Of a DNA stretch of 64,000 nt, positions 1-64,000 are shown piece by piece (within the stretch, counting starts at the first letter, position 1; each line of letters starts with the position of its first letter). Source of the stretch: Beroe forskalii (lineage: Eukaryota; Ctenophora; Nuda; Beroida; Beroidae); assembly GCA_011033025.1 (NCBI GenBank), contig WFMF01000202.1, positions 1-64,000 on the forward strand. Reading direction: 5' to 3'. Position numbers and translations under genes: made by a program. The notes beneath the pieces were generated by a model. It ran no database searches. It was given only the letters and a program-made list of their open reading frames with translations, and was not told the origin of the DNA.

Positions 1-414
1 GATAACAACATAAATATCTGAATCACTAAATATTATCAAGCAAAATCTAAACACAAACTAACTTTCAAATAATTGTTTCTTTCTTTCACACACGGGTTGA
101 TTTCGAAAACTCATAGAAAAGTATTACGTGAATTTTCCATAGGCAATCGGCATCATTGACACTGCTTTCATTTTTTCTGGGAAATGAAAGCCATACCCTA
201 GTCCTATGGCAGACCGAATGTCTTAACTGTGATTTTTGAGAATCTTCATCCTTGATCAGGCAACGGAAGCTTTGAAACTGCACGATTTCTTGAACACACG
301 TTTTCGTCTTTCATTATTTCGCTACACTGAACTTGTTTTTCCGTACTGATCACTACTTTCTAGAAACTAGCACTGAATTTACATTACAATAAGTCAGTTT
401 ACAGATTGTGACAA
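1..414. other. AT-rich sequence, no gene seen
   Basis: This lies downstream of the thioredoxin stop codon and probably includes its 3' UTR. The one reverse-strand reading frame here (about 65 codons) has no recognisable similarity and unremarkable composition, so it is not called. Confidence 0.5.
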
Positions 415-1470
415 TCAGCTAGATTTCTTGTGTTTCGCAAGGAAATCTCTGACTTTCTGTTCATTTGATCCGGAGAACTCTTCAATCTGAAAGTATCGCT
501 TTTGAATCTGAGATATTGATTGGGCGGGCACTGTGTAGGTAGGCAGGGAAGTGACTCTCAAGTCACCAGTCTCAAAGCAAAAAGTAATTCACATGTTTTT
601 CTACTCATTAAGGTACCCAAATACTTACCTTTCTGCACCTTCTGAAGAACTGAAAAGTTGGGACACAGGTCACTCCACATGTCTGTGATGTTGTCTGCGG
701 AGAGCGAGAATAGGAGAAGAGATAATACATACTATAACTTCTTGGATAAGACGATATCAAAAAGCTAAAAGCTGTTAAAGACCATTTTTCGACTTTTAAA
801 AGCCGATAGAAAATGGCCTAGCTCAGTTATACAGAGAAATAGGGCATAATTAATAATAGGCATATTATTAGGCACGTAAATAGGAATTTGCTCACTCGAA
901 ATCTCAAACTCTTCAACTTCAGAACTTCAAATCATCTTATAGGAAAGAAGGAAGACTACTTACAATGTTATCATCTACGTTGATTTGATAGAAGGCGACG
1001 TCTGTATTTTCTTTCACAATATCCTGAAAAATAATCCAGTTGCTCAATCTTAGCATCAGTGAGAATCAGGGTTTCGAAGACTAAATAAGTAAATAAGCTA
1101 AGATGCTGATAATTAATTGGTATAGTTCAGTAGTTCAAGTCTCGATGTCGTTCAAATTTCAGACCCCTCCTTTGCCCAAAATGTTTCGCTTAATTAGCTA
1201 TGATTAGACAATTTCTCAGAATTTCAGACTATGCAAGGGACTTTTCCAGGGTATGCAATGCATAGTCTGCATACCCTCTGGCTACGTCATTGCCTTTGCC
1301 TCGCCGACTATGATAAAGTATAAGAGTATAAAAAGCACTGAAATACACCCATGGCCTATTCTCACCTGAACTTTAGGAGTAATGACTCTGCAGGGACCAC
1401 ACCATCGTGCAGTGAATACGAATATCAGTAACTTGTCACCCCCTCCCTCTAACGCAGCCTCGAAATCAGT
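415..1470 (-). CDS. Thioredoxin (first exon not located)
   Basis: Small cytosolic disulfide reductase. Four exons are visible on the reverse strand: 1470-1366, 1023-964, 694-629 and 486-415 (stop TGA at 417-415). All junctions are GT-AG and phase 0, giving 100 residues. The first of these exons contains the redox motif WCGPC in the context FTARWCGPCRVITP. The second ends in INVDDNI, the strand after the active-site helix. The third contains GVTCVPTFQFF with the cis-proline loop (VPTF). The last reads EEFSGSNEQKVRDF and ends in a Lys-rich tail. Order and spacing match the whole thioredoxin fold, which is normally about 105 residues, so only about 5-10 N-terminal residues are missing. That upstream exon lies above 1470 and was not found with confidence. 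Family assignment is secure; cytosolic rather than mitochondrial is inferred from length. Confidence 0.92.
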
Positions 1471-1957
1471 CTGAAAACAAAACTTGTTATGATTCTCAGA
1501 AGATAATACGAGTATTGTAGCAATAAGGGCTATCTACTTATTTTATATTTATAGCCATCTGGATTTCAGATACCCAATTGAAAATAGTACAATTGAATAG
1601 TTACACAGATCCGTAATTAAATTAGAGTTCGCGCGGTTTTTATGAGGCGCGCGCGCAGAATTTCCAACACAGTCATTGAGCAGTATAGGGCCTTTGTCTA
1701 CCAAAATGCTTGCGCGCGTTACAACAAGTTGTCAAATTTTGCCCCACTTTTTAGAGTTTTGTCTCATTCTTACAAAGCTTTGCCCCAATTTTCCAGATGA
1801 TTTGAAGTTGAAGCAAGCCCAAGTACGTCTTAGTTGTTCTGCTTTGGTGTTAAACAATCTTAGGCTGACCGGGAAAGTCCAATAGTATGAAAGATGAAGG
1901 AGCTATAAATGAGCAATGATGCGTTGATCTACGACGGTTTTTGTAAAGGAAATGTAG
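1471..1957. other. Non-coding; probable 5' side of the thioredoxin gene
   Basis: AT-rich with a short GCGCGC tract near 1630-1655. No convincing first thioredoxin exon was found. A 69-codon forward frame (1676-1885) shows no protein-like features. Confidence 0.4.
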
Positions 1958-2735
1958 AGACACACTGGTGTCAAGAAACGTAGATTGGTGCACTGGTGTT
2001 AATGAAATGTAGAGGAGTGTACTGGTGTCAAGAAAACGTATAGCGATGTACTTGTGTTAAGGATTAAGGAAACGTAGATCGGCGCACTGGTGTCAAGGAT
2101 CCCAGAGCGGCACACTGGTGTCAAGAAAATCTAGAGCGGCGCACTGGTGTCAAGGAAACTTAGAGGGGGGTACTGGTGTCAAGGAAACTTAGAGCGGCGT
2201 ACTGGTGTCAAGAAAATCTAGAGCGGCGCACTGGTGTCAAGGAAACTCAGAGCGGCGTACTGGTGTCAAGAAAATCTAGAGCGGCGCACTGGTGTCAAGG
2301 AAACTTAGAGGGGGCACTGGTGTCAAGGAAACTTAGAGCGGCGTACTGGTGTCAAGAAAATCTAGAGCGGCACACTGGTGTCAAAGGAACGTACAGTGGT
2401 GCACTGGTGTCAAGGAAACGTAGAGTGGCGCACTGGTGTCAAGGAAACGTAGAGTGGTGCACTGGTGTCAAGGAAACGTAGAGTGGTGCACTGGTGTCAA
2501 GGAAACGTAGAGTGGCGCACTGGTGTCAAGGAAGCGTAGAGTGGTGTACTGGTGTCTTGATGTCTTGGTGTCAAGGAAACGTAGAGTGGTGCACTGGTGT
2601 CAAGGAAACGTAGAGTGGTGCACTGGTGTCAAGGAAACGTAGAGTGGTGTACTGGTGTCAAGGAAACGTACAGTAGTGTACTGGTGTAATAAAACGTAGG
2701 GCGGTGTACTGGTGTCAAGGAAACGTAGATTGATG
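1958..2735. repeat. 29-bp minisatellite, about 27 copies
   Basis: Tandem array with consensus ACTGGTGTCAAGGAAACG plus TAGAGTGGTGC. The left half alternates two variants (one with AAGAAAATCTAGAGCGGCG, one with AAGGAAACTTAGAGCGG), making a roughly 58-bp higher-order unit. The right half (about 2400-2700) is nearly homogeneous. A 101-codon open frame crosses the array only because 29-bp copies pass through all three frames; it is not a gene. Confidence 0.92.
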
Positions 2736-5700
2736 TGCAGCAGCTGGTGTCAACTGTCAAGGCGGATAAAGTGAAGTATAACTGGGGTTTAGAACACGTA
2801 GAAACAGATTGTATTCAAGCAAGACCTATGATATTGTACATTGACCAACAACTCGATAATTTCTGATATGACACAAACTCCATTACTCTTCCTTATTAAG
2901 CCGTTGGTATGCATGTAGGTACTCTACTTAGCTCTTGTTACATTGATACAGCAGTTAGGCAAAAGAAACATTAACACATTTCCATATTTGCTACTAGGTC
3001 ATCGGCTTGTTTCTAAGTTTCTATGTGAACCTTGAGTTTCAGGTCACGGGTGTTAATAAGTTGATAAAATAAGTGAGAAGGAATGAAGCTTTAGTCAGTA
3101 CGTGCAAGCGACAAAACTGACGTAAATTTACTATTTTAGTATTTTGTGTAATTTCCGGAAGTTTGAAGCGTGGCATATACCAATTCCTTAAGTTCGTAAA
3201 GAACAGGAAACCTCAAAAACAGAAACTCTTGCAATCATCTCAGCATCTTAAATAACGGCAGATTATGACTTATCTCCCTCATCTTCAATCGATAGAAACG
3301 CTTTTTTTAATGAAAAATGATAAATTCATGGGTATTGGAGTATTGGGTACAGATACCTACTCTGATTATATATTTTAGAATTGGTAACTTTAACTCTTAT
3401 CTACCTACACAGTGTTCGCAAGTGTCGACAGTCGGCATATATTCTTTGAAGAAACATCAAGTGCTTACAATTTCAATAGAAAAGTAGAAAAACTTCATAG
3501 CCTTAACTAAAAAGAGAACCTTGTCAGACTTTAAGCCGCCTTTTGAATCTGGGCCAAGTTAACAACGACCAGAAACATTCGTAAAGATCTGTGCAAGCGG
3601 AAAGGAACATAAAAAATGGTTTCCTAATTTGACTCATTTTACTAATTGGGATTCTTCTGTAAATGGCGAACCAAGTAATTACAGAAATATTTGTATGTTT
3701 GAACTAATTGTTGCTGGCGAATTCCGCAGCTTTTGTCAGACAAAAGAAGAAGGTGTCCTTCATTAGCCAGTGAGGTAGCCTGGAATACATGTACCACAAG
3801 ACACGATGCAAACACTAATTGCACTAGCTTGCTCTTTTACCTACTTACGTAATGCCTAAATTAACGGTGTTTTCAATCATGATATCCAAAAGATGTAGGA
3901 AATATTCACATGCGCAAAACACATAAATGTAACATAATTGTGGCCTAATTATATGATTGGCCGCTCTATTTATTTATACCTGGACCTCCTATTGAGATGA
4001 TTGCTAAGTGAGCTAACAGGTTGTCTCCTGTAATGGATGGTCGGGGGAGTCGTTCAAAGGCGTCAAGTACAAATACCGTACATAGCGGAGTGCTTCCCAG
4101 GGAGATGCCCGGGTCAGGTATCACAATGGAGTCTAGTTTACCCTCTTAGCCAGGAAAGAGAGAGAAAGAAGGAGAGGTTCGAGAGAAAAGTTATCAAATG
4201 ATCGGCTGACGGCTAGGTAGTGGTAAGAATGGATAGCAAGTATGTGTTCGATCAAGTAAGTGTTCAATATCAGGTACGTATTTAAGTATTCAGATATCTC
4301 GGATCTCCAAGAGTTCACAAATGTAAAAAGGGTTCTCGAACTCAATTATTCATCGGTACAGAAGTACAGAGAATTATTGACAGCAGCAACCATGACAGTA
4401 TAATGCCAAATATTATCTTTGAAATAATACTCTTGCTAACTTTTCTAGAGCTATGAAAGGCAAATAATTAACAAAACACAAAATTCATGGGTCAATTCCT
4501 ACTACTCCTTACAACTCATTTCCAGCACTGGTCTGATCATGAAAATTCCTTAGATTACAACTCTTTTTCCTTCCCTGACGTCTCCCAGTCTTGCCCGTCA
4601 TAACAAGGGACACCCGTTTAATATTATTGAGGACCAAACACGCGCAAAAAACAGCGGGTATAACGTCATAATTCATCTACTTTGGATCCTAATAATGATT
4701 CAAAACCGTCTTTAAACATATTCGAGTCTCCGGAGGAAGTTTCCCGGAAAGTTCGCTTCGTTCTCTGGAACTGGTTCGTACCTATGTCAATGATCGACGG
4801 ATTCCCCATCATCTGGGATAGTTAGATCTATATTATAAAACATCTTTGTTATATATAACATATAAACCTTGATACTATAAATATTATATATTATATGCCA
4901 TCTGATTGCCCTCGGTAAATCACTTACATTTTATGATTTTATATACTCTAGAAGATGATCCCGCGCGAGTTGAGCCTGGAAAAATTACAGAGCACAGGAA
5001 GAGCAAAAGGAGATCTGTTTGGTAAAATTATAAATGTACCTAGTTCTTGTAAGTTTCGGTCATGGTAGCATTACCTACTGATTTTACGTGGATTGTATAT
5101 AGCTGATGGTTATTCCTTTAGATGAATGTAGCTTAGAACTACTCTAACATTTTACAGATGTCGGATATGAGAGATGAGAGAATATCTGAATTCAATTTTG
5201 GATTTTACAGGAAAACAAAGGAAAACTGGTGAATATCATTGGTTCAGTGGTTTCAGTCGCATAATTTATGACCAGATACACCTCTATTTCAGCTCCCTCG
5301 AGACCTCTATATCGAATAAGGGTCGAAAAAACACTAATTCAACAAGAAGTTCCAAATCTACCTTCGTTAGGGGAAAATTTGGTGTATCCATGATACCTGT
5401 CCTTTAGATTGCAGCTTTTGACCTATCACGATTAATTGACCTAAACATGTTTAATACAATCAAACTTTCTCGATGATATTATGATGAATATTGATTCTAA
5501 CCTATCAAATCAAGAACATTTCTGGTTAGCCAATCATAATGATTCTATTGGACTCCTTACAAGTTCACGTCATCTCATCTCGTTAGAACAATTAACTTGA
5601 TACTTACACGCCTATAAAACTCTACAAGGGTACAAAAAATCATAGAATAGCCTTTCTCTACAACCCTTCTTTTTTAGCTTCTTAATTACGCCTTTACAAT

Positions 5701-8231
5701 TTTACAGGTTTCGTGAGTCAAACAGAGTGATTAGAACATGATTCTAAACATCATACGGGTATATTCGGATTGAAATGACCAATTAAGTGATTAAAAGCAC
5801 ACTGTTTGTTGTACTCGATATTGCTCTCTGAAAATTAAAATGTCATGGGATTGACATTGAGTGATGAGTTTATACCAATTATGCAAAAATCTGTATAGGA
5901 TTTTTGCTTTTGAGTTGCATCATCGAAAGATGGACATTGGACAATTACACCGTCAAAATGATTTTATGGTGCATTTATACGACTTAGCCATTAATTGGAT
6001 GGCCTCAAGATAAAATAATAAATTTTCTTGATAACTGACATATCATAACTAAGCTTCCTGCTCCAGGATCTGTAGACATCATTGAAGGATCATGATTCAT
6101 TTCCAACTAAAATGACATGAATCCTGATAAATGAATATGAAGTACGATTTGCCGCATCTTGTCAAAAGTTTAGGACTGCCGAAGGGCGGTTCTGAGGTAT
6201 TGATATTATGATGTAAAGCGTTATGAGAGAATTTATCTGCAAAGAACCGCGAGAGGTCGCTTTATTAAAAGCTAAAGTCCATGTTCATACAATAGTACTT
6301 GATACTTACAAGATCAACAAAGCAACCATTTCACTTCTTTTTTCAATTTCACGGACATCTTCCAACTACTTTTCTCCAATTTCACCTCTGCGATTCTACA
6401 TGGCTATTCAACATGAACAGTACTGTAATCATATTAACATATTGGATGAAGAGAAGAACCACCTATAACATGGCCATTTGCCAAATGCTGGGGGGATATG
6501 GACGGTTTTTATTTTCTATGATTTTCCGGTAAACACATTTATAAAAGAGTAAGTTTTCAATGTCAAAAAATCATACAAAATTGAATTTTCAATAAAATTT
6601 TGGCTGTGACATCAGAAAAGGTCATGAAGTCAAAAATTATCCCACTTTTTCCCACTATAAATCGTTCTTACACATCAAATTATGATATCAGGGCCGTAAT
6701 TACTCGTGAACATAGCATAGGGACCCTTCCACCAATCCTTAATATACACCATCCAAAGATCTCAAGACTCAAGTAGCACAGGACTAGCTTTGTCCGTGAG
6801 TCAATTTCTGCGAGGCTAAACCGGGCTAATTACTTAATTGGGAACCACATAGGAATACTTGCATATCTACAGTTTATCCAATATATCCGTTCATGCTTGG
6901 ATCTGACAGCCGATAACCATTGTATTTTGTACACTGTACACGCTTACTCCAAGAACCATTACTCACAGTGCTGCCTTGCACGGACCCAATGGGTATAAAA
7001 TCTCCGAATTAACTCATTAACTCATTAACTTGACATACAACTACATTGTACACGCGAGGTAGAGGGAGGGTGAGAGAGCTGTACTCATCTCAATTATAAA
7101 GCTCTCATTAATCATACAGGGCCCAGGGTCCACCAATCCACAACTTACATTACCAAATTACACGCCTTGCACCAATAAGAGAGTGATGTCATCAATTCTC
7201 AATTCTAAGTCATGATGATGATGTCTCTATCAACTTCTGAATTTTAAATCGTAAACTAGCCCGCATGCGTCATTGCTGGGTAACTATCTCATAAATGTCA
7301 ATATGACAAACGTGCCGATAATTATAAAAAGCCTTTGAAGGAATTCGTAAAGCATAATTACAGAGTTCCACCTTAAAGTAAGGTATAGTTACCTGTAAGG
7401 AGGAAGGAACATTGAGATGTAACTTACGATTAAATGAGCTGGAATCATCGCTGCATTTGAATATATTGAGATTAAGATGAATGATTAAGTAGGATTAAAG
7501 AGGAAACTTTACAATTAGAGCCTTAGTAGATTGGCACATAGTAACACGATATAAGAACTCAAGTCATGCAGGAGCTTATGAGCTAATTACTTAACCATCC
7601 AAGGATTTTATTAAGCAAAGTCCACTGACCCCACACTCGGCATACCCCACTGCGCGGGGAATTTTGTTTTTTAACAATAGTAAACAAACGCTTGTTTTAG
7701 ATTTTTAAAATTATTCCTACAGGTAACGAAAAATTTTTATTAATGCCAATTGACTTTCAGGACTATATGATTTGATATCTGCAAAGTTGCTCGTAAGTGC
7801 ATCGAGTAAAAAAGGAAAAGCTAATAGACATGTTTTAAGTCATGCATGAACAATCTGTTCAGCGTGTTACGCCATTATCATTTTATTTTAAAAATAAAGA
7901 GGTGATGAAACAACACTTTTTAATTTTTGTCAACCAGTCACGATCAGTGCTAAGGTAAAATAAAGTGTCACACGCTGAATGGCATTTTTTACATACCATG
8001 TCTATATGCACTCAATATAATTATAGGTAGCTAAAATTGTGTGAAGCTTTTCGTGACGTGGAATGTGGATATTGCCGCGCCACGAATTTGCTCCGTCATA
8101 AACGTTGAATTTAAAGAGAAAATTTCAAAATTCTGAAGTCACTGGTGTCTCACATACGTCTTATAGGAACCAAGCTTCTTAGAAGAACGTATGAGCCTTT
8201 TAAATAACGTATTACATTCCATAAGAATAGA
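2736..8231. other. Long AT-rich intergenic region
   Basis: No exon chain with splice sites and protein-like codon use could be found on either strand. The stretch 3975-4140 is less AT-rich than its surroundings and could be an old dispersed repeat, but nothing in it identifies a family. Short open frames at 5174-5407 and 6223-6532 look random. Confidence 0.5.
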
Positions 8232-9690
8232 TGACGTCATTATCATGACTCTAAGTGGTTAGTTGATGGCGCCCATTTTTTGGCTGCGTACGGTTTGCAA
8301 GTAGCATTATCATGTATTTTAAGGCCAGTGGCTCGTGCAGTAAATTAGAAATTTCCGAGCAATTGGTGGCTCTATTTAAAAGGCAGACTATTCTTAGCTC
8401 TGTATTCTTAGCCCTGTATTGTGCTGAGGCTACCAATCACTGCAGTCCAAAGATCAGCGTCTTGTAGCATCCGTAGTTTACTATTGTAAACCATAACAAT
8501 GACATACATCTCCAATATCTAATGTTCGGAAGAGCCTATAACGTATTATGATTTATGTTAATTATAAATTTTAACTCGAGTGTACCGGGGTATAGGATAG
8601 AAGGTAATCAGTACAAGATTCCATTCCTTTATGCTACCTACTAATTGGTATTGTTATAATTACAATGCATCCTCTGGCTGTAAAAGATTACTTTAGGGCT
8701 AATAACCAAGTTGGTGGAACACTGCTACACGCACAGTATATGAGATATGACGTCACTATGAGAGCTAAACGTGGTAATTTGATGACGATAAACCGCCCAT
8801 TTTCTTCCCCCGTGTCTTACCCGTGCAGGGTACAACTGGAATGATACAGATTCTGTTTGAGTACAATACCACAATATAGGTTGTGTGTACGGCTTTAAAA
8901 TAACCCATTGTTGTAATGGAAGGATCTGTATAATATATATATTTGCGGCCGAGAGACTGGGGAGAAGTTGAGTGGGTTGTAATATAATAACAACATCATA
9001 CATAATGTGATGGGCCGATAGCACGAGCCGAGCCCCTATGATATTTACAGGTGGTTGAGAGTGACGTCATTATCAGGGTATAGAGTGGTAAACTGATGAC
9101 GTTAAGAGGGATAGTTTTACAGGGCGGTTGCAGAATGATAGCCTGATTATCTGCTTGGGCCCATTGTCTAGGGGGGTGCTAGGGTTATTTGCTACGTTTA
9201 TGTGTGTATGCGTGTATGCGGTATTATGAGTGGGGGTGTACAAGGGTTATGGATGCATGACTCCGCGTATATAAGAGAGGAGAAATGTGTGTTTTTGTGT
9301 GCTCTGGCGCCTATTTGATCTCCCTGTGTGTGGAGTATTTGTGAGGAAGAGCCAAGAGGGCGTTGGGATGAAATCACTTCTAGAGATCTAATCTAGAGGG
9401 GATTCCAGGGAGTCTTAGAGGAATAAGGAGATAGTCAAGAGAGAGATATAATAATAGTCTAGAGATATGATAATAGTTGAGATATCTGAGATAAGCAAGG
9501 GAGAGATCTGTAAGAGATCCCCAGGCATCCGCTACTCTTCTCACACTAACAGCATCTCATTGTAGAAGAGCCTGTACCATCCTCTCTCTCCCCGCCTCCT
9601 TACTCTCTCCAACCAGCACAATAGACGAGTTAAGTGACGTCATTATCATGATTTAACGTAGTAAATTGATGACGAGGATGCGTCTGCAAT
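8232..9690 (+). repeat. Four dispersed copies of a paired CRE-like element
   Basis: Copies begin with the palindrome TGACGTCA at 8232, 8748, 9062 and 9635. Each continues with a version of TTATCATGA, then about 20 bp later GTAAATTGATGACG, and usually a CGCCCATTTT or similar end, about 55-65 bp in all. Spacing between copies is irregular (516, 314, 573 bp) and flanks differ, so this is not a tandem satellite. TGACGTCA is the classical CREB/ATF site. The copies may be a small MITE carrying two half-palindromes, or a repeated enhancer module. Confidence 0.65.
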
Positions 9691-12600
9691 CCATGGGCGA
9701 GACACACACATATATACATATATACGTACAATGCTCAAAGGTCGAGCAGCTCTCTCACACCTCTACACATACACTCTCTAACTCTACGACCGAGAGAACT
9801 GGAAAGGGAAGAATATTTATTATACTTGGAGAGAAGATATTTTTAACAGTTTCAAGTGCAATATAATTCGCAACAAATCTGAACGTTGGTACAATGTCTG
9901 TCAGGACGTGGGTATGTCTAGGGTTCAGAATACCTACAATATATATTGTAGAACATACATGTTGTACTTTTATACAGTTAGAAGAATGCCTTTCTATTAC
10001 ATAGTATCTCACAATAATGGAACGAGCGGTATATAAAAAGAGTCACATACACCCATTCACCAGTAACCAGGTATCCGTTGCCTGGATACCTACTGATTAT
10101 ATTCTTCTAAACTAGGGGGATGGGCCGAGGCTCGAAGGATAGAAACAAGTTCCATTCACTCCCCAGGATCAATGACAATCTGCCAGTCTCTACGGAGTTC
10201 AGAGGCCATGGAACCCATATCCTGTTTAGCATTGAAGAGTTTTTCAGGGACTCTTACCGATCATAACATAACCCCGGTTGAATCATTCTGAGAACTCAAC
10301 CAACATTGATTGCCCGATCTTTATCTTTACTGGTCGGCGGCAGTCACTGTTCATCGGAGAGAAAACTGACGATACGTCATTATAGAATTATCAAAAAATA
10401 CCGAATCAATGAATAAAACGTGAACTTATGTATGTTGCAACTTGCAAACCAATTAGAGTGCTCACTTTCACACGGATTATCAGTACAGTAACTGAACTTA
10501 CGGGCTTATGGAGGATTAAAAAACAGATGATGTGGTTACAAGGCAAAGTCAGAGCAAGATGGATATATTACTGAATTAGAAGGAAGCGTGAGCTGTCAGG
10601 GTTGTAAAGTATACTGAATAATATATGCAAAAAAACATACTGTTAACACCTATTGAGCTATTGTGATTTGTGAATGATCTACGTAATTATGATGCAACTT
10701 TCTAGCATAGCGGTACTGTAATATGACTATGGAAGATGGAAACCCAGCTGAAGGCTTTTGTCAGGTTGGCCAATAGACAATAGAAACGAGTAAGAAGTCA
10801 AGAATTTTAAGGTACCTTAGTACAGGAAATTAAGTAAACAGAAAATTTATAACGGTCAGTGGTCACTCGACCCAGACCTAAAAATACTCAAATTTGAAGC
10901 AACATAAAATTGATTTAGAAAAATTACGCGCTAGGGTTTGTTCTGATATTAAAAGCGTCAAACAAGTTGCAAAAGAAGCGATTCATCCTTTTCAGAGGAC
11001 CATGTTAAAGCAACATAATGACGTAGTATTCCCTCACTATTTCTCCGACAGTGACTACTATACCTATCGGCTATTTCAATACTATTTATTCACTTACTTC
11101 GATGAATTATAGAATTACGTCCGTTTCAAGATAGCCTAATACACGTGTTCCCTCACAATCATCGAGTCATCCACACCGGTAAATCAAGACACCCATATTT
11201 CATGAAGCTGAAGCTTCCTCAAACTTGACCAGATTTCGTGTGAATGATAGGTGTCCAGTGTCGTTAACCAAACGTTCAAAACAATTATAATGACGTCACG
11301 AAAATTTGCCTGTCATATGGGCTCGGCCTTTATGTGCTGTAATGTCAGAGCAATTAAGATTTAATGGAGAAATTGGTGAATGTTTCGGGTATTATGCACT
11401 ATTATTATGCAACAATTATTCTTCGATCAAATAATATATCCGACCAAATAGTCATAATAAACAATGAGCTATGAAAGTAAATATCACGCCCATACACGTG
11501 CATTTGTTGATCGTAATGCTATAATGCTATAGTGAACAGTGATAGATTATTCACTCATGACTATGCAAGTATAAGCAAGTGAGAGAACTTTTTAATCCGT
11601 CAATATCATCAACTTGATGTGACTTATCGAGAAAAATGTGGGTATTCGGGCCAAATATTCATAACTCTGATGTAACTTCGCTAAGTATTTCTACGAACAG
11701 CTTGGCTATTGAAAGCCTTGCTTTTATTCTAATTGCATCCCACACAACGCAACCCATTACTCCGCAGTCTACTTAACGTGGATAGAAAGTTTCGGGAAGA
11801 ATCAAATAGAGCGATGTTCAGTGCAAATGACCAGAGAGCGTACTAAAGACCTTGTTGTGGACCATGGTAAGAATCAGAGCGTAAGTTATCGGAAGCAGGA
11901 AGCCAGTAAAAGGATGTTTGCAATCTTTTCATTATTGTCTGCAGCCACACACGCCTGTCTAGTTAGACATATGATGTACTGAAAAGCCTGGGAATTAGGT
12001 TCAGGTCACGTATAGATTGCTATGAATGCGCTAATTCAGCGCATTCATGACTTAAGTATATCTTGTGGAGTCCTATCACTTCAGCTAACGAGATATAATG
12101 CAAGTTGAATGCCATTTTTCATAGTTTTTAACAAATATTTCGTTGTTAGACTTCTGTATTCCTTGTAGTTCTTACTCCTTCATCGAGTGAAATTTAAACA
12201 TCTTTGGGGTTGTACAACAGTTTATTACTCCTATCTCCTAATAAAAGGTGCATTAACTTTAAGAATAGAAGAATAATGTTTTTTGAAGTAAAAATAGAGT
12301 GCCAAACTCTCGACAGAAGAAAGATAATCTGCCCTTTAAAGTTGTTCCCTTATGCTGCCCTCAAATTGCCGAGGATTGAAATTTACCAACTCAAGCTCCT
12401 CAGCATGATGATTCCATTATTTGGCTTTTATATGCCAAAGAATTTTGAAAGGATTTGAGAGCAGTATTTTCATTACTCATGCGACATGCATCGCAAGACA
12501 TGCACATGATTCTGAAGAATTACACTCAATTCTAGATTACAATTCTAAAAAGACGTTTGACATCTATCATCAACAGAGCCCTCTACTTCTCTGTAACGTC

Positions 12601-12770
12601 AGCACTCAGTATCCTCATACACGTACTAACATATATACATATATATCATATAAATATATATATATTGGATCGATTAGACTCAAATAAAGAGCCTAATAAT
12701 TCCTCCCTGCGCTGGGATGCTACTATCATTTATATGCGCGCAGTGAGCGCGAGCAGTGAGCAACTGAGCG
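9691..12770. other. Intergenic, no gene called
   Basis: Contains an isolated TGACGTCA at 11291-11298 and a perfect inverted repeat at 12022-12048 (ATGAATGCGCT, 5-base loop, AGCGCATTCAT). A short reverse-strand frame around 10136-10262 has somewhat protein-like codons but no partner exons, so it is not called. Confidence 0.45.
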
Positions 12771-13500
12771 TGACGTCGTTATCATGGTTTTAAATGTGCA
12801 ATTGGTGACGAAAAATCGTCTATTTTTCGTGATCCATATAGAGAAGCGCAGGGAGAGTAAAATATCGATATTAACTCTATGTCCTAAACTCGGGTAAGTA
12901 CTAAGTATGCAAGGTATATGCTGTGTTATACGAGAGGAAATGCGCTGCTTTTCAATGACCAGCCTAATTCTCTGTATATAATATTATAGCTATTACTGTT
13001 ATAAACAACGGCTTGAAATTTGGGCTAAATTTGGCGGAAATTGGCGGAAATGAGCAGGAGGTTCGGTAGAGGAAATAGAGAAATAAGTGGGCTATGCTCA
13101 GGACGCATCAGTGGCAATTAGAAATCGTACGTTATAGCAAATGTAAAATGATTTATATCACACTAAATTATATTATACATCTGCTAGAAGCTAAGAGTAT
13201 GAGTATATTTTAGGTTCTAGGAATTTGATAAAGGTTTGTAGCCGACGGCTCTAAGGATATCACACCAAGTGCTACAACTTGTATCTCTGTAAAGGGAATG
13301 TATGTTCAAAAGTACAAATAAAATGCATAATATTGTCATCTCCTATTCTATCTCCATACTGAAAAATGTTTGACTCGGCAGATTTTGATTCAGAAAAGAT
13401 ATAAACCTCATGATTTGAACCGTCTATAACGTGCCTTAAATTGTTGAAAATAAAATCCTAAAATTTGAACTGGATGACGTCATTCATGATTTTTATCCAC
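12771..13500 (+). repeat. Two further copies of the paired CRE-like element
   Basis: 12771-12830 reads TGACGTCGTTATCATGG, then AATTGGTGACG and a TCTATTTTTCGTG end; the first palindrome has one change (TCG for TCA). 13475-13495 keeps TGACGTCATTCATGA but the right half is lost. They belong to the same family as the cluster at 8.2-9.7 kb. Confidence 0.6.
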
Positions 13501-15536
13501 ACGACTACAATCATAAGAGGACGCTCACAAAATCGCTTTTTATATTATTGTGAAATATTCTAGCATGTGATACGTTTAGCAATAAATATTTTGCGAAACC
13601 TCTTCAGTTTCGAGTACACATGTCTCACTGTCTAAGGGCATTGCAATTGGGTAAATTTATGGTCGCATATTCAGTGCGACGAATTACCAAAATTTTAATA
13701 AATAACTGTGTTCTGAGAGCAATGTGTCTGAATTTTATGGGTTTTTCTGTGATAATCAGGAATGTTAATCAAACTTCACTCTTCCGAGTATTAAGTATTT
13801 GCTTATTTAGCTTTGTAGTTGACAGAATGAAAGACATAAAACAAGTTCATTTCTACTGCATAAATGTACATTGTCCAGCATACTATAACGTCCATAGCAG
13901 AATCCATATTTATCTGGAATGTTGTCGGGAAGCATTTGATTTGACATGTTTTAATCACTATAAGTATATGGGCTTCACTTTTCAAACCAATGGCAGTTTC
14001 AAAGCAAACACACAGGCAAGATTTAAGTAAGATTGTTACGCAAGCATCGGTTTCCACGACTTTTTCCTCATTTTCAGCGCTATGAATCGGCATACTGTTA
14101 TGTTATTATCCATGCAGTAACACATAGAAATTGTAAGGTGTTGACGTGGAACCAAACACAATCATGCCGTCGGGTAAATCAATCTGTAACCTCACGAGCT
14201 TGTTTTGTTACGATTTAACCTTTTTTGATGGATCAAGAAACAGTTCATGGATAATTTACGTGCTTAAACGGTCTTTTTGGGCGGTTGGAAATGTCAAGGT
14301 GGTAGATTGCTCTGACTCAACAAGACGTAACCATCACCAGATTACTCAGTCAATTGAAATATTGACAAAAATGATAATTAACATGATATGCTGTGGAATG
14401 ATTTTAGCATTTAGGTACTTACATGTTCTTTTATGTTCTCCATTGGCAGTAAGATGTCCCTTTCATTACTACAAAGATTGAGAAAATTAATCATATTGTA
14501 AAACAAACATTCAAAGAGTCACATAGTTGAGAATACAACGAAGTTTATTAATGATGTGAGAACTTTATTAACAAAATTTGACATCATAGATATTTACATC
14601 AACAAAATTCATAATCCGATACAATCTACCAATAAAATAAAGGAGATGAAACCCTACTAAGGTGTCCAATTATAAATTTATCGACAATTTATTATTTATT
14701 ATGCTTAAAAGAAGCAGCCGAAACATCAAAGCAAAACATAAATTGAAAAAAACAGCACACGATAAACAGGCAAAAAAAATATTTGAATTAACCAATAAGT
14801 TACATTTATAACTTGTAACGCAATGCATTGGCCATGCCAGGCAAATACATGGTATCAACTGTCCCAAACCTTGATCAAACTTGATTCATTCATTCATTCA
14901 TATTTTTTGGGATAATTAAGAAAATTTACCATCACGTTTATATTCACTAGCAAATACTGAATCACCAAAAGTGTATATCACAGATATTCTGATGTTTCAA
15001 TGCCTCCCTTCCTTCCTATATATCTTATAGGCATGTTTAAAATCAGGACACTATTTTTAATAATTTCCATTATTTTTTTTATTTTATTGATCATTGCATA
15101 GTGAACATATAATTCTCAATATAATGAAATAAATCCATTTGAATTTTGCTTTAATGAAAACTATTTTATAATAGCTATGTAAAGAAATTTAATTTGCTAG
15201 TGAGTCATATAATATGGATACAGTAAAAACTTAAAAAGTTAGGAACACAAATCATAGTTATAAATATTTGATAGCAAAATATAAGCTAACAGAAGCTGAG
15301 GCAAACAATATCTTTTCTGAAATTAAGTGAACCTGTGCATGTTGAATGTTAAGACAACGATGTTTAGCACAGAGGACAGCACGTCATGACTTAATCAAAT
15401 CATACATGACACTAAGCCATTTGAGAGACTAATTTAACAATCGACAGCTCATCAGTGCTTACTTTGATTTAAATGCATCATTCAGTTATTAATGGCTGAA
15501 ATGAATAATTTAAGTATGCACTTTTGTTGATATTAA
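13501..15536. other. AT-rich intergenic region
   Basis: Open frames of 136 and 111 codons on the forward strand (13620-14030 and 14146-14481) overlap other random frames and have no recognisable motif or splice structure. A short ATTC microsatellite lies at about 14886-14905. Confidence 0.5.
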
Positions 15537-15738
15537 AAGCCACCTGAAACCACCCAAACCCACCTGAACCCACCAGATTTAGTATTGAACCCACCCAAAA
15601 CCACACAAACCCATCTGAAAAGCTGAAACCACCCAAAAGTCATATTTTGGGCAAGTTTGCATGTTTCCACTTGTTTTTTGGGTTCAGGTGGATTTGGGTG
15701 GTTCCACCAAACCCACCAGACCAACCCACCAGAACCCA

Positions 15739-15890
15739 CCCTTACCCTAACCAGCTTACCCTAACCATGACCCTAACTATTAACTTTTACTATAACCCTA
15801 ACTATAACACTAACCATAACCCTAACCATAACCCTAACCCTAACCCTATCTGGGTTAGGGTTAGGGTTGGAGCTAGTCCTAACCCTAACC
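15739..15890. repeat. Interstitial telomere-type repeats, orientation reversed inside
   Basis: CCCTAA repeats (several degenerate, for example ACCATAACC) run from 15739 to about 15848, switch to GGGTTAGGGTTAGGG at 15852-15868, then return to CCTAACCCTAACCC at 15876-15890. This is the animal TTAGGG telomere sequence. The order CCCTAA then TTAGGG is opposite to what an end-to-end chromosome fusion leaves, and the array sits inside the word-array element. Confidence 0.8.
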
Positions 15891-16074
15891 CAGCCAAGCA
15901 CTTAATTTTGGCTGATTTTGGGTGGTTCCACATTTGAGTATCGTTTTTGCTTGTTTTGGAATGAGTTTTGCAATTTTCCTCAACTTAACAACACTACTAA
16001 AATAACACAACTAACAACACTGCTAAAATAACAACAAGTTACACTATACATTTGTGTTCCTGAAGAAGAGATTT

Positions 16075-16180
16075 TTATGATCTTGAATTCTTGAAACTAT
16101 CAGTAGAATAGTGGTAGTGTGTGGGTTTAGATTCCATCATTGAAAATTGTTTGTTTCAGTTTCACTGCATCAAATGATCA
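16075..16180 (+). repeat. Dispersed repeat, copy 1 (partner at 46419-46520)
   Basis: Shares the ordered blocks TTTATGATCTTGA, GTGTGTGGGTTT, ATTGAAAATTGT and GTTTCACTGCATC with the sequence at 46419-46520, with substitutions and small indels between them. No coding potential; nature of the repeat unknown. Confidence 0.55.
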
Positions 16181-17379
16181 ATCACATCAAACAGGTGGGT
16201 ATGGTGGTTTCAGGTTGGTTCAGGTGGTTTCAAGGCTAAATCAGGTGGGTTTGGGTAGTTCCAGTTTTAGTAGTTCATTTGGGTAGTTCCAGTTTTTTTG
16301 GGTAGTTCCAGTTTTAGTATTGATGCTTGATATCACCAGATGGCAGGTGAGCAACTGGAATCCATTCAGGTCAAAAAACCAAGCAGGCAGAAAGTTCCTA
16401 TTACAGTGAAATATAGTGATATAATTTTTTGTTCATTCATGATCATTGTCTTATTGTTCAAACTGCAATTACCTCAGTCCTCAATATCGTCAAGGAATTT
16501 TGATAATGAGGACCTATATTTTCATGCTCATTACAGACACCCTTTATTATTCCCCTTTACCATTGATAAATTGAATAAGCTAAAACATGTCTATGATATC
16601 ATCACAAGTCATTTTGATTTTTAGAAACCAATGTAAATTGTTTCAACCATCACCTGTATTTTTCCATATGAGCATTATAACCATTAACCATTTTCCTCAT
16701 TTTACTCAGGATGATCAACATTCCCACAGAGATCCTAGTGCAGATTGAATCTTGGATTTTGATACTTTCCTTGTAGATTTGTGTGGCTGTTTGAAATTGT
16801 TCATTCCATCCATTATTGACAGTTAACACTCAAAAAGTATCATTCATTTGTGATTTGATATCATGAATGAATACATTCTGTGGCTTGACTACAAAGATGG
16901 CTGTATTTGTCTTAGTTCGACACTAAAGGCAATATTAATGTGACTGATTTTATCCTCTACAAATCTAATTTCATTTGAATCTTACAATATCAGTTCAGAA
17001 TCAAAACATAAAGGTGAAGCTGAAATAAGATATTTTAAGGAAACACAAACTAAACTGAAAGACTGAAATCCCAATAAATAATCATATGGAATTCTAGAAT
17101 AACACGTTTTAGCAGAAATTGAATGGACGGAAATTGCACAGTATAGTAGGTAAACTCGGATTTCATTATTATTGATTCTCTATAAAAATAAATTGAAAAT
17201 TTAAAGACAAGAATTAAAAAATTTATTAATCAAAAATCAATGGAAATTTGTCGGTTGTTGATTCTCATCGACGCCAGCGCTGTGGTCAATGGTCATACAT
17301 CGTACAATTAAAATTGGATATTAAACTGCAATACATTATGAGCACTCATTTCAAAAAACATGTTGATGTTCGATTTTTG

Positions 17380-17625
17380 CCGAAACCAGGACCCTGGTTT
17401 CGCGCACAGAGTGCGCGGCGCGGCAAGGGGAAGTTCGATTTCACATAAATAAACACTAAACTGGTGGATGTCGCTCCAGCTCCGCGCGTAAGCATTTGAT
17501 TAGATTATAGTCGTAGGATGTTACCCTACCCTCGTGCGCGGCGCAACGTTCCACATTTGGACGTCACTTTGCATCATCGCCCTCCAGTCAAAAGAAATAG
17601 ACGGGGCAACGTCCGTCGATATGCG
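17380..17625. repeat. GC-rich dispersed repeat shared with 46.9-47.2 kb
   Basis: Two blocks recur elsewhere. CCAGGACCCTGGTTTCGCGC with the following GCGCGGCGCGGCAAG (17387-17428) appears inverted at about 46905-46955. GATGTTACCCTACCCTCG with CGGGGCAACGTCCGTCGA (about 17515-17620) appears in the same orientation at 47093-47220, where it interrupts the segmental duplication. This identifies it as a mobile or recombinogenic repeat in a clearly GC-richer stretch than its surroundings. Confidence 0.6.
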
Positions 17626-17678
17626 GCCATGCGGGTTAAGGTTGCTAAACACGTTTGCTAAACAGTAAACACGTACAT

Positions 17679-18113
17679 CCTTGCTAAACACGTATATCCC
17701 TGTGTGGCTCGCGCGGCGCGTATACACACACCTATGCGGGCTTAGGAACATATATCCTTGTGCATGTGTGGCTCGCTTCCCCCAGGGAAGCGCGAGGCGC
17801 GTATAACACAGTTACACACACCTATGCGGGCTTAGGAATAAACACGTATATACCCCTGTTATATCGTAGCGCGGGAAGCGCGCATACACACCTATGCGGG
17901 CTTAGAAAGGGTTAAGGAAGTAAGCGCCGCGCGCTTCCCTACGGAGAAGCGCGCGCCACACATGGATATATAGGTGTTTAGCAAATATGAACTCGCGTGA
18001 ACGCATATTTCATCCTAAGCCCGCATAGGGGTGTGTTCGAGCGCGGCGTTTCCCTACGGTTCTGAGGAAGCGCGCCTCGCGACGATAACAGGGGTATCCG
18101 TGTTTAGCAAGCA
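17679..18113. mobile_element. GC-rich foldback-like element
   Basis: The left end TTGCTAAACACGTATATCCC is matched, inverted, by GGGGTATCCGTGTTTAGCAA at the right end (about 18092-18111). Inside are three direct copies of CCTATGCGGGCTTAG, one inverted copy (CTAAGCCCGCATAGG) and several GGGAAGCGC/GCGCTTCCC hairpins. No open reading frame of note, so non-autonomous. Sequences resembling its end (ACAGGGATATAAGTGTTTGG) occur at about 46983 and 56854. Confidence 0.55.
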
Positions 18114-19487
18114 TATCTGTAGCTCTGTGGGCGCGCGCGTCCGCGAGGGGTCAGGCAATGCCTGACAAGAAATCAATGAGGACTGAGGAATTGTTACCGC
18201 GCCGTGCTTGTGTTGTGCTTTTTGCGCGCAAAAAATACCTTCTCATTTAATCTATAGGATGTAGCAGAGCAAATTTTGAATTTGGCAAAAAAAAGTTTAT
18301 TCGTCAGTTGTGCGCAAAAAAGCATAAATCATACGTACGGCGTAATAGTAAAAAATACTATTAATAACTGATTCGTTCGTATTTGTATTCAGTTTTGATA
18401 TCGATAATTGAATAAGGGATTAAGGGGTACAGATCAAGCCCATACGAATAAAATTTTACAGTCAAGATTAAATATCAAGATGCAGTTGCACAATAAATTA
18501 AAGCTATCATTCAGGCAAACATCAAATATATTTTGTAATCATCAACTACTAAAAAACGCTGAACCTGCATAGTGCATTTGAATTTTCTGTTGCTTTTATT
18601 TATTATCATGCAACAGTTTCAGAAACCGGCTATATACCAACCTGTATAACCATACAACCATGGTGTCTCTGTCTCTGGTCTCGACCTTTTTTTCCTTTTG
18701 ATACGCAGCAGTTTAAATTTGACGCAGTTGGGAAATTTTTGGCCCGTGCCTGAAAAGGTCCAGACACTCGATGTGCTTGCTCTGTTGCAACTCGTGACGG
18801 TGATACATCAAGAAGTCACAAGAAGAACATTGCGTGGCGTATTACTTTTAGTACTAATACGTCGGGATACCTTGGTATTACGGCATTACAATTTGAAAAT
18901 GCAACCTTCTTTTATAGACCACTCGACCGTGTAATTTCAATCACAAAATTGTCATTTGCAATGAATTGAATTTCACATCTTATGGGGGGGGGGGGGGTTC
19001 TGCCATCACATGGATAGAAGCAAGTTTAAAATGAATGAATTAAATTCAGGGATCGTCTTAAATTGCCATTAGGAAAATTAACATAGGACTAGGAGCAACC
19101 GTCGGTACCTGAAACCATTGATTATTCTTGAATTGGAAGCAGCATTTCCTGCAAATGTACAAGTGAATTTCACACTGACGCTTTCACAAGATCAGAGAAC
19201 AGAAATGTCTCTCTGACATTTCAGTTTTGCACATTATCAATGCATGACATTGCACCTTGAGCTGCAGCGCTATCGGATTGCAATGCCAAAATCTGAGAAG
19301 ATAAGTTCTCAGATCTCGCAACATCAGCACTCAACTCTGTGGGCTAAGGGATATATATCAGATCATAGTAGATAAAGGGCCTCCGTCTAGAGACGAGGCA
19401 ATAATTGTATAGTTCTTTTTGATATAAGAATCTATAAAATACTGAATTTCAACTGTTTATACGGCAAATAAACTATAACTTATTCTG
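18114..19487. other. Intergenic, no gene called
   Basis: Includes a run of 13 G at about 18982-18994. No splice-supported exon was found. It ends at the stop codon of the gene on the reverse strand. Confidence 0.45.
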
Positions 19488-22400
19488 TCACCTTTTCGGT
19501 TTAGATTTTAATTTTATTTCTATCGGCTTAGCGTCCTTGCTAATGATCTTTGGATTAAAAGCAGTCTTACTCATGCCAAGGCTACCATCGATGGCCTTTT
19601 GCTGCTCGTCCCGCTGCTTCAAGAACTGAACAATTTTGTTTAATTCAGACTTGTCAATTTTAACCTTGGCTTTCTTTTTCTCAGGACTATCGCTATCACT
19701 GCTGGAATCTTCGTCCATTGACCGCTTCTTCCGCTTTTTCTTCCGCTTTTTGTCGTCCTTGTTTTTCTTCTTCTTGTTCTTTTTCAGCTTCTTCCTCTTT
19801 GCGTCGAGTGACTTCTTGTCAGAGGTTATATTCACAACGTCTCCACCCTGCAGATGTTTTAACAAATTATGAGGATTGTGGATACACATGAACTCAAAAG
19901 GTCCTTATTTTGACTTCGTAAATATGAGCATGGGTTAGAAATTATCACGAGTTTCAGTTTTTCCAGAGTCCTCATTTCACCCAAATTTCTCCCTATAATT
20001 ACATCTGAGAGATACCCCACTTCAATACTCACCTCATCAGAGTCAGACACGCTGTCGTCCTCCCTTAGCACGTTGATAGCCTCCCCCACTGAGTTAGGGG
20101 GGTTGAGTGGGGGAGTGGGTTTACTGGGCTCCTCACCAAGCAACTCCAGTTCTTCTTTCTGTGGGAGAAATCAAGTCAGTGTTGTATAGTAGTGGATCGA
20201 GAATGAAGGACGAATGGGAAATATAATATTGCGTTTTCTTTGCGACAAAAATACTTTATTTTCAGACTCGATCAAGCAAGCATATTTCGCAATTCGCAAA
20301 TAATGTAGCTTTGAAGAAAAGTGAAAAAGTTCCAACCTTGGAAATGAGAAATTCATCTTTAGGTATATCAGGCTTGAGAGGAGCATCCTCTTGGATAGGA
20401 ATTGGTTTCGGAGTAATTTCTTCTGTCGTCACCACCGGCAGAAGAGGCTTCTCCTCTTTCTTGGGTGAAGGAGGCTTCATCTCTTTCTTAGGAGGGGATA
20501 TCGGTTCTCTTCTCGGCGGGGAGGGAGATCTTCGTCGAGATTTACGGGGCGTGGACTTCTTAGGTTCGTACTTCTGCGCAGGTTTGGGCACATTCTTGTT
20601 CATTTCAGCCTTCATTTGCTCGAATTCTCGTTTCGATTTCAGCGACACAGATATGTCGGGAACTGCGGGCGATCGCGACCGAGGCTTAGATTCTCGGGGC
20701 CGGTCTTTCTTATGATTTTTGGGCGATACGGAGGATTTCTTCTTATCTGGTTTCAGGAGTTCATCTTCCTCATTGGATGATATTTCTGAGATAACCTTCT
20801 TGGCGGCAGGTTTTGAGTTTTTGTTCTCTTGCTTCAGTTTCTTTGCCTTCTGAAGCATTTCGATATTCTTATCAATCTTCGAATCCAGCTCGCTGATTAT
20901 TTCTTTTTTGAGTTCTCTCGGCAAACGATGTGACTTTTCCTCGCCGTTTCTAGTGTTTCTAGGTTTATCACGCGAATGTCTTGAAGGCTCTTTTTCGTGT
21001 TTAGAAATACCATTGTGACTCTTGATGCGCTTATTCCTACTCGACCTAGAAGAAACTCTCTCATCCTCGGAACTGGAATCCTGTGTCTTGATAGATCGTT
21101 TCTTCTTCGTACTCGTCTTCTTCTTTTTGTGCTTTTTCTTCTGCCGCTTGGAGGCTGATGAAGCGCGAGGCACGTCCACTGAAGATATCTTGCTAACCGC
21201 AGGAGAGACTTCCGTCACTGATATTTCCTGCAAAGAGAAAAGACTTAGTAGTTTTCAAAATAAAATGTACATGATTTTAGATCACATTTAAAAAAACGAT
21301 TGATAATACTTCAGACAAAGTCCATTTTCAAAATCCTTTTCGATGTAAACTTTCCTTAGAATTAATGATAGTTGGTTCGGGACTCTTTTGCTTTGACTCC
21401 TCTGTTTTGGGCACTGGTATCTCCTCTTCACTCTCTTCTGGAACGGATTCCTCTTCATCTTCTTCTTCCTCCTCCCTTGGAGATTCCTCAACAGCCGGGG
21501 TTATTTCAGGAGACTTCTTGTTGTTCGTTAACTGGATTGTTATGCTGTCCTCTCTGAAACAAGATTATTGAGGATAATAACAAAACATTTCCAAATATTA
21601 ATTATTGCAATGTAGATTATAAGCCCGACACTAAGAGCGAATGAGCGATTACCAGCTGGATTATAACCAGCATTTTGCAAATGATGTGAAATATAACAAT
21701 TCAACTAACTGTTTGGGAGGTGAGTTAGGACGGCTATCCCCAGACTGCTCACTCTCAGAACTTCTACTGCACTTCTTAGGAGCCCTCTTTAACACCATGT
21801 TGTCTGCCACCTGTAACAAACTCGATGAATTACAGAAATATGGGGTTTTGATTGTGTTAGATCAAAGAAAACTGTCAATGAATTTCTTTTCTAATTGTGA
21901 GCTGCCTTGTCTAAGTCTAATTTTCGTTTCAATCTAAGATCTATCCGCAAATTTTCCGGGAAAAAGACTGTTATTCGTACCTGCAGAATGCGAACAGGTG
22001 TCTAAAAACCCTACCTTGATTGTAAACACAGTATTCTGAACAGGCTCATCTCTTGGGGGAGTGTTCTGGGTTGAGTCACACTCGGACATCTTAGGAGTGT
22101 GCTCACCCGAATCATCAGACTCGTATGATTGGGATGCACCTGAGGGAACAACATCGGTTGAATGATCATCAGCAACTAAGGAGCACCAATATTATCAAGG
22201 GTTTTCATCTCTATGATACCGAAAGAGGACTATGAAAAGTCAAATTGACCTTACCAAGAAATTATAGAATTGAATTGATTTATGACTTTAAAAGCAACGT
22301 ACGTTTGTTGAAATGGTGGGAAGGAGGCGTCTCCAATCGTCTCTTCCTTTGCAGATCCGACGATAGTTTCCTCTAAATGGAGATAATGATATTGTTATTG

Positions 22401-24640
22401 TTTGAGTAATCAGTTCCATACAAGAATACTTTTCGTGTCATTTCTCCAAGCTCTTCATAAACCATGAAGGGTCGCATCAATCATCAAGTAAAAATAGTAG
22501 ACAGAACATTTGGATCAAGTAAATTTCATTCACTTCTCGGGCAGAATCCAATGCAGCCTCTCTGAGTTCAGCGAGTTCCTTTGCCTCTTGCTGCTGAGCT
22601 TTCTTGCTCATGGATATGAGCGCTGCCTCTCTCAGGATTTGTAACTCTCTCTGAAAAGGGAAACATGTCAATCTACAAGCACTGAGTAGTGTCATTCAGC
22701 TGGATGGGTAAAACCAGCGGTACATGATTTTGTGAATTGCATATCATATAAACGATCAGTAATAAAAAGATGAAACGCCGCGCAGGAAATCGCGTGAAAC
22801 TGCTATGCTTCATTGCTGTGCTTTTTATTTCGAAACGCGGAAAATTTTACAAAGCAAAGAATTTGAGCACTTATTTGCGACGCGCAAACGTTAATTTACC
22901 CAATTACACAATCTTTGCGTACAACAGATGAAGGAAATGCCACATTCGACGAAATAAACATAGGTACATCGCGAAGGTATAACATGAAGTTCCGGTGATT
23001 AATACCCTGAAGATGGAAAACGGTGAACATTGAAATCTTAGCAATGTGACGCCCTGACATCCGAACTGTGTCAGATTTTTCCACAGGATTGCGGTGGGTT
23101 CTGTAATAGGACAGTAATAGATTCTGTCACAGAACTGTGGCCAGTTCTGTTAAAGAACTGCGGCAGGTTCTGTCACAGTAGGGGGGTGGCCGACATATTT
23201 TTTTGTTTTTTTTGTTTTTTCAAAAATCACATTTACCTTAACAAAAACAAAAAAACAAAAAACAAAAAACAAATAAAAAAAATACAAAAAATACAAAACA
23301 AAAACAAAAACAAAAAAAAAACAAAAAATACAAAACATAAAAAACAAAAAATACAAAAAACATGAAAAACATGAAAAACATAAAAAAAATACAAAAAAAT
23401 ACAAAAACAAAATCATAAAAAACAAAAAACATGAAATACAAAAATACAAAAATTACAAAATAGATTAAAAAACAAATACTCAAATAAAAGAGTAAATATA
23501 ATACTATTGATACATCAAGTTATTAAGGTTGGCGTAGTAACCTTCTGCTGAATTGAGTGTGGAAAATCCCTTTTCACATTCATTTTGTCAGTTCGAGCCC
23601 ACATAACCAAACCTTATTCTAACTCGGAACAAACAACATTGGTCACGTATTTCTTATCAATTCCTTCAACTCATCGACGTGAACTCAACAGCTGAAATAC
23701 AGAAACTGACATCAAGTTTACGTGTTTCTATCGCATCTGAACTTGTTTCAATGTAATCAAGTCGAATGACCTATGCAAATATAAATTTCTTGAAATCCCA
23801 TAATTTCTAGAAAACATCCACGTGAACTTACGTGCTTCACAATTTCATCGTAGCTTTCTCATTCCTATTTATTGAGGCATTGAGAAACTATTATCACTTC
23901 GTCAATGTATCACCATAGGGCTACATTCTAAATTTCGGTCTTAAACGTAATTTCAAGCATTTGGCAGTTACATTTTTAGAAGCCTCCCTGTGACAAAATT
24001 TTCGACCGATCGCCTTAAATTGAGAACTCCTCTATTGCTAAATCTCTAGGTCTAAAAGCAATGTGTATCGAAGTAAAACACAATCTGGCGAAAACTCTCT
24101 GAGTTACAGATGTTCAGAGTAGGGAAAATAGCGTTCTATCGCAAAATACTTTATTAGAGTGGTTTCACTCGATTTTGAAGACGACACCACAGCAGCAAAA
24201 TGGGCACAAACCAAATTCCCTTCATATTTTTTGTATTTTTTGGTTTTCATGTTTTTGGTTTTTATGTTTTGTTTTTGTATTTTTTTGTTTTTATTGTATT
24301 TTTTTGTTTTTTATGTTTTTTGTTTTTTGTAACTTTTTGTAAGTTTTTGTTTTTTTTGTTTTTTTTTGTTTTTTATGTTTTTTATGTTTTTTGTATTTTT
24401 TTGTTTTTTTTGTTTTTTTGTTTTTTGTTTTTTTTGTTTTTTTGTTTTTTTTGTTTTTGTTTTTTCAGAAAACATCATTTACCTTAACAAAAAAAACAAA
24501 AAAAACAAAAAATAGGTCGACCCCCCCCCCCACAGTACCATGGAGGGTTTTGTCACATTTAGTACGCACATTCAACCCTTAAAAGCACTTTTTCAACATT
24601 AAAGTTATTTTAAACTCAGAAAGGAAGTACTCACATCCAT
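19488..24640 (-). CDS. Lys/Ser/Arg-rich nuclear-type protein, unrecognised family
   Basis: Nine exons on the reverse strand: 24640-24635 (ATG GAT), 22650-22536, 22373-22303, 22175-22015, 21810-21710, 21553-21351, 21217-20337, 20158-20033 and 19847-19488, about 670 residues. Phases are consistent and all introns GT-AG. The start is chosen because GCCATGGAT is followed by a good donor and joins in frame. Order of regions: an N-terminal predicted helix with two LREAAL repeats, a basic KRRLETPPS block, acidic Ser-rich segments (EEEEEDEEES), a long exon with RS/SR, KKHKKKK and SPPRREP motifs, and a C-terminal poly-Lys block ending in a conserved-looking ELNKIVQFLKQRDEQQ helix. The composition fits a nuclear RNA-processing or chromatin scaffold; I cannot name the family. 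The first intron is about 2 kb because it hosts a mobile element. Confidence 0.8.
23181..24530. mobile_element. Non-autonomous element with TnG-repeat inverted arms
   Basis: The left end starts GGGGGGTGGCCGACATA, followed by T5-8G words and then CACATTTACCTTAAC. The right end mirrors this: ATCATTTACCTTAAC, AnC words, then ATAGGTCGACCCCCC. The arms contain (A)nC arrays on the left and (T)nG arrays on the right; the middle (about 23500-24200) is ordinary AT-rich DNA. Both ends are bordered by CACAGTA (23174-23180 and 24531-24537), a 7-bp or possibly 8-bp target-site duplication. Such a duplication with G-rich termini suggests a hAT-like or foldback element. No transposase is present. The Phe-rich open frames across it are translations of the simple repeats. 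It lies in intron 1 of the nuclear-protein gene. Confidence 0.75.
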
Positions 24641-25114
24641 GGCTTGGAGAGTTGCTTGTAGTTGTTCAAGTCATGCTGGCCTCAAACAAGTGTAAGGTTA
24701 CTGACAGTAATTAATGGAAGAATCTAATTCAAATGGAAAGGAAATTATAAGCTTTGATAATACAAAAGGCATGTAGTACAAGCAATCATGAATCATAGAA
24801 AAGGAGGGCTGAAATTAACACTACATAGATCGCATTAATAGAAGATCGAAAAGACAAACATGTAATGACACAATAATGAAACAGTTTTAAGAAAATGAAT
24901 AATTTTAGATAAGTAAAAAAATCAAAGAAATCACAATCAATCAATGAATATCAACCCAGCTTAAATTCATATCCCCATCTTCACTATTAAAACTTTTCTC
25001 AATTTAAATAGAAAAATTCCATCCACAATAAATTCGAAATTTAGAAAATAATGAAGCAACAAAATTTTACATAAAAGTAGATCATAAGAAAACTTCACGG
25101 CAATGATCAATAGT
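24641..25114. other. Intergenic, 5' side of the nuclear-protein gene
   Basis: AT-rich; no further exon of the reverse-strand gene and no recognisable core promoter motif was identified. Confidence 0.4.
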
Positions 25115-25824
25115 GGGGGGAGTTTCAGTGTCCCAATTGTCCCAATTGTCCCTGTCCCAATTTACTTTTTTTTGAGTTTGGGACTGGTTTTTGGGACAAT
25201 TGGGACAACTGGGACATTTGGGACAATTGGGACAAACAAAAAATTGAAAAAATTGGTCATTTATCATTTTTTACATTGATCCAAGTTTTTCTATCATTTA
25301 AATGAAAGTGATATTCACACTACAGTAGAAAGTACATATTAAGGTTGTGTTTGTTTGCAGTGGTCAAGTGTTCCCACTTCCCTATCCCAAAAAGTATGAT
25401 AGGATAAAGACAGTGGCAGTTGCAACGCAGCAAGTGCTGCTATGTAACAGGGTTTGAGACAAAAAACACTAAACTACTGCTCAAAAAACCATCATTTGAG
25501 CCCCATTTGACTCTTTCACTTTTGTCCCAAATGTCCCAAATGTCCCATTTGTCCCAATTGTCCCATTTGTCCCAGTCTGCATTCACTTTTTTGATTCCGA
25601 TTTGTTCCATTTTCTCTGTCCCATTTGTCCCAATTGTCCCATTTGTCCCAAATGTCCCAATTGTCCCAGTCCAAATTCACTTTTTTGAGTTCCATTTGTT
25701 CCATTTTCTCTGTCCCATTTGTCCCAATTGTCCCATTTGTCCCAAATGTCCCATTTGTCCCAATTGTCCCTGTCCCAATCCACTTTTTCTTGAGTTTGGG
25801 ACAATTGGGACAGTGACACCCCCC
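25115..25824. mobile_element. Non-autonomous element with GTCCCAATT-word arms
   Basis: Left end GGGGGGAGTTTCAGTGTCCC is mirrored at the right by GGGACAGTGACACCCCCC. Next to each end is an array of 9-bp words, GTCCCAATT, GTCCCATTT and GTCCCAAAT, interrupted by spacers containing TTCACTTTTTTGA. The flanks read CAATAGT on the left (25108-25114) and CAATAAT on the right (25825-25831), a probable 7-bp target-site duplication with one change. There is no transposase. Ser-Gln-Leu or Trp-Asp repeat frames across it are artefacts of the word array. Confidence 0.75.
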
Positions 25825-26007
25825 CAATAATGGAATATAAATTCGAATTTTACAAATACGGTAGTGAATAATGATCTTTGTGATATCTAACTACTGAATA
25901 ATCATGCGAAATGAGCTACAAAATAACAAGTTACAAACTAAAAGCTATATAAAAGAACGAGTTTTTGTGTTAATGTTCCCTCAGTCAGGAATCAAGTAAA
26001 TCATCCT

Positions 26008-28042
26008 CTATTCATCTTTAGCCTTCTCTTTGTATGGGAATAGCGAGTAAACCACTGTTGCACTCAGAACGAGAATCAAGCCAGAGCCAAACGTCCTGAA
26101 ATGAAATTTGGTATCAAATACAAGTACACAAACTAGAACAATTATACCGTGTGAAGATCGGTGCACATTTTAAATTCAATAACAGAACCAAAGTAAAGCA
26201 AAAATGTAGTCAAGATATGAAGGGATATCTTGAACTCTCTAAAATTCAACTTACAGAGTGAAGTTAAGGTCTTGAAAGTAGAATATAGCGATGAGAGAAG
26301 ACAGAAGAATGGACACGCTGGTAGCGAACACTTTCAGGATGTTATCAGCATACTTGACAACCAATCCTATCAATAGCCCGCCGTACGCCTACGATAGAAG
26401 TGGATGTGAGAAAGATTCATTGGAATTAAACCTAAATCAAAAGACTGGACGTCTCAAAGTGGTATAAATGTATTTGTTGCAACCCATTTTACATTCTTCA
26501 GTTTTTATTCAGGTTCGCATCAGCATGTTAACATACCTGTGACACAATGACGGCGACTACAACAGGCTGAAAATCGTGGAATACTCCTTTGGTTGAGATG
26601 TGATCCATTTCCGTTACAAGCACATTACCCACACCCACCACACAGCTACACAACGCTGGAAAGGGGACGAATATAAATGATTTTCAGAAATTGTGCTCGT
26701 TTTTCTTCGGTGATCACTTAAATTTCCCTCCCAAATAACAGTTATGATTTATGCAAATTGATGTTATAATAGAAAGGTGAGCAATTTGGTCGTGTATTTT
26801 TGTCACGCCGAAATGCGTCATACCGAGTTGAATATTCCTGATCCAGACACTGGTGTTAGCGCCTCTCTTCAGCATCATTTCAAAGAACACCCCAGCAAAC
26901 CCGGATGTCAGGCATGCCATGAGGATAGCTACCACTCCGAGAAGAGGGGAAGAGGTGTCAGTTACAGAGGGGGCATCTGCTGCACGCCACTGGAAGGGGG
27001 AGGGGTGAGATGGTCAGCTCAATGAAACATTAGGTTGTGGAATTTACAAAAATAATGGTGAGGCAGACAATGAAATGATTTTGATCGAGTTGTTGCAATC
27101 GCCAACCTACAACACAAGCCACCATGGAATTCTACAAAAGCATCACATCATGAATCATACCTGAACTAGGATTACGCCAACAGTCAGTAGTACCAGTGAC
27201 ATCCACTGTTCCTTACTAATTCCCTTCCTCAGGAGCACTATGGAGAATATGGCAGTAGTCAGGATCTTCAACTGGTATGTGATTTGGTATGTAGGTAACA
27301 ATACAAAAGTTGGTGGTTCTGATAAAACGTTCATAAAATCAGAGCTTAATAACTCGTTTTGTAATTGGATGTTTTTGCGTGAATTCTGGGATCTTATAGG
27401 CATCCTGGCCCCTTTTCACTTGGTATGTAGCGGTATCTAGGTTAGCTAGTGCCAGGAACAGCAGTTGGTTCTGTACAACGTACAGGAAGGCTGGTACCCC
27501 TACTTTTAGCGTGGTAACCCAGTCTTTAGCGACATGCTCCTTTACATCATACAGCGCCTTCCTCGGACCGGTACTGCGGGTTGTTGGTGAGTGAGGTGAC
27601 GTTATTAAAAGTAAAATGATGCCGTCTGATCGCGAGGTGTAGAGTTTGCCTGAGTGGCTAGGTTACATTTGAAATGGAGACCGCCCCGTAGTAAAATAAA
27701 ACTCAGGTTCATGGAATAAACCCCTCTCACCTGAAAAAGAGCACTGCAAGACATGACACCAGCTTCACTACCTCCTGACACAACACCACAACAGGAACAG
27801 AGCAGGTCAAGTGTCGAGCTCGTCGCACCAGCATCACATTCGTCACTGTCTGAGGGTGACATAGCGGTGACATAAGGCAGGTCAAGCATTTAGGAAAGAG
27901 TAGAAGTACAGATAAATCATCTCGAAATCTGCCTACAGAGCTAAAAAAAGAAAAAAGAGTTCAGAGTGCTCTAATTAGAAAAAGATCTCTATATACATAC
28001 CTGTAGAACCAGGACCGCTAAACACACATACTTCATAGACAT
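26008..28042 (-). CDS. SLC35A-type nucleotide-sugar transporter
   Basis: Multi-pass Golgi/ER antiporter exchanging a UDP-sugar for UMP. Eight reverse-strand exons: 28042-28001, 27849-27731, 27573-27420, 27271 (or 27283)-27161, 26989-26824, 26655-26537, 26388-26255 and 26095-26008. The product is 310 or 314 residues, close to the usual length of about 325. Family landmarks in order: [12 protein letters not shown] (first membrane segment), [95 protein letters not shown] and [14 protein letters not shown] with a short charged tail. These match the SLC35A2/A3 branch (UDP-galactose and UDP-N-acetylglucosamine); substrate cannot be decided from sequence. Intron 3 is bordered by an 11-bp direct repeat (see 27284-27430). 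Confidence 0.92.
27284..27430 (-). other. Intron bordered by 11-bp direct repeat (SLC35A gene)
   Basis: On the gene strand CTACATACCAA occurs at 27430-27420, just before the only donor GT, and again at 27294-27284. Collapsing the two copies into one restores [12 protein letters not shown], which matches the family. The extra DNA is 136 bp, including one repeat copy. No AG lies at the second copy, so canonical splicing must run to CAG at 27274-27272, which keeps frame but deletes ITYQ. Confidence 0.7.
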
Positions 28043-28514
28043 CTTGACAATTCTACGTCACTTCCAAGTTAACCCCAGCCAAATTAACAGCAGCCGTCAG
28101 ATGAGAGAATGAGTCCTTATTCTACGCATTAAAACCTAGTGCTGTTTAAAGTGGTTTATATTCATGATTTGAATTGTTTTTAAACGACGTTCCAAATAAA
28201 ATTTGTTTGAATGTTTGAACTGAGCCAGCGAATTTGGGAACATTTAATAACAATTTTCAAAATTTATTTGATACTTTGATAGTTCGAAACCTTGACTCGA
28301 GACAGTTTCTCAGAAATAATACAAAAAGCATTGCAATAAAACTTCGTGTGTTTTAGATGTAGAAAATAATTTGCTTTTAATAAAAATCAAATTAATAGTA
28401 AACCAAGCAGTCATCAAGTTGACTCGTTACATAAAAATATATGATCAGTTTGTTGGAGAAAAAACAAGATGTCGTTTTCATATTTGCTATCAACCCACTG
28501 TATTACAACACACC

Positions 28515-28580
28515 ACGCACGAAAAATAGGCGGTTTCAAACGACATCAATTCGCTATTTTAAAGCATCATGATGACGTCA
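28515..28580 (-). repeat. Inverted copy of the paired CRE-like element
   Basis: On the reverse strand it reads TGACGTCATCATGATG, then GCGAATTGATGTCG, then CCGCCTATTTTTCGTG, matching the 8.2-13.5 kb copies over their full length. The opposite orientation here supports a mobile repeat rather than local duplication. Confidence 0.65.
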
Positions 28581-29826
28581 TATTATATTGCTTTTAACTG
28601 CAAATTATTCGTGCGCAATCCGGAATATTTGATGGCTCAAAAATTGTGGGTTTTGGTACATTATATTGTGTACAGTGTAGAGTAGGGGATCAGCGGCCGT
28701 ACAACGTCCAATAAACAATAACATTAGTGGTAAATATAGCAGGATTGGGTTGGATGTGTTCTTCAATGGTGGAAAATTATATTTTTATTGGGTTCAGAAT
28801 GCTATCATAGTCAGAATTTTACAGTATTGACTTTTGACTGACATGGCATAACATTTTACAATTTTACTTGCATTTCACCGACACTATAAGATATGGAGCC
28901 ATACATTTTAACAATCCTGCTACATCTATCACTGATTAAAATACGAATAGCATTTGAACAGCTTTGAGGCACGTCTAAATTAAACGTTTTAACTCCTGAG
29001 TAGAACTTATAACGTATACTTCTTGGGGTATAATGATTCGGTATAACATCAAAGCCAGACAATGATTATGGTACATAAAACTTTAGCGTGGACGAGGATT
29101 GATAATATCAGCGGATTTAAGAAGCTTGTCCATGAGATTTTAGATTAGAGATTATTAAAGTTTGTGAAGAAACGGGGCATAGATCAAGATTGCACTTAGT
29201 TGGATAAACTGGACTAGTTCATATAATAAGCTTATAAGTTATTTAAGCAAACATTAACTCATTAATCGACTCACACTGAATATCGAGCATTTCCAATTAA
29301 CTCTCATTTGTCTCATTTGTATTCAAGTATCATGGTCGGACATCGGTATTATGGGAATTCAAAACCAACTAACCAACGACAACAGCTGTTTTTCACTTCA
29401 GAGATTTCTATGACACTCTCTAGGGATATACAAAATTGTACGGTTCAACCGTATCTTGGCAAGAGTTAAATTGACAGACATCATGTCAAACGCACAGATC
29501 AGGTCTTGTCGCTGATATCAATCGTAAAAATCGGTTAATAGATCGGTTACGTAGATCAATTATAATGCAAACTGCTTTAAACTGTTCAGCTTCGTTTGGT
29601 ATTCATAATAATCAAGTCAAAATATGCATATAATTAGCGGTCGAAATAAAGCCTTGATTACACTTAGGTTCTTTCTTTCTTCATAGAGACAACGGCGAAT
29701 TTCCATTTGACATCCTGTTCAGATTTCCACAACCCCCATCAGTGGTTCCATGGCATAATAATGGCGTCAGTGTAACTCTCATCAGTTGATATATGGCATA
29801 TCATAATCACCATCTCACTCTCCATC

Positions 29827-29908
29827 ATTATGCAATAATTATGCATATGCAATAATCATTATGCAATAATTATGCAATAATCATTTTGCAACAATTATGC
29901 AATAATTC
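29827..29908. repeat. ATTATGCAATAAT short array
   Basis: Six to seven imperfect copies of TTATGCAATAAT, some overlapping head to head (TTATGCATATGCAATAAT). TTATGCAA resembles C/EBP and octamer-like sites, but the array may be no more than a degenerate microsatellite. Confidence 0.6.
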
Positions 29909-30115
29909 AACCCTGCCGCATCGCAATGCAGGCAAATCAACGTAAAAATCAAACGGTCTGACTCTCAAATATACCAAATATCTGCGATGTCAGCAAAAAA
30001 GTGTTTTTATACATTTAAATATTTTAAAGTTCAGTTAAAAGTTATTTCTAAAGCTCCCACGAAAGTTCTCTCCAAAATGTATATCATATAAACGCACACG
30101 AATTATAGGCAATTG

Positions 30116-30165
30116 TGACGTCATTATCATGACTCAGCTTAGTGCGTTAATGACGTCACAACGCC
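30116..30165 (+). repeat. Paired CRE-like element just downstream of PAN2
   Basis: TGACGTCATTATCATGACTC at 30116 is followed by GCGTTAATGACGTCA, giving two perfect TGACGTCA palindromes 35 bp apart (30116-30123 and 30151-30158). It lies about 90 bp beyond the PAN2 stop codon. Confidence 0.65.
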
Positions 30166-30249
30166 TATAATCTCGCGAACGAAAGATATCATCCAGCAAG
30201 TCACACATACAGTACACACAGACAGGATATACAATGAGTACATCGCAAA

Positions 30250-33200
30250 CTACTCGGAGTTTATAGCTTTGAGCGTTTTCTCGAACTGCCCGGCGCGTTT
30301 GAGTTCCAGGAACTTCTCGTAGAGTTGTAGGGAGAAGACGGCGTCGTTATGAGCTCCAGGGATGTTGTCTTGTTTGAGGATGGCAGGACACAGGAACTGT
30401 AGAGGTGGGATGGACCCTGTGAGGGGAAGGGGTATGATTGGGGGCTCTGTTGACAAGAAATACGTAGAAAATGGACGGTTCTTTGTCCTTAAATTACTCC
30501 TTGCAACCGTCCATTGTTTTTCATGGCTTAGCAAATACTCAAACATTTTCATCGAATTTTATGCAGCTTACAACAAATCTATGAGTATTCAAATACCCAC
30601 CCGAGTTATGGGGCCGGTAAAGATCAGCTGTGTCAATGTACTGCTGGGCAGGGATGTGAATATTCAGGTATCGTAGCTGTTTGGTTATGCTGTGTCCCAC
30701 AAGGATCAATCCTCGGTCCACTAGACACTTTATCTTGAAGTACAGTATCTTCACGTTTTGGTGACCTTCCAGCGAAGTTTTACATGTGATAAGATTTGTT
30801 TTTATTTCAAGACAATAAATTTAAATCTCGGAGATTCAATATTCTATCGTGTTGAACATCTCACAAATATGATCTTAATCAGCCTTTTTAGACAGAATTT
30901 AACCTTCCAGCGCGTAGTTAGTAGGGCAGATATCGTGACTGAAGGGGACGCCCTCATGGTCTCCCTGGCCCCTGACAAGGACCACTCTCAGCAGGCAGTT
31001 CGGCGGGGGTTCCATCGACACTCCGATCCCGACCAGCTCTCCTTTGGAGAGGCTTTCAGTCGGGGAGAGAGGGATCAGGTTCAATCCCTGCGGGAGGGAT
31101 TAGACGTAAGTTGGAATATTGATAGTTACGCTCCTTCATACTTTTTCCCTCCATAGCTAGTAAAATAAACTTCAAAGTCAAGAATTATTAATAACGAACT
31201 GAATGAATAATTGACTGCATTATTTGTTGTCTCACCGGGATGATATTGAAGTGGGTAAAGAGATCGTGCGGGTTTGGCGTGGTATGGTTGAATAACTCTT
31301 TCGGTAACTTGACTTGTTTGTAAACAATCACACAGGGAGTCTTCCAGGGCTGGCCGAAGTTTGTTGCTTCCTGGAATCGAAAAGCAGTAATGATCAAAAT
31401 AGCGCAACATGCGTTTCAGAGACTTATCTTGGCCTGAGCACACTCACTTCACTCGCAGACAACCAGGAAAAGCGGAAGCTAATCCTCAAAGTATGTTATT
31501 GAGGATTATATAGCTTGTTTTGTTATTGACGATTACATACCTTGTTATTGCAGATTTCATACCTTGTTATGGGTGCTGGTAGCTGAGCAGCCGTTGAACA
31601 AATACCACGCCTTGTCGTCTGAACCTTGTCTCTGGTGGTAGCCTCTGTCTACCAGCGAGTGCAGCATCAGTCCTTGAGAAGCTGCGAATAAATACGAGGT
31701 GAATTTCCTTGACGTTTGACAAAGAGAGGCCTTGAAACGTTAAGATGTAACCTTAAAGATAAAACTTGAGCCATTTAATTCGTTAAATTGAAATCCATAT
31801 CTTGAATAATTTTGAGAATAATCGACTCACTGGGAGCATCAATGAGCGCAACCACCGAGCACAGTTCGTACTCGAAGACGCTCACATTAGCGTTTTCTTT
31901 GTCCTCTGAAGCCAAGCCCCGAGTAAACTGCAGTGAACCTTGCTCAGTGCCCGTACGGATGTGGAACTGTATTATTATTATTATTAAATCATGATAATAC
32001 ATAACAAAATTACACATTATCAACCTCTTATCGTAGGTAACATTGAAAAGAGGAACATTGAAAAGTGATTAACTTGACAGGAATCTGACTTTATAAAGAC
32101 TTTAGGTTGGGATTTCCAATTTAATCATTTTTAAAATGTTGTATAAGCGTGATGCACATTCAAATTCCAATATGATCCCGGACTCTTTATCCTTAACATT
32201 AACAGTGTACTGTAACATTGAACTACATACCCATTATGGGTATAATCATCAATTTTAAGCAATTACGATAATTTACTTTAATTGCTGGGTATTAGTGTAA
32301 GATTGCGATGATTTCATACCTAATTTGATGCTCCCTATATCATACAAGGTAAATTCACAAATTTAAACAAATTAGAGATCACAACATGCGCGACACTCAG
32401 TACATTCAACACTGTGCAGTGTATAATATAAGCAAACTACAGACTATACAGTATACAGTATACACAGAATGTACATTGTATATACAATTCAATACACGTA
32501 CATTGAGCGGCAGCCAGCTGCTGTTCTCCGCCCCGTGACTCAGTTCGCACTCCGAGTTACAGCAGGATAAGCCCTGGGGACACGACTTGTGGTTTTCTTC
32601 CTTGTGGATCTTTATCTGTTGCTGCCAAAACTCAATGTCAACTGGCGCCATCCCTGAAATATAGGAGAGGGACCTTAAATCAAAATGGCGATGAAATGAA
32701 TTCAGACAACAGTGTGATTTCCACTGTTGAAAGTAGATAGACGGCGTGAACAGTTTTAACCGTATTTGGTCCTCAGGGCAATTATCAATCATGAGTTTTA
32801 TGCATATTCAAAATATTTCACACAGCAACACATTTAGCGACACACTTCCTCCGGAAATTTACCGCAGTTGATGTGGAGAATGTAGGGCAGTGACTCGAGT
32901 ATGGCTTTGTCAGTGCAGGGCGAGTAATTCCTGCACCGGTTACACAGGATACGTCGAGCATTCTTCTCACTCTGCATCGTGCGCTTCAGCAACTGACGAG
33001 AAAGGGGATGAAGGTCAAATTCAAGAGGTTGATACCAAAGATGGAGGAAGGTATGGAAAAGTTACGAGGTACGATGCAGGTACAAACACTTGGTATCAAT
33101 AGGACCCGTTAAAATGGACTGATCCAAGATTCAAGGAATTTCTAGTATAGTCAGACAAATAAACAAATATTACGCATTTAAATCAGTAAGTTGCCTTTGA

Positions 33201-36200
33201 GTTTTGACTCAAGTCGACGAAGGTTATCTTGGAGGAGTCAGCGGGGTAGTCGAGAGTGCAGGAGAGGTTGATGCTCGGCTTGTTGAACCAACTCTGCTGA
33301 CATGTCCCGCAGGTTGTACGGTGCGCTACCTGGTAGAGAGGAGTAAGGCGGACTGTTGGCGGGGTAAGGCAAAATTACGACAAAATCCAGAATTTAGAAT
33401 TTATATTTTGCCTAACCCATCTACCTAAATCTTATCTGTATAATCACATTCGTCGCAATAGCAATGTCCTGATATGCAGGGTACTAAGACAGTAAGTTAA
33501 AATTAATAGTTACGACTTTATCACTTTATTGCCAAGAATGAGCGTCTCTTTGAGATGATTTATAGATCCAAATCGGCTAATTCCTATCGCTAACACCGCA
33601 AACCTTGCTGCCGAAAGTGAGATAAATGGCAGTAGTGGGTTGCGGAGGTCTGAGTATCTCCTTACCTTGCTGCCAAAGGTAAGGTATATGGCAGTAGTGG
33701 GTTGTGGAGGTCTGAGTATCTCCTTACCTTGCTGCCGAAGGTGAGGTAGATGGCAGTGGTGGGTTGTGGAGGTCTGAGTATCTCCTTACCTTGCTGCCGA
33801 AAGTGAGGTATATGGCAGTAGTGGGTTGTGGAGGTCTGAGTATCTCCTCATGGAGATGTCTCAGCAGGAATGTCATTAGACTCTGTGGCAGGGTCAGTAA
33901 GTCCTTCCTCTCGATGTGTCGGTCGTAGAGCTGCCAATCCTGGTACTTGGCTGCAGCCAGCTGGTCAAACGTCTGAGGGAGGAGGAGCTGTGTAGTGATG
34001 GTAAACTATAAACTTATAAACAAGTTACTGTAGCGTCAAAATAGTGTTTCTGACAGGAAAGAGTGTGACAATTTTTATACTTTATATTGCTATTGATAAT
34101 TTGGGTAGCAATTAGCATTTTCTATATTTTTGCAGTAGATTCCGATGTTCAACCGAATTATTCATTACCGCATTTTTGTGCGTCTTGATTTAACAAGACA
34201 GTTCATTGCATGTATGATAAATCGTAGTACTTTGATCTAATAGGCACAGACAACAATCTGCACACTTACAATATGTGGCAAGCTATTTATATATGAAACT
34301 AGTACTAGTTTAGGAGTCAAATAGAAGGTTACGATGTATGCTATTATTACATCCCATGTATATTACTGTAGAAATTAAGCATATCAAAGCCTATTATAAT
34401 GCTACTGTCATGTATTGTTCACCAAATGTAGGGGTTGCTCACTGCTGGTAAGCTGGTTACAGATCTATATGTATATATTTACAATAAACTGTACATCGTT
34501 AGAATAGTTGCAATGTGTTGAAATTCTGCAGAATTTGATGTAATGAAAGGCAGATAATCGCAAGTTATTCAGTGAGCGCGTGGTAACTATCGCATTCAAC
34601 ACACCCCAACACGCCTTTAAAGTATTGGCACAAGGTGAATAATCCCCCCGTTAGGGCTCGATTCCACCCACAGTGCAGCAGAGGCCAGCCTCTTGGGCAG
34701 ATTCTCTTGCACAGAGGAGTTTGCCTGATCTCTAGTGGATCTGTTTCCCCTTTACTCATTTAGTTTTAGTTTTCAGTGATTGCAAACTCACATGTATGAA
34801 GTTATCGATGTCAGTAATCTTATCGTCTGCCACATCAAGGGTGTAGAACAGTACTCCCAACTCGCACGCCAGACATCCGCTGTTCTGACACAGGTGAGAC
34901 TTGAGGGCGAGGGAGATGGGCTCAAGGTAGTACAGCATCTGAGGATGTGCATAAAGATTTTAATTATAAGCAGAGAAAATATACAGTACATTCAAATTGG
35001 GGAATTTCGATAATTTGGAGCAGGGATTTTAAAAAACCGGGTTTATAATTGGTGTTATCGTGCAATATAATTTGCTCACTGTGCATGACTGATGTTTGGT
35101 GTTAATTAAACGAGTAAAAATTGCCAGATTTTCTCGAACTTGTATACCGTAATTTGATCCATCCAACCTTTCCTGTTAAGTATTACGTTTCGAGTACTAC
35201 GACGCCAATATGATTCATGGTAAAAATCAACAAAAATAAATTGTTCTTCATCAAAAGACCAAAAGATTGCGCCTTACGGTGGGACAACATGTTTTTTTCA
35301 CACACTTTAGTTGAAATATGGATTCTTAAACAAATTTATCGACCTACCTGCAGTATAGTACAGAAGTACTGGTTGCCCTTGGTGTTGTAAAACACACTGA
35401 ACTTAGTGCGGTTGTAGTTGTGTAGCTCTGCGTCCGATAGAGTTGTCGGGTCTACGTCAACTCGCTGATACACCTGGGAGAGGGATAAGTACTTAAATCT
35501 GAGGGGAGGTATTTGATAAGAATCGTACATCAAATTCACAAAAATTGAAGGATGTGACAAATTACCACAATGCGTATCCTCACTACAGATTTTAAAAACT
35601 GCCTACTATGCTAAAAATACCCGCAAACCCCGCGCCAACCTACCCGCGAACCCTCCTGCTACCCTTACACTTATACCCGCAAACCTTCTCCTAACTTACC
35701 CGGGGTACTTTAGCCACGACGTCCTCCCTCTTCTTGACCTCCTCAGTCCGTTGGAGGAGGTTCAGATCGTAGGGTATGGTGTTCTTGTACATGTTGTTAG
35801 GGTTCGGGGAGTAACCGCCCACGTACTTCACCTGAGAGAGGAGAATCGGTAAAACCTAGGAGTAGTTTTAAAGATTTTGGGCCTATAGAGTGGGGAGAAT
35901 CGGTAAAACAGAAGTTGTACAGATTTTGCTCAGTAGTCATCTCAAATGCCAAGGACCAAGGATCAGTGATTCAGAAAAAAAGCAATATCAGATTGCTGAT
36001 GTAACAGAATTACAGTGAGCACAAAATTGACAGCAATAGTAAGTCACTGACTCCATCTCGTGATGTTCATAAGTCTCTAGCTCTCTAACCATTTCCATGA
36101 TCTCTCTGATGAAATCTCACCATTTTCATGTTTCTGATAAGTTCAGGGTCGATGGGTTTGGGTCGTCTGTCGCCGGGTCGGTTGAACTCCGCCGGCCAGT

Positions 36201-39061
36201 CGCTCAGCAGTCTCTCCGTAGTGTGAGGCATCGGTACTTTGGAGAGACAGAAACTGTAGTCGTCAATCTGAAGTGGGATAGTTCGTGTCAGTATGGCTTC
36301 TGACAACTTGATATAAGGAATTCCTAGATTGTTCAACAAAACTATAACCCTGTCAAGTTATTCTCGTAACTTTTGAAGCATATTCCAAAAGAAGTTGTCA
36401 ATTGAACTCTCTAATAACTGGAATCACGAAACTTATAACTCACGTTGACTTTGGGGAAGTTGAGCATGTTCTCTGTAGGGAAGTAGGTGGGTTGAGAGAA
36501 GGAGTTGAAGGCTGTTCCCTCCTGGGAGGCCAGCAGGTGCAGCACTCCCACTGAGTCCCCGATAGCTGTTTGGGGATGGTTCGGGATGGTTAGGGTTAGA
36601 TTTCGAAAGAACGGTTAAATCAATAAGAAGGGTTATTTTACCAAAAACTAATGTTTCATTGTTTCATCGTTTGCTATTTTGCGAAGATTGGGTTACATCA
36701 CGATTCATGTGGAGTGCTGGAAATAGTAAGATAGTTTAACGCCGATTGCTGACTTGTCAATTATTTGCAGATATTGAAGAAGATTGCGAGCTCTTAGCGA
36801 GAGCTTTAGAAGTGGAGGAAAGGTCGATAGCGTTGCAGTAGTTGCCAGCTAAGTCAACCTCAAAAAGATACTTATTCTGAGGCAGAGCTGCAGTTACTTC
36901 CAGTTGCTGGAACTGCCCGGACTGCGATGCTATCAAAACCTGCACGGGAGGTTTAAGTGAGTTAGTAGTAAGGAGCGATTCTTTTAAGAGAATTGTGGAC
37001 TGTGGTAGTTTCGGGTCATAATAAGGAAGTGAGTCCCGTTGGTAGTTTTCTAAACAGGGGGTGCAATATAAGAATCGAATCGACCAATTCATAGTTTAGA
37101 AATAGATCAAGAAAAAAAATCCAGGAGCATCAAATCTCCAATTCTCAAACTATCCACCATCATCACCACCCTCCACATTCACTGACCTGAGAGTGGTACA
37201 TGGGCATGAATCTCAGCTGAACAGGATCAATAGCGCAGTGTACGGCGTTCAGACTCCTCATCATTCGGAGATCGTAGACGAGGAGGGATCTCTTCACGGT
37301 CATCTCGTTCCCTCGTGAGGCAAACCCGCACGAGACCTAGTGGAAGACGGGGACTCTCGTGAGTCGTGTGATTACGTCATAGCATATTATGTCAATGAGT
37401 TTTCTAGTTTCTGTTCAGGATTGAATAATGCCTCCAATCAGCATGAAGCAGAAAGTGAAGTTCACAAAATAAGAAAATTCCACACTAAATAAATTTACAG
37501 GTTCTATACAGGTTCTATGCAACAAATGTTCAAACCTAATCGTACTTATAAAGCTATTACAAACTTACAACATAGCTACAACGCAATTTCAACGAACCAG
37601 CAAATTATCGCAAATGTCGAAGTCCGAAATGGTGCCTGAATGAGCGGGTATCGTTGTCGCTTTCTTGTACGTGTTTTTGTCGAAAAGGACGATATCTCCG
37701 TCAGGACAGCCTGTATAAGAAAATGCTTGTCAATAGAAGTAAGTACTTTAACAAGCAGTAGGTGCTGTAATTATGGGAATAATGTATTATGTATAGCTCC
37801 AGATACGTTATAAATATACAATACAAACGTAGGCAAATTAGACCCAATTAATTTAGAGAAGCTATTTCTTAGCTTCTTTCTGCACTACGCAAGTCTAAAG
37901 AATTGTTGACAGTTTTCACATTCCACTTACCCATGCACGCTAGACTAGACGTCTCCTTGATGATAACACACCCAGCATCACTCAGTATTATCTCATTGAC
38001 CACCATTTGTTTGCCCAGATCGTACTTTGTAACTGTCTTAGTGTGCCCTCCCAACAGAACGTTACCTGAAATTTGTTACATGTTCACTGTTCAGTAAGAA
38101 GGTGAAAAGATGCTGCGAACTTCAAGACGGAAGTCTGTTAAAATCGCCACTCAGTTTCTTTCTGTTGAGTATGACCGCAAGATTAATCTGTGACACCCTG
38201 TCATTACTTGAAACAAGACAAAGCTTTCAAAACTGAGAACCTGAGTTGGGATCGTCGCACATGCAGCACATCTGAGTCATGTTGGGGGAGGTGAACGAGT
38301 GCTGGGACAGACCCTGAGTGGAGGATAAAACTTCGTATTAATACTTTAATAGTGAAACCAAACTTGCAAACATCGTGAATTCGTAAACGGGAAATTCCAA
38401 CAATCGAAATCTATTCATCAATGCTCAATAGATTTTTACCTTAAATCTGTACATCAAACTTACTCAATTATTGCCATAAATCGGGTATCATACCTGTCTG
38501 GTGTGTAGGTTGAGACGGTTAGAAGAAAGACTGAGGTTACCTGTCTGGTGTGTAGGTTGAGACGGTTAGAAAGACTGAGGTTACCTGTCTGGTGTGAAGG
38601 TTGAGACGGTTAGAAGAAAGACTGAGGTTACCTGTCTGGTGTGTAGGTTGAGACGGTTAGAAGAAAGACTGAGTATCCCTGCCTCGACTGGCAGTAACTG
38701 CACCACCTCATCGTTAGCAAAGAACTTGGTGTAGAGCTGTACCCCACACGAGTAGTAGCTGGTGACGTAGCCTTTCTGTCCTGCTGCCCAGATCAGTTCC
38801 TGCTAGAGGAGGATAGTGGGATGGCGGAGGTCAAGAAAAACGAAGGCAATAATGGTGCGTCATCAAACCGATTTAAACAATGATATAATTACGTCAGTTG
38901 ATGTTAAGATGTAGACAGCTGGTTTAGGATTTCAAATGACTGAAAAAAACCGTGTTTTTATTATTTTCTCTCACCTGTTGGTTGTCGAAGACCACATCAG
39001 AAACCCATCCCTGGGGTTCAACCAGTTCACTCCGAGTGAACCCGAACAATCTCTCTGTCAT
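30250..39061 (-). CDS. PAN2: PAN2 deadenylase subunit with degenerate nuclease site
   Basis: PAN2 is the large subunit of the cytoplasmic PAN2-PAN3 poly(A) nuclease. I traced 22 reverse-strand exons from ATG at 39061 to TAG at 30250, about 1,015 residues (human about 1,200). First comes an N-terminal WD40 propeller (exons to about 36.4 kb: VEPQGWVSDVVF, KRSLLVYDLRMMRSL). The linker contains TTERLLSDWPAEF. Next is a UCH-like pseudo-hydrolase region (LYYLEPISLALKSHLCQ, CLACELGVLFYTLD, CGTCQQSWFNKPS). Last is the RNase-D/DEDD-type domain (RVVLVRGQGDHEGVPF, LVDRGLILVGHSITK, FSLQLYEKFLEL). The normally invariant D-x-E of motif I is replaced (VGIGVSME for VGLDAEF, with about 20 residues missing). 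The motif II Asp reads Gln (SITKQLR). The motif III spacing is shortened (AHNDAVF). The scaffold looks kept but catalysis probably lost. Identity is secure. Confidence 0.93.
30764..30912 (-). other. PAN2 intron bordered by 11-bp direct repeat
   Basis: CGCTGGAAGGT occurs on the gene strand at 30912-30902 and again at 30774-30764, exactly at the two edges of a 138-bp intron. Because the repeat contains AG|GT, the first copy supplies the donor (GAAG|GTTAAA) and the second the acceptor (GGAAG|GTCACC). Splicing leaves one copy and an uninterrupted YALEGHQNVKI reading. This is the footprint expected when an insertion with target-site duplication becomes an intron. Confidence 0.75.
32990..33220 (-). 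other. PAN2 intron with an imperfect direct repeat at its edges
   Basis: TCGTCGACTTG (33220-33210) precedes and TCGTCAGTTG (32999-32990) follows the intron. Canonical splicing (TTC|GTCGAC to GTCAG|TTGCTG) gives KITFLLKRT. Collapsing the repeat gives KITFVDLLKRT, the length seen in other PAN2 proteins. It may be an older relative of the perfect repeats at the two other introns. Confidence 0.45.
33603..33850 (-). repeat. 62-bp tandem repeat across a PAN2 5' splice site (4 copies)
   Basis: The unit comprises the end of the exon encoding TTAIYLTFGSK plus the first bases of the intron. Copies begin at 33603, 33665, 33727 and 33789. The copy at 33789 is the true exon end (AGCAAG|GTAAGG). The next two downstream copies retain a GTAAGG donor; the last has GTTTGC. 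Since 62 is not a multiple of 3, use of a downstream donor would shift frame. Confidence 0.85.
38493..38674 (-). repeat. 44-47-bp tandem repeat across another PAN2 5' splice site (4 copies)
   Basis: Copies begin at 38493, 38540, 38584 and 38631, spaced 47, 44 and 47 bp. Each duplicates the exon 2 end (encoding SSNRLNLHTRQ) together with its GT donor (CAGACAG|GTAACC). The upstream-most copy in the transcript (38631) is the one in frame with exon 3. The others lie in the intron as decoy donors. Confidence 0.85.
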
Positions 39062-39887
39062 TCCATAACGGGTAGGGTGGGTTTACTACGAAATGTATAG
39101 CAACACCAACCGATCACATACGAGTCATCTTGATTTGCTAGGAATTATAATGGGAAAGTCAGATCTTAAATCTTTTTTTCAAGGGCGGGAGTCAAGGAAA
39201 CCAATGATTTACATGTTATCTGTTTAGTGGTCTCATATTGTTTTGAATTTGAAATGTTCAACCGTGAAACCAAATTACAAAATATAAACAATCAAACAAC
39301 GAAATGTTTTATAAAATTTCTAAATTCCAAACCAGCAGGAATTCGATTATAATAGAGTCATAGATTAATATACGGAAAATCATTTCAAAAGTTTCGAATC
39401 GCAACACATAAATTCATCACCTGAAATCAAACATTTAAATTTCTCCAAGCAGAAGATTCGTGCTCAGAACAATGTAATATCAACGAAATTTGAAGTTTTA
39501 TATCAACTCAATGCATCCAAATTCATCACAATTTATAACTATCAATTTGCAGCATTTATCAGATTCCATCTTTCCATAACCAATGATATTTGCTTATTAT
39601 ATCCTTGAGATATACTTCATTTAAACTTCCTTAATGCTCAAACTATTTAGCAGTTAGGAGCTCACATTAAACTAAATGTGACTAGTTGTCAAGTAACTTT
39701 CAGAATGATGAGTTATTCGACAGAATCAATGCTCAATTGCTAACTCGGGATGACAGCAATCACCCAAACGCTTCATCAGAATATCTTTACATTATATCAC
39801 AAACTTTTACATCACGACGATATTGGATCGAGATTCGAGGGTAGCTCAAAACAGACAGTCGCATTATTTATTCCTTTCATACCAGTG

Positions 39888-42746
39888 CTACGTTCTAACT
39901 TGGAAGTTCCCAGCTTTGGTGATGTACTTGACACCCTTGAAAGGTTTGTAATTCTCGTTGAACATATCGAGTCTGTTGACTTTGAGTCCACTGACAGCGA
40001 GCTGCATTATCTTGAATTCCACATGGATTGTTGGGTGGGCTACTTTAACTTCGGATCCAGTTGCTAGAGTGCACTGTAGAGATTTGAATGTTAGGGAACT
40101 GGTTGTAGTGGACATTCCATCGTTAACGGTTAAATGATGGCTTGAAAGGTTAGTTCAACATGACAATGAAAAATCATTAATATCACAAAATTAGTAATTT
40201 CGTAACATAAATATTGTGAACATGAAGTATATAATTAGGAAAATTAACCACTAACCACCTTCAAAATGATCAAAGGGTATAGGTAATCAATTTGCATACA
40301 TATCGTGTGTAACTTACACTGCCACGCATAGTAGGAACTTTGAGTGGTTGTATCTTCCCGATATCCCACCTCAGCTGCTTGGAGACTGGGTCGAATGTGT
40401 AGCTACCCACAGAGGTCGTCATGGAACACCCCGTCACATCTTTGGGCATTGGAACTGTCACTACCACGTTATCAACCTGATATGGAAGAGTAAAGTTTGG
40501 AGCGAGAAAATAGAAAGTGTGTCGAGATACATGGGTTTATCATGAGTTGGTGAGTCCAATGCTCTGTTTGAAAAGTGATAATTCCAGAGTTTAAAGTTAT
40601 AATTTAGATATTCAACTTTAAAAGGAACACTACTTACTGTTTTTCCTAGAGTTTGTTTTGGGCCCACAGTGATGTCAACTTTACCGTGACCATCCTTGAA
40701 GTTTATCATTGCTCTGACATAGACTGGGATTGCAACCTGACTGGGGTAAAAGAAAGATGTAAATAAAAGGAAATGCAAAATACTTGTATACTTTAGTGAA
40801 GCAGTACCAAGTGATAGATTGCCAATATTTCAAAAACAAACTGCCTTGAACAGAGTTGAATCAATAGAATAAGTTATCACACAATTCCAGTCAATTTTCT
40901 AATCTGACAAGGCCAAACTTGATTCTGTGCACTGATGTGATAGCTCATAAGGACAAAGCAGCCATCGGGAGGAATGAAGGAAAGGATCTTCTCATTTTCC
41001 CACCGTTTTAACCTTACACAGGGATGAAATGACACATCGTCCAGGATACGGGGGTTTACAAAGGACATGTTGAGGTCAGGCATCCCAGAAAGGTGGACGT
41101 TGCAGTTTATCTGGGAGATACATGTGTATGAAGTACATTTACAGTAGAATGAACCAACGTTAAGACGTTAAAATTTTGAAACATTTTTGGAGATGGAACA
41201 CAATTACTTACATTTCCATGTATTTCAGCAGAAACAACAGAGCCATTAGCATCAATGATAGCATCAACGTCTTCTACACAGTCAAAGTATGCTTCATTAT
41301 TTGCATACTTGACACCTTGCCGCCTCCAGGGAACGTTAGATAACTGAGATCCAGGCAGCACTGAACTAACTCTGGAGGTAGGTAGCCAATCAGGTATCGT
41401 AGTTAAGTGATTTTATTGAGAAATATGGCCTGGATGCAGATGGCCACTTGGTTACCCAAGCAGTCAGATTACAAATGATAAAAAGTCATGACTATGCCTC
41501 TGGGAAAAAGCAAACACATTCACTCACATTCATTCTTTCATTCTTCACAGTTAATACTCATCGTGATTGATGAGTAAAATATAGCGGTCACATTTTCTAG
41601 AGAATAAATTTGGAACAGATAGAAGCAAATAAAGCTAACCCTTCTTTTCCAGTCACAATAGAAACAGCTTTATTTATAATTGTTGGTGGTTTGATGAGCT
41701 CAGTGAGAATATTAAGTTCTGTGGCAAGTGGGAAACCATTGTCCAGCATTTCTTCAAGGAGCTGAGAAGTTTCTGATCAAGTTCGGACAAGTGAAGAAAG
41801 GGAGCTCTTGGATCAAATTTGCTGATAAGTTCATAAATGGAGAATTGAAAAGAAAGATAGTAGTAATAGCATTAAAAGTATTTTTCAAAGAAACTGTTCA
41901 TTTAGAAACTGCAAGTAAATGCACATCTTAAATACTAATAAAAGGTAACTACTGACTAATCTAACTACTTACTAACCTGATATACAACAATGATATTGTC
42001 TTTAATAGCACTCTCTGTACAGTCATCAAAGTACTCAGTAAAAGTGTCCATTACACGATGCATGAACTCCACAACAAAAAGTGGCTGAACTGAAGAGAAA
42101 TAGTTTGGTTTGTCTAACAAACTGATTTAAATTAAATATGATTAATTGTTACAGCACATAAGCAGTCTATATTTTCAAAGTCTAAAATTCAACTGAATTA
42201 CTTTTAAGGTCTTAAAAGGAGGATTACAAGCCTAATGCAGATTTTATTCATAAATCAATGGTCATAAAATTTACCTTCCATTTGAGCAACTGCTACGAGG
42301 TAGATCTTCTCCCTATAGATACTAATCAAGTAGTTCTTGTTAGCTGTAATAATTGGTGGCACATCTTCTGGTGAACTGGCTTTCGTTTGAGCTTCGAAGA
42401 AGTGGTCACATACTGATCTACTGACAACTGCTCTCCAATGCTTTTCCAAGAAAATATCCCTGTATTAATCAACCTTCATGCAATCATTTAATTAACATGT
42501 ATCTATTTTGACATTCCAAAATACCACAATCTAAAAATTAATGTCAACCACTGAGGTAAGTATGTGCTGTTTAACATAAGCTTCTTTGAGGTAGAGAATA
42601 AGAAAAAAACCTTGGCCAGATAGGACTGAGATAATTTGATTGAAAAGGGGAATAATGAACTAAATGAGTTAAGTTAATAGTAAAATAAGGTCCCAAAATA
42701 TGTCTTACCCTGAGTTGTTGATGAAGAAAATGCTATTTATCAGCAT
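39888..42746 (-). CDS. AP3M1: AP-3 complex mu subunit
   Basis: Medium chain of the AP-3 adaptor, which binds YxxPhi sorting signals for transport to lysosomes and related organelles. Nine reverse-strand exons: 42746-42709, 42459-42275, 42089-41977, 41761-41640, 41371-41212, 41110-40919, 40736-40638, 40476-40318 and 40073-39888, totalling 417 residues with all phases consistent and GT-AG junctions. Length equals the animal family. Landmarks: N-terminal longin domain starting MLINSIFFINNSGDIFLEKH, LLEEMLDNGFPLATE, the start of the mu-homology domain PWRRQGVKYANNEAYFD, NPRILDDVSFHPCVRLKRWE, FIPPDGCFVLMSYHIS, and the C-terminal signature SGLKVNRLDMFNENYKPFKG followed by VKYITKAGNFQVRT. The symbol is given for the family; a single invertebrate copy would be equally related to both vertebrate paralogues. 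Confidence 0.95.
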
Positions 42747-43491
42747 CCTGTTTGATGTTTACATTTATTAATCCTCAATTTGATTATTTGTTAACTGCCA
42801 GCTTTGTCACATGACTCAAAACTATGGAATGATCTGGAAGAGAAAGTGACATGCCTACAGAATTAAAACTTCCAGTTCATACTAACTAGGTCTCAAGGTG
42901 GAGGTAACACTCTGTGTACTGAGTGTTTAAATAAATTTGTTGGTCACAGCTCTCGGTCAGATCCAAGTTTTCAGTTATGTAACTGAGCTGGCACTATTCA
43001 AATGCATGGAATATAATCACAATGAAAATACATGAAATTCATCAAGGAAAATTAAGAAATTGGTTCAACATAAAAAGATTACTATATTATTAGGTGTTTC
43101 TTCAAATTATTATACTTTCAGTCATATTTTGAAACGACAGTCAACTGTGTAGAGCAGTTTTATGTTGGTCTATATCATTTTTGTTAACACAAAAAAGCAA
43201 AAACTTGGCATCAAATCAAATTCAAATAGTAGATTACAGAAATCTGTCAACATTATCAATATGTTAAATGTTTTGTCACATAGATCAGTGTTTGGAATCA
43301 AAAGATTCTGGATGTGTTCTGTTTTACTCTATAACTCCAGAAATTGCTGCTGTGCTGCGTATTTATTTGGTAATTTACTAATGCTTTAATAAAAACTTAA
43401 AGTTTAGTAATGAAAACCCACATATTACTTTTGTGATTAATCCGAAAATGAATCCAAAAATACCACAAAAGTGCAATAAATTAAAAGATAT
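42747..43491. other. Spacer between AP-3 mu start and the ORF at 43.5 kb
   Basis: AT-rich. Immediately upstream of the AP-3 mu ATG the gene strand reads ACATCAAACAGGATG, which looks like a 3' splice site, so the true 5' UTR may be spliced from an upstream leader; the sequence alone cannot settle this. Confidence 0.35.
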
Positions 43492-43755
43492 CTAACAACC
43501 CTGGCTATTAAGAATAAAAGCTAAAAAGCCATCCAGTCCTTTGTGACACTTACTATAGATAATGTTTATATTGAGCTTGCCTGTACCATTTCTTATTGAA
43601 CAGGGATGATACCCAAAAATCTCGAACAACTGACAAAACACACCATTGTCGAAGACTGCATGACATGACAAAGTATTCCCATAGTCCACATGACCAGACA
43701 TCACGTTGCTAGGGAATCCATGCTGATGCCACAGAAACTGCTTCACCTGTTCCAT
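43492..43755 (-). CDS. Possible exon of an unrecognised gene
   Basis: An 87-codon reverse-strand frame with protein-like composition: MEQVKQFLWHQHGFPSNVMS, then five Cys spread over a region with GHVDYGNT and FCQLFEIFGYHPC. A good donor (TATA|GTAAGTGTC) lies inside it near 43552, and an AG acceptor-like site overlaps its beginning (GGAACAG|GTGAAG). No partner exon or homologue was recognised. It begins about 40 bp after the eIF3B stop on the same strand, so it could also be transcribed 3' UTR. Confidence 0.3.
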   Translation of the reverse strand: MEQVKQFLWHQHGFPSNVMSGHVDYGNTLSCHAVFDNGVFCQLFEIFGYHPCSIRNGTGKLNINIIYSKCHKGLDGFLAFILNSQGC

Positions 43756-43768
43756 AAGACAGGTGAAG
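43741..43768. other. Perfect 10-bp hairpin after eIF3B
   Basis: CTTCACCTGT, 8-base loop, ACAGGTGAAG, starting about 28 bp downstream of the eIF3B stop codon. It could form an RNA hairpin in the 3' UTR; no U tract typical of a processing signal adjoins it. Confidence 0.5.
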
Positions 43769-43795
43769 CAGTTAGAGGAGTGAGCGACTTGGTAA

Positions 43796-45827
43796 CTACT
43801 CCTTAGAGGCAGGTTCTACTTCCTCTTTCATAAAGAATTCAATAATTTCCTCCATATACTCCTCTTCCACAGTTTCTGATCTCAATTCAGTGTATTGAAG
43901 TCTCAACACTTCCAGATCTTTTCTCCTTCTTTCGACGGTAGGCCATGAAGTCATCATAGACAGCACGCCTCTTTTCAATCAGTTCCTTGGAAGCCTTTGA
44001 CTGAGAGAGTCTGTCCTTGATCTCAAAGTCACGTGTATAAGACTTCATGTTCTTCTTGATTGCCTTGTAATCTGAGTCTTTGAGTAATGTGGGAGGCCGT
44101 GGACGCCATTGGAACTGCACAAAGTTCTCTAAACTTGCTTCAAACAATTTAGATCCTTGGAAATTCCACATGGAATATCCATTCTCAACAGAATGACCCC
44201 CATAGGTGTTGGAAGAACAGACATAGCGTCCAGTGGGGTCCCACGCAATATTAGTAACCATGAAGTGACTGGATTCATTCATTAAAGTGGGGGCATCCCC
44301 TCCTATGTCCCAAAACTCTAGAACACCATCAAAAGATATGTTATTCAATCCAGCCAAAACACAATACTGACCTTGAGGACTCCACTTTATGCAGTTGCAC
44401 TTCTTATTGGCAAGAGTTTTACCAATAGGTAATATCTTCTCTCCGATCTTGAAGAAGGAGACATCAGTTCGGCCCAGATCGCCCTGAATAACAGCAAACC
44501 GAGGTCCTTTTGGATCCCAATACAGTGACATAACTTTACTTTTTATTTCAAAGTTTTCGACAGGAATGTCCTTCTCTCTTAGTCTAAAGATTTCAAAAAC
44601 ATTTTCTGATTCCTTTTTGTTCTTGATAGATCTGTCCACTTTGACTGCAAGATAATTGCCAGCTTGCTGCCAGAAGATTTCAATGTTGTTCACATTGAAG
44701 AGATTCTTGGCAGATATGGGTTCACAACTAGGGACTGCCATGATTGTAACCCTAGCAGGGATGTCCTTGTTTTCACTCTGCCAGTATGCAATCCAGTTTT
44801 CACATGGACACCAAACAAAATCCTTGATGTTTTGGACAGCAATCTTCTTGTTATCAAGTAGCTTCATGGAAGGGGTAGAGTAAATTGAGAGGTTATCCCC
44901 TGTGATGGTTGCAAAAAATTTACCATCAGAACTCCACTTGAAATAAGGCCAATAGTTTAGAACAGGTAGGCTGAAGGCTCGCTTATTGAGACATGATCTA
45001 GTTTCCCAGATGATAAGATTCTGTGGGTCCTCTGGTGACACTGGTGTTTTGCTGTATGTGATAAAATACCTCTCACATGGGGAGAACTGAAAATATGTCA
45101 CATTGGGGTGCAGGAATCTACCTACACGAGTGAAATCAGGACCTCCCCATAGTGCAATACCTTGCTTGTGGCACGTAGCCAAGTAGGAGCCTTTAGGAGA
45201 GAACTTAACATGGGACTCAGTCCAGTTTTCTCTTTGCTGGACAGGATAAGCTTGGGTTGGACCACAGCTGTGTACTTCAGTGTCCCTATTTTTTCCATGG
45301 ATAATGGCAAAGTGGTCATGGCAATCAGGATCAAGGAGCCAAGATTTAAGGTTGACTTGGGGTTTATATGGCTCTGGGTGGGGCTCTTCCCATGTTTCTG
45401 GTATGTCCATGTATGTTTCAAAGTCAGATAATCTATTGACTGCAAAGCAATGGTTCTTGTCCAGTTTGTATCCATTACAAGAAGAAATTGCTGTTGTAGC
45501 TACTTGGGCATTTTTATACACAATAAACATATACCCCTTTGTTTTCTTATTATCATCCAAGGGTATGTGATGATTGTCAATGACACCACATTTACCAAAG
45601 ATTTTCAACAGAACATTAGTAAGCTTTGCCAACTTAGAAGAGTCTGTTACAGGGATGTTGTCAACAATTATTACGTTTTCTGTAGTCTTATCAGCCCTAG
45701 GCTTCTTGCTCAAGAAATCTCCAATGAGAACACTGTCATCCATTTCTTCGACTAGCCGCTGAGCTTCTTCAACATCATCCTCATGGTAATTTTGTCCAAC
45801 ATCCTCATCAAGGCATAAAGCCACCAT
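43796..45827 (-). CDS. EIF3B: eIF3 subunit B, intronless, with a 3'-end frame break
   Basis: Scaffold subunit of the eIF3 translation initiation complex on the 40S ribosome. One uninterrupted 646-codon frame begins with ATG at 45827. Parts: acidic N-terminus, an RRM (VIIVDNIPVTDSS to KGYMFIVYKNAQVAT, about residues 50-135), then a WD40-like nine-bladed propeller (SHVKFSPKGSYLATCHKQGI, FSPCERYFITYS, IKWSPQGQYCVLAGL, WRPRPPTLL). A basic helix follows (DRLSQSKASKELIEKRR). The frame stops at 43887 after the unrelated peptide SGSVETSIH. In the +1 frame the sequence continues with DLEVLRLQYTELRSETVEEE and ends EEIIEFFMKEEVEPASKE (stop 43798-43796), the conserved tail that contacts eIF3i/eIF3g. The break is at an AAAA run (43919-43922). 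It may be an assembly error, a mutation, or a recoding site. Lack of introns contrasts with its neighbours and could mean a retrocopy. Confidence 0.93.
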
Positions 45828-46895
45828 GGCACACTTTAGATAACCAAGCTCAAATTTGATTGTATAAAGTTTTGGGAAATCTCCAGAGGGTGAAGTAAAA
45901 TAGTATTGAATTGGAATTGCAAGATTGTCTGAGAAAGCACTAGAGGTACATCACCAATAGTGTATCACAATATGAAAATATATTCATCATATATTCAAAT
46001 ATATTCAAACAATTTCTTTTGCAGCAGTATTAATTGGAGCTGTATCATAGATAATAATTATCATAGATGAATGTAAGTTTCAATATTATTTAACAACAAA
46101 ATTTGGGAATGTTGTGTACATAATATGGAGTTATTTAAGAAGAGATTTTTGTGTGAAAAATCTCTGAAGAGAATTAAACGTTGCAATCATACTTTCAGGT
46201 AATAAAATAAAACAATTATTTTGATAAAATACATCCCCACTAAAGCTGCATCACCATAACTACTGTATTAAGAGTGAGGAAAAGCAACAGCAACAGCATG
46301 GTTTTATTGCTAAAATAAACGATGTTTGTAGCAACTTATTTACATCCTATTTCCATCAAATTAGTGTATCAATATAAATTGATACAAAGATTCAAGAAAG
46401 GTAAGAAATAATTTTATGATCTTGATGATGACTTAACAGTAAATAGTGGGGTTAAGTGTGTGGGTTTTATTCCTTAATTGAAAATTGTGAAATAAGTTTC
46501 ACTGCATCTATAATCAAACAATGAACAAACATCTCAATTATTCTTGATAAAACTAATCTAATAAAGAATTTAACTGAAAGTTTGCTTCAAATCACACAGT
46601 TTACTTCAAACTACACAGTAAAATAATTTTAAATGTGAAACGATGCAATGGCGCCCGCAGCTTAATGCTTGACATTATCAACCACCGCCATCGAGTCGTG
46701 CTCAATTCAATTTCGCCCACCGTGCATAAAAAGCCGCGCGTACGGAATTTTGACACGCTATACCTATACCGGTCTCGTAACTAAAGGTGCTGATGCGAAA
46801 CCGCACAGCGCAATCCATATTCCATTCCTGGTCATGGCTATGGTTTCTAAGCCCGCAGAGGTGCGCGCGTGCGTACGCGCGCCGCGCCGAGTTCC
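45828..46895. other. 5' side of eIF3B and AT-rich spacer
   Basis: Presumed promoter and 5' UTR of eIF3B are at the low end; no TATA or other core element stands out. The second copy of the repeat at 16075-16180 is at 46419-46520. GC content rises sharply from about 46650. Confidence 0.4.
46419..46520 (+). repeat. Dispersed repeat, copy 2 (partner at 16075-16180)
   Basis: TTTATGATCTTGATG, GTGTGTGGGTTTTATTCC, ATTGAAAATTGTG and GTTTCACTGCATC line up in order with the copy in the 16-kb region. Confidence 0.55.
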
Positions 46896-47225
46896 CTTAA
46901 CCAGCGGCTTGCCGCGCCGCGCACTCTGTGCGCGAAACCAGGGCGCGGGTCCTGGTTTGGGCAACGCTTAGCGCAACGCAAACAGGGATATAAGTGTTTG
47001 GCAATGGTTATGGTGAAGTGAGGACATAAGCAAAAATAACACATTTGAAACAATTTAAAAATCATGGCCGGGTCAGGTTAGGCGTGGACGTGCCGCTCGT
47101 AGGATGTTACCCTACCCTCGCGCGCGGCGCAACGTTCCACATTTGCATTTGGACGTCACTAGACTTTGCAATCTTGCCATCCAGTCAGAAGAAATAGACG
47201 GGGCAACGTCCGTCGAACGCGCCGC
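46896..47225. repeat. GC-rich repeat block bordering duplication copy 1
   Basis: It contains the inverted CCAGG/GCGCGGCGCGGC block shared with 17387-17428 and the TGTTACCCTACCCTCG block shared with 17515-17620. Between them, TTTGGCAATGGTTATGG to CACATTTGAAACAATTTA (about 46995-47060) matches 56868-56935. The block 47093-47220 interrupts the duplication: copy 2 reads straight from GGCGTGGACG into CACTAAACATT. Confidence 0.6.
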
Positions 47226-47567
47226 GCACTAAACATTATGACCCAGGGTCATCGATCATATTTAGTGCCATGCAATTTAAAATAGCAATCACGTCCATTC
47301 CAGTACAGTTTCTTTAGTGTGGCTAGCTATAGGCCAGATCTGCTTTTGAGCATTGATTAATAAATCTGAGTTTGTGCTATCAATTAGCAAATTTGTAAAA
47401 TGATGAGCTTTTAATTAAGTTCTATTGAGTATTGCAAATATACTAGGCACAAAAAGTTTGGGGAAGCATTATTATTATAAAAACATTCAATTTTGTTAAA
47501 GCTGTGTTTTGAAATTGCTCAATGCTCAGAATGGCTGAACAGTGTCCCATTTCTTATATAAAATGGG

Positions 47568-47705
47568 AGAGTCCTTGCTCATTTTCCCGTTTCTGTTTCA
47601 GCTCCATACCAATTTCATTCATGAGTTACTTCCTCAATGAGGAAGTAACTCAAGAATGAAATGGTATGGTGCTGAAACAGAAAAGGGAAAATGAGCAAGG
47701 ACTCT
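47568..47705. repeat. 138-bp near-perfect palindrome
   Basis: Left arm from AGAGTCCTTGCTCATTTTCC through GTTTCTGTTTCAG to AGTTACTTCCTCA; right arm is its reverse complement ending GAGCAAGGACTCT, with only a few mismatches over about 68 bp and no spacer loop. A smaller hairpin (CCCATTT/AAATGGG) adjoins on the left. The palindrome is kept in duplication copy 2. It could be a MITE, an inverted duplication or a hairpin-RNA source. Confidence 0.8.
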
Positions 47706-47749
47706 TTAGTCCTTGCTGTTTAGATATGAACACGTAACTGAATCAACTC

Positions 47750-48138
47750 CAAATCATCTGCTGCTGCCTCTGGAATGTGCAAACATCCATCAAATTAGGT
47801 ATTTTTCTGTCCTCCTTCACCCCTTCTCTTTACCACCATCTTCATCTGTTGAGCCTTGATGGCCCTTTCTTTCAAGCCTTTCTTTGTGAATTCAGTGTAA
47901 CTACCCTCTTCCCTTTTTACAGTGCTTTGAACTGATTCAAGTTAATGGTTCTGCACTTCAATAGTTCTTCATCTCTTCATCTCTGCTGATGAGTCTCGCT
48001 TGTCATTGTACCTGGTTTTTCCATCAAGCTGCCATGGCAACTGCATCTTGGCTTTTTTGCCAACCCCACAGCTATAATAGCCTTGCTTTAGACAGAGTTA
48101 AATAACTTCGAGGAGCTTTTATTCATTTTCGACATCAC
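47750..48138 (-). pseudogene. Decayed LINE ORF1 fragment (copy 1)
   Basis: Antisense counterpart of 58434-58968, with further indels. Pieces of the same protein (for example the segment before AEMTK-like N-terminus and the EFTKKGLKERAIKAQ region) are readable in different frames. Not functional. Confidence 0.5.
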
Positions 48139-49038
48139 TAATGTGTAAAATTTCTCCAGTCATTCCATGAGACATAAAAGATGATATGGTGTAATGAAAG
48201 CTAACACTGATGCATGTGCACACAGAGATCTTGCAATCATCTCATGGGGGTTGAATGCATTTGATGGGCAACAAATGCACCCCAAATCACATGATGGTAT
48301 GTGGTACTATCATGGCTTCAATGGCTTCAAGTCCATCAGGAATTTAAGTATTATGTCTGGTCTTTGTCCAGTGTAGGGGAATCCCAAAGCTTCATCGGTC
48401 CGAACAAGACCCAAAGATTAATTCAAGCATGCGTTTACAAACTACACCTGCGAAAACAAATGAACAATGTCCCCCATCTTGGGGAGCTTTTTTCTCTTAC
48501 TATGAGGTTGAAAATATCATGGCCTGGAAGAACACCGATTTTCATAAAAGTGAATCAGAAGTAGAAAAGGTTTATTTTCTGTTGCCAAACCATTGTGTTA
48601 AACCTTCACTCTACCATAAACAGTAACTTTAGGTCGATGGTCAGGGTTATGGTTATGGCTTTGGTTAGGAACAGTGCTCCCACTTCTGCTCCCACTTTTT
48701 GAAAATCGATGTTCTTCCAGTCTGCCAAAATATCTTTGTAGAACAAATACAGTATTCTCTGTAAAATTCAGGCCACGAAACTTTCAACAACTCCATCCAT
48801 AGTGTCTTGGACGGGATCCATATAGTGATGCCCATCAGAGATCTATTTGAAGATGAGTTATCACCAAATGGAGGTTTTTCATTGCAATATATATGACATT
48901 ATTGATGATTTATTACTGTATTAAGGATAAGTTGAACTGGGTCAAAATGCAAGTTTTGAGCTTTGCAATATAAAATAGTATTCATCTTATCTAATCTTAT
49001 CTCATCTTATGTTCATTTTTTAGCTCTTTTTATCACAG

Positions 49039-51575
49039 TACCCAAGACACATGGGTGTACAAGAAAATTTGCAAGAAGTGTTATTCGAAGGTCTATTGAT
49101 GAGCAGAATGAGCTCAATGACTTATTATCATCTGATGCTGAGTACCAGGTAGACCTTTGATCATTTTGCATGTAAACTGTATGGTCATTCCAAGTTTCAA
49201 ATTAATGATATCTGTTGGCATACCCATCAGTTCTATGCATTACATCTTTACATGTTTAAAATACAAATTACAATATAAATTCCCTCCAGCATGATTGCAT
49301 ACCAGATACATTTATGTGGGTCAATAATTATGGGGATCGAAATTTGTCATCAAATTTACAAATTTCGTTCCATAGATATCTAAATATGTCACCTGAGTTA
49401 TTTTATTTTGAAAAATGAATTCCAGATAAACCACCAAGGGTCAGAACCAAGAGTTAAAAAGAAAAACAAATTACGTCCTCCTCACTACCATGGAAGTGTC
49501 TACAATTGCCAGAAAAATCAGGATATTTTCCTAAAAGAACTCAGGAATGAGTTAGGGGTAAGTCAATCTGATCATTTCATAATAGTTAGAAGTAAATTTA
49601 AAGTTAACTTATTAACTTCTTTGATAACACTTGTTAGTCGTTGAACATTAGGGTAACTATCAAAGTGCACTCATCGATCATCAAGTTCAAAATTACCTTG
49701 ACTTTAATTCAAACTGCTTAGTTCTCTCATAATTGATCTTGAGATTAAAGCTAAGCTCCTGAAGCTTCCTATCATATTTCTATAACTGTATGCAATACTG
49801 ACTACCATCTCAGTATCATACCCACAGATTGATAAGGAACTTCAAGACCTCACTCCAGAACACACATCCCCTCTCTCTTCTCTCTTCAGTGACCCTGATA
49901 AGATGAAGATATGGCTGGTGTTCATAGATGCAAATGAGAATGATCAGTGTGAAATGTAAGATCCTTAGCAACCTGTTTACTTAGTGGACTAGGGTATTAA
50001 AATGTTTCAAATAATGCAATTTGTCAGTCTCCAAATCATTAGATATTGATGAAATGTTAATTCTGATTATTGAGCAGATTTTATTAAATCCAAATGCCCT
50101 ATGCTAATTGCTAGGTTGTATTAATAGATTATGGCTTAATTCAAATCATCGCTTCACTCTTTATTGTGATTGAGGGAGTGCATGTTTCCTAAGCACTATC
50201 AACTATACTGATTCTATTCAACAGGCTCAATAAACCTAAAAAAGAGGTTTACAATAATAACAAAAGGTACAAAAAGATAGCCAAATCAATCAAGACAGAG
50301 CTTGAGAATGTTCCTGTAAAAACTGTGAAAAGGGTAAGTTGTTTCTATTCTAAATTTATCATGGACCATAGATTCTGCATAATCTTGAACCACTTATAGT
50401 GCAACAGCGATTTCTTCATTTATTGCTCAGTTTTGATAGATACTTCATGATTCTTAAAGTATTGTTTTCTATTCAATAGCCAAATCTGTTTGGTTTTCTC
50501 AAGAACGGACAACTGCAATGTCCTTCCGCATGGACTACCAGATTGTCTTATATCAATTGTCTAGCTTCTGAAACTAGTACAGATTGTATCTGTACTATTT
50601 TTGTTTGGTAAGAAAATTATAAGCCATAGTCAGCTTTTTTTATTCTAGCAGAATATATTTTGATCCTCTCGGAATCATTCCCTGCGCATAATTAAAGTAT
50701 GATCTAATGAGTTAATACACGATAAATAATGAAATGATCTAATAGATCATAGCATGTTATTTTGTGCTATTAATAGCCATGCAAATACGTAAGTGTGTAC
50801 TCATCTGATTTTGACTCCTCTCAGCTCGATACAATACAATCCATTTCCAACAATAACCCGGAAACACCAGCACGATGCTACGGAATCCATTTTCAACAAT
50901 TCAGCAATAACCCGAAACCCCCATCTTTCATTTTCTACAAACCCCCTGTCCCCCTCCAGCTAGAAGACGTCATCTACTCCACTATTCGTGAGATGGGCTA
51001 TGATGCCGTGTCGGTTTTCTCTGATAGCTCTGGTGACCAGCGAGTTGCAGTAGTGGCAATAGCACAGTACTCTCGTCTTAAAGTTACATCTCATCTTCCT
51101 ATAAACGTTGTAGAGGTAAGTGAGGCATGTTTATAAACACATTCTTAGCTTAGGTGTGTTTACTGTGCTCATCAGTCTGAAACAACTCGTCAAAATGATT
51201 GTTAAATGGGTCAGTAAAGAGAGCCGAGTGGGGTCCAAAGGTCTGGGCACGGACAGTTTTTCCTTAAGGAAGAACTGTTACCCATTTCGACCGGTGGGGA
51301 CGATAAGTGCAATAAAAGAGCTGACTGATGAGCACACTTAGCACTTAGCAGTTATACCTAGGGAGCAAAGGGGTATATGAATATGTTTTATACAGGTAGG
51401 GGGACTCCGTGGTCCGTGGATATTCTGGGATTTAAATTGAGGCAATAGAAATATTTGTTAAAGAATTGTAAATGATAAAATGAAATAATGATATTTGCAG
51501 ATCGAAGTTAAAGGGAAGCATTTTAAGATGCCAAGCGTATCGTTATCGGAATTCCTGCTCCAACGGCGTCGGTAA
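49039..51575 (+). CDS. 3' exons of an unrecognised gene (copy 1)
   Basis: Six forward exons with matching phases and GT-AG junctions: 49039-49148, 49426-49557, 49828-49955, 50225-50333, 50825-51115 and 51501-51575 (stop TAA). The exon at 49039 enters in phase 1, so upstream exons exist but were not found. The roughly 280-residue product reads ARSVIRRSIDEQNELNDLLS, then KKKNKLRPPHYHGSVYNCQ, MKIWLVFIDANENDQCEM, a basic stretch KRYKKIAKSIKTELENVP, PPSFIFYKPPVPLQLEDVIY, MGYDAVSVFSDSSGD and ends SVSLSEFLLQRRR. No signal peptide, membrane segment or known motif is visible and I do not recognise the family. Copy 2 conserves codons 1-4 of these exons closely, which supports real coding sequence. Confidence 0.75.
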
Positions 51576-52229
51576 TCATGAACTTTGGATTAATCTAATT
51601 CTTACACAATACCTATGGTTTGATAGATTGGAGGACAAATCTACATTTCCATGTAGATATTAAATCTCTGTTATCTGGGGTCTCTGCTGGTCTCACAAGG
51701 ATACAATCTTTCGGATTATATTTGCAGTGCTGAGCCATACACAGTCTGATGCCTTGTGGAGGAAATAATCAAACAATTATTACTACAGTCTTACAGCCTG
51801 GTCAGTCCTCCATCATTTTTGATGTGTCGGAAATCCAGGTTCTTGGATTGATTTTCAAAAAATTAAATATCTCATAAAATCGCAGTTTAATCATCATAAA
51901 AATCTGATTTTGTTGTTTTGTTGTAGTTTTATCAATGGCACAATCTTATTTAGCAAGTCTTAATGAATAATATTGAATTAATATTCAAAAGGGTTGCATG
52001 CTATCGCATATGTATTATGATGATTAAATGGATTTGCTGCTGAATTTATTCATTATTGACATGATAAGATGGCTTAATTTGATGTAGAATGATTTCTGAA
52101 TTCTGTTTCTTTTCCATATTGTGAAAATTTTGTGATTTGGTCTTTTGCTTGACTCTCATATTTTATTGAAATATACATGGATGATAAATTCCATATTGTA
52201 AGGCTGAGTGTACATTCCATGCATACTTG
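51576..52229. other. AT-rich sequence downstream of the unrecognised gene
   Basis: Presumed 3' UTR and spacer; no gene seen. Confidence 0.4.
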
Positions 52230-52865
52230 ACACACTTTCTAATTTTTATTCGTGTTTGAATTTCGAGGCGATGTTTTACGGGACTTGTGTCAAATATGTG
52301 TCAAATGTGTGTCAAAAGTCCCATGGATGGGACGTGGCGATTTGAGGCGATATATGACCTTTGAAACGTGCTGGCGATGAGAGCAACATATTTTAAAATT
52401 CCCGGCCCAAAACCAACCACGCCTAACCCTCCACGCCCAAATCCCACGTCCCATAAATGCTCGAAAAGTGTGTCAAATCTGTGTCAAGCCAAGGGACATG
52501 CGATTTGAGACCAGATATTACTCCCAAACGTATGTATTATGATGGGAAAACACATTTTAGAGTTCCTGGAGTTCCAAACCAACCATCTCCAATATTCGGC
52601 CGCCGTCCCACGTCCCATAAATGCGCGAAAAGTATGTCAAATATATGTCAAAGTCCCATGAATTAGGACGTAGCGATTTGAAGACCAGATATGCCTCCAA
52701 AACGTATTATTATGATGGGAAAACATATTTTAGAGTTACTGAGTGCCAAACGTACAACACATCTCAGCCCCAGCTTTCGGCCTGCCCAAATCCACGTCCC
52801 ATAAATGCGCGAAAGTATGTCAAATATGTCAAAAGTCCATGGATGGGACGTGGCGATTGAGCGAT
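52230..52865. repeat. Satellite-like tandem repeat running into the gap
   Basis: At least three diverged units of roughly 165-185 bp, each with CGTCCCATAAATGC, GTGTCAAAT-type words, GGGACGTGGCGATTTGAG, and TATTATGATGGGAAAACA followed by CATTTTAGAGTT. Unit starts are near 52447, 52610 and 52796. The array ends abruptly at the N gap. Confidence 0.7.
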
Positions 52866-52965
52866 NNNNNNNNNNNNNNNNNNNNNNNNNNNNNNNNNNN
52901 NNNNNNNNNNNNNNNNNNNNNNNNNNNNNNNNNNNNNNNNNNNNNNNNNNNNNNNNNNNNNNNNN
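52866..52965. other. Assembly gap of exactly 100 N
   Basis: One hundred consecutive N, the usual placeholder for a gap of unknown size, placed inside or at the end of the satellite array. Confidence 0.99.
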
Positions 52966-54780
52966 AAATTTTTGATTAGAAAAAAAACAAAATTCGAGTT
53001 TTTAAAACCCTTGAATATTAAAAAATCGGGGGGTTTTCTTGTTAAATTGCTTTGCCCATATATACATATAAAAGGAAATACATATATATAGATAAAAGGT
53101 ATTTTAATTTAGAAAATGACGCTTTGGGCGAGAAGTTTTCTTTAAAACGGGCCATACCCGGGGAAACAAAAAAGATACAGAGCTCATCGCCCCAGCGTTA
53201 AAAAGAAGAAAGATAGAACTTTGCAGTTAGTATTTTAAAAACTTTTTTTACGTCATGTTTTGGGATCTAATGACGCCAAAAAAACTAAAATTTCAGTTTA
53301 ATAAATGATTTTCCAGTAACAGGCGTTTTTCAACCAAATTTCGGCAGCTAGCTGCAGGAGACAGAAAAATGCCCGTTAAGTAGAAAGCGGAAATTAATGT
53401 GCTTTCCAAAGACACAAAAAGTTCTGAGCTTCACAGCATTTCATTGAGATATTTGCGACTGTTCGAAGCACTTTATTTATTCCAAAAATCAGGCAAATCT
53501 TGTGAAGCTTGTGAGAGAACGGGACCACTCCCAGAACTTCATCTTTGGATATGTTGTCGGTCAAAAGTAGTCCCAAATTGTGTAAATGAATGTCTCAGAT
53601 AGCTTCTGGCCCACTTTATGAAAATTGTGACGTCATCAGTAATGCCAACGCACTTTTTTACGCGTGATTTATTAACAGAATATTCACAGAAAAAAGGGTG
53701 CAGATATTTTTTTCCAAACCAAAAAGGATTTGGTATTGTATGGTCCGCGGCGGTTTTAAGTCCTACTGTAAAACCCATGATATGAGAAAGAACGCGACGG
53801 TTAAAACTGCCGCAACGGCACTTTTTTAAATGCATTTGTTTTTGTGAATGCTGTATGTTTTATAACTTTTAAGTGACGTTGCAGCAGTTTTAACTGTCGC
53901 TTCTTTTCAATAGGGGTTTTTCAGGGGGGCCTTTTAAAAACCATTTTTTTTTTTGGGGAAAAATTATTTTTAAACCAATTGACTATTTAAAACCCTTTTT
54001 AAACCATTTTATCCCTTTAAAGATAAATAAATTTCGAGCCCCTTTAAAGGGATTCCAATGCCCCCATGGAGCAATAACAGATCCAAATCTTTTATGTTTA
54101 AAATTTAAAACATGGGTTAGATAAAAATTTTCCCCAAAGGGGAAGACTGGTGTTCCAGGTAGGGGTTTCCCAAAATTCTTTCCCTGTTCCCCTGTTCCGG
54201 GCCCCCGTGACGGGGAGATGGGGAGATGGGGGGGCCGAGGACAATTTAAAATTAATTTTGTTTCAGTTCTGCTATGTTTCAACATGTATTCTAAAAGGGG
54301 AAAAAGAAAACAGCAACTTTCTTTTCTAAAACCATGTCTATGTGTCACATCGTCGCCTATTTTCACTCTGTGGGCAGCCTGAATAAAATATAGTTTCAAT
54401 TCTCTCCCCCCTTTGGGTTTATTGTGGTATAGGGTTTTACCCCCCCAAACAAATTCAAATAGATAATTTATTTTCCCCGACACTTATAATAACCAATAAT
54501 CCCCAACCCCCGAAAAAAACAAAAATTTATTTTGAAACTAATTTCTGTTCCCCCGCAGGGTAATTTATTTTTCCAAAATAAGAATAAAAAACTGTAAAAA
54601 ATATTCAACAACCCGTAAAATTCACAAACCCATGGGATTTATAAGAGCTTTCCCCCTCAGACCTTTTTTCCTGAATTCCTTTTTTTATCGGGGTGCGATC
54701 AGGGGCCCGGTACATGGGGTTTGAATCATTATCAAAAAGACATTAGTGGAGCCCCGGCATTTTTTGTTTTTTTTGAGGGA
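52966..54780. other. Low-quality, homopolymer-inflated sequence
   Basis: Runs such as GGGGCCTTTTAAAAACC, TTTTTTTTTTGGGG and CCCCCCAAAC are much more common than elsewhere, with many words looking stretched at homopolymers. This is typical of uncorrected long-read gap filling. One TGACGTCA (53628-53635) is readable. The 166-codon reverse frame at 53983-54483 falls here and is not trusted. Confidence 0.6.
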
Positions 54781-55134
54781 GATTAAAAGTTGGGATTAGA
54801 AGGGTATTGTCTCGCAGAGACCCCATTAAATGGAAAGATGTCTAGAAATCGAGGACTGTGATTGGCTCTTGAGACTTGCAATTCTCCAAGTGCACGCAAA
54901 ATTCTAATGGAGGTCTGTTGATCGAACAACAAATAGAATGTTTCTGAACGATACTGATGATTGCTGCGTGGCTGAGGAGCACTCTTGCCATTACCTGACA
55001 ACTTTCAAGCGAATATTCTTATTATTCGCACGCGCATGTGTAAATTCATTTTGATTTTGCTCGTCAAAATTTGATTTGTTATACTCTAGATTCATATATC
55101 GCAGGTAAAATTCAAGCAGAGGAATTACACAGCC

Positions 55135-55392
55135 GAAATTAGCCACCACTAGCCCCCACTATAAGAACCATAGGGGCTGAGTGGGCTGCCATTTTCGAAA
55201 TTAGTCCCATGCCAGCATACGGGGAAATGGAGCTGCTTAGTCACAGCTGCGTGGGGCTAATTTTATAAATTGAATTAGCCCTCACACAGTGGAAACTAGT
55301 GTAAGTGGTGGTTAATTAGCCTCCTGTCAGCCACAAGCCAGCCACCGGGGCTAAAGTGAATTAGCCACCATACTAACCCCACCAATGGCTAC
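55135..55392. mobile_element. Short element built from TTAGCCACC words
   Basis: Words such as ATTAGCCACCACTAGCCCCC at the left are matched by inverted forms (GGGGCTGAGTGGGCT, GGGGCTAATTTT) and again by direct forms (GAATTAGCCACCATACTAA) at the right. The design, a degenerate short word used in both orientations, is the same as in the elements at 15.5, 23.2, 25.1 and 62.5 kb, but ends and target-site duplication were not found. Confidence 0.4.
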
Positions 55393-56817
55393 TTGGAGTT
55401 AGTTGTATTACCTTTTGATGTTCTGCTTGTATTGTACCTATGCACGCAAAACTTTCGATTTTATTTATATTAAAGCTATTCACGATATTATGAATTGTAC
55501 AGTGTACACTGATTAATTGTTTTAACCAATTCCTTTAACTAACTGAGCCACATGTCATTGTTGGTGGTACGAGAATGGATATTATCACTAGTGGCTGATG
55601 AGTGACGCAATATGCAGTCCATGAAATAGTAAGTAATTGTCATTAATATCATTTATAAACTAATCTGATTCATTATTTCAAATTTCGGCTTGGTAGTCAA
55701 CATATTATGAGGACTGATCAGTAATTTTCTTTATAACAGCTGAGAAATAAAATTCCTATCCTAATCACTCATTTATTCCTAGGTTTTTAGTACTTATTAT
55801 CAAATTCTGCAATAGAATTAGTTGGTTAATTGCGGTTTTTTTTCGTTTAATCTTAGTTTTCTTATTTCCAGAACGGAAGTTTTGGGGTGGACAGCTGGGC
55901 AACTGCAACATTGCGTACCGTACCACGCCTATGAAGCTATGAGTATGAGTATGAGCTATACCTATTATTTTGCCTACTAACTTTAAAGACATGGACTGAT
56001 CAGGGTACAGCAATTCTGTACTGTGGTTAGTAGATAAAAATACCTGGTCCTGCTTGGAGTTGGAGGCCTGAAGACGTTAGACGGCTATCTTACAATCATG
56101 AGTGTGCGAGCGGTACAACTACAACTACAACTACAAGAGAACAATTAGACGGCAAAACGGCAAATGAAAAATACGTAGCTCAACTTCTTTTCACACATAG
56201 TACAAGCCGAGTCTTTACTTTTAAGAGTTTGAGTTGAAAAAATATCAAATGAGCGTTTTAAATACGTGTGGTCTTACTCTACTCACTATAATAAAATAGA
56301 ACATATGAACGGTATATTTTGATCATCGGATTTTATTATTTACCATGGTGTTCGGAGTTTTGGAATTGGATTAAAACTTGATAACATGGTATAGATATTA
56401 TTAATATTAGGTTATTATTGATATTCAAAAACTAAAATATTTCGCTATGCAGATGGAATTTGTGAGTTTATTTTCAGTTTCTGTTTGGAACTTACGTTTA
56501 ACATTTGAAAAAAAATCTTGTGTTGAGCTTCTTTTAGTTGTAGGTTCAGGTTTTATAGCTAGAACCATATACGGATATGGATATGATGTGTGCATGAAAT
56601 TGAAATCATGACGTAACAATGTATAACTATAAGGCTGCACAGACAGTAGACACGCACTACATTACATACAGTATCGAATATCAGGGTGGTCATGCCATAA
56701 TTCAATAAATCGTGCGATTCCGTTGCAAATTTCATTAAATCCATCACGACGCCACGCGCGATCGCCGAATTTACTCCAATAAAACGCTCCCTATTGAAGA
56801 CCGGCGCATAGTGGTTA
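55393..56817. other. AT-rich intergenic region
   Basis: No splice-supported exon on either strand. Contains a short CTACAACTACAACTACAA microsatellite near 56118. Confidence 0.45.
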
Positions 56818-57646
56818 TTAGGGCAACGCTTAAGGCAACGTTTAGCCCAACGCAAACAGGGATATAATGTGTTTGGCAATGGTTATGGAGAAGTGAGGAC
56901 AAGCAAAAATGGCACATTTGAAACAATTTAACAAAAATTGCGCCTGCAGCGGGCTTGATTCTTCAATTCTTGTTTGTGGGATGTACCCGTATGCAGGCGC
57001 TTAATTTCCCTCCCCGGCGGTGCTTGATGGAACCTTAGCATCATACTACAACAGGCAGGAGTATAAATATTGCGCCAATGCTGCGCGCGACCACCGAGAA
57101 CATGCATTGGCACGTGCCATTTCTTCTGAAATTCTTGCGCGCGCGTTCTTACGTACCAAGTTGTTGTAATCACGTTCGTTGTAGATTTCGCGCCATTTCG
57201 TTGAATTCGTAATTACGTTTCGCATCAGATTGTGTAACCGTTTGTTCATGCGCTGTATTTTCTTGACTGTTGATGTCACTTTTCATCTGATCTTCAAAAT
57301 TCAATTTTCATGCTTTCTGTTTCAATGCTGTCTCTCGTTCCGAAAAGAATCATTCGTCTTTTACAAATCACATCGATCCACAGTATTTTTTGAACTTAGT
57401 CGAATTCAGTATACAGTCGAATAGTGATACAGATTGGTACTAAAACTAATTGAGAACCGAAGCTTATAATCTTATCCCTCAATCCATAGATTTTAAGTCT
57501 CGAATTCTTCAACAGCCCTTCAATTTAGAATTTATCATAATTTTAGAGAATTTCAGCAATTTCCACGGATGGACCAAGTCAGACTTTAGTTTTGACAACC
57601 GACAGCCAATGATTATGAAATTCGTGATTTTGAAGATTTGTGATGA

Positions 57647-57690
57647 GGGGACGGACGGAAGGACGGACGGACGGACGGAGGGAGGGAGGG
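57647..57690 (+). repeat. GGAC microsatellite
   Basis: GGACGGAAGGACGGACGGAC followed by GGAGGGAGGGAGGG. It lies in the DNA inserted in duplication copy 2. Confidence 0.85.
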
Positions 57691-58244
57691 ACATTTTCGC
57701 GACTGATATTATAAAGGAGCAATCCGGGCACTTTCCAGAAATTACAGTAGTTGTATTGCAAATCTGGACCTGCTATGCACATATCCTATTTCTCACCTTC
57801 CCAAACCACGATCTCTGCCAACCCTCTCATTTGCCTTTTTGTATTCACAAAAAGGCCAATGGGGAGGGAAAAAATCATGGCCGGGCCGAGTCAGGTATAG
57901 GCGTGGACGCGCCGTGCACTAAACATTATTACCCAGGGTCATCAATCATATTTAGTGCCATGCAATTCAAAATAGCGATCACGTCCATTCCAGTACAGTT
58001 TCTTTAGTGTGGCTATAGGCCAGATCTGCTTTTGAGCATTGATTAAATCTGAGTTTGTGCTATCAATTAGCAAATTTGTAAAATGATGAGCTTTTAATTA
58101 AGTTCTATTGAGTATTGCAAATATACTAGGCACAAAATGTTTGGGGAAGCATTATAATTATAAAAAACATTCAACTTTGTTGAAGCTGTGTTTTGAAATT
58201 GCTCATAATGGCTGAACAGTGTCCCATTTCTCATATAAAATGGG

Positions 58245-58384
58245 AGAGTCCTTGCTCATTTTCCCGTTTCTGTTTCAGCTCCATACCAATTTCATTCATG
58301 AGTTACTTCCTCAATGAGGAAGTAACTCAAGAATGAAATGTGGTATGGTGCTGAAACAGAAAAGGGAAAATGAGCGATGACTCT
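58245..58384. repeat. Long palindrome, copy 2
   Basis: Same structure as 47568-47705 with arms from AGAGTCCTTGCTC to the right end GATGACTCT. It has a few additional mismatches (GAGCGATG for GAGCAAGG) and a 2-bp insertion, so pairing is slightly weaker than in copy 1. Confidence 0.8.
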
Positions 58385-58433
58385 TTAGTCCTCGCTGTTT
58401 AGATATGAACACGTAACTGAATCAATGATCGGT

Positions 58434-58968
58434 TTTCAACAGTTTCAATTTACCCACGACCTGCCCAGCAGTATCAGAACTCTGGCTGGCCGAAACACCC
58501 CTTCTTTCTGCACCAAGTAAAGACTCTGTGGCATTCGACAACTTTATGCTTTTCCTCAAGTTGCACAAAAAGCTCCTCTGCTGTAGACTCCAAATCATCT
58601 GCTGCTGTCTCTGGAATGACAAACATCATCAAATTAGGTCTTTTTCTGTCCTCCTTCACTATGCTCTTTACCACCATCTTCATGTGTTGAGCTGTGATGG
58701 CCCTTTCTTCCAAGCCTTTCTTTGTGAATTCAGTGTAACTTCTCAATTCCTTTTTTACAGTGCTTTGAACTGATTCAAGTTAATGGTTCTTGCACTTCAA
58801 TAGTTCTTCATCTCTGCTGATGAGTCTCACTTGTCATTGTAGCTGGTTTTCCATCAAGCTGCCATGGTTGGCAACTGCATCTTCAAGGCTTTTTTGCACC
58901 AACCACACAGCTATAATCGCCTTGTTTAGACAGTTAACTAACTGAGGCTTTGTCATTTTCGCCGACAT
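58434..58968 (-). pseudogene. Decayed LINE ORF1 (copy 2), antisense to the duplicated gene
   Basis: Reading from ATG at 58968: MSAKMTKPQLVNCLNKAII, then VQKSLEDAVANHGSLMENQL and a stop. It resumes as EFTKKGLEERAITAQHMKMV with SIVKEDRKRPNLMMFVIPET, and after a frame change GVSASQSSDTAGQVVGKLKL. The layout resembles the intact ORF1 at 61134-61745: a helical N-terminus, then an (R/K)xxNxMxFxxxE strand. Several stops and shifts make it a dead copy. Confidence 0.65.
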
Positions 58969-61133
58969 CACTAATGTAAATTTCCTTCAGTCATTCCATG
59001 AGACACCAAAAATGATATGGTGTAATGAAAGCTAACACTGATGCACACAGACTTGCAATCATCTCATGGGGTTGAATGCATTTGATGGGCAGAAAATGCA
59101 CCCCGAATCACATGATGGTATGTGTTACCATCTTGGCTTCAATGGCTTCAAGTCCATCAAGGAATTTAAGTATTATGTGGGTCTTTGTCCAGTGTAGGGA
59201 ATCCAAAGCTTCATCTGGTCCAGACAAGATCTGAAGATTAATTCAACTACGTTTACTAAACTACAATCTGCTGAAACCAAGGAACAATGTCCCCATCTTG
59301 GGGAGCTTTTCTCTTGCTAGCAAGGTTGAAAATATCGGCGGGCTGGAAGAACACCGATTTTCATAAAGTGGAAGCAGAAGTAGAAGTGCTATTTCTATCT
59401 TATATGCCAACCATTGTGGCTAAACCTTATCCTCACCATAAACTGTAAGTTTAGGTCGATGGTCAGGGTTATGATTATGGCTTTGGTTAGGAACAGTGTT
59501 CCCACTTCTGCTTTCACTTTTCGAAAATCGATGTTCTTCCAGTCTACCAAAATATCTTTGTAGAACAAATACAGTATTCTCTGTAAAATTCAGGCCACGA
59601 AACTTTCTAACAACTCCATCCATAGTCTTTGACAGGATCCATATAGTGATGCCTCCATCAGAGACCTTATTTGAAGATGGTGATTATCACCAAATGAAGG
59701 GTTTCATTGCAATATATATGACATTATTGATGATTTCTTACTGTATTAAGGATAAGTTGAACTCGGTCAAAATGCAAGTTTTGAGCTTTGGTAATATGAT
59801 AGTATTCATCTTATCTAATCTTATCTCATCTGATGTTCATTTTTTAGCTCTTTTTATCACATAGTACTTAGAGACATGGGTGTTGGCCAAGAAAGTGCAA
59901 GAAGTGTTATTCGAAGGTCTATTGATGAGCAGAATGAGCTCAATGACTTATTATCATCTGATGCTGAATACCAGGTAGACCTTTGATCACTTTTCATGTA
60001 AACTTTATGGTCATTCCAAGTTTCAAATTAATGATATCTGTTGGCATACCCATCAGTTCTATGCATTACATCTTTACATGTTAAAAATACACATGACAAT
60101 ATAAATTCCCTCCAGCATGATTGCATACTGTACCAGATAGCTTTATGTGGGTCAATAATTTTGAGTATCGAAATTTTTCCTCAAATCCACAAATTTCGTT
60201 CCATAGATATCTAAATATGTCTCCTGAGTTATTTTATTTTGAAAAATGAATTCCAGATAAACCACCAAGGGTCAGAACGAAGAGTCAAAAAGAAAAACAA
60301 ATTACGTCCTCCTCACTACCATGGAAGTGTTTACAATTGCCAGAAAAATCAGGATATTTTCCTAAAAGAACTTAGGAATGAGTTAGGGGTAAGTCAATCT
60401 GATCACTTGATAATAGTTAGATAATTATTAACAAAGTAAATTTAAAGCTAACTTATAAACTTCTTTGCTTATACTTTCTTCTCACTGAACATTAGGGTAA
60501 TAATCAATGTGCACTCATCAGTCATCAAGTTACCTGCCTAATTTTCTCATAATTGATTTGGTTTTCTCATAACCAAGCTTCCTATCACATTTTCTATCAA
60601 CTGATGTCGACACCTCTGAGATCGGTGTCTGAAATTTCCACAATACCACCATTTGTACGTGTGTGAAACTGATTTAACAGCATATTATCATCCACGCACG
60701 TTCATGGCACCGTGTGATGGAATATTTCAGAATGATTATCATTTCTCGAGGTCGCGACACCTGTATAATACTGACTACCATCTGACAAGTATCATACCCA
60801 CAGATCGATAAGGAACTTCAAGACCTCACTCCAGAGCACACATCCCCTCTCTCTTCTCTCTTCAGTGACCCTGATAAGATGAAGATATGGCTGGTGTTCA
60901 TAGATGCAAATGAGAATGATCAGTGTGAAATGTAAGATCCTTAACAACCTGTTTACTTAGTGGACTAGGGTATTAAAATGTTTCAAATTATGCAATTTGT
61001 CTGTGTTCAAATTATTAGATATTAATAATTTAATTCTTATTATTCAGCAGATTTCATCAAAATATTAAATCCAAATGCCCTATGGATTACGGTAATATAC
61101 AATCATACACTCTTTGTTTGCAAGAAGGAGGTG

Positions 61134-61745
61134 ATGGAAGGAAGCAAGGAGCAGATCAAGCAGGTTCAGTCATCGCTACAGACGGAGATAAAGAGCTACA
61201 GAGATGCTGTCTGTTCGCAGAAGAGTTCCGAGTGTGACGAGGATCAGATCACAGTTCAAGATGTTAAGGAAGCAGTGAAAACCGTGACAGAAGATAGCGC
61301 CAGGAGCAAAAACTTCATGATATTCGGACTTGAAGAGAAGGGTAACCTCAAGACTAGTGTGACTGGACTATTGAAGCAACTAGGAGAACTGCCACATATC
61401 GAGAACTGTGAACGGATAGGACGAAGGGAACCGGATTCAGCACCCAAACCTGTTAAGGTAACATTGAGCAGCGCCAGTTCTGTGGAGTCCATGTTGAGGA
61501 GATCTCATCTGTTACGAGGAGACAAGGGATACGACCCAGTGTACATCGGACCAGACAGATCTGAAGAAGAGAGGAAAGCTCACAGAGAACTTGTTCACAA
61601 TCTGAGGAGGAAAATCAAAGAAGAGCCAGAGAGTTATCACACCATCAGAAAGGACCGGATCATCAGCTTCCCGAAGACGAAGGACAGTCCCCAATATCAA
61701 CACCAGGCTACAAAAAAAGGAAACTCACCTCCACCCCCAAGATAG
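61134..61745 (+). CDS. LINE ORF1-type RNA-binding protein
   Basis: A 203-codon intact frame. The first part (MEGSKEQIKQVQSSLQTEIK onward) is predicted coiled-coil. The middle contains TEDSARSKNFMIFGLEEKGN, the strand motif of the transposase-22/L1-ORF1-like fold, then NCERIGRREPDSAPKPVKVT and RSHLLRGDKGYDPVYIGPDR. A basic HNLRRKIKEEP helix follows, then a Pro-rich end. Such proteins bind LINE RNA as nucleic-acid chaperones. The intact frame suggests a recent insertion. Intron position and strand match the host gene copy, but it is not part of it. Confidence 0.75.
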   Translation: MEGSKEQIKQVQSSLQTEIKSYRDAVCSQKSSECDEDQITVQDVKEAVKTVTEDSARSKNFMIFGLEEKGNLKTSVTGLLKQLGELPHIENCERIGRREPDSAPKPVKVTLSSASSVESMLRRSHLLRGDKGYDPVYIGPDRSEEERKAHRELVHNLRRKIKEEPESYHTIRKDRIISFPKTKDSPQYQHQATKKGNSPPPPR

Positions 61746-61911
61746 ACTCGTTCACCAACATCACTGGCGATTAGCATTTTGGACTTGACATGAACATTAT
61801 TTTTGGAGAATGGACGTTTTTCATAAGTTTTTCCAGGGGATATTTCTTTTTGGAACTTTGCATTGTACATTTTTTCTGGGTCAGATTTCTCATTTTAACT
61901 TATTAATTTTC

Positions 61912-61936
61912 TTAGGTAATCATTTTGGTTACCTAA
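61912..61936 (+). other. 3' UTR hairpin of the LINE
   Basis: TTAGGTAA, 9-base loop, TTACCTAA, about 45 bp before the terminal microsatellite. In CR1/L2-like LINEs such a 3' hairpin is the reverse transcriptase recognition structure; that role is inferred here. Confidence 0.6.
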
Positions 61937-61978
61937 CGGTCTGACATTACTGTATTTTTATGTAATAAGACTGTAATT

Positions 61979-62056
61979 ATATTTCTATTTCTATTTCTAT
62001 TTCTATTTCTATTTCTATTTCTATTTCTATTTCTATTTCTATTTCTATTTCTATTT
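61979..62056 (+). repeat. ATTTCT hexanucleotide microsatellite
   Basis: About 12-13 nearly perfect copies of ATTTCT, forming the 3' tail of the LINE insertion. Confidence 0.97.
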
Positions 62057-62515
62057 AAGTGAGTGAATTTTTCCTAAGCATTATACTGATTCTCTTCCTA
62101 TTCAACAGGCTCAATAAACCTAAAAAAGAGACAGACAATAACAACAAAAGGTACAAAAAGCTAGCCAAATCAATCAAGACAGAGCTTGAGAATGTTCCTG
62201 TGAAAACTGTGAAAAGGCTAGGTTGTTTCTTTTCTTAATAATAATTCAAAAATATCATAGACCACAGATTCTGCATAAACTTGAACCACTTATAGTGCAA
62301 CAGCAATTTCTTTATTTGTTGCTTAGTTTTGATAGATACTTCATGATCTTTAAAGTATTGTTTTCTATTGAATAGTTAAATCTGTTTGGTTTGCTCAAGA
62401 ACAGACGACTGCAATGTCCTTTTGATTATATCCAGGCTTCCGAAACTAGGAAGTACAGATTGTATCAGTAATATTTTTGTTTGGTAAGAAAATTATAAGC
62501 CAAAACTAGGGTTTG

Positions 62516-64000
62516 CAACCGATATTATCGGCGATAAATTATCGCCGATAAAACGTGAAAAATAATTATCGGTTATCGGCGATAAAATCTGACCGATAAT
62601 ACCGATAATTTAATAGGCAAAATCTACCATCTTTTGAAGAAGTTTCCCGACACTACTTAAGCACTTCACCCTAATATCACATTACCCAGACTTCACTTTT
62701 TCCTGGAACCACTATGGCACCGCTTAACTCTGGACACCATTTTACCCAGAAGCCATTAAGCCCCGACGACAGTCTGGCAGTATTCCCTGACACCACTTTG
62801 GCATGACGGCCTGACACCACTCTAACCTGACACTACATTATCCCAAATCCACTTTTCGCTGACACCACTTTACCCGGACACCACTTTACCCTGACAACAC
62901 TTTACCCGAAAACCACTTTATTTTGGCACCAATTAACCCTGACACCCCGCAACACTGATAACACTTCACCCTGAAACCACTGAGCCCTGATGGCAGTTTT
63001 CCCTACGCCAATTTTTCCTGACACCCATTAACCCTGACACCAGTTTATCCTAATACCACTTAACCCTGACAGCACTTTACCATGCCATCACTTCACCCTA
63101 CCACCTCTTGCATTCTATACCCTTACACCAGTAAACCCTGACACAACTTTACCATGACACCATTTTACTCTGACACAAATTTACTCTGAAACCACTTCAT
63201 AGTTACTCTGACACCACCTTTTTACACTGATACCATTTAACCCCAAAACCACTTTATCCTGAAACCATAACAGGACACTCACTAGAACTCCACTTTACCC
63301 TGGCACCAGTTCAACCTTGACAACACTCAACTCTGACACCACTTCGTTCCGACACAACTTAACACTGGCACTATTTTGCCCAGACACTCCGTCACTTTGA
63401 CACTATTTCACTCTGACACCACTGAACTCTGGCACCCTTGAACTCTGCCACCACTTTACCTTGGTACCATTTTGCCCTGACACCATTTTAATTTGACTTC
63501 AATAAAACCCTGACAACGCATTACAACATTACATTGACACAACATTACACCGAAACCAGTTAAAACCCTGACTTCACTCAACCCTGGTATCACCTTACAA
63601 TTACCCTGACACGATTTTACCCTAACATGATTTTACCTTGACACAACGCATTAGTGCATTACCTTGAAACCACTTTACACCGACACCATTTTGACCTGAC
63701 AACACTTCACTGGGTAAACTGGTGTTATTACCTCGACAGTCGACACCACAATATTACACCCTGACAACGTATTACCTCGACACCACTTTAAACCGACACC
63801 ATTTTGCCCTGACAACACTTCACTGGGTAAAGTGTTGTCAGGTTAACTTATTAGTTGAGGCGTACACCTCACTACATTTAAAAAATAAAGGCCAATTCTG
63901 AACCACATATCGAAAAAGGAGGTTAAAATTTTATCGGCGATAATTATCGGTATCGGCGATAATTATGAAAAATTATCGATTATCGCCGATAAAAATTTTT
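62516..64000. mobile_element. hAT-like non-autonomous element, right end outside window
   Basis: The left end TAGGGTTTGCAACCGAT has the TAGGG start common in hAT termini. It is followed by repeated TTATCGGCGATAA words (62529-62612). The same words recur inverted at 63921-63990. Between lies a degenerate array of the 16-bp unit ACCCTGACACCACTTT, dozens of copies (about 62690-63850), with two inverted CACTGGGTAAA patches near its end. No transposase frame. The right terminus and target-site duplication lie beyond the window. Confidence 0.65.

Follow-up and report, generated by a model that had tools for sequence, protein, structure and literature searches.

Background

Can a PAN2 protein lose its nuclease while the rest of the molecule is kept? 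PAN2 initiates the shortening of messenger RNA tails, as catalytic subunit of the PAN2-PAN3 deadenylase. Conserved cytoplasmic deadenylation is ascribed to two complexes, PAN2-PAN3 and CCR4-NOT (PMC4158885), and PAN2-PAN3 favours long PABP-coated tails (PMC10590902). The question is raised by a locus of the ctenophore Beroe forskalii, carried by contig WFMF01000202.1 of assembly GCA_011033025.1, of which positions 1 to 64,000 of the forward strand were analysed (64,000 nucleotides, hereafter the window). An earlier note, made from these letters alone, had read there a PAN2 gene with a dismantled exonuclease active site, to be regarded as scaffold only.

Gene structure and domain architecture

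The PAN2 coding span was delimited by an exon map and by phmmer comparison with human PAN2, and occupies positions 30250..39061 of the minus strand, on which all the gene features given below are located. It comprises 22 exons and encodes 1020 amino acids in the model used for searches, or 1026 when a GC donor is used for intron 14; the 1020-codon model is free of internal stops and frameshifts. Over residues 24-1010 the protein matches PDB chain 9qtu_C (E 2.2e-114), which we take to be human PAN2, and other PAN2 chains match it more weakly; the source organisms of most other PDB chains are likewise assumed here. The score is 387 bits to human PAN2 versus 109 bits to yeast PAN2, the latter corresponding to PDB 6R5K (chain 6r5k_A, S. 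cerevisiae; PMC10590902).

Exons 1-6 (37187..39061) encode the first WD40 portion, identified by PF20770 PAN2_N at residues 20-302 (E 5e-45; 154.4 bits for a cut-off of 26.6). The remaining WD40 and the putative PAN3-interacting linker (LLSDWPAEFNRPGDRRPKPIDPELIRNMK), placed by alignment to human PAN2, are found in exons 7-9 (36121..36939). This linker, located between the WD40 and UCH parts, was compared with the human protein alone, with no fungal counterpart, and is identical at 33 of 70 aligned residues (47.1 %). Exons 10-19 (31236..35831) encode the end of the linker and the UCH-like pseudo-hydrolase domain, which matches PF13423 UCH_1 at residues 458-784 (E 2e-47; 162.8 bits for a cut-off of 22.2).

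The last three exons had been assigned to the nuclease domain in the earlier note. The RNase_T domain gave no Pfam match in the PAN2 protein at E up to 1; when the C-terminal 223 residues were compared with the PDB, the best match was human PAN2 (9qtu_C, E 1.6e-11). As these residues still match PAN2 exonucleases, the domain is recognisable and the assignment holds, as do the count of 22 exons, the retention of the rest of the gene and the presence of the quoted strings VGIGVSME, LVGHSITKQL, AHND and LQLYEKFLEL. An Rfam scan of the whole window returned no match.

Residues of the exonuclease active site

The exonuclease domain was aligned to human, N. crassa and yeast PAN2 by 12 pairwise alignments, by three MAFFT modes and against a three-sequence profile. 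The clearest change concerns motif II, encoded by exon 21 (30601..30765), where VGHSITKQL faces the GHGLxxDF of other PAN2s. GHGLxxDF has become GHSITKQL, and the Asp is a Gln in 12/12 pairwise alignments, exactly as first noticed. Yeast Pan2 D1020A is reported to be inactive and to give longer tails in vivo, and human D1087A, the same mutant, is inactive as well (PMC6547884). Because the motif II Asp is lost and these single mutants are inactive, the encoded exonuclease is predicted to be inactive, probably on account of motif II alone. The set of catalytic DEDD(h) residues is incomplete, the motif II Asp being absent under every reading.

Motif I is more difficult to place. The corresponding segment of exon 20 (30904..31087) reads NIIPGLNLIPLSPTESLSKGELVGIGVSMEPPPNCLL, devoid of Asp in the best gene model, and is followed by RVVLVRGQGDHEGVPF and by a 17-residue deletion. 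Four pairings compete for it in the pairwise alignments. That of SPTE with IDTE, which keeps the Glu, replaces Asp by Pro and opens a gap of about 6 residues, was obtained in 4/12 alignments, all of them with N. crassa, and in 3/3 MAFFT modes; the LNLIPL pairing was obtained in 5/12 pairwise alignments, the LSP pairing in 1/12 and the LDA/IGV pairing in 2/12. The segment stays unaligned in the three-sequence profile. The register of motif I is thus uncertain, and whether its Glu is kept would depend on the alignment; in published work, mutation E912A in motif I abolished nuclease activity (PMC4158885). Of what had been proposed for this motif, the lack of Asp in the modelled segment stands, but the pairing of VGLDAEF with VGIGVSME is that of the 2/12 alignments.

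The 17 residues absent after VPFSHD include the position of yeast Tyr975, a residue that stacks on the terminal adenine (PMC7116106) and whose position is occupied by Trp in N. crassa. About 10 residues are inserted ahead of the SLRFLAW segment. Neither change was mentioned in the earlier note.

Motif III is encoded by exon 22 (30250..30446, including the stop codon) and reads AHNDAVFSLQLYEKFLEL. Its Asp is kept in 12/12 pairwise alignments (NDAVFSLQLY versus EDARTALQLY), and its His is either kept with three residues missing (8/12) or replaced by Pro (4/12). The collapse of this motif to AHND, as first described, is therefore accurate for the spacing or identity of the His but not for the Asp. 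Likewise, the claim that at least three of the four acids were gone goes too far: the motif II Asp is always lost and the motif I Asp is lost in the best model, but the motif III Asp is retained and the motif I Glu is kept in 4/12 alignments. A single-sequence AlphaFold2 model of the exonuclease alone was uninformative (mean pLDDT 34).

Divergence of the exonuclease and selection

The exonuclease is the best-conserved part in the three active PAN2s that were compared, with identities of 109/214 (50.9 %) between human and N. crassa, 98/207 (47.3 %) between human and yeast and 99/207 (47.8 %) between N. crassa and yeast. When the Beroe exonuclease is aligned with that of human, 62/179 positions are identical (34.6 %) and 70 columns contain gaps. 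Elsewhere in the protein the picture differs: the WD40 identity between Beroe and human is 107/324 (33.0 %), versus 79/328 for human-yeast and 88/332 for human-Chaetomium, and the two UCH parts give 67/218 and 28/83 (33.7 %), versus 66/232 and 28/79 (35.4 %) for human-N. crassa. Since the exonuclease stands at 34.6 % versus 47-51 % in active PAN2s, the other domains being level or better, the decay is domain-specific and confined to the exonuclease, with WD40 and UCH about as near to human as those of fungi are.

Within the exonuclease, 77 columns carry one and the same residue in these three active PAN2s (human, N. crassa, yeast), and 36-37 of them are kept in Beroe: 4 of the 8 functional columns and 32-33 of the 69 others. 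Functional and other columns have been lost at about the same rate, which argues that the active site was not lost preferentially and that the whole domain is relaxed. This similarity in rate favours the main competing explanation, which we consider rather unlikely and in which the exonuclease or the whole gene is relaxed and drifting to loss, as an early unitary pseudogene or with a passive C-terminal tail, the domain having acquired no particular non-catalytic function. The deletions, the insertion and the lost spacing, scattered across the exonuclease, are also what drift would produce, and a D-x-E stretch of intron 19, described below, could be the remnant of a dropped-out motif I exon. 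Against such drift stand 1020 codons free of stops and frameshifts, and WD40 and UCH domains that resemble human about as much as those of fungal PAN2s.

The drift of the 181-codon stretch was further simulated with substitutions only, indels being left out. Under this scheme the stretch stayed stop-free in 172/400 runs at 90 % identity, 75/400 at 80 % and 39/400 at 70 %, and in only 18/400 and 10/400 at 60 % and 55 %, the last two values arguing against drift. Base composition is of little help: GC3 is 0.654 in exons 20-22 and 0.660 in exons 1-19, for an intron GC of 0.367, but GC3 still stands at about 0.60 after simulated drift, which makes the unchanged GC3 of exons 20-22 a weak discriminator. 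Purifying selection may well act on the exonuclease domain, judging from its open coding sequence.

The introns of the gene were also considered in relation to drift. Of the 21 introns, 19 are GT-AG, one is GC-AG (intron 14) and one has no GT/GC solution at full length (intron 7). Intron 7 (36566..36797) has a homology-fitting junction of CT-AG type, CTCG/CTAAGAGC...CAAACAG/CTATCGG; canonical splicing is not obtained at full length, and a GC donor combined with the modelled acceptor costs 16 WD40 residues. Intron 14 (32993..33194) is best described as GC-AG (AAAG/GCAACTTA), a good solution that supersedes TT-AG. Intron 20 (30766..30903, 138 bp) has canonical ends, a poor acceptor and an 11-bp direct repeat, CGCTGGAAGGT, at both ends; it was rejected as a repeated element, being present as a single copy in the assembly.

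The lack of a GT/GC donor at full length in intron 7 would fit a decaying gene, but such an intron interrupts CNOT7 too: intron 1 of that gene has no GT/GC solution and is flanked by 11-bp direct repeats. Unusual introns therefore occur outside PAN2 and are no proof of a dead gene, and we dropped them as a mark of a dying PAN2. GT donors were otherwise found in 7/7 introns of the neighbouring AP-3 mu-like gene, in 5/6 introns of CNOT7 and in 6/7 introns of an SLC35-like gene (one with an unlikely acceptor), the seventh of the latter being GT-AG by reading.

Intron 19 and a possible motif I exon

Intron 19 (31088..31235, 148 bp) contains, immediately upstream of exon 20, an unused frame that reads FSSLLIILDFEVYFTSYGG at about 31182 and includes LLIILDFEVYF, a candidate for a motif I exon overlooked by the model. 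The 21 introns of the gene contain four D-x-E in all (introns 11, 16, 19 and 21), of which only that of intron 19 is preceded by a hydrophobic run. When intron 19 was shuffled 4000 times, four hydrophobic residues followed by D-x-E came up in 8 of the shuffled sequences, for a pattern that was chosen post hoc.

In order to evaluate this candidate, splice readings that include the stretch between two introns were enumerated. None of the 272 solutions uses the strong GTGAGA donor of exon 19. The VRGQG is preserved in 153 solutions, all of them from other donors inside exon 19; 104 of these 153 exceed the base model, the best one scoring 65.9 bits versus 64.1 (a gain of 1.8). With joins that are free of splice-site constraints the gain is at most 2.5 bits (67.9 versus 65.4), and 18/54 joins lie above exon 20 alone. 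In the best two-intron reading the introns measure 98 and 89 nt, versus 138 nt for the shortest modelled PAN2 intron, and the Asp-to-RGQG spacing is 39 residues, versus 36 in active PAN2s by hand count.

Three origins may be considered for LLIILDFEVYF: a genuine exon, what is left of a former motif I, or chance. In the first case, part of the loss seen at the active site would stem from the gene model. A hidden D-x-E mini-exon had been named beforehand as the result that would overturn the reading of a dismantled site. A candidate for it does exist but finds little support, the best splicing gain being 1.8 bits; even if spliced in, the stretch would restore motif I at most, and motif II would stay lost.

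These data bear directly on the improbable case of an error in the gene model or in the assembly that would hide a more intact exonuclease, for instance through an exon carrying LLIILDFEVYF. The location of the stretch at the position of motif I, its rarity in shuffles, a spacing close to that of active PAN2s and the existence of introns without GT or GC in this genome are all compatible with such an error. To accept it, however, weak exon 19 donors have to be preferred over the strong GTGAGA for a gain of at most 1.8 bits, with both implied introns below the 138-nt minimum of the gene model. The change of Asp to Gln in motif II is moreover a plain substitution within one exon, and the DNA of exons 19-22 is present as a single copy, with no second copy or haplotype in the assembly.

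It is very improbable that the exonuclease is still active through an unusual site made of the motif III Asp, nearby residues and either the Glu of motif I or the D-x-E found in intron 19: retention of this Glu in 4/12 alignments and of the motif III Asp in 12/12 would allow it, but both the motif II Asp and the Tyr975 loop are missing, the His-Asp spacing is lost, and a single motif II mutant is reported dead in both yeast and human (PMC6547884).

Search for a second PAN2

The assembly was searched with two Pfam models and with two segments of human PAN2, and no second PAN2 was found among the matches read. For PF20770 PAN2_N, 2/2 matches correspond to the known PAN2 gene. PF13423 UCH_1 gave 14 matches, of which two belong to the PAN2 gene and six, read by eye, look like other proteins, one being USP9X-like (L009) and the others USP-like (L010-L013 and L015); outside those assigned are L016, for which the matched frame is doubtful, and five matches at E 0.01 to 0.055. 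Ten RNase_T matches were rejected since they look, by eye, like other exonuclease types, presumably ERI1/ERI2-type, REXO4-like, another REXO-like, REXO2-like and exonuclease I-like. The human exonuclease query retrieved a REXO-type gene (E 6.7e-10), a REXO4-like gene (3.6e-7) and the PAN2 gene (8.2e-5 and 0.53), one further weak match (E 0.66) lying outside those read. The human WD40-linker query retrieved the PAN2 gene three times, with one further match (E 0.72) also outside those read.

A CAF1 family search of the assembly missed CNOT7 (its matches are presumably a PNLDC1/PARN-like gene and a TOE1-like gene), which was then recovered with the human protein as query; single searches can therefore miss exon-split genes. 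A second active PAN2 elsewhere, an alternative raised in the earlier note, found no support, and its presence in the organism, absent from the assembly or missed, seems to us very improbable: a single assembly was searched, the CAF1 search missed exon-split CNOT7 and eight weak matches stand unassigned (six for UCH_1, that at E 0.66 for the exonuclease and that at E 0.72 for the WD40-linker), but both Pfam models and both human segments led to one PAN2 among the matches read, and the recovery of CNOT7 shows that a human query detects conserved exon-split exonucleases in this genome.

PAN3 and CCR4-NOT components

PAN3 is present as an open frame of 588 amino acids, with PF18101 (Pan3_PK) at its C-terminal end (E 4.3e-42) and a CCCH-type finger recognised by eye at its N-terminal end. 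CNOT7 is represented by seven exon matches, 47-75 % identical to human, in which the motif residues are readable, motif I being located at the unusual intron 1. The CAF1-binding domain of CNOT1 is also present in the assembly. In other species, the zinc finger of PAN3 binds poly(A) and the linker of PAN2 binds the PAN3 dimer (PMC4158885).

Discussion

Our analysis points to a single PAN2 orthologue in the assembly searched, whose C-terminal DEDD exonuclease would be a pseudonuclease, a reading that we put at a probability of about 0.5. On this basis the gene should be named a PAN2 pseudonuclease candidate and not a deadenylase, because it is a PAN2 by homology and architecture but lacks the catalytic residue of motif II under every reading.

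Compared with ordinary PAN2 (9qtu_C, 6r5k_A), the Beroe protein has the same order of domains (WD40, linker, UCH-like and DEDD-type C-terminus) and near full-length homology. It differs by the Gln of motif II, the absence of the motif I Asp in the best model, the missing Tyr975 loop and the changed spacing of motif III. Inactive folds are already structural parts of this complex, namely the UCH-like domain of PAN2 and the pseudokinase of PAN3; their inactivity is an ordinary feature of PAN2-PAN3, whose exonuclease is active (PMC4158885).

Two other cases of inactivated RNases may be compared with this one. Metazoan Maelstrom likewise presents, in animals, a DEDD-type fold devoid of catalytic residues, but it belongs to a different family, has a structural zinc site and has been shown to bind RNA (PMC4408791), whereas the Beroe PAN2 is known from its sequence alone. 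Ssd1 and other fungal Dis3L2 pseudonucleases are orthologues of 3'-5' RNases in which the active site is dead and other domains are kept; they belong to the RNase II family and result from at least four losses across fungi (PMC8097288), whereas the PAN2 case comes from one genome. A report of a naturally catalytically dead PAN2 was not found in the open-access literature, most subscription journals being outside the scope of this search.

If the pseudonuclease reading is correct, the PAN2 protein would be made and would bind the PAN3 dimer via its linker. Together with the poly(A)-binding zinc finger of PAN3, the complex would stay on long poly(A)-PABP particles, where PAN2 would be unable to hydrolyse the tail. 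CCR4-NOT would have to take over bulk deadenylation, leaving PAN2-PAN3 on the tail as a platform that does not cut, or as a competitor. Such an assembly would consist entirely of pseudoenzymes, i.e. a pseudo-hydrolase, a pseudokinase and a pseudonuclease.

The idea of a scaffold-only PAN2 can thus be retained in part. Loss of the nuclease is supported by motif II, and a scaffold role is suggested indirectly by the retained domains and by the presence of PAN3, CNOT1 and CNOT7, but drift of the whole domain remains a rival to it, with 4/8 functional and 32-33/69 other columns kept. More tentatively, an animal lineage may have abandoned PAN2 catalysis and kept PAN2-PAN3 as a non-enzymatic binder of poly(A) particles, deadenylation being carried out by CCR4-NOT alone; we regard this wider scenario as possible rather than probable.

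Maelstrom (PMC4408791) and the Ssd1/Dis3L2 proteins (PMC8097288) are described as RNases that can lose catalysis and retain other roles. For PAN2-PAN3, uses beyond cutting are hard to separate from the enzymatic role. A natural PAN2 in which the nuclease is gone and the other parts are kept would make a non-cutting role directly testable and, under the wider scenario of an animal lineage relying on CCR4-NOT alone, the trimming of long tails usually ascribed to PAN2 would be missing by nature and not by laboratory mutation.

Genes and repeats in the window

PAN2 (minus strand) is flanked by two genes on the same strand, one resembling an AP-3 mu subunit gene (39891-42464) and the other resembling that of an SLC35-type nucleotide-sugar transporter (26011-28057); the introns examined in both neighbours have GT donors. 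A frame of 687 codons without interruption, resembling eIF3B, lies at 43890-45950 (-). Long uninterrupted frames were likewise seen in PAN3 and in a USP9X-like gene elsewhere in this genome, whereas PAN2 is split into 22 exons. Short repeats of the GGGACAATTGGGAC type are dense on both strands at 25100-25830, and a 238-codon frame at 61029-61742 (+) was judged by eye to be similar to a LINE ORF1-type protein.

Exonuclease domains elsewhere in the assembly

Loci L003 and L004 (G000:C692:80255-81388) lie in one open frame of 416 codons carrying two tandem ERI1-type exonuclease domains.

Introns of PAN2 and CNOT7

Tandem copies, 92-100% alike, were observed in PAN2 intron 2 (38491-38673) and intron 13 (33602-33848), where they take in the end of the preceding exon together with the donor site. 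For PAN2 intron 7 (36566-36797), CT-AG was the only junction agreeing with protein homology. CNOT7, the CCR4-NOT exonuclease gene at locus L034 of the same assembly, has its intron 1 (about 411-663 of that locus) at the position of motif I, and no GT or GC donor solution was found for this intron.

Direct repeats of 11 bp stand at both ends of CNOT7 intron 1 (AGATACAGAAT) and of PAN2 intron 20 (30766-30903; CGCTGGAAGGT), and no further copies of the latter intron were found in the assembly. These end repeats look as if both introns had been inserted with target-site duplication.
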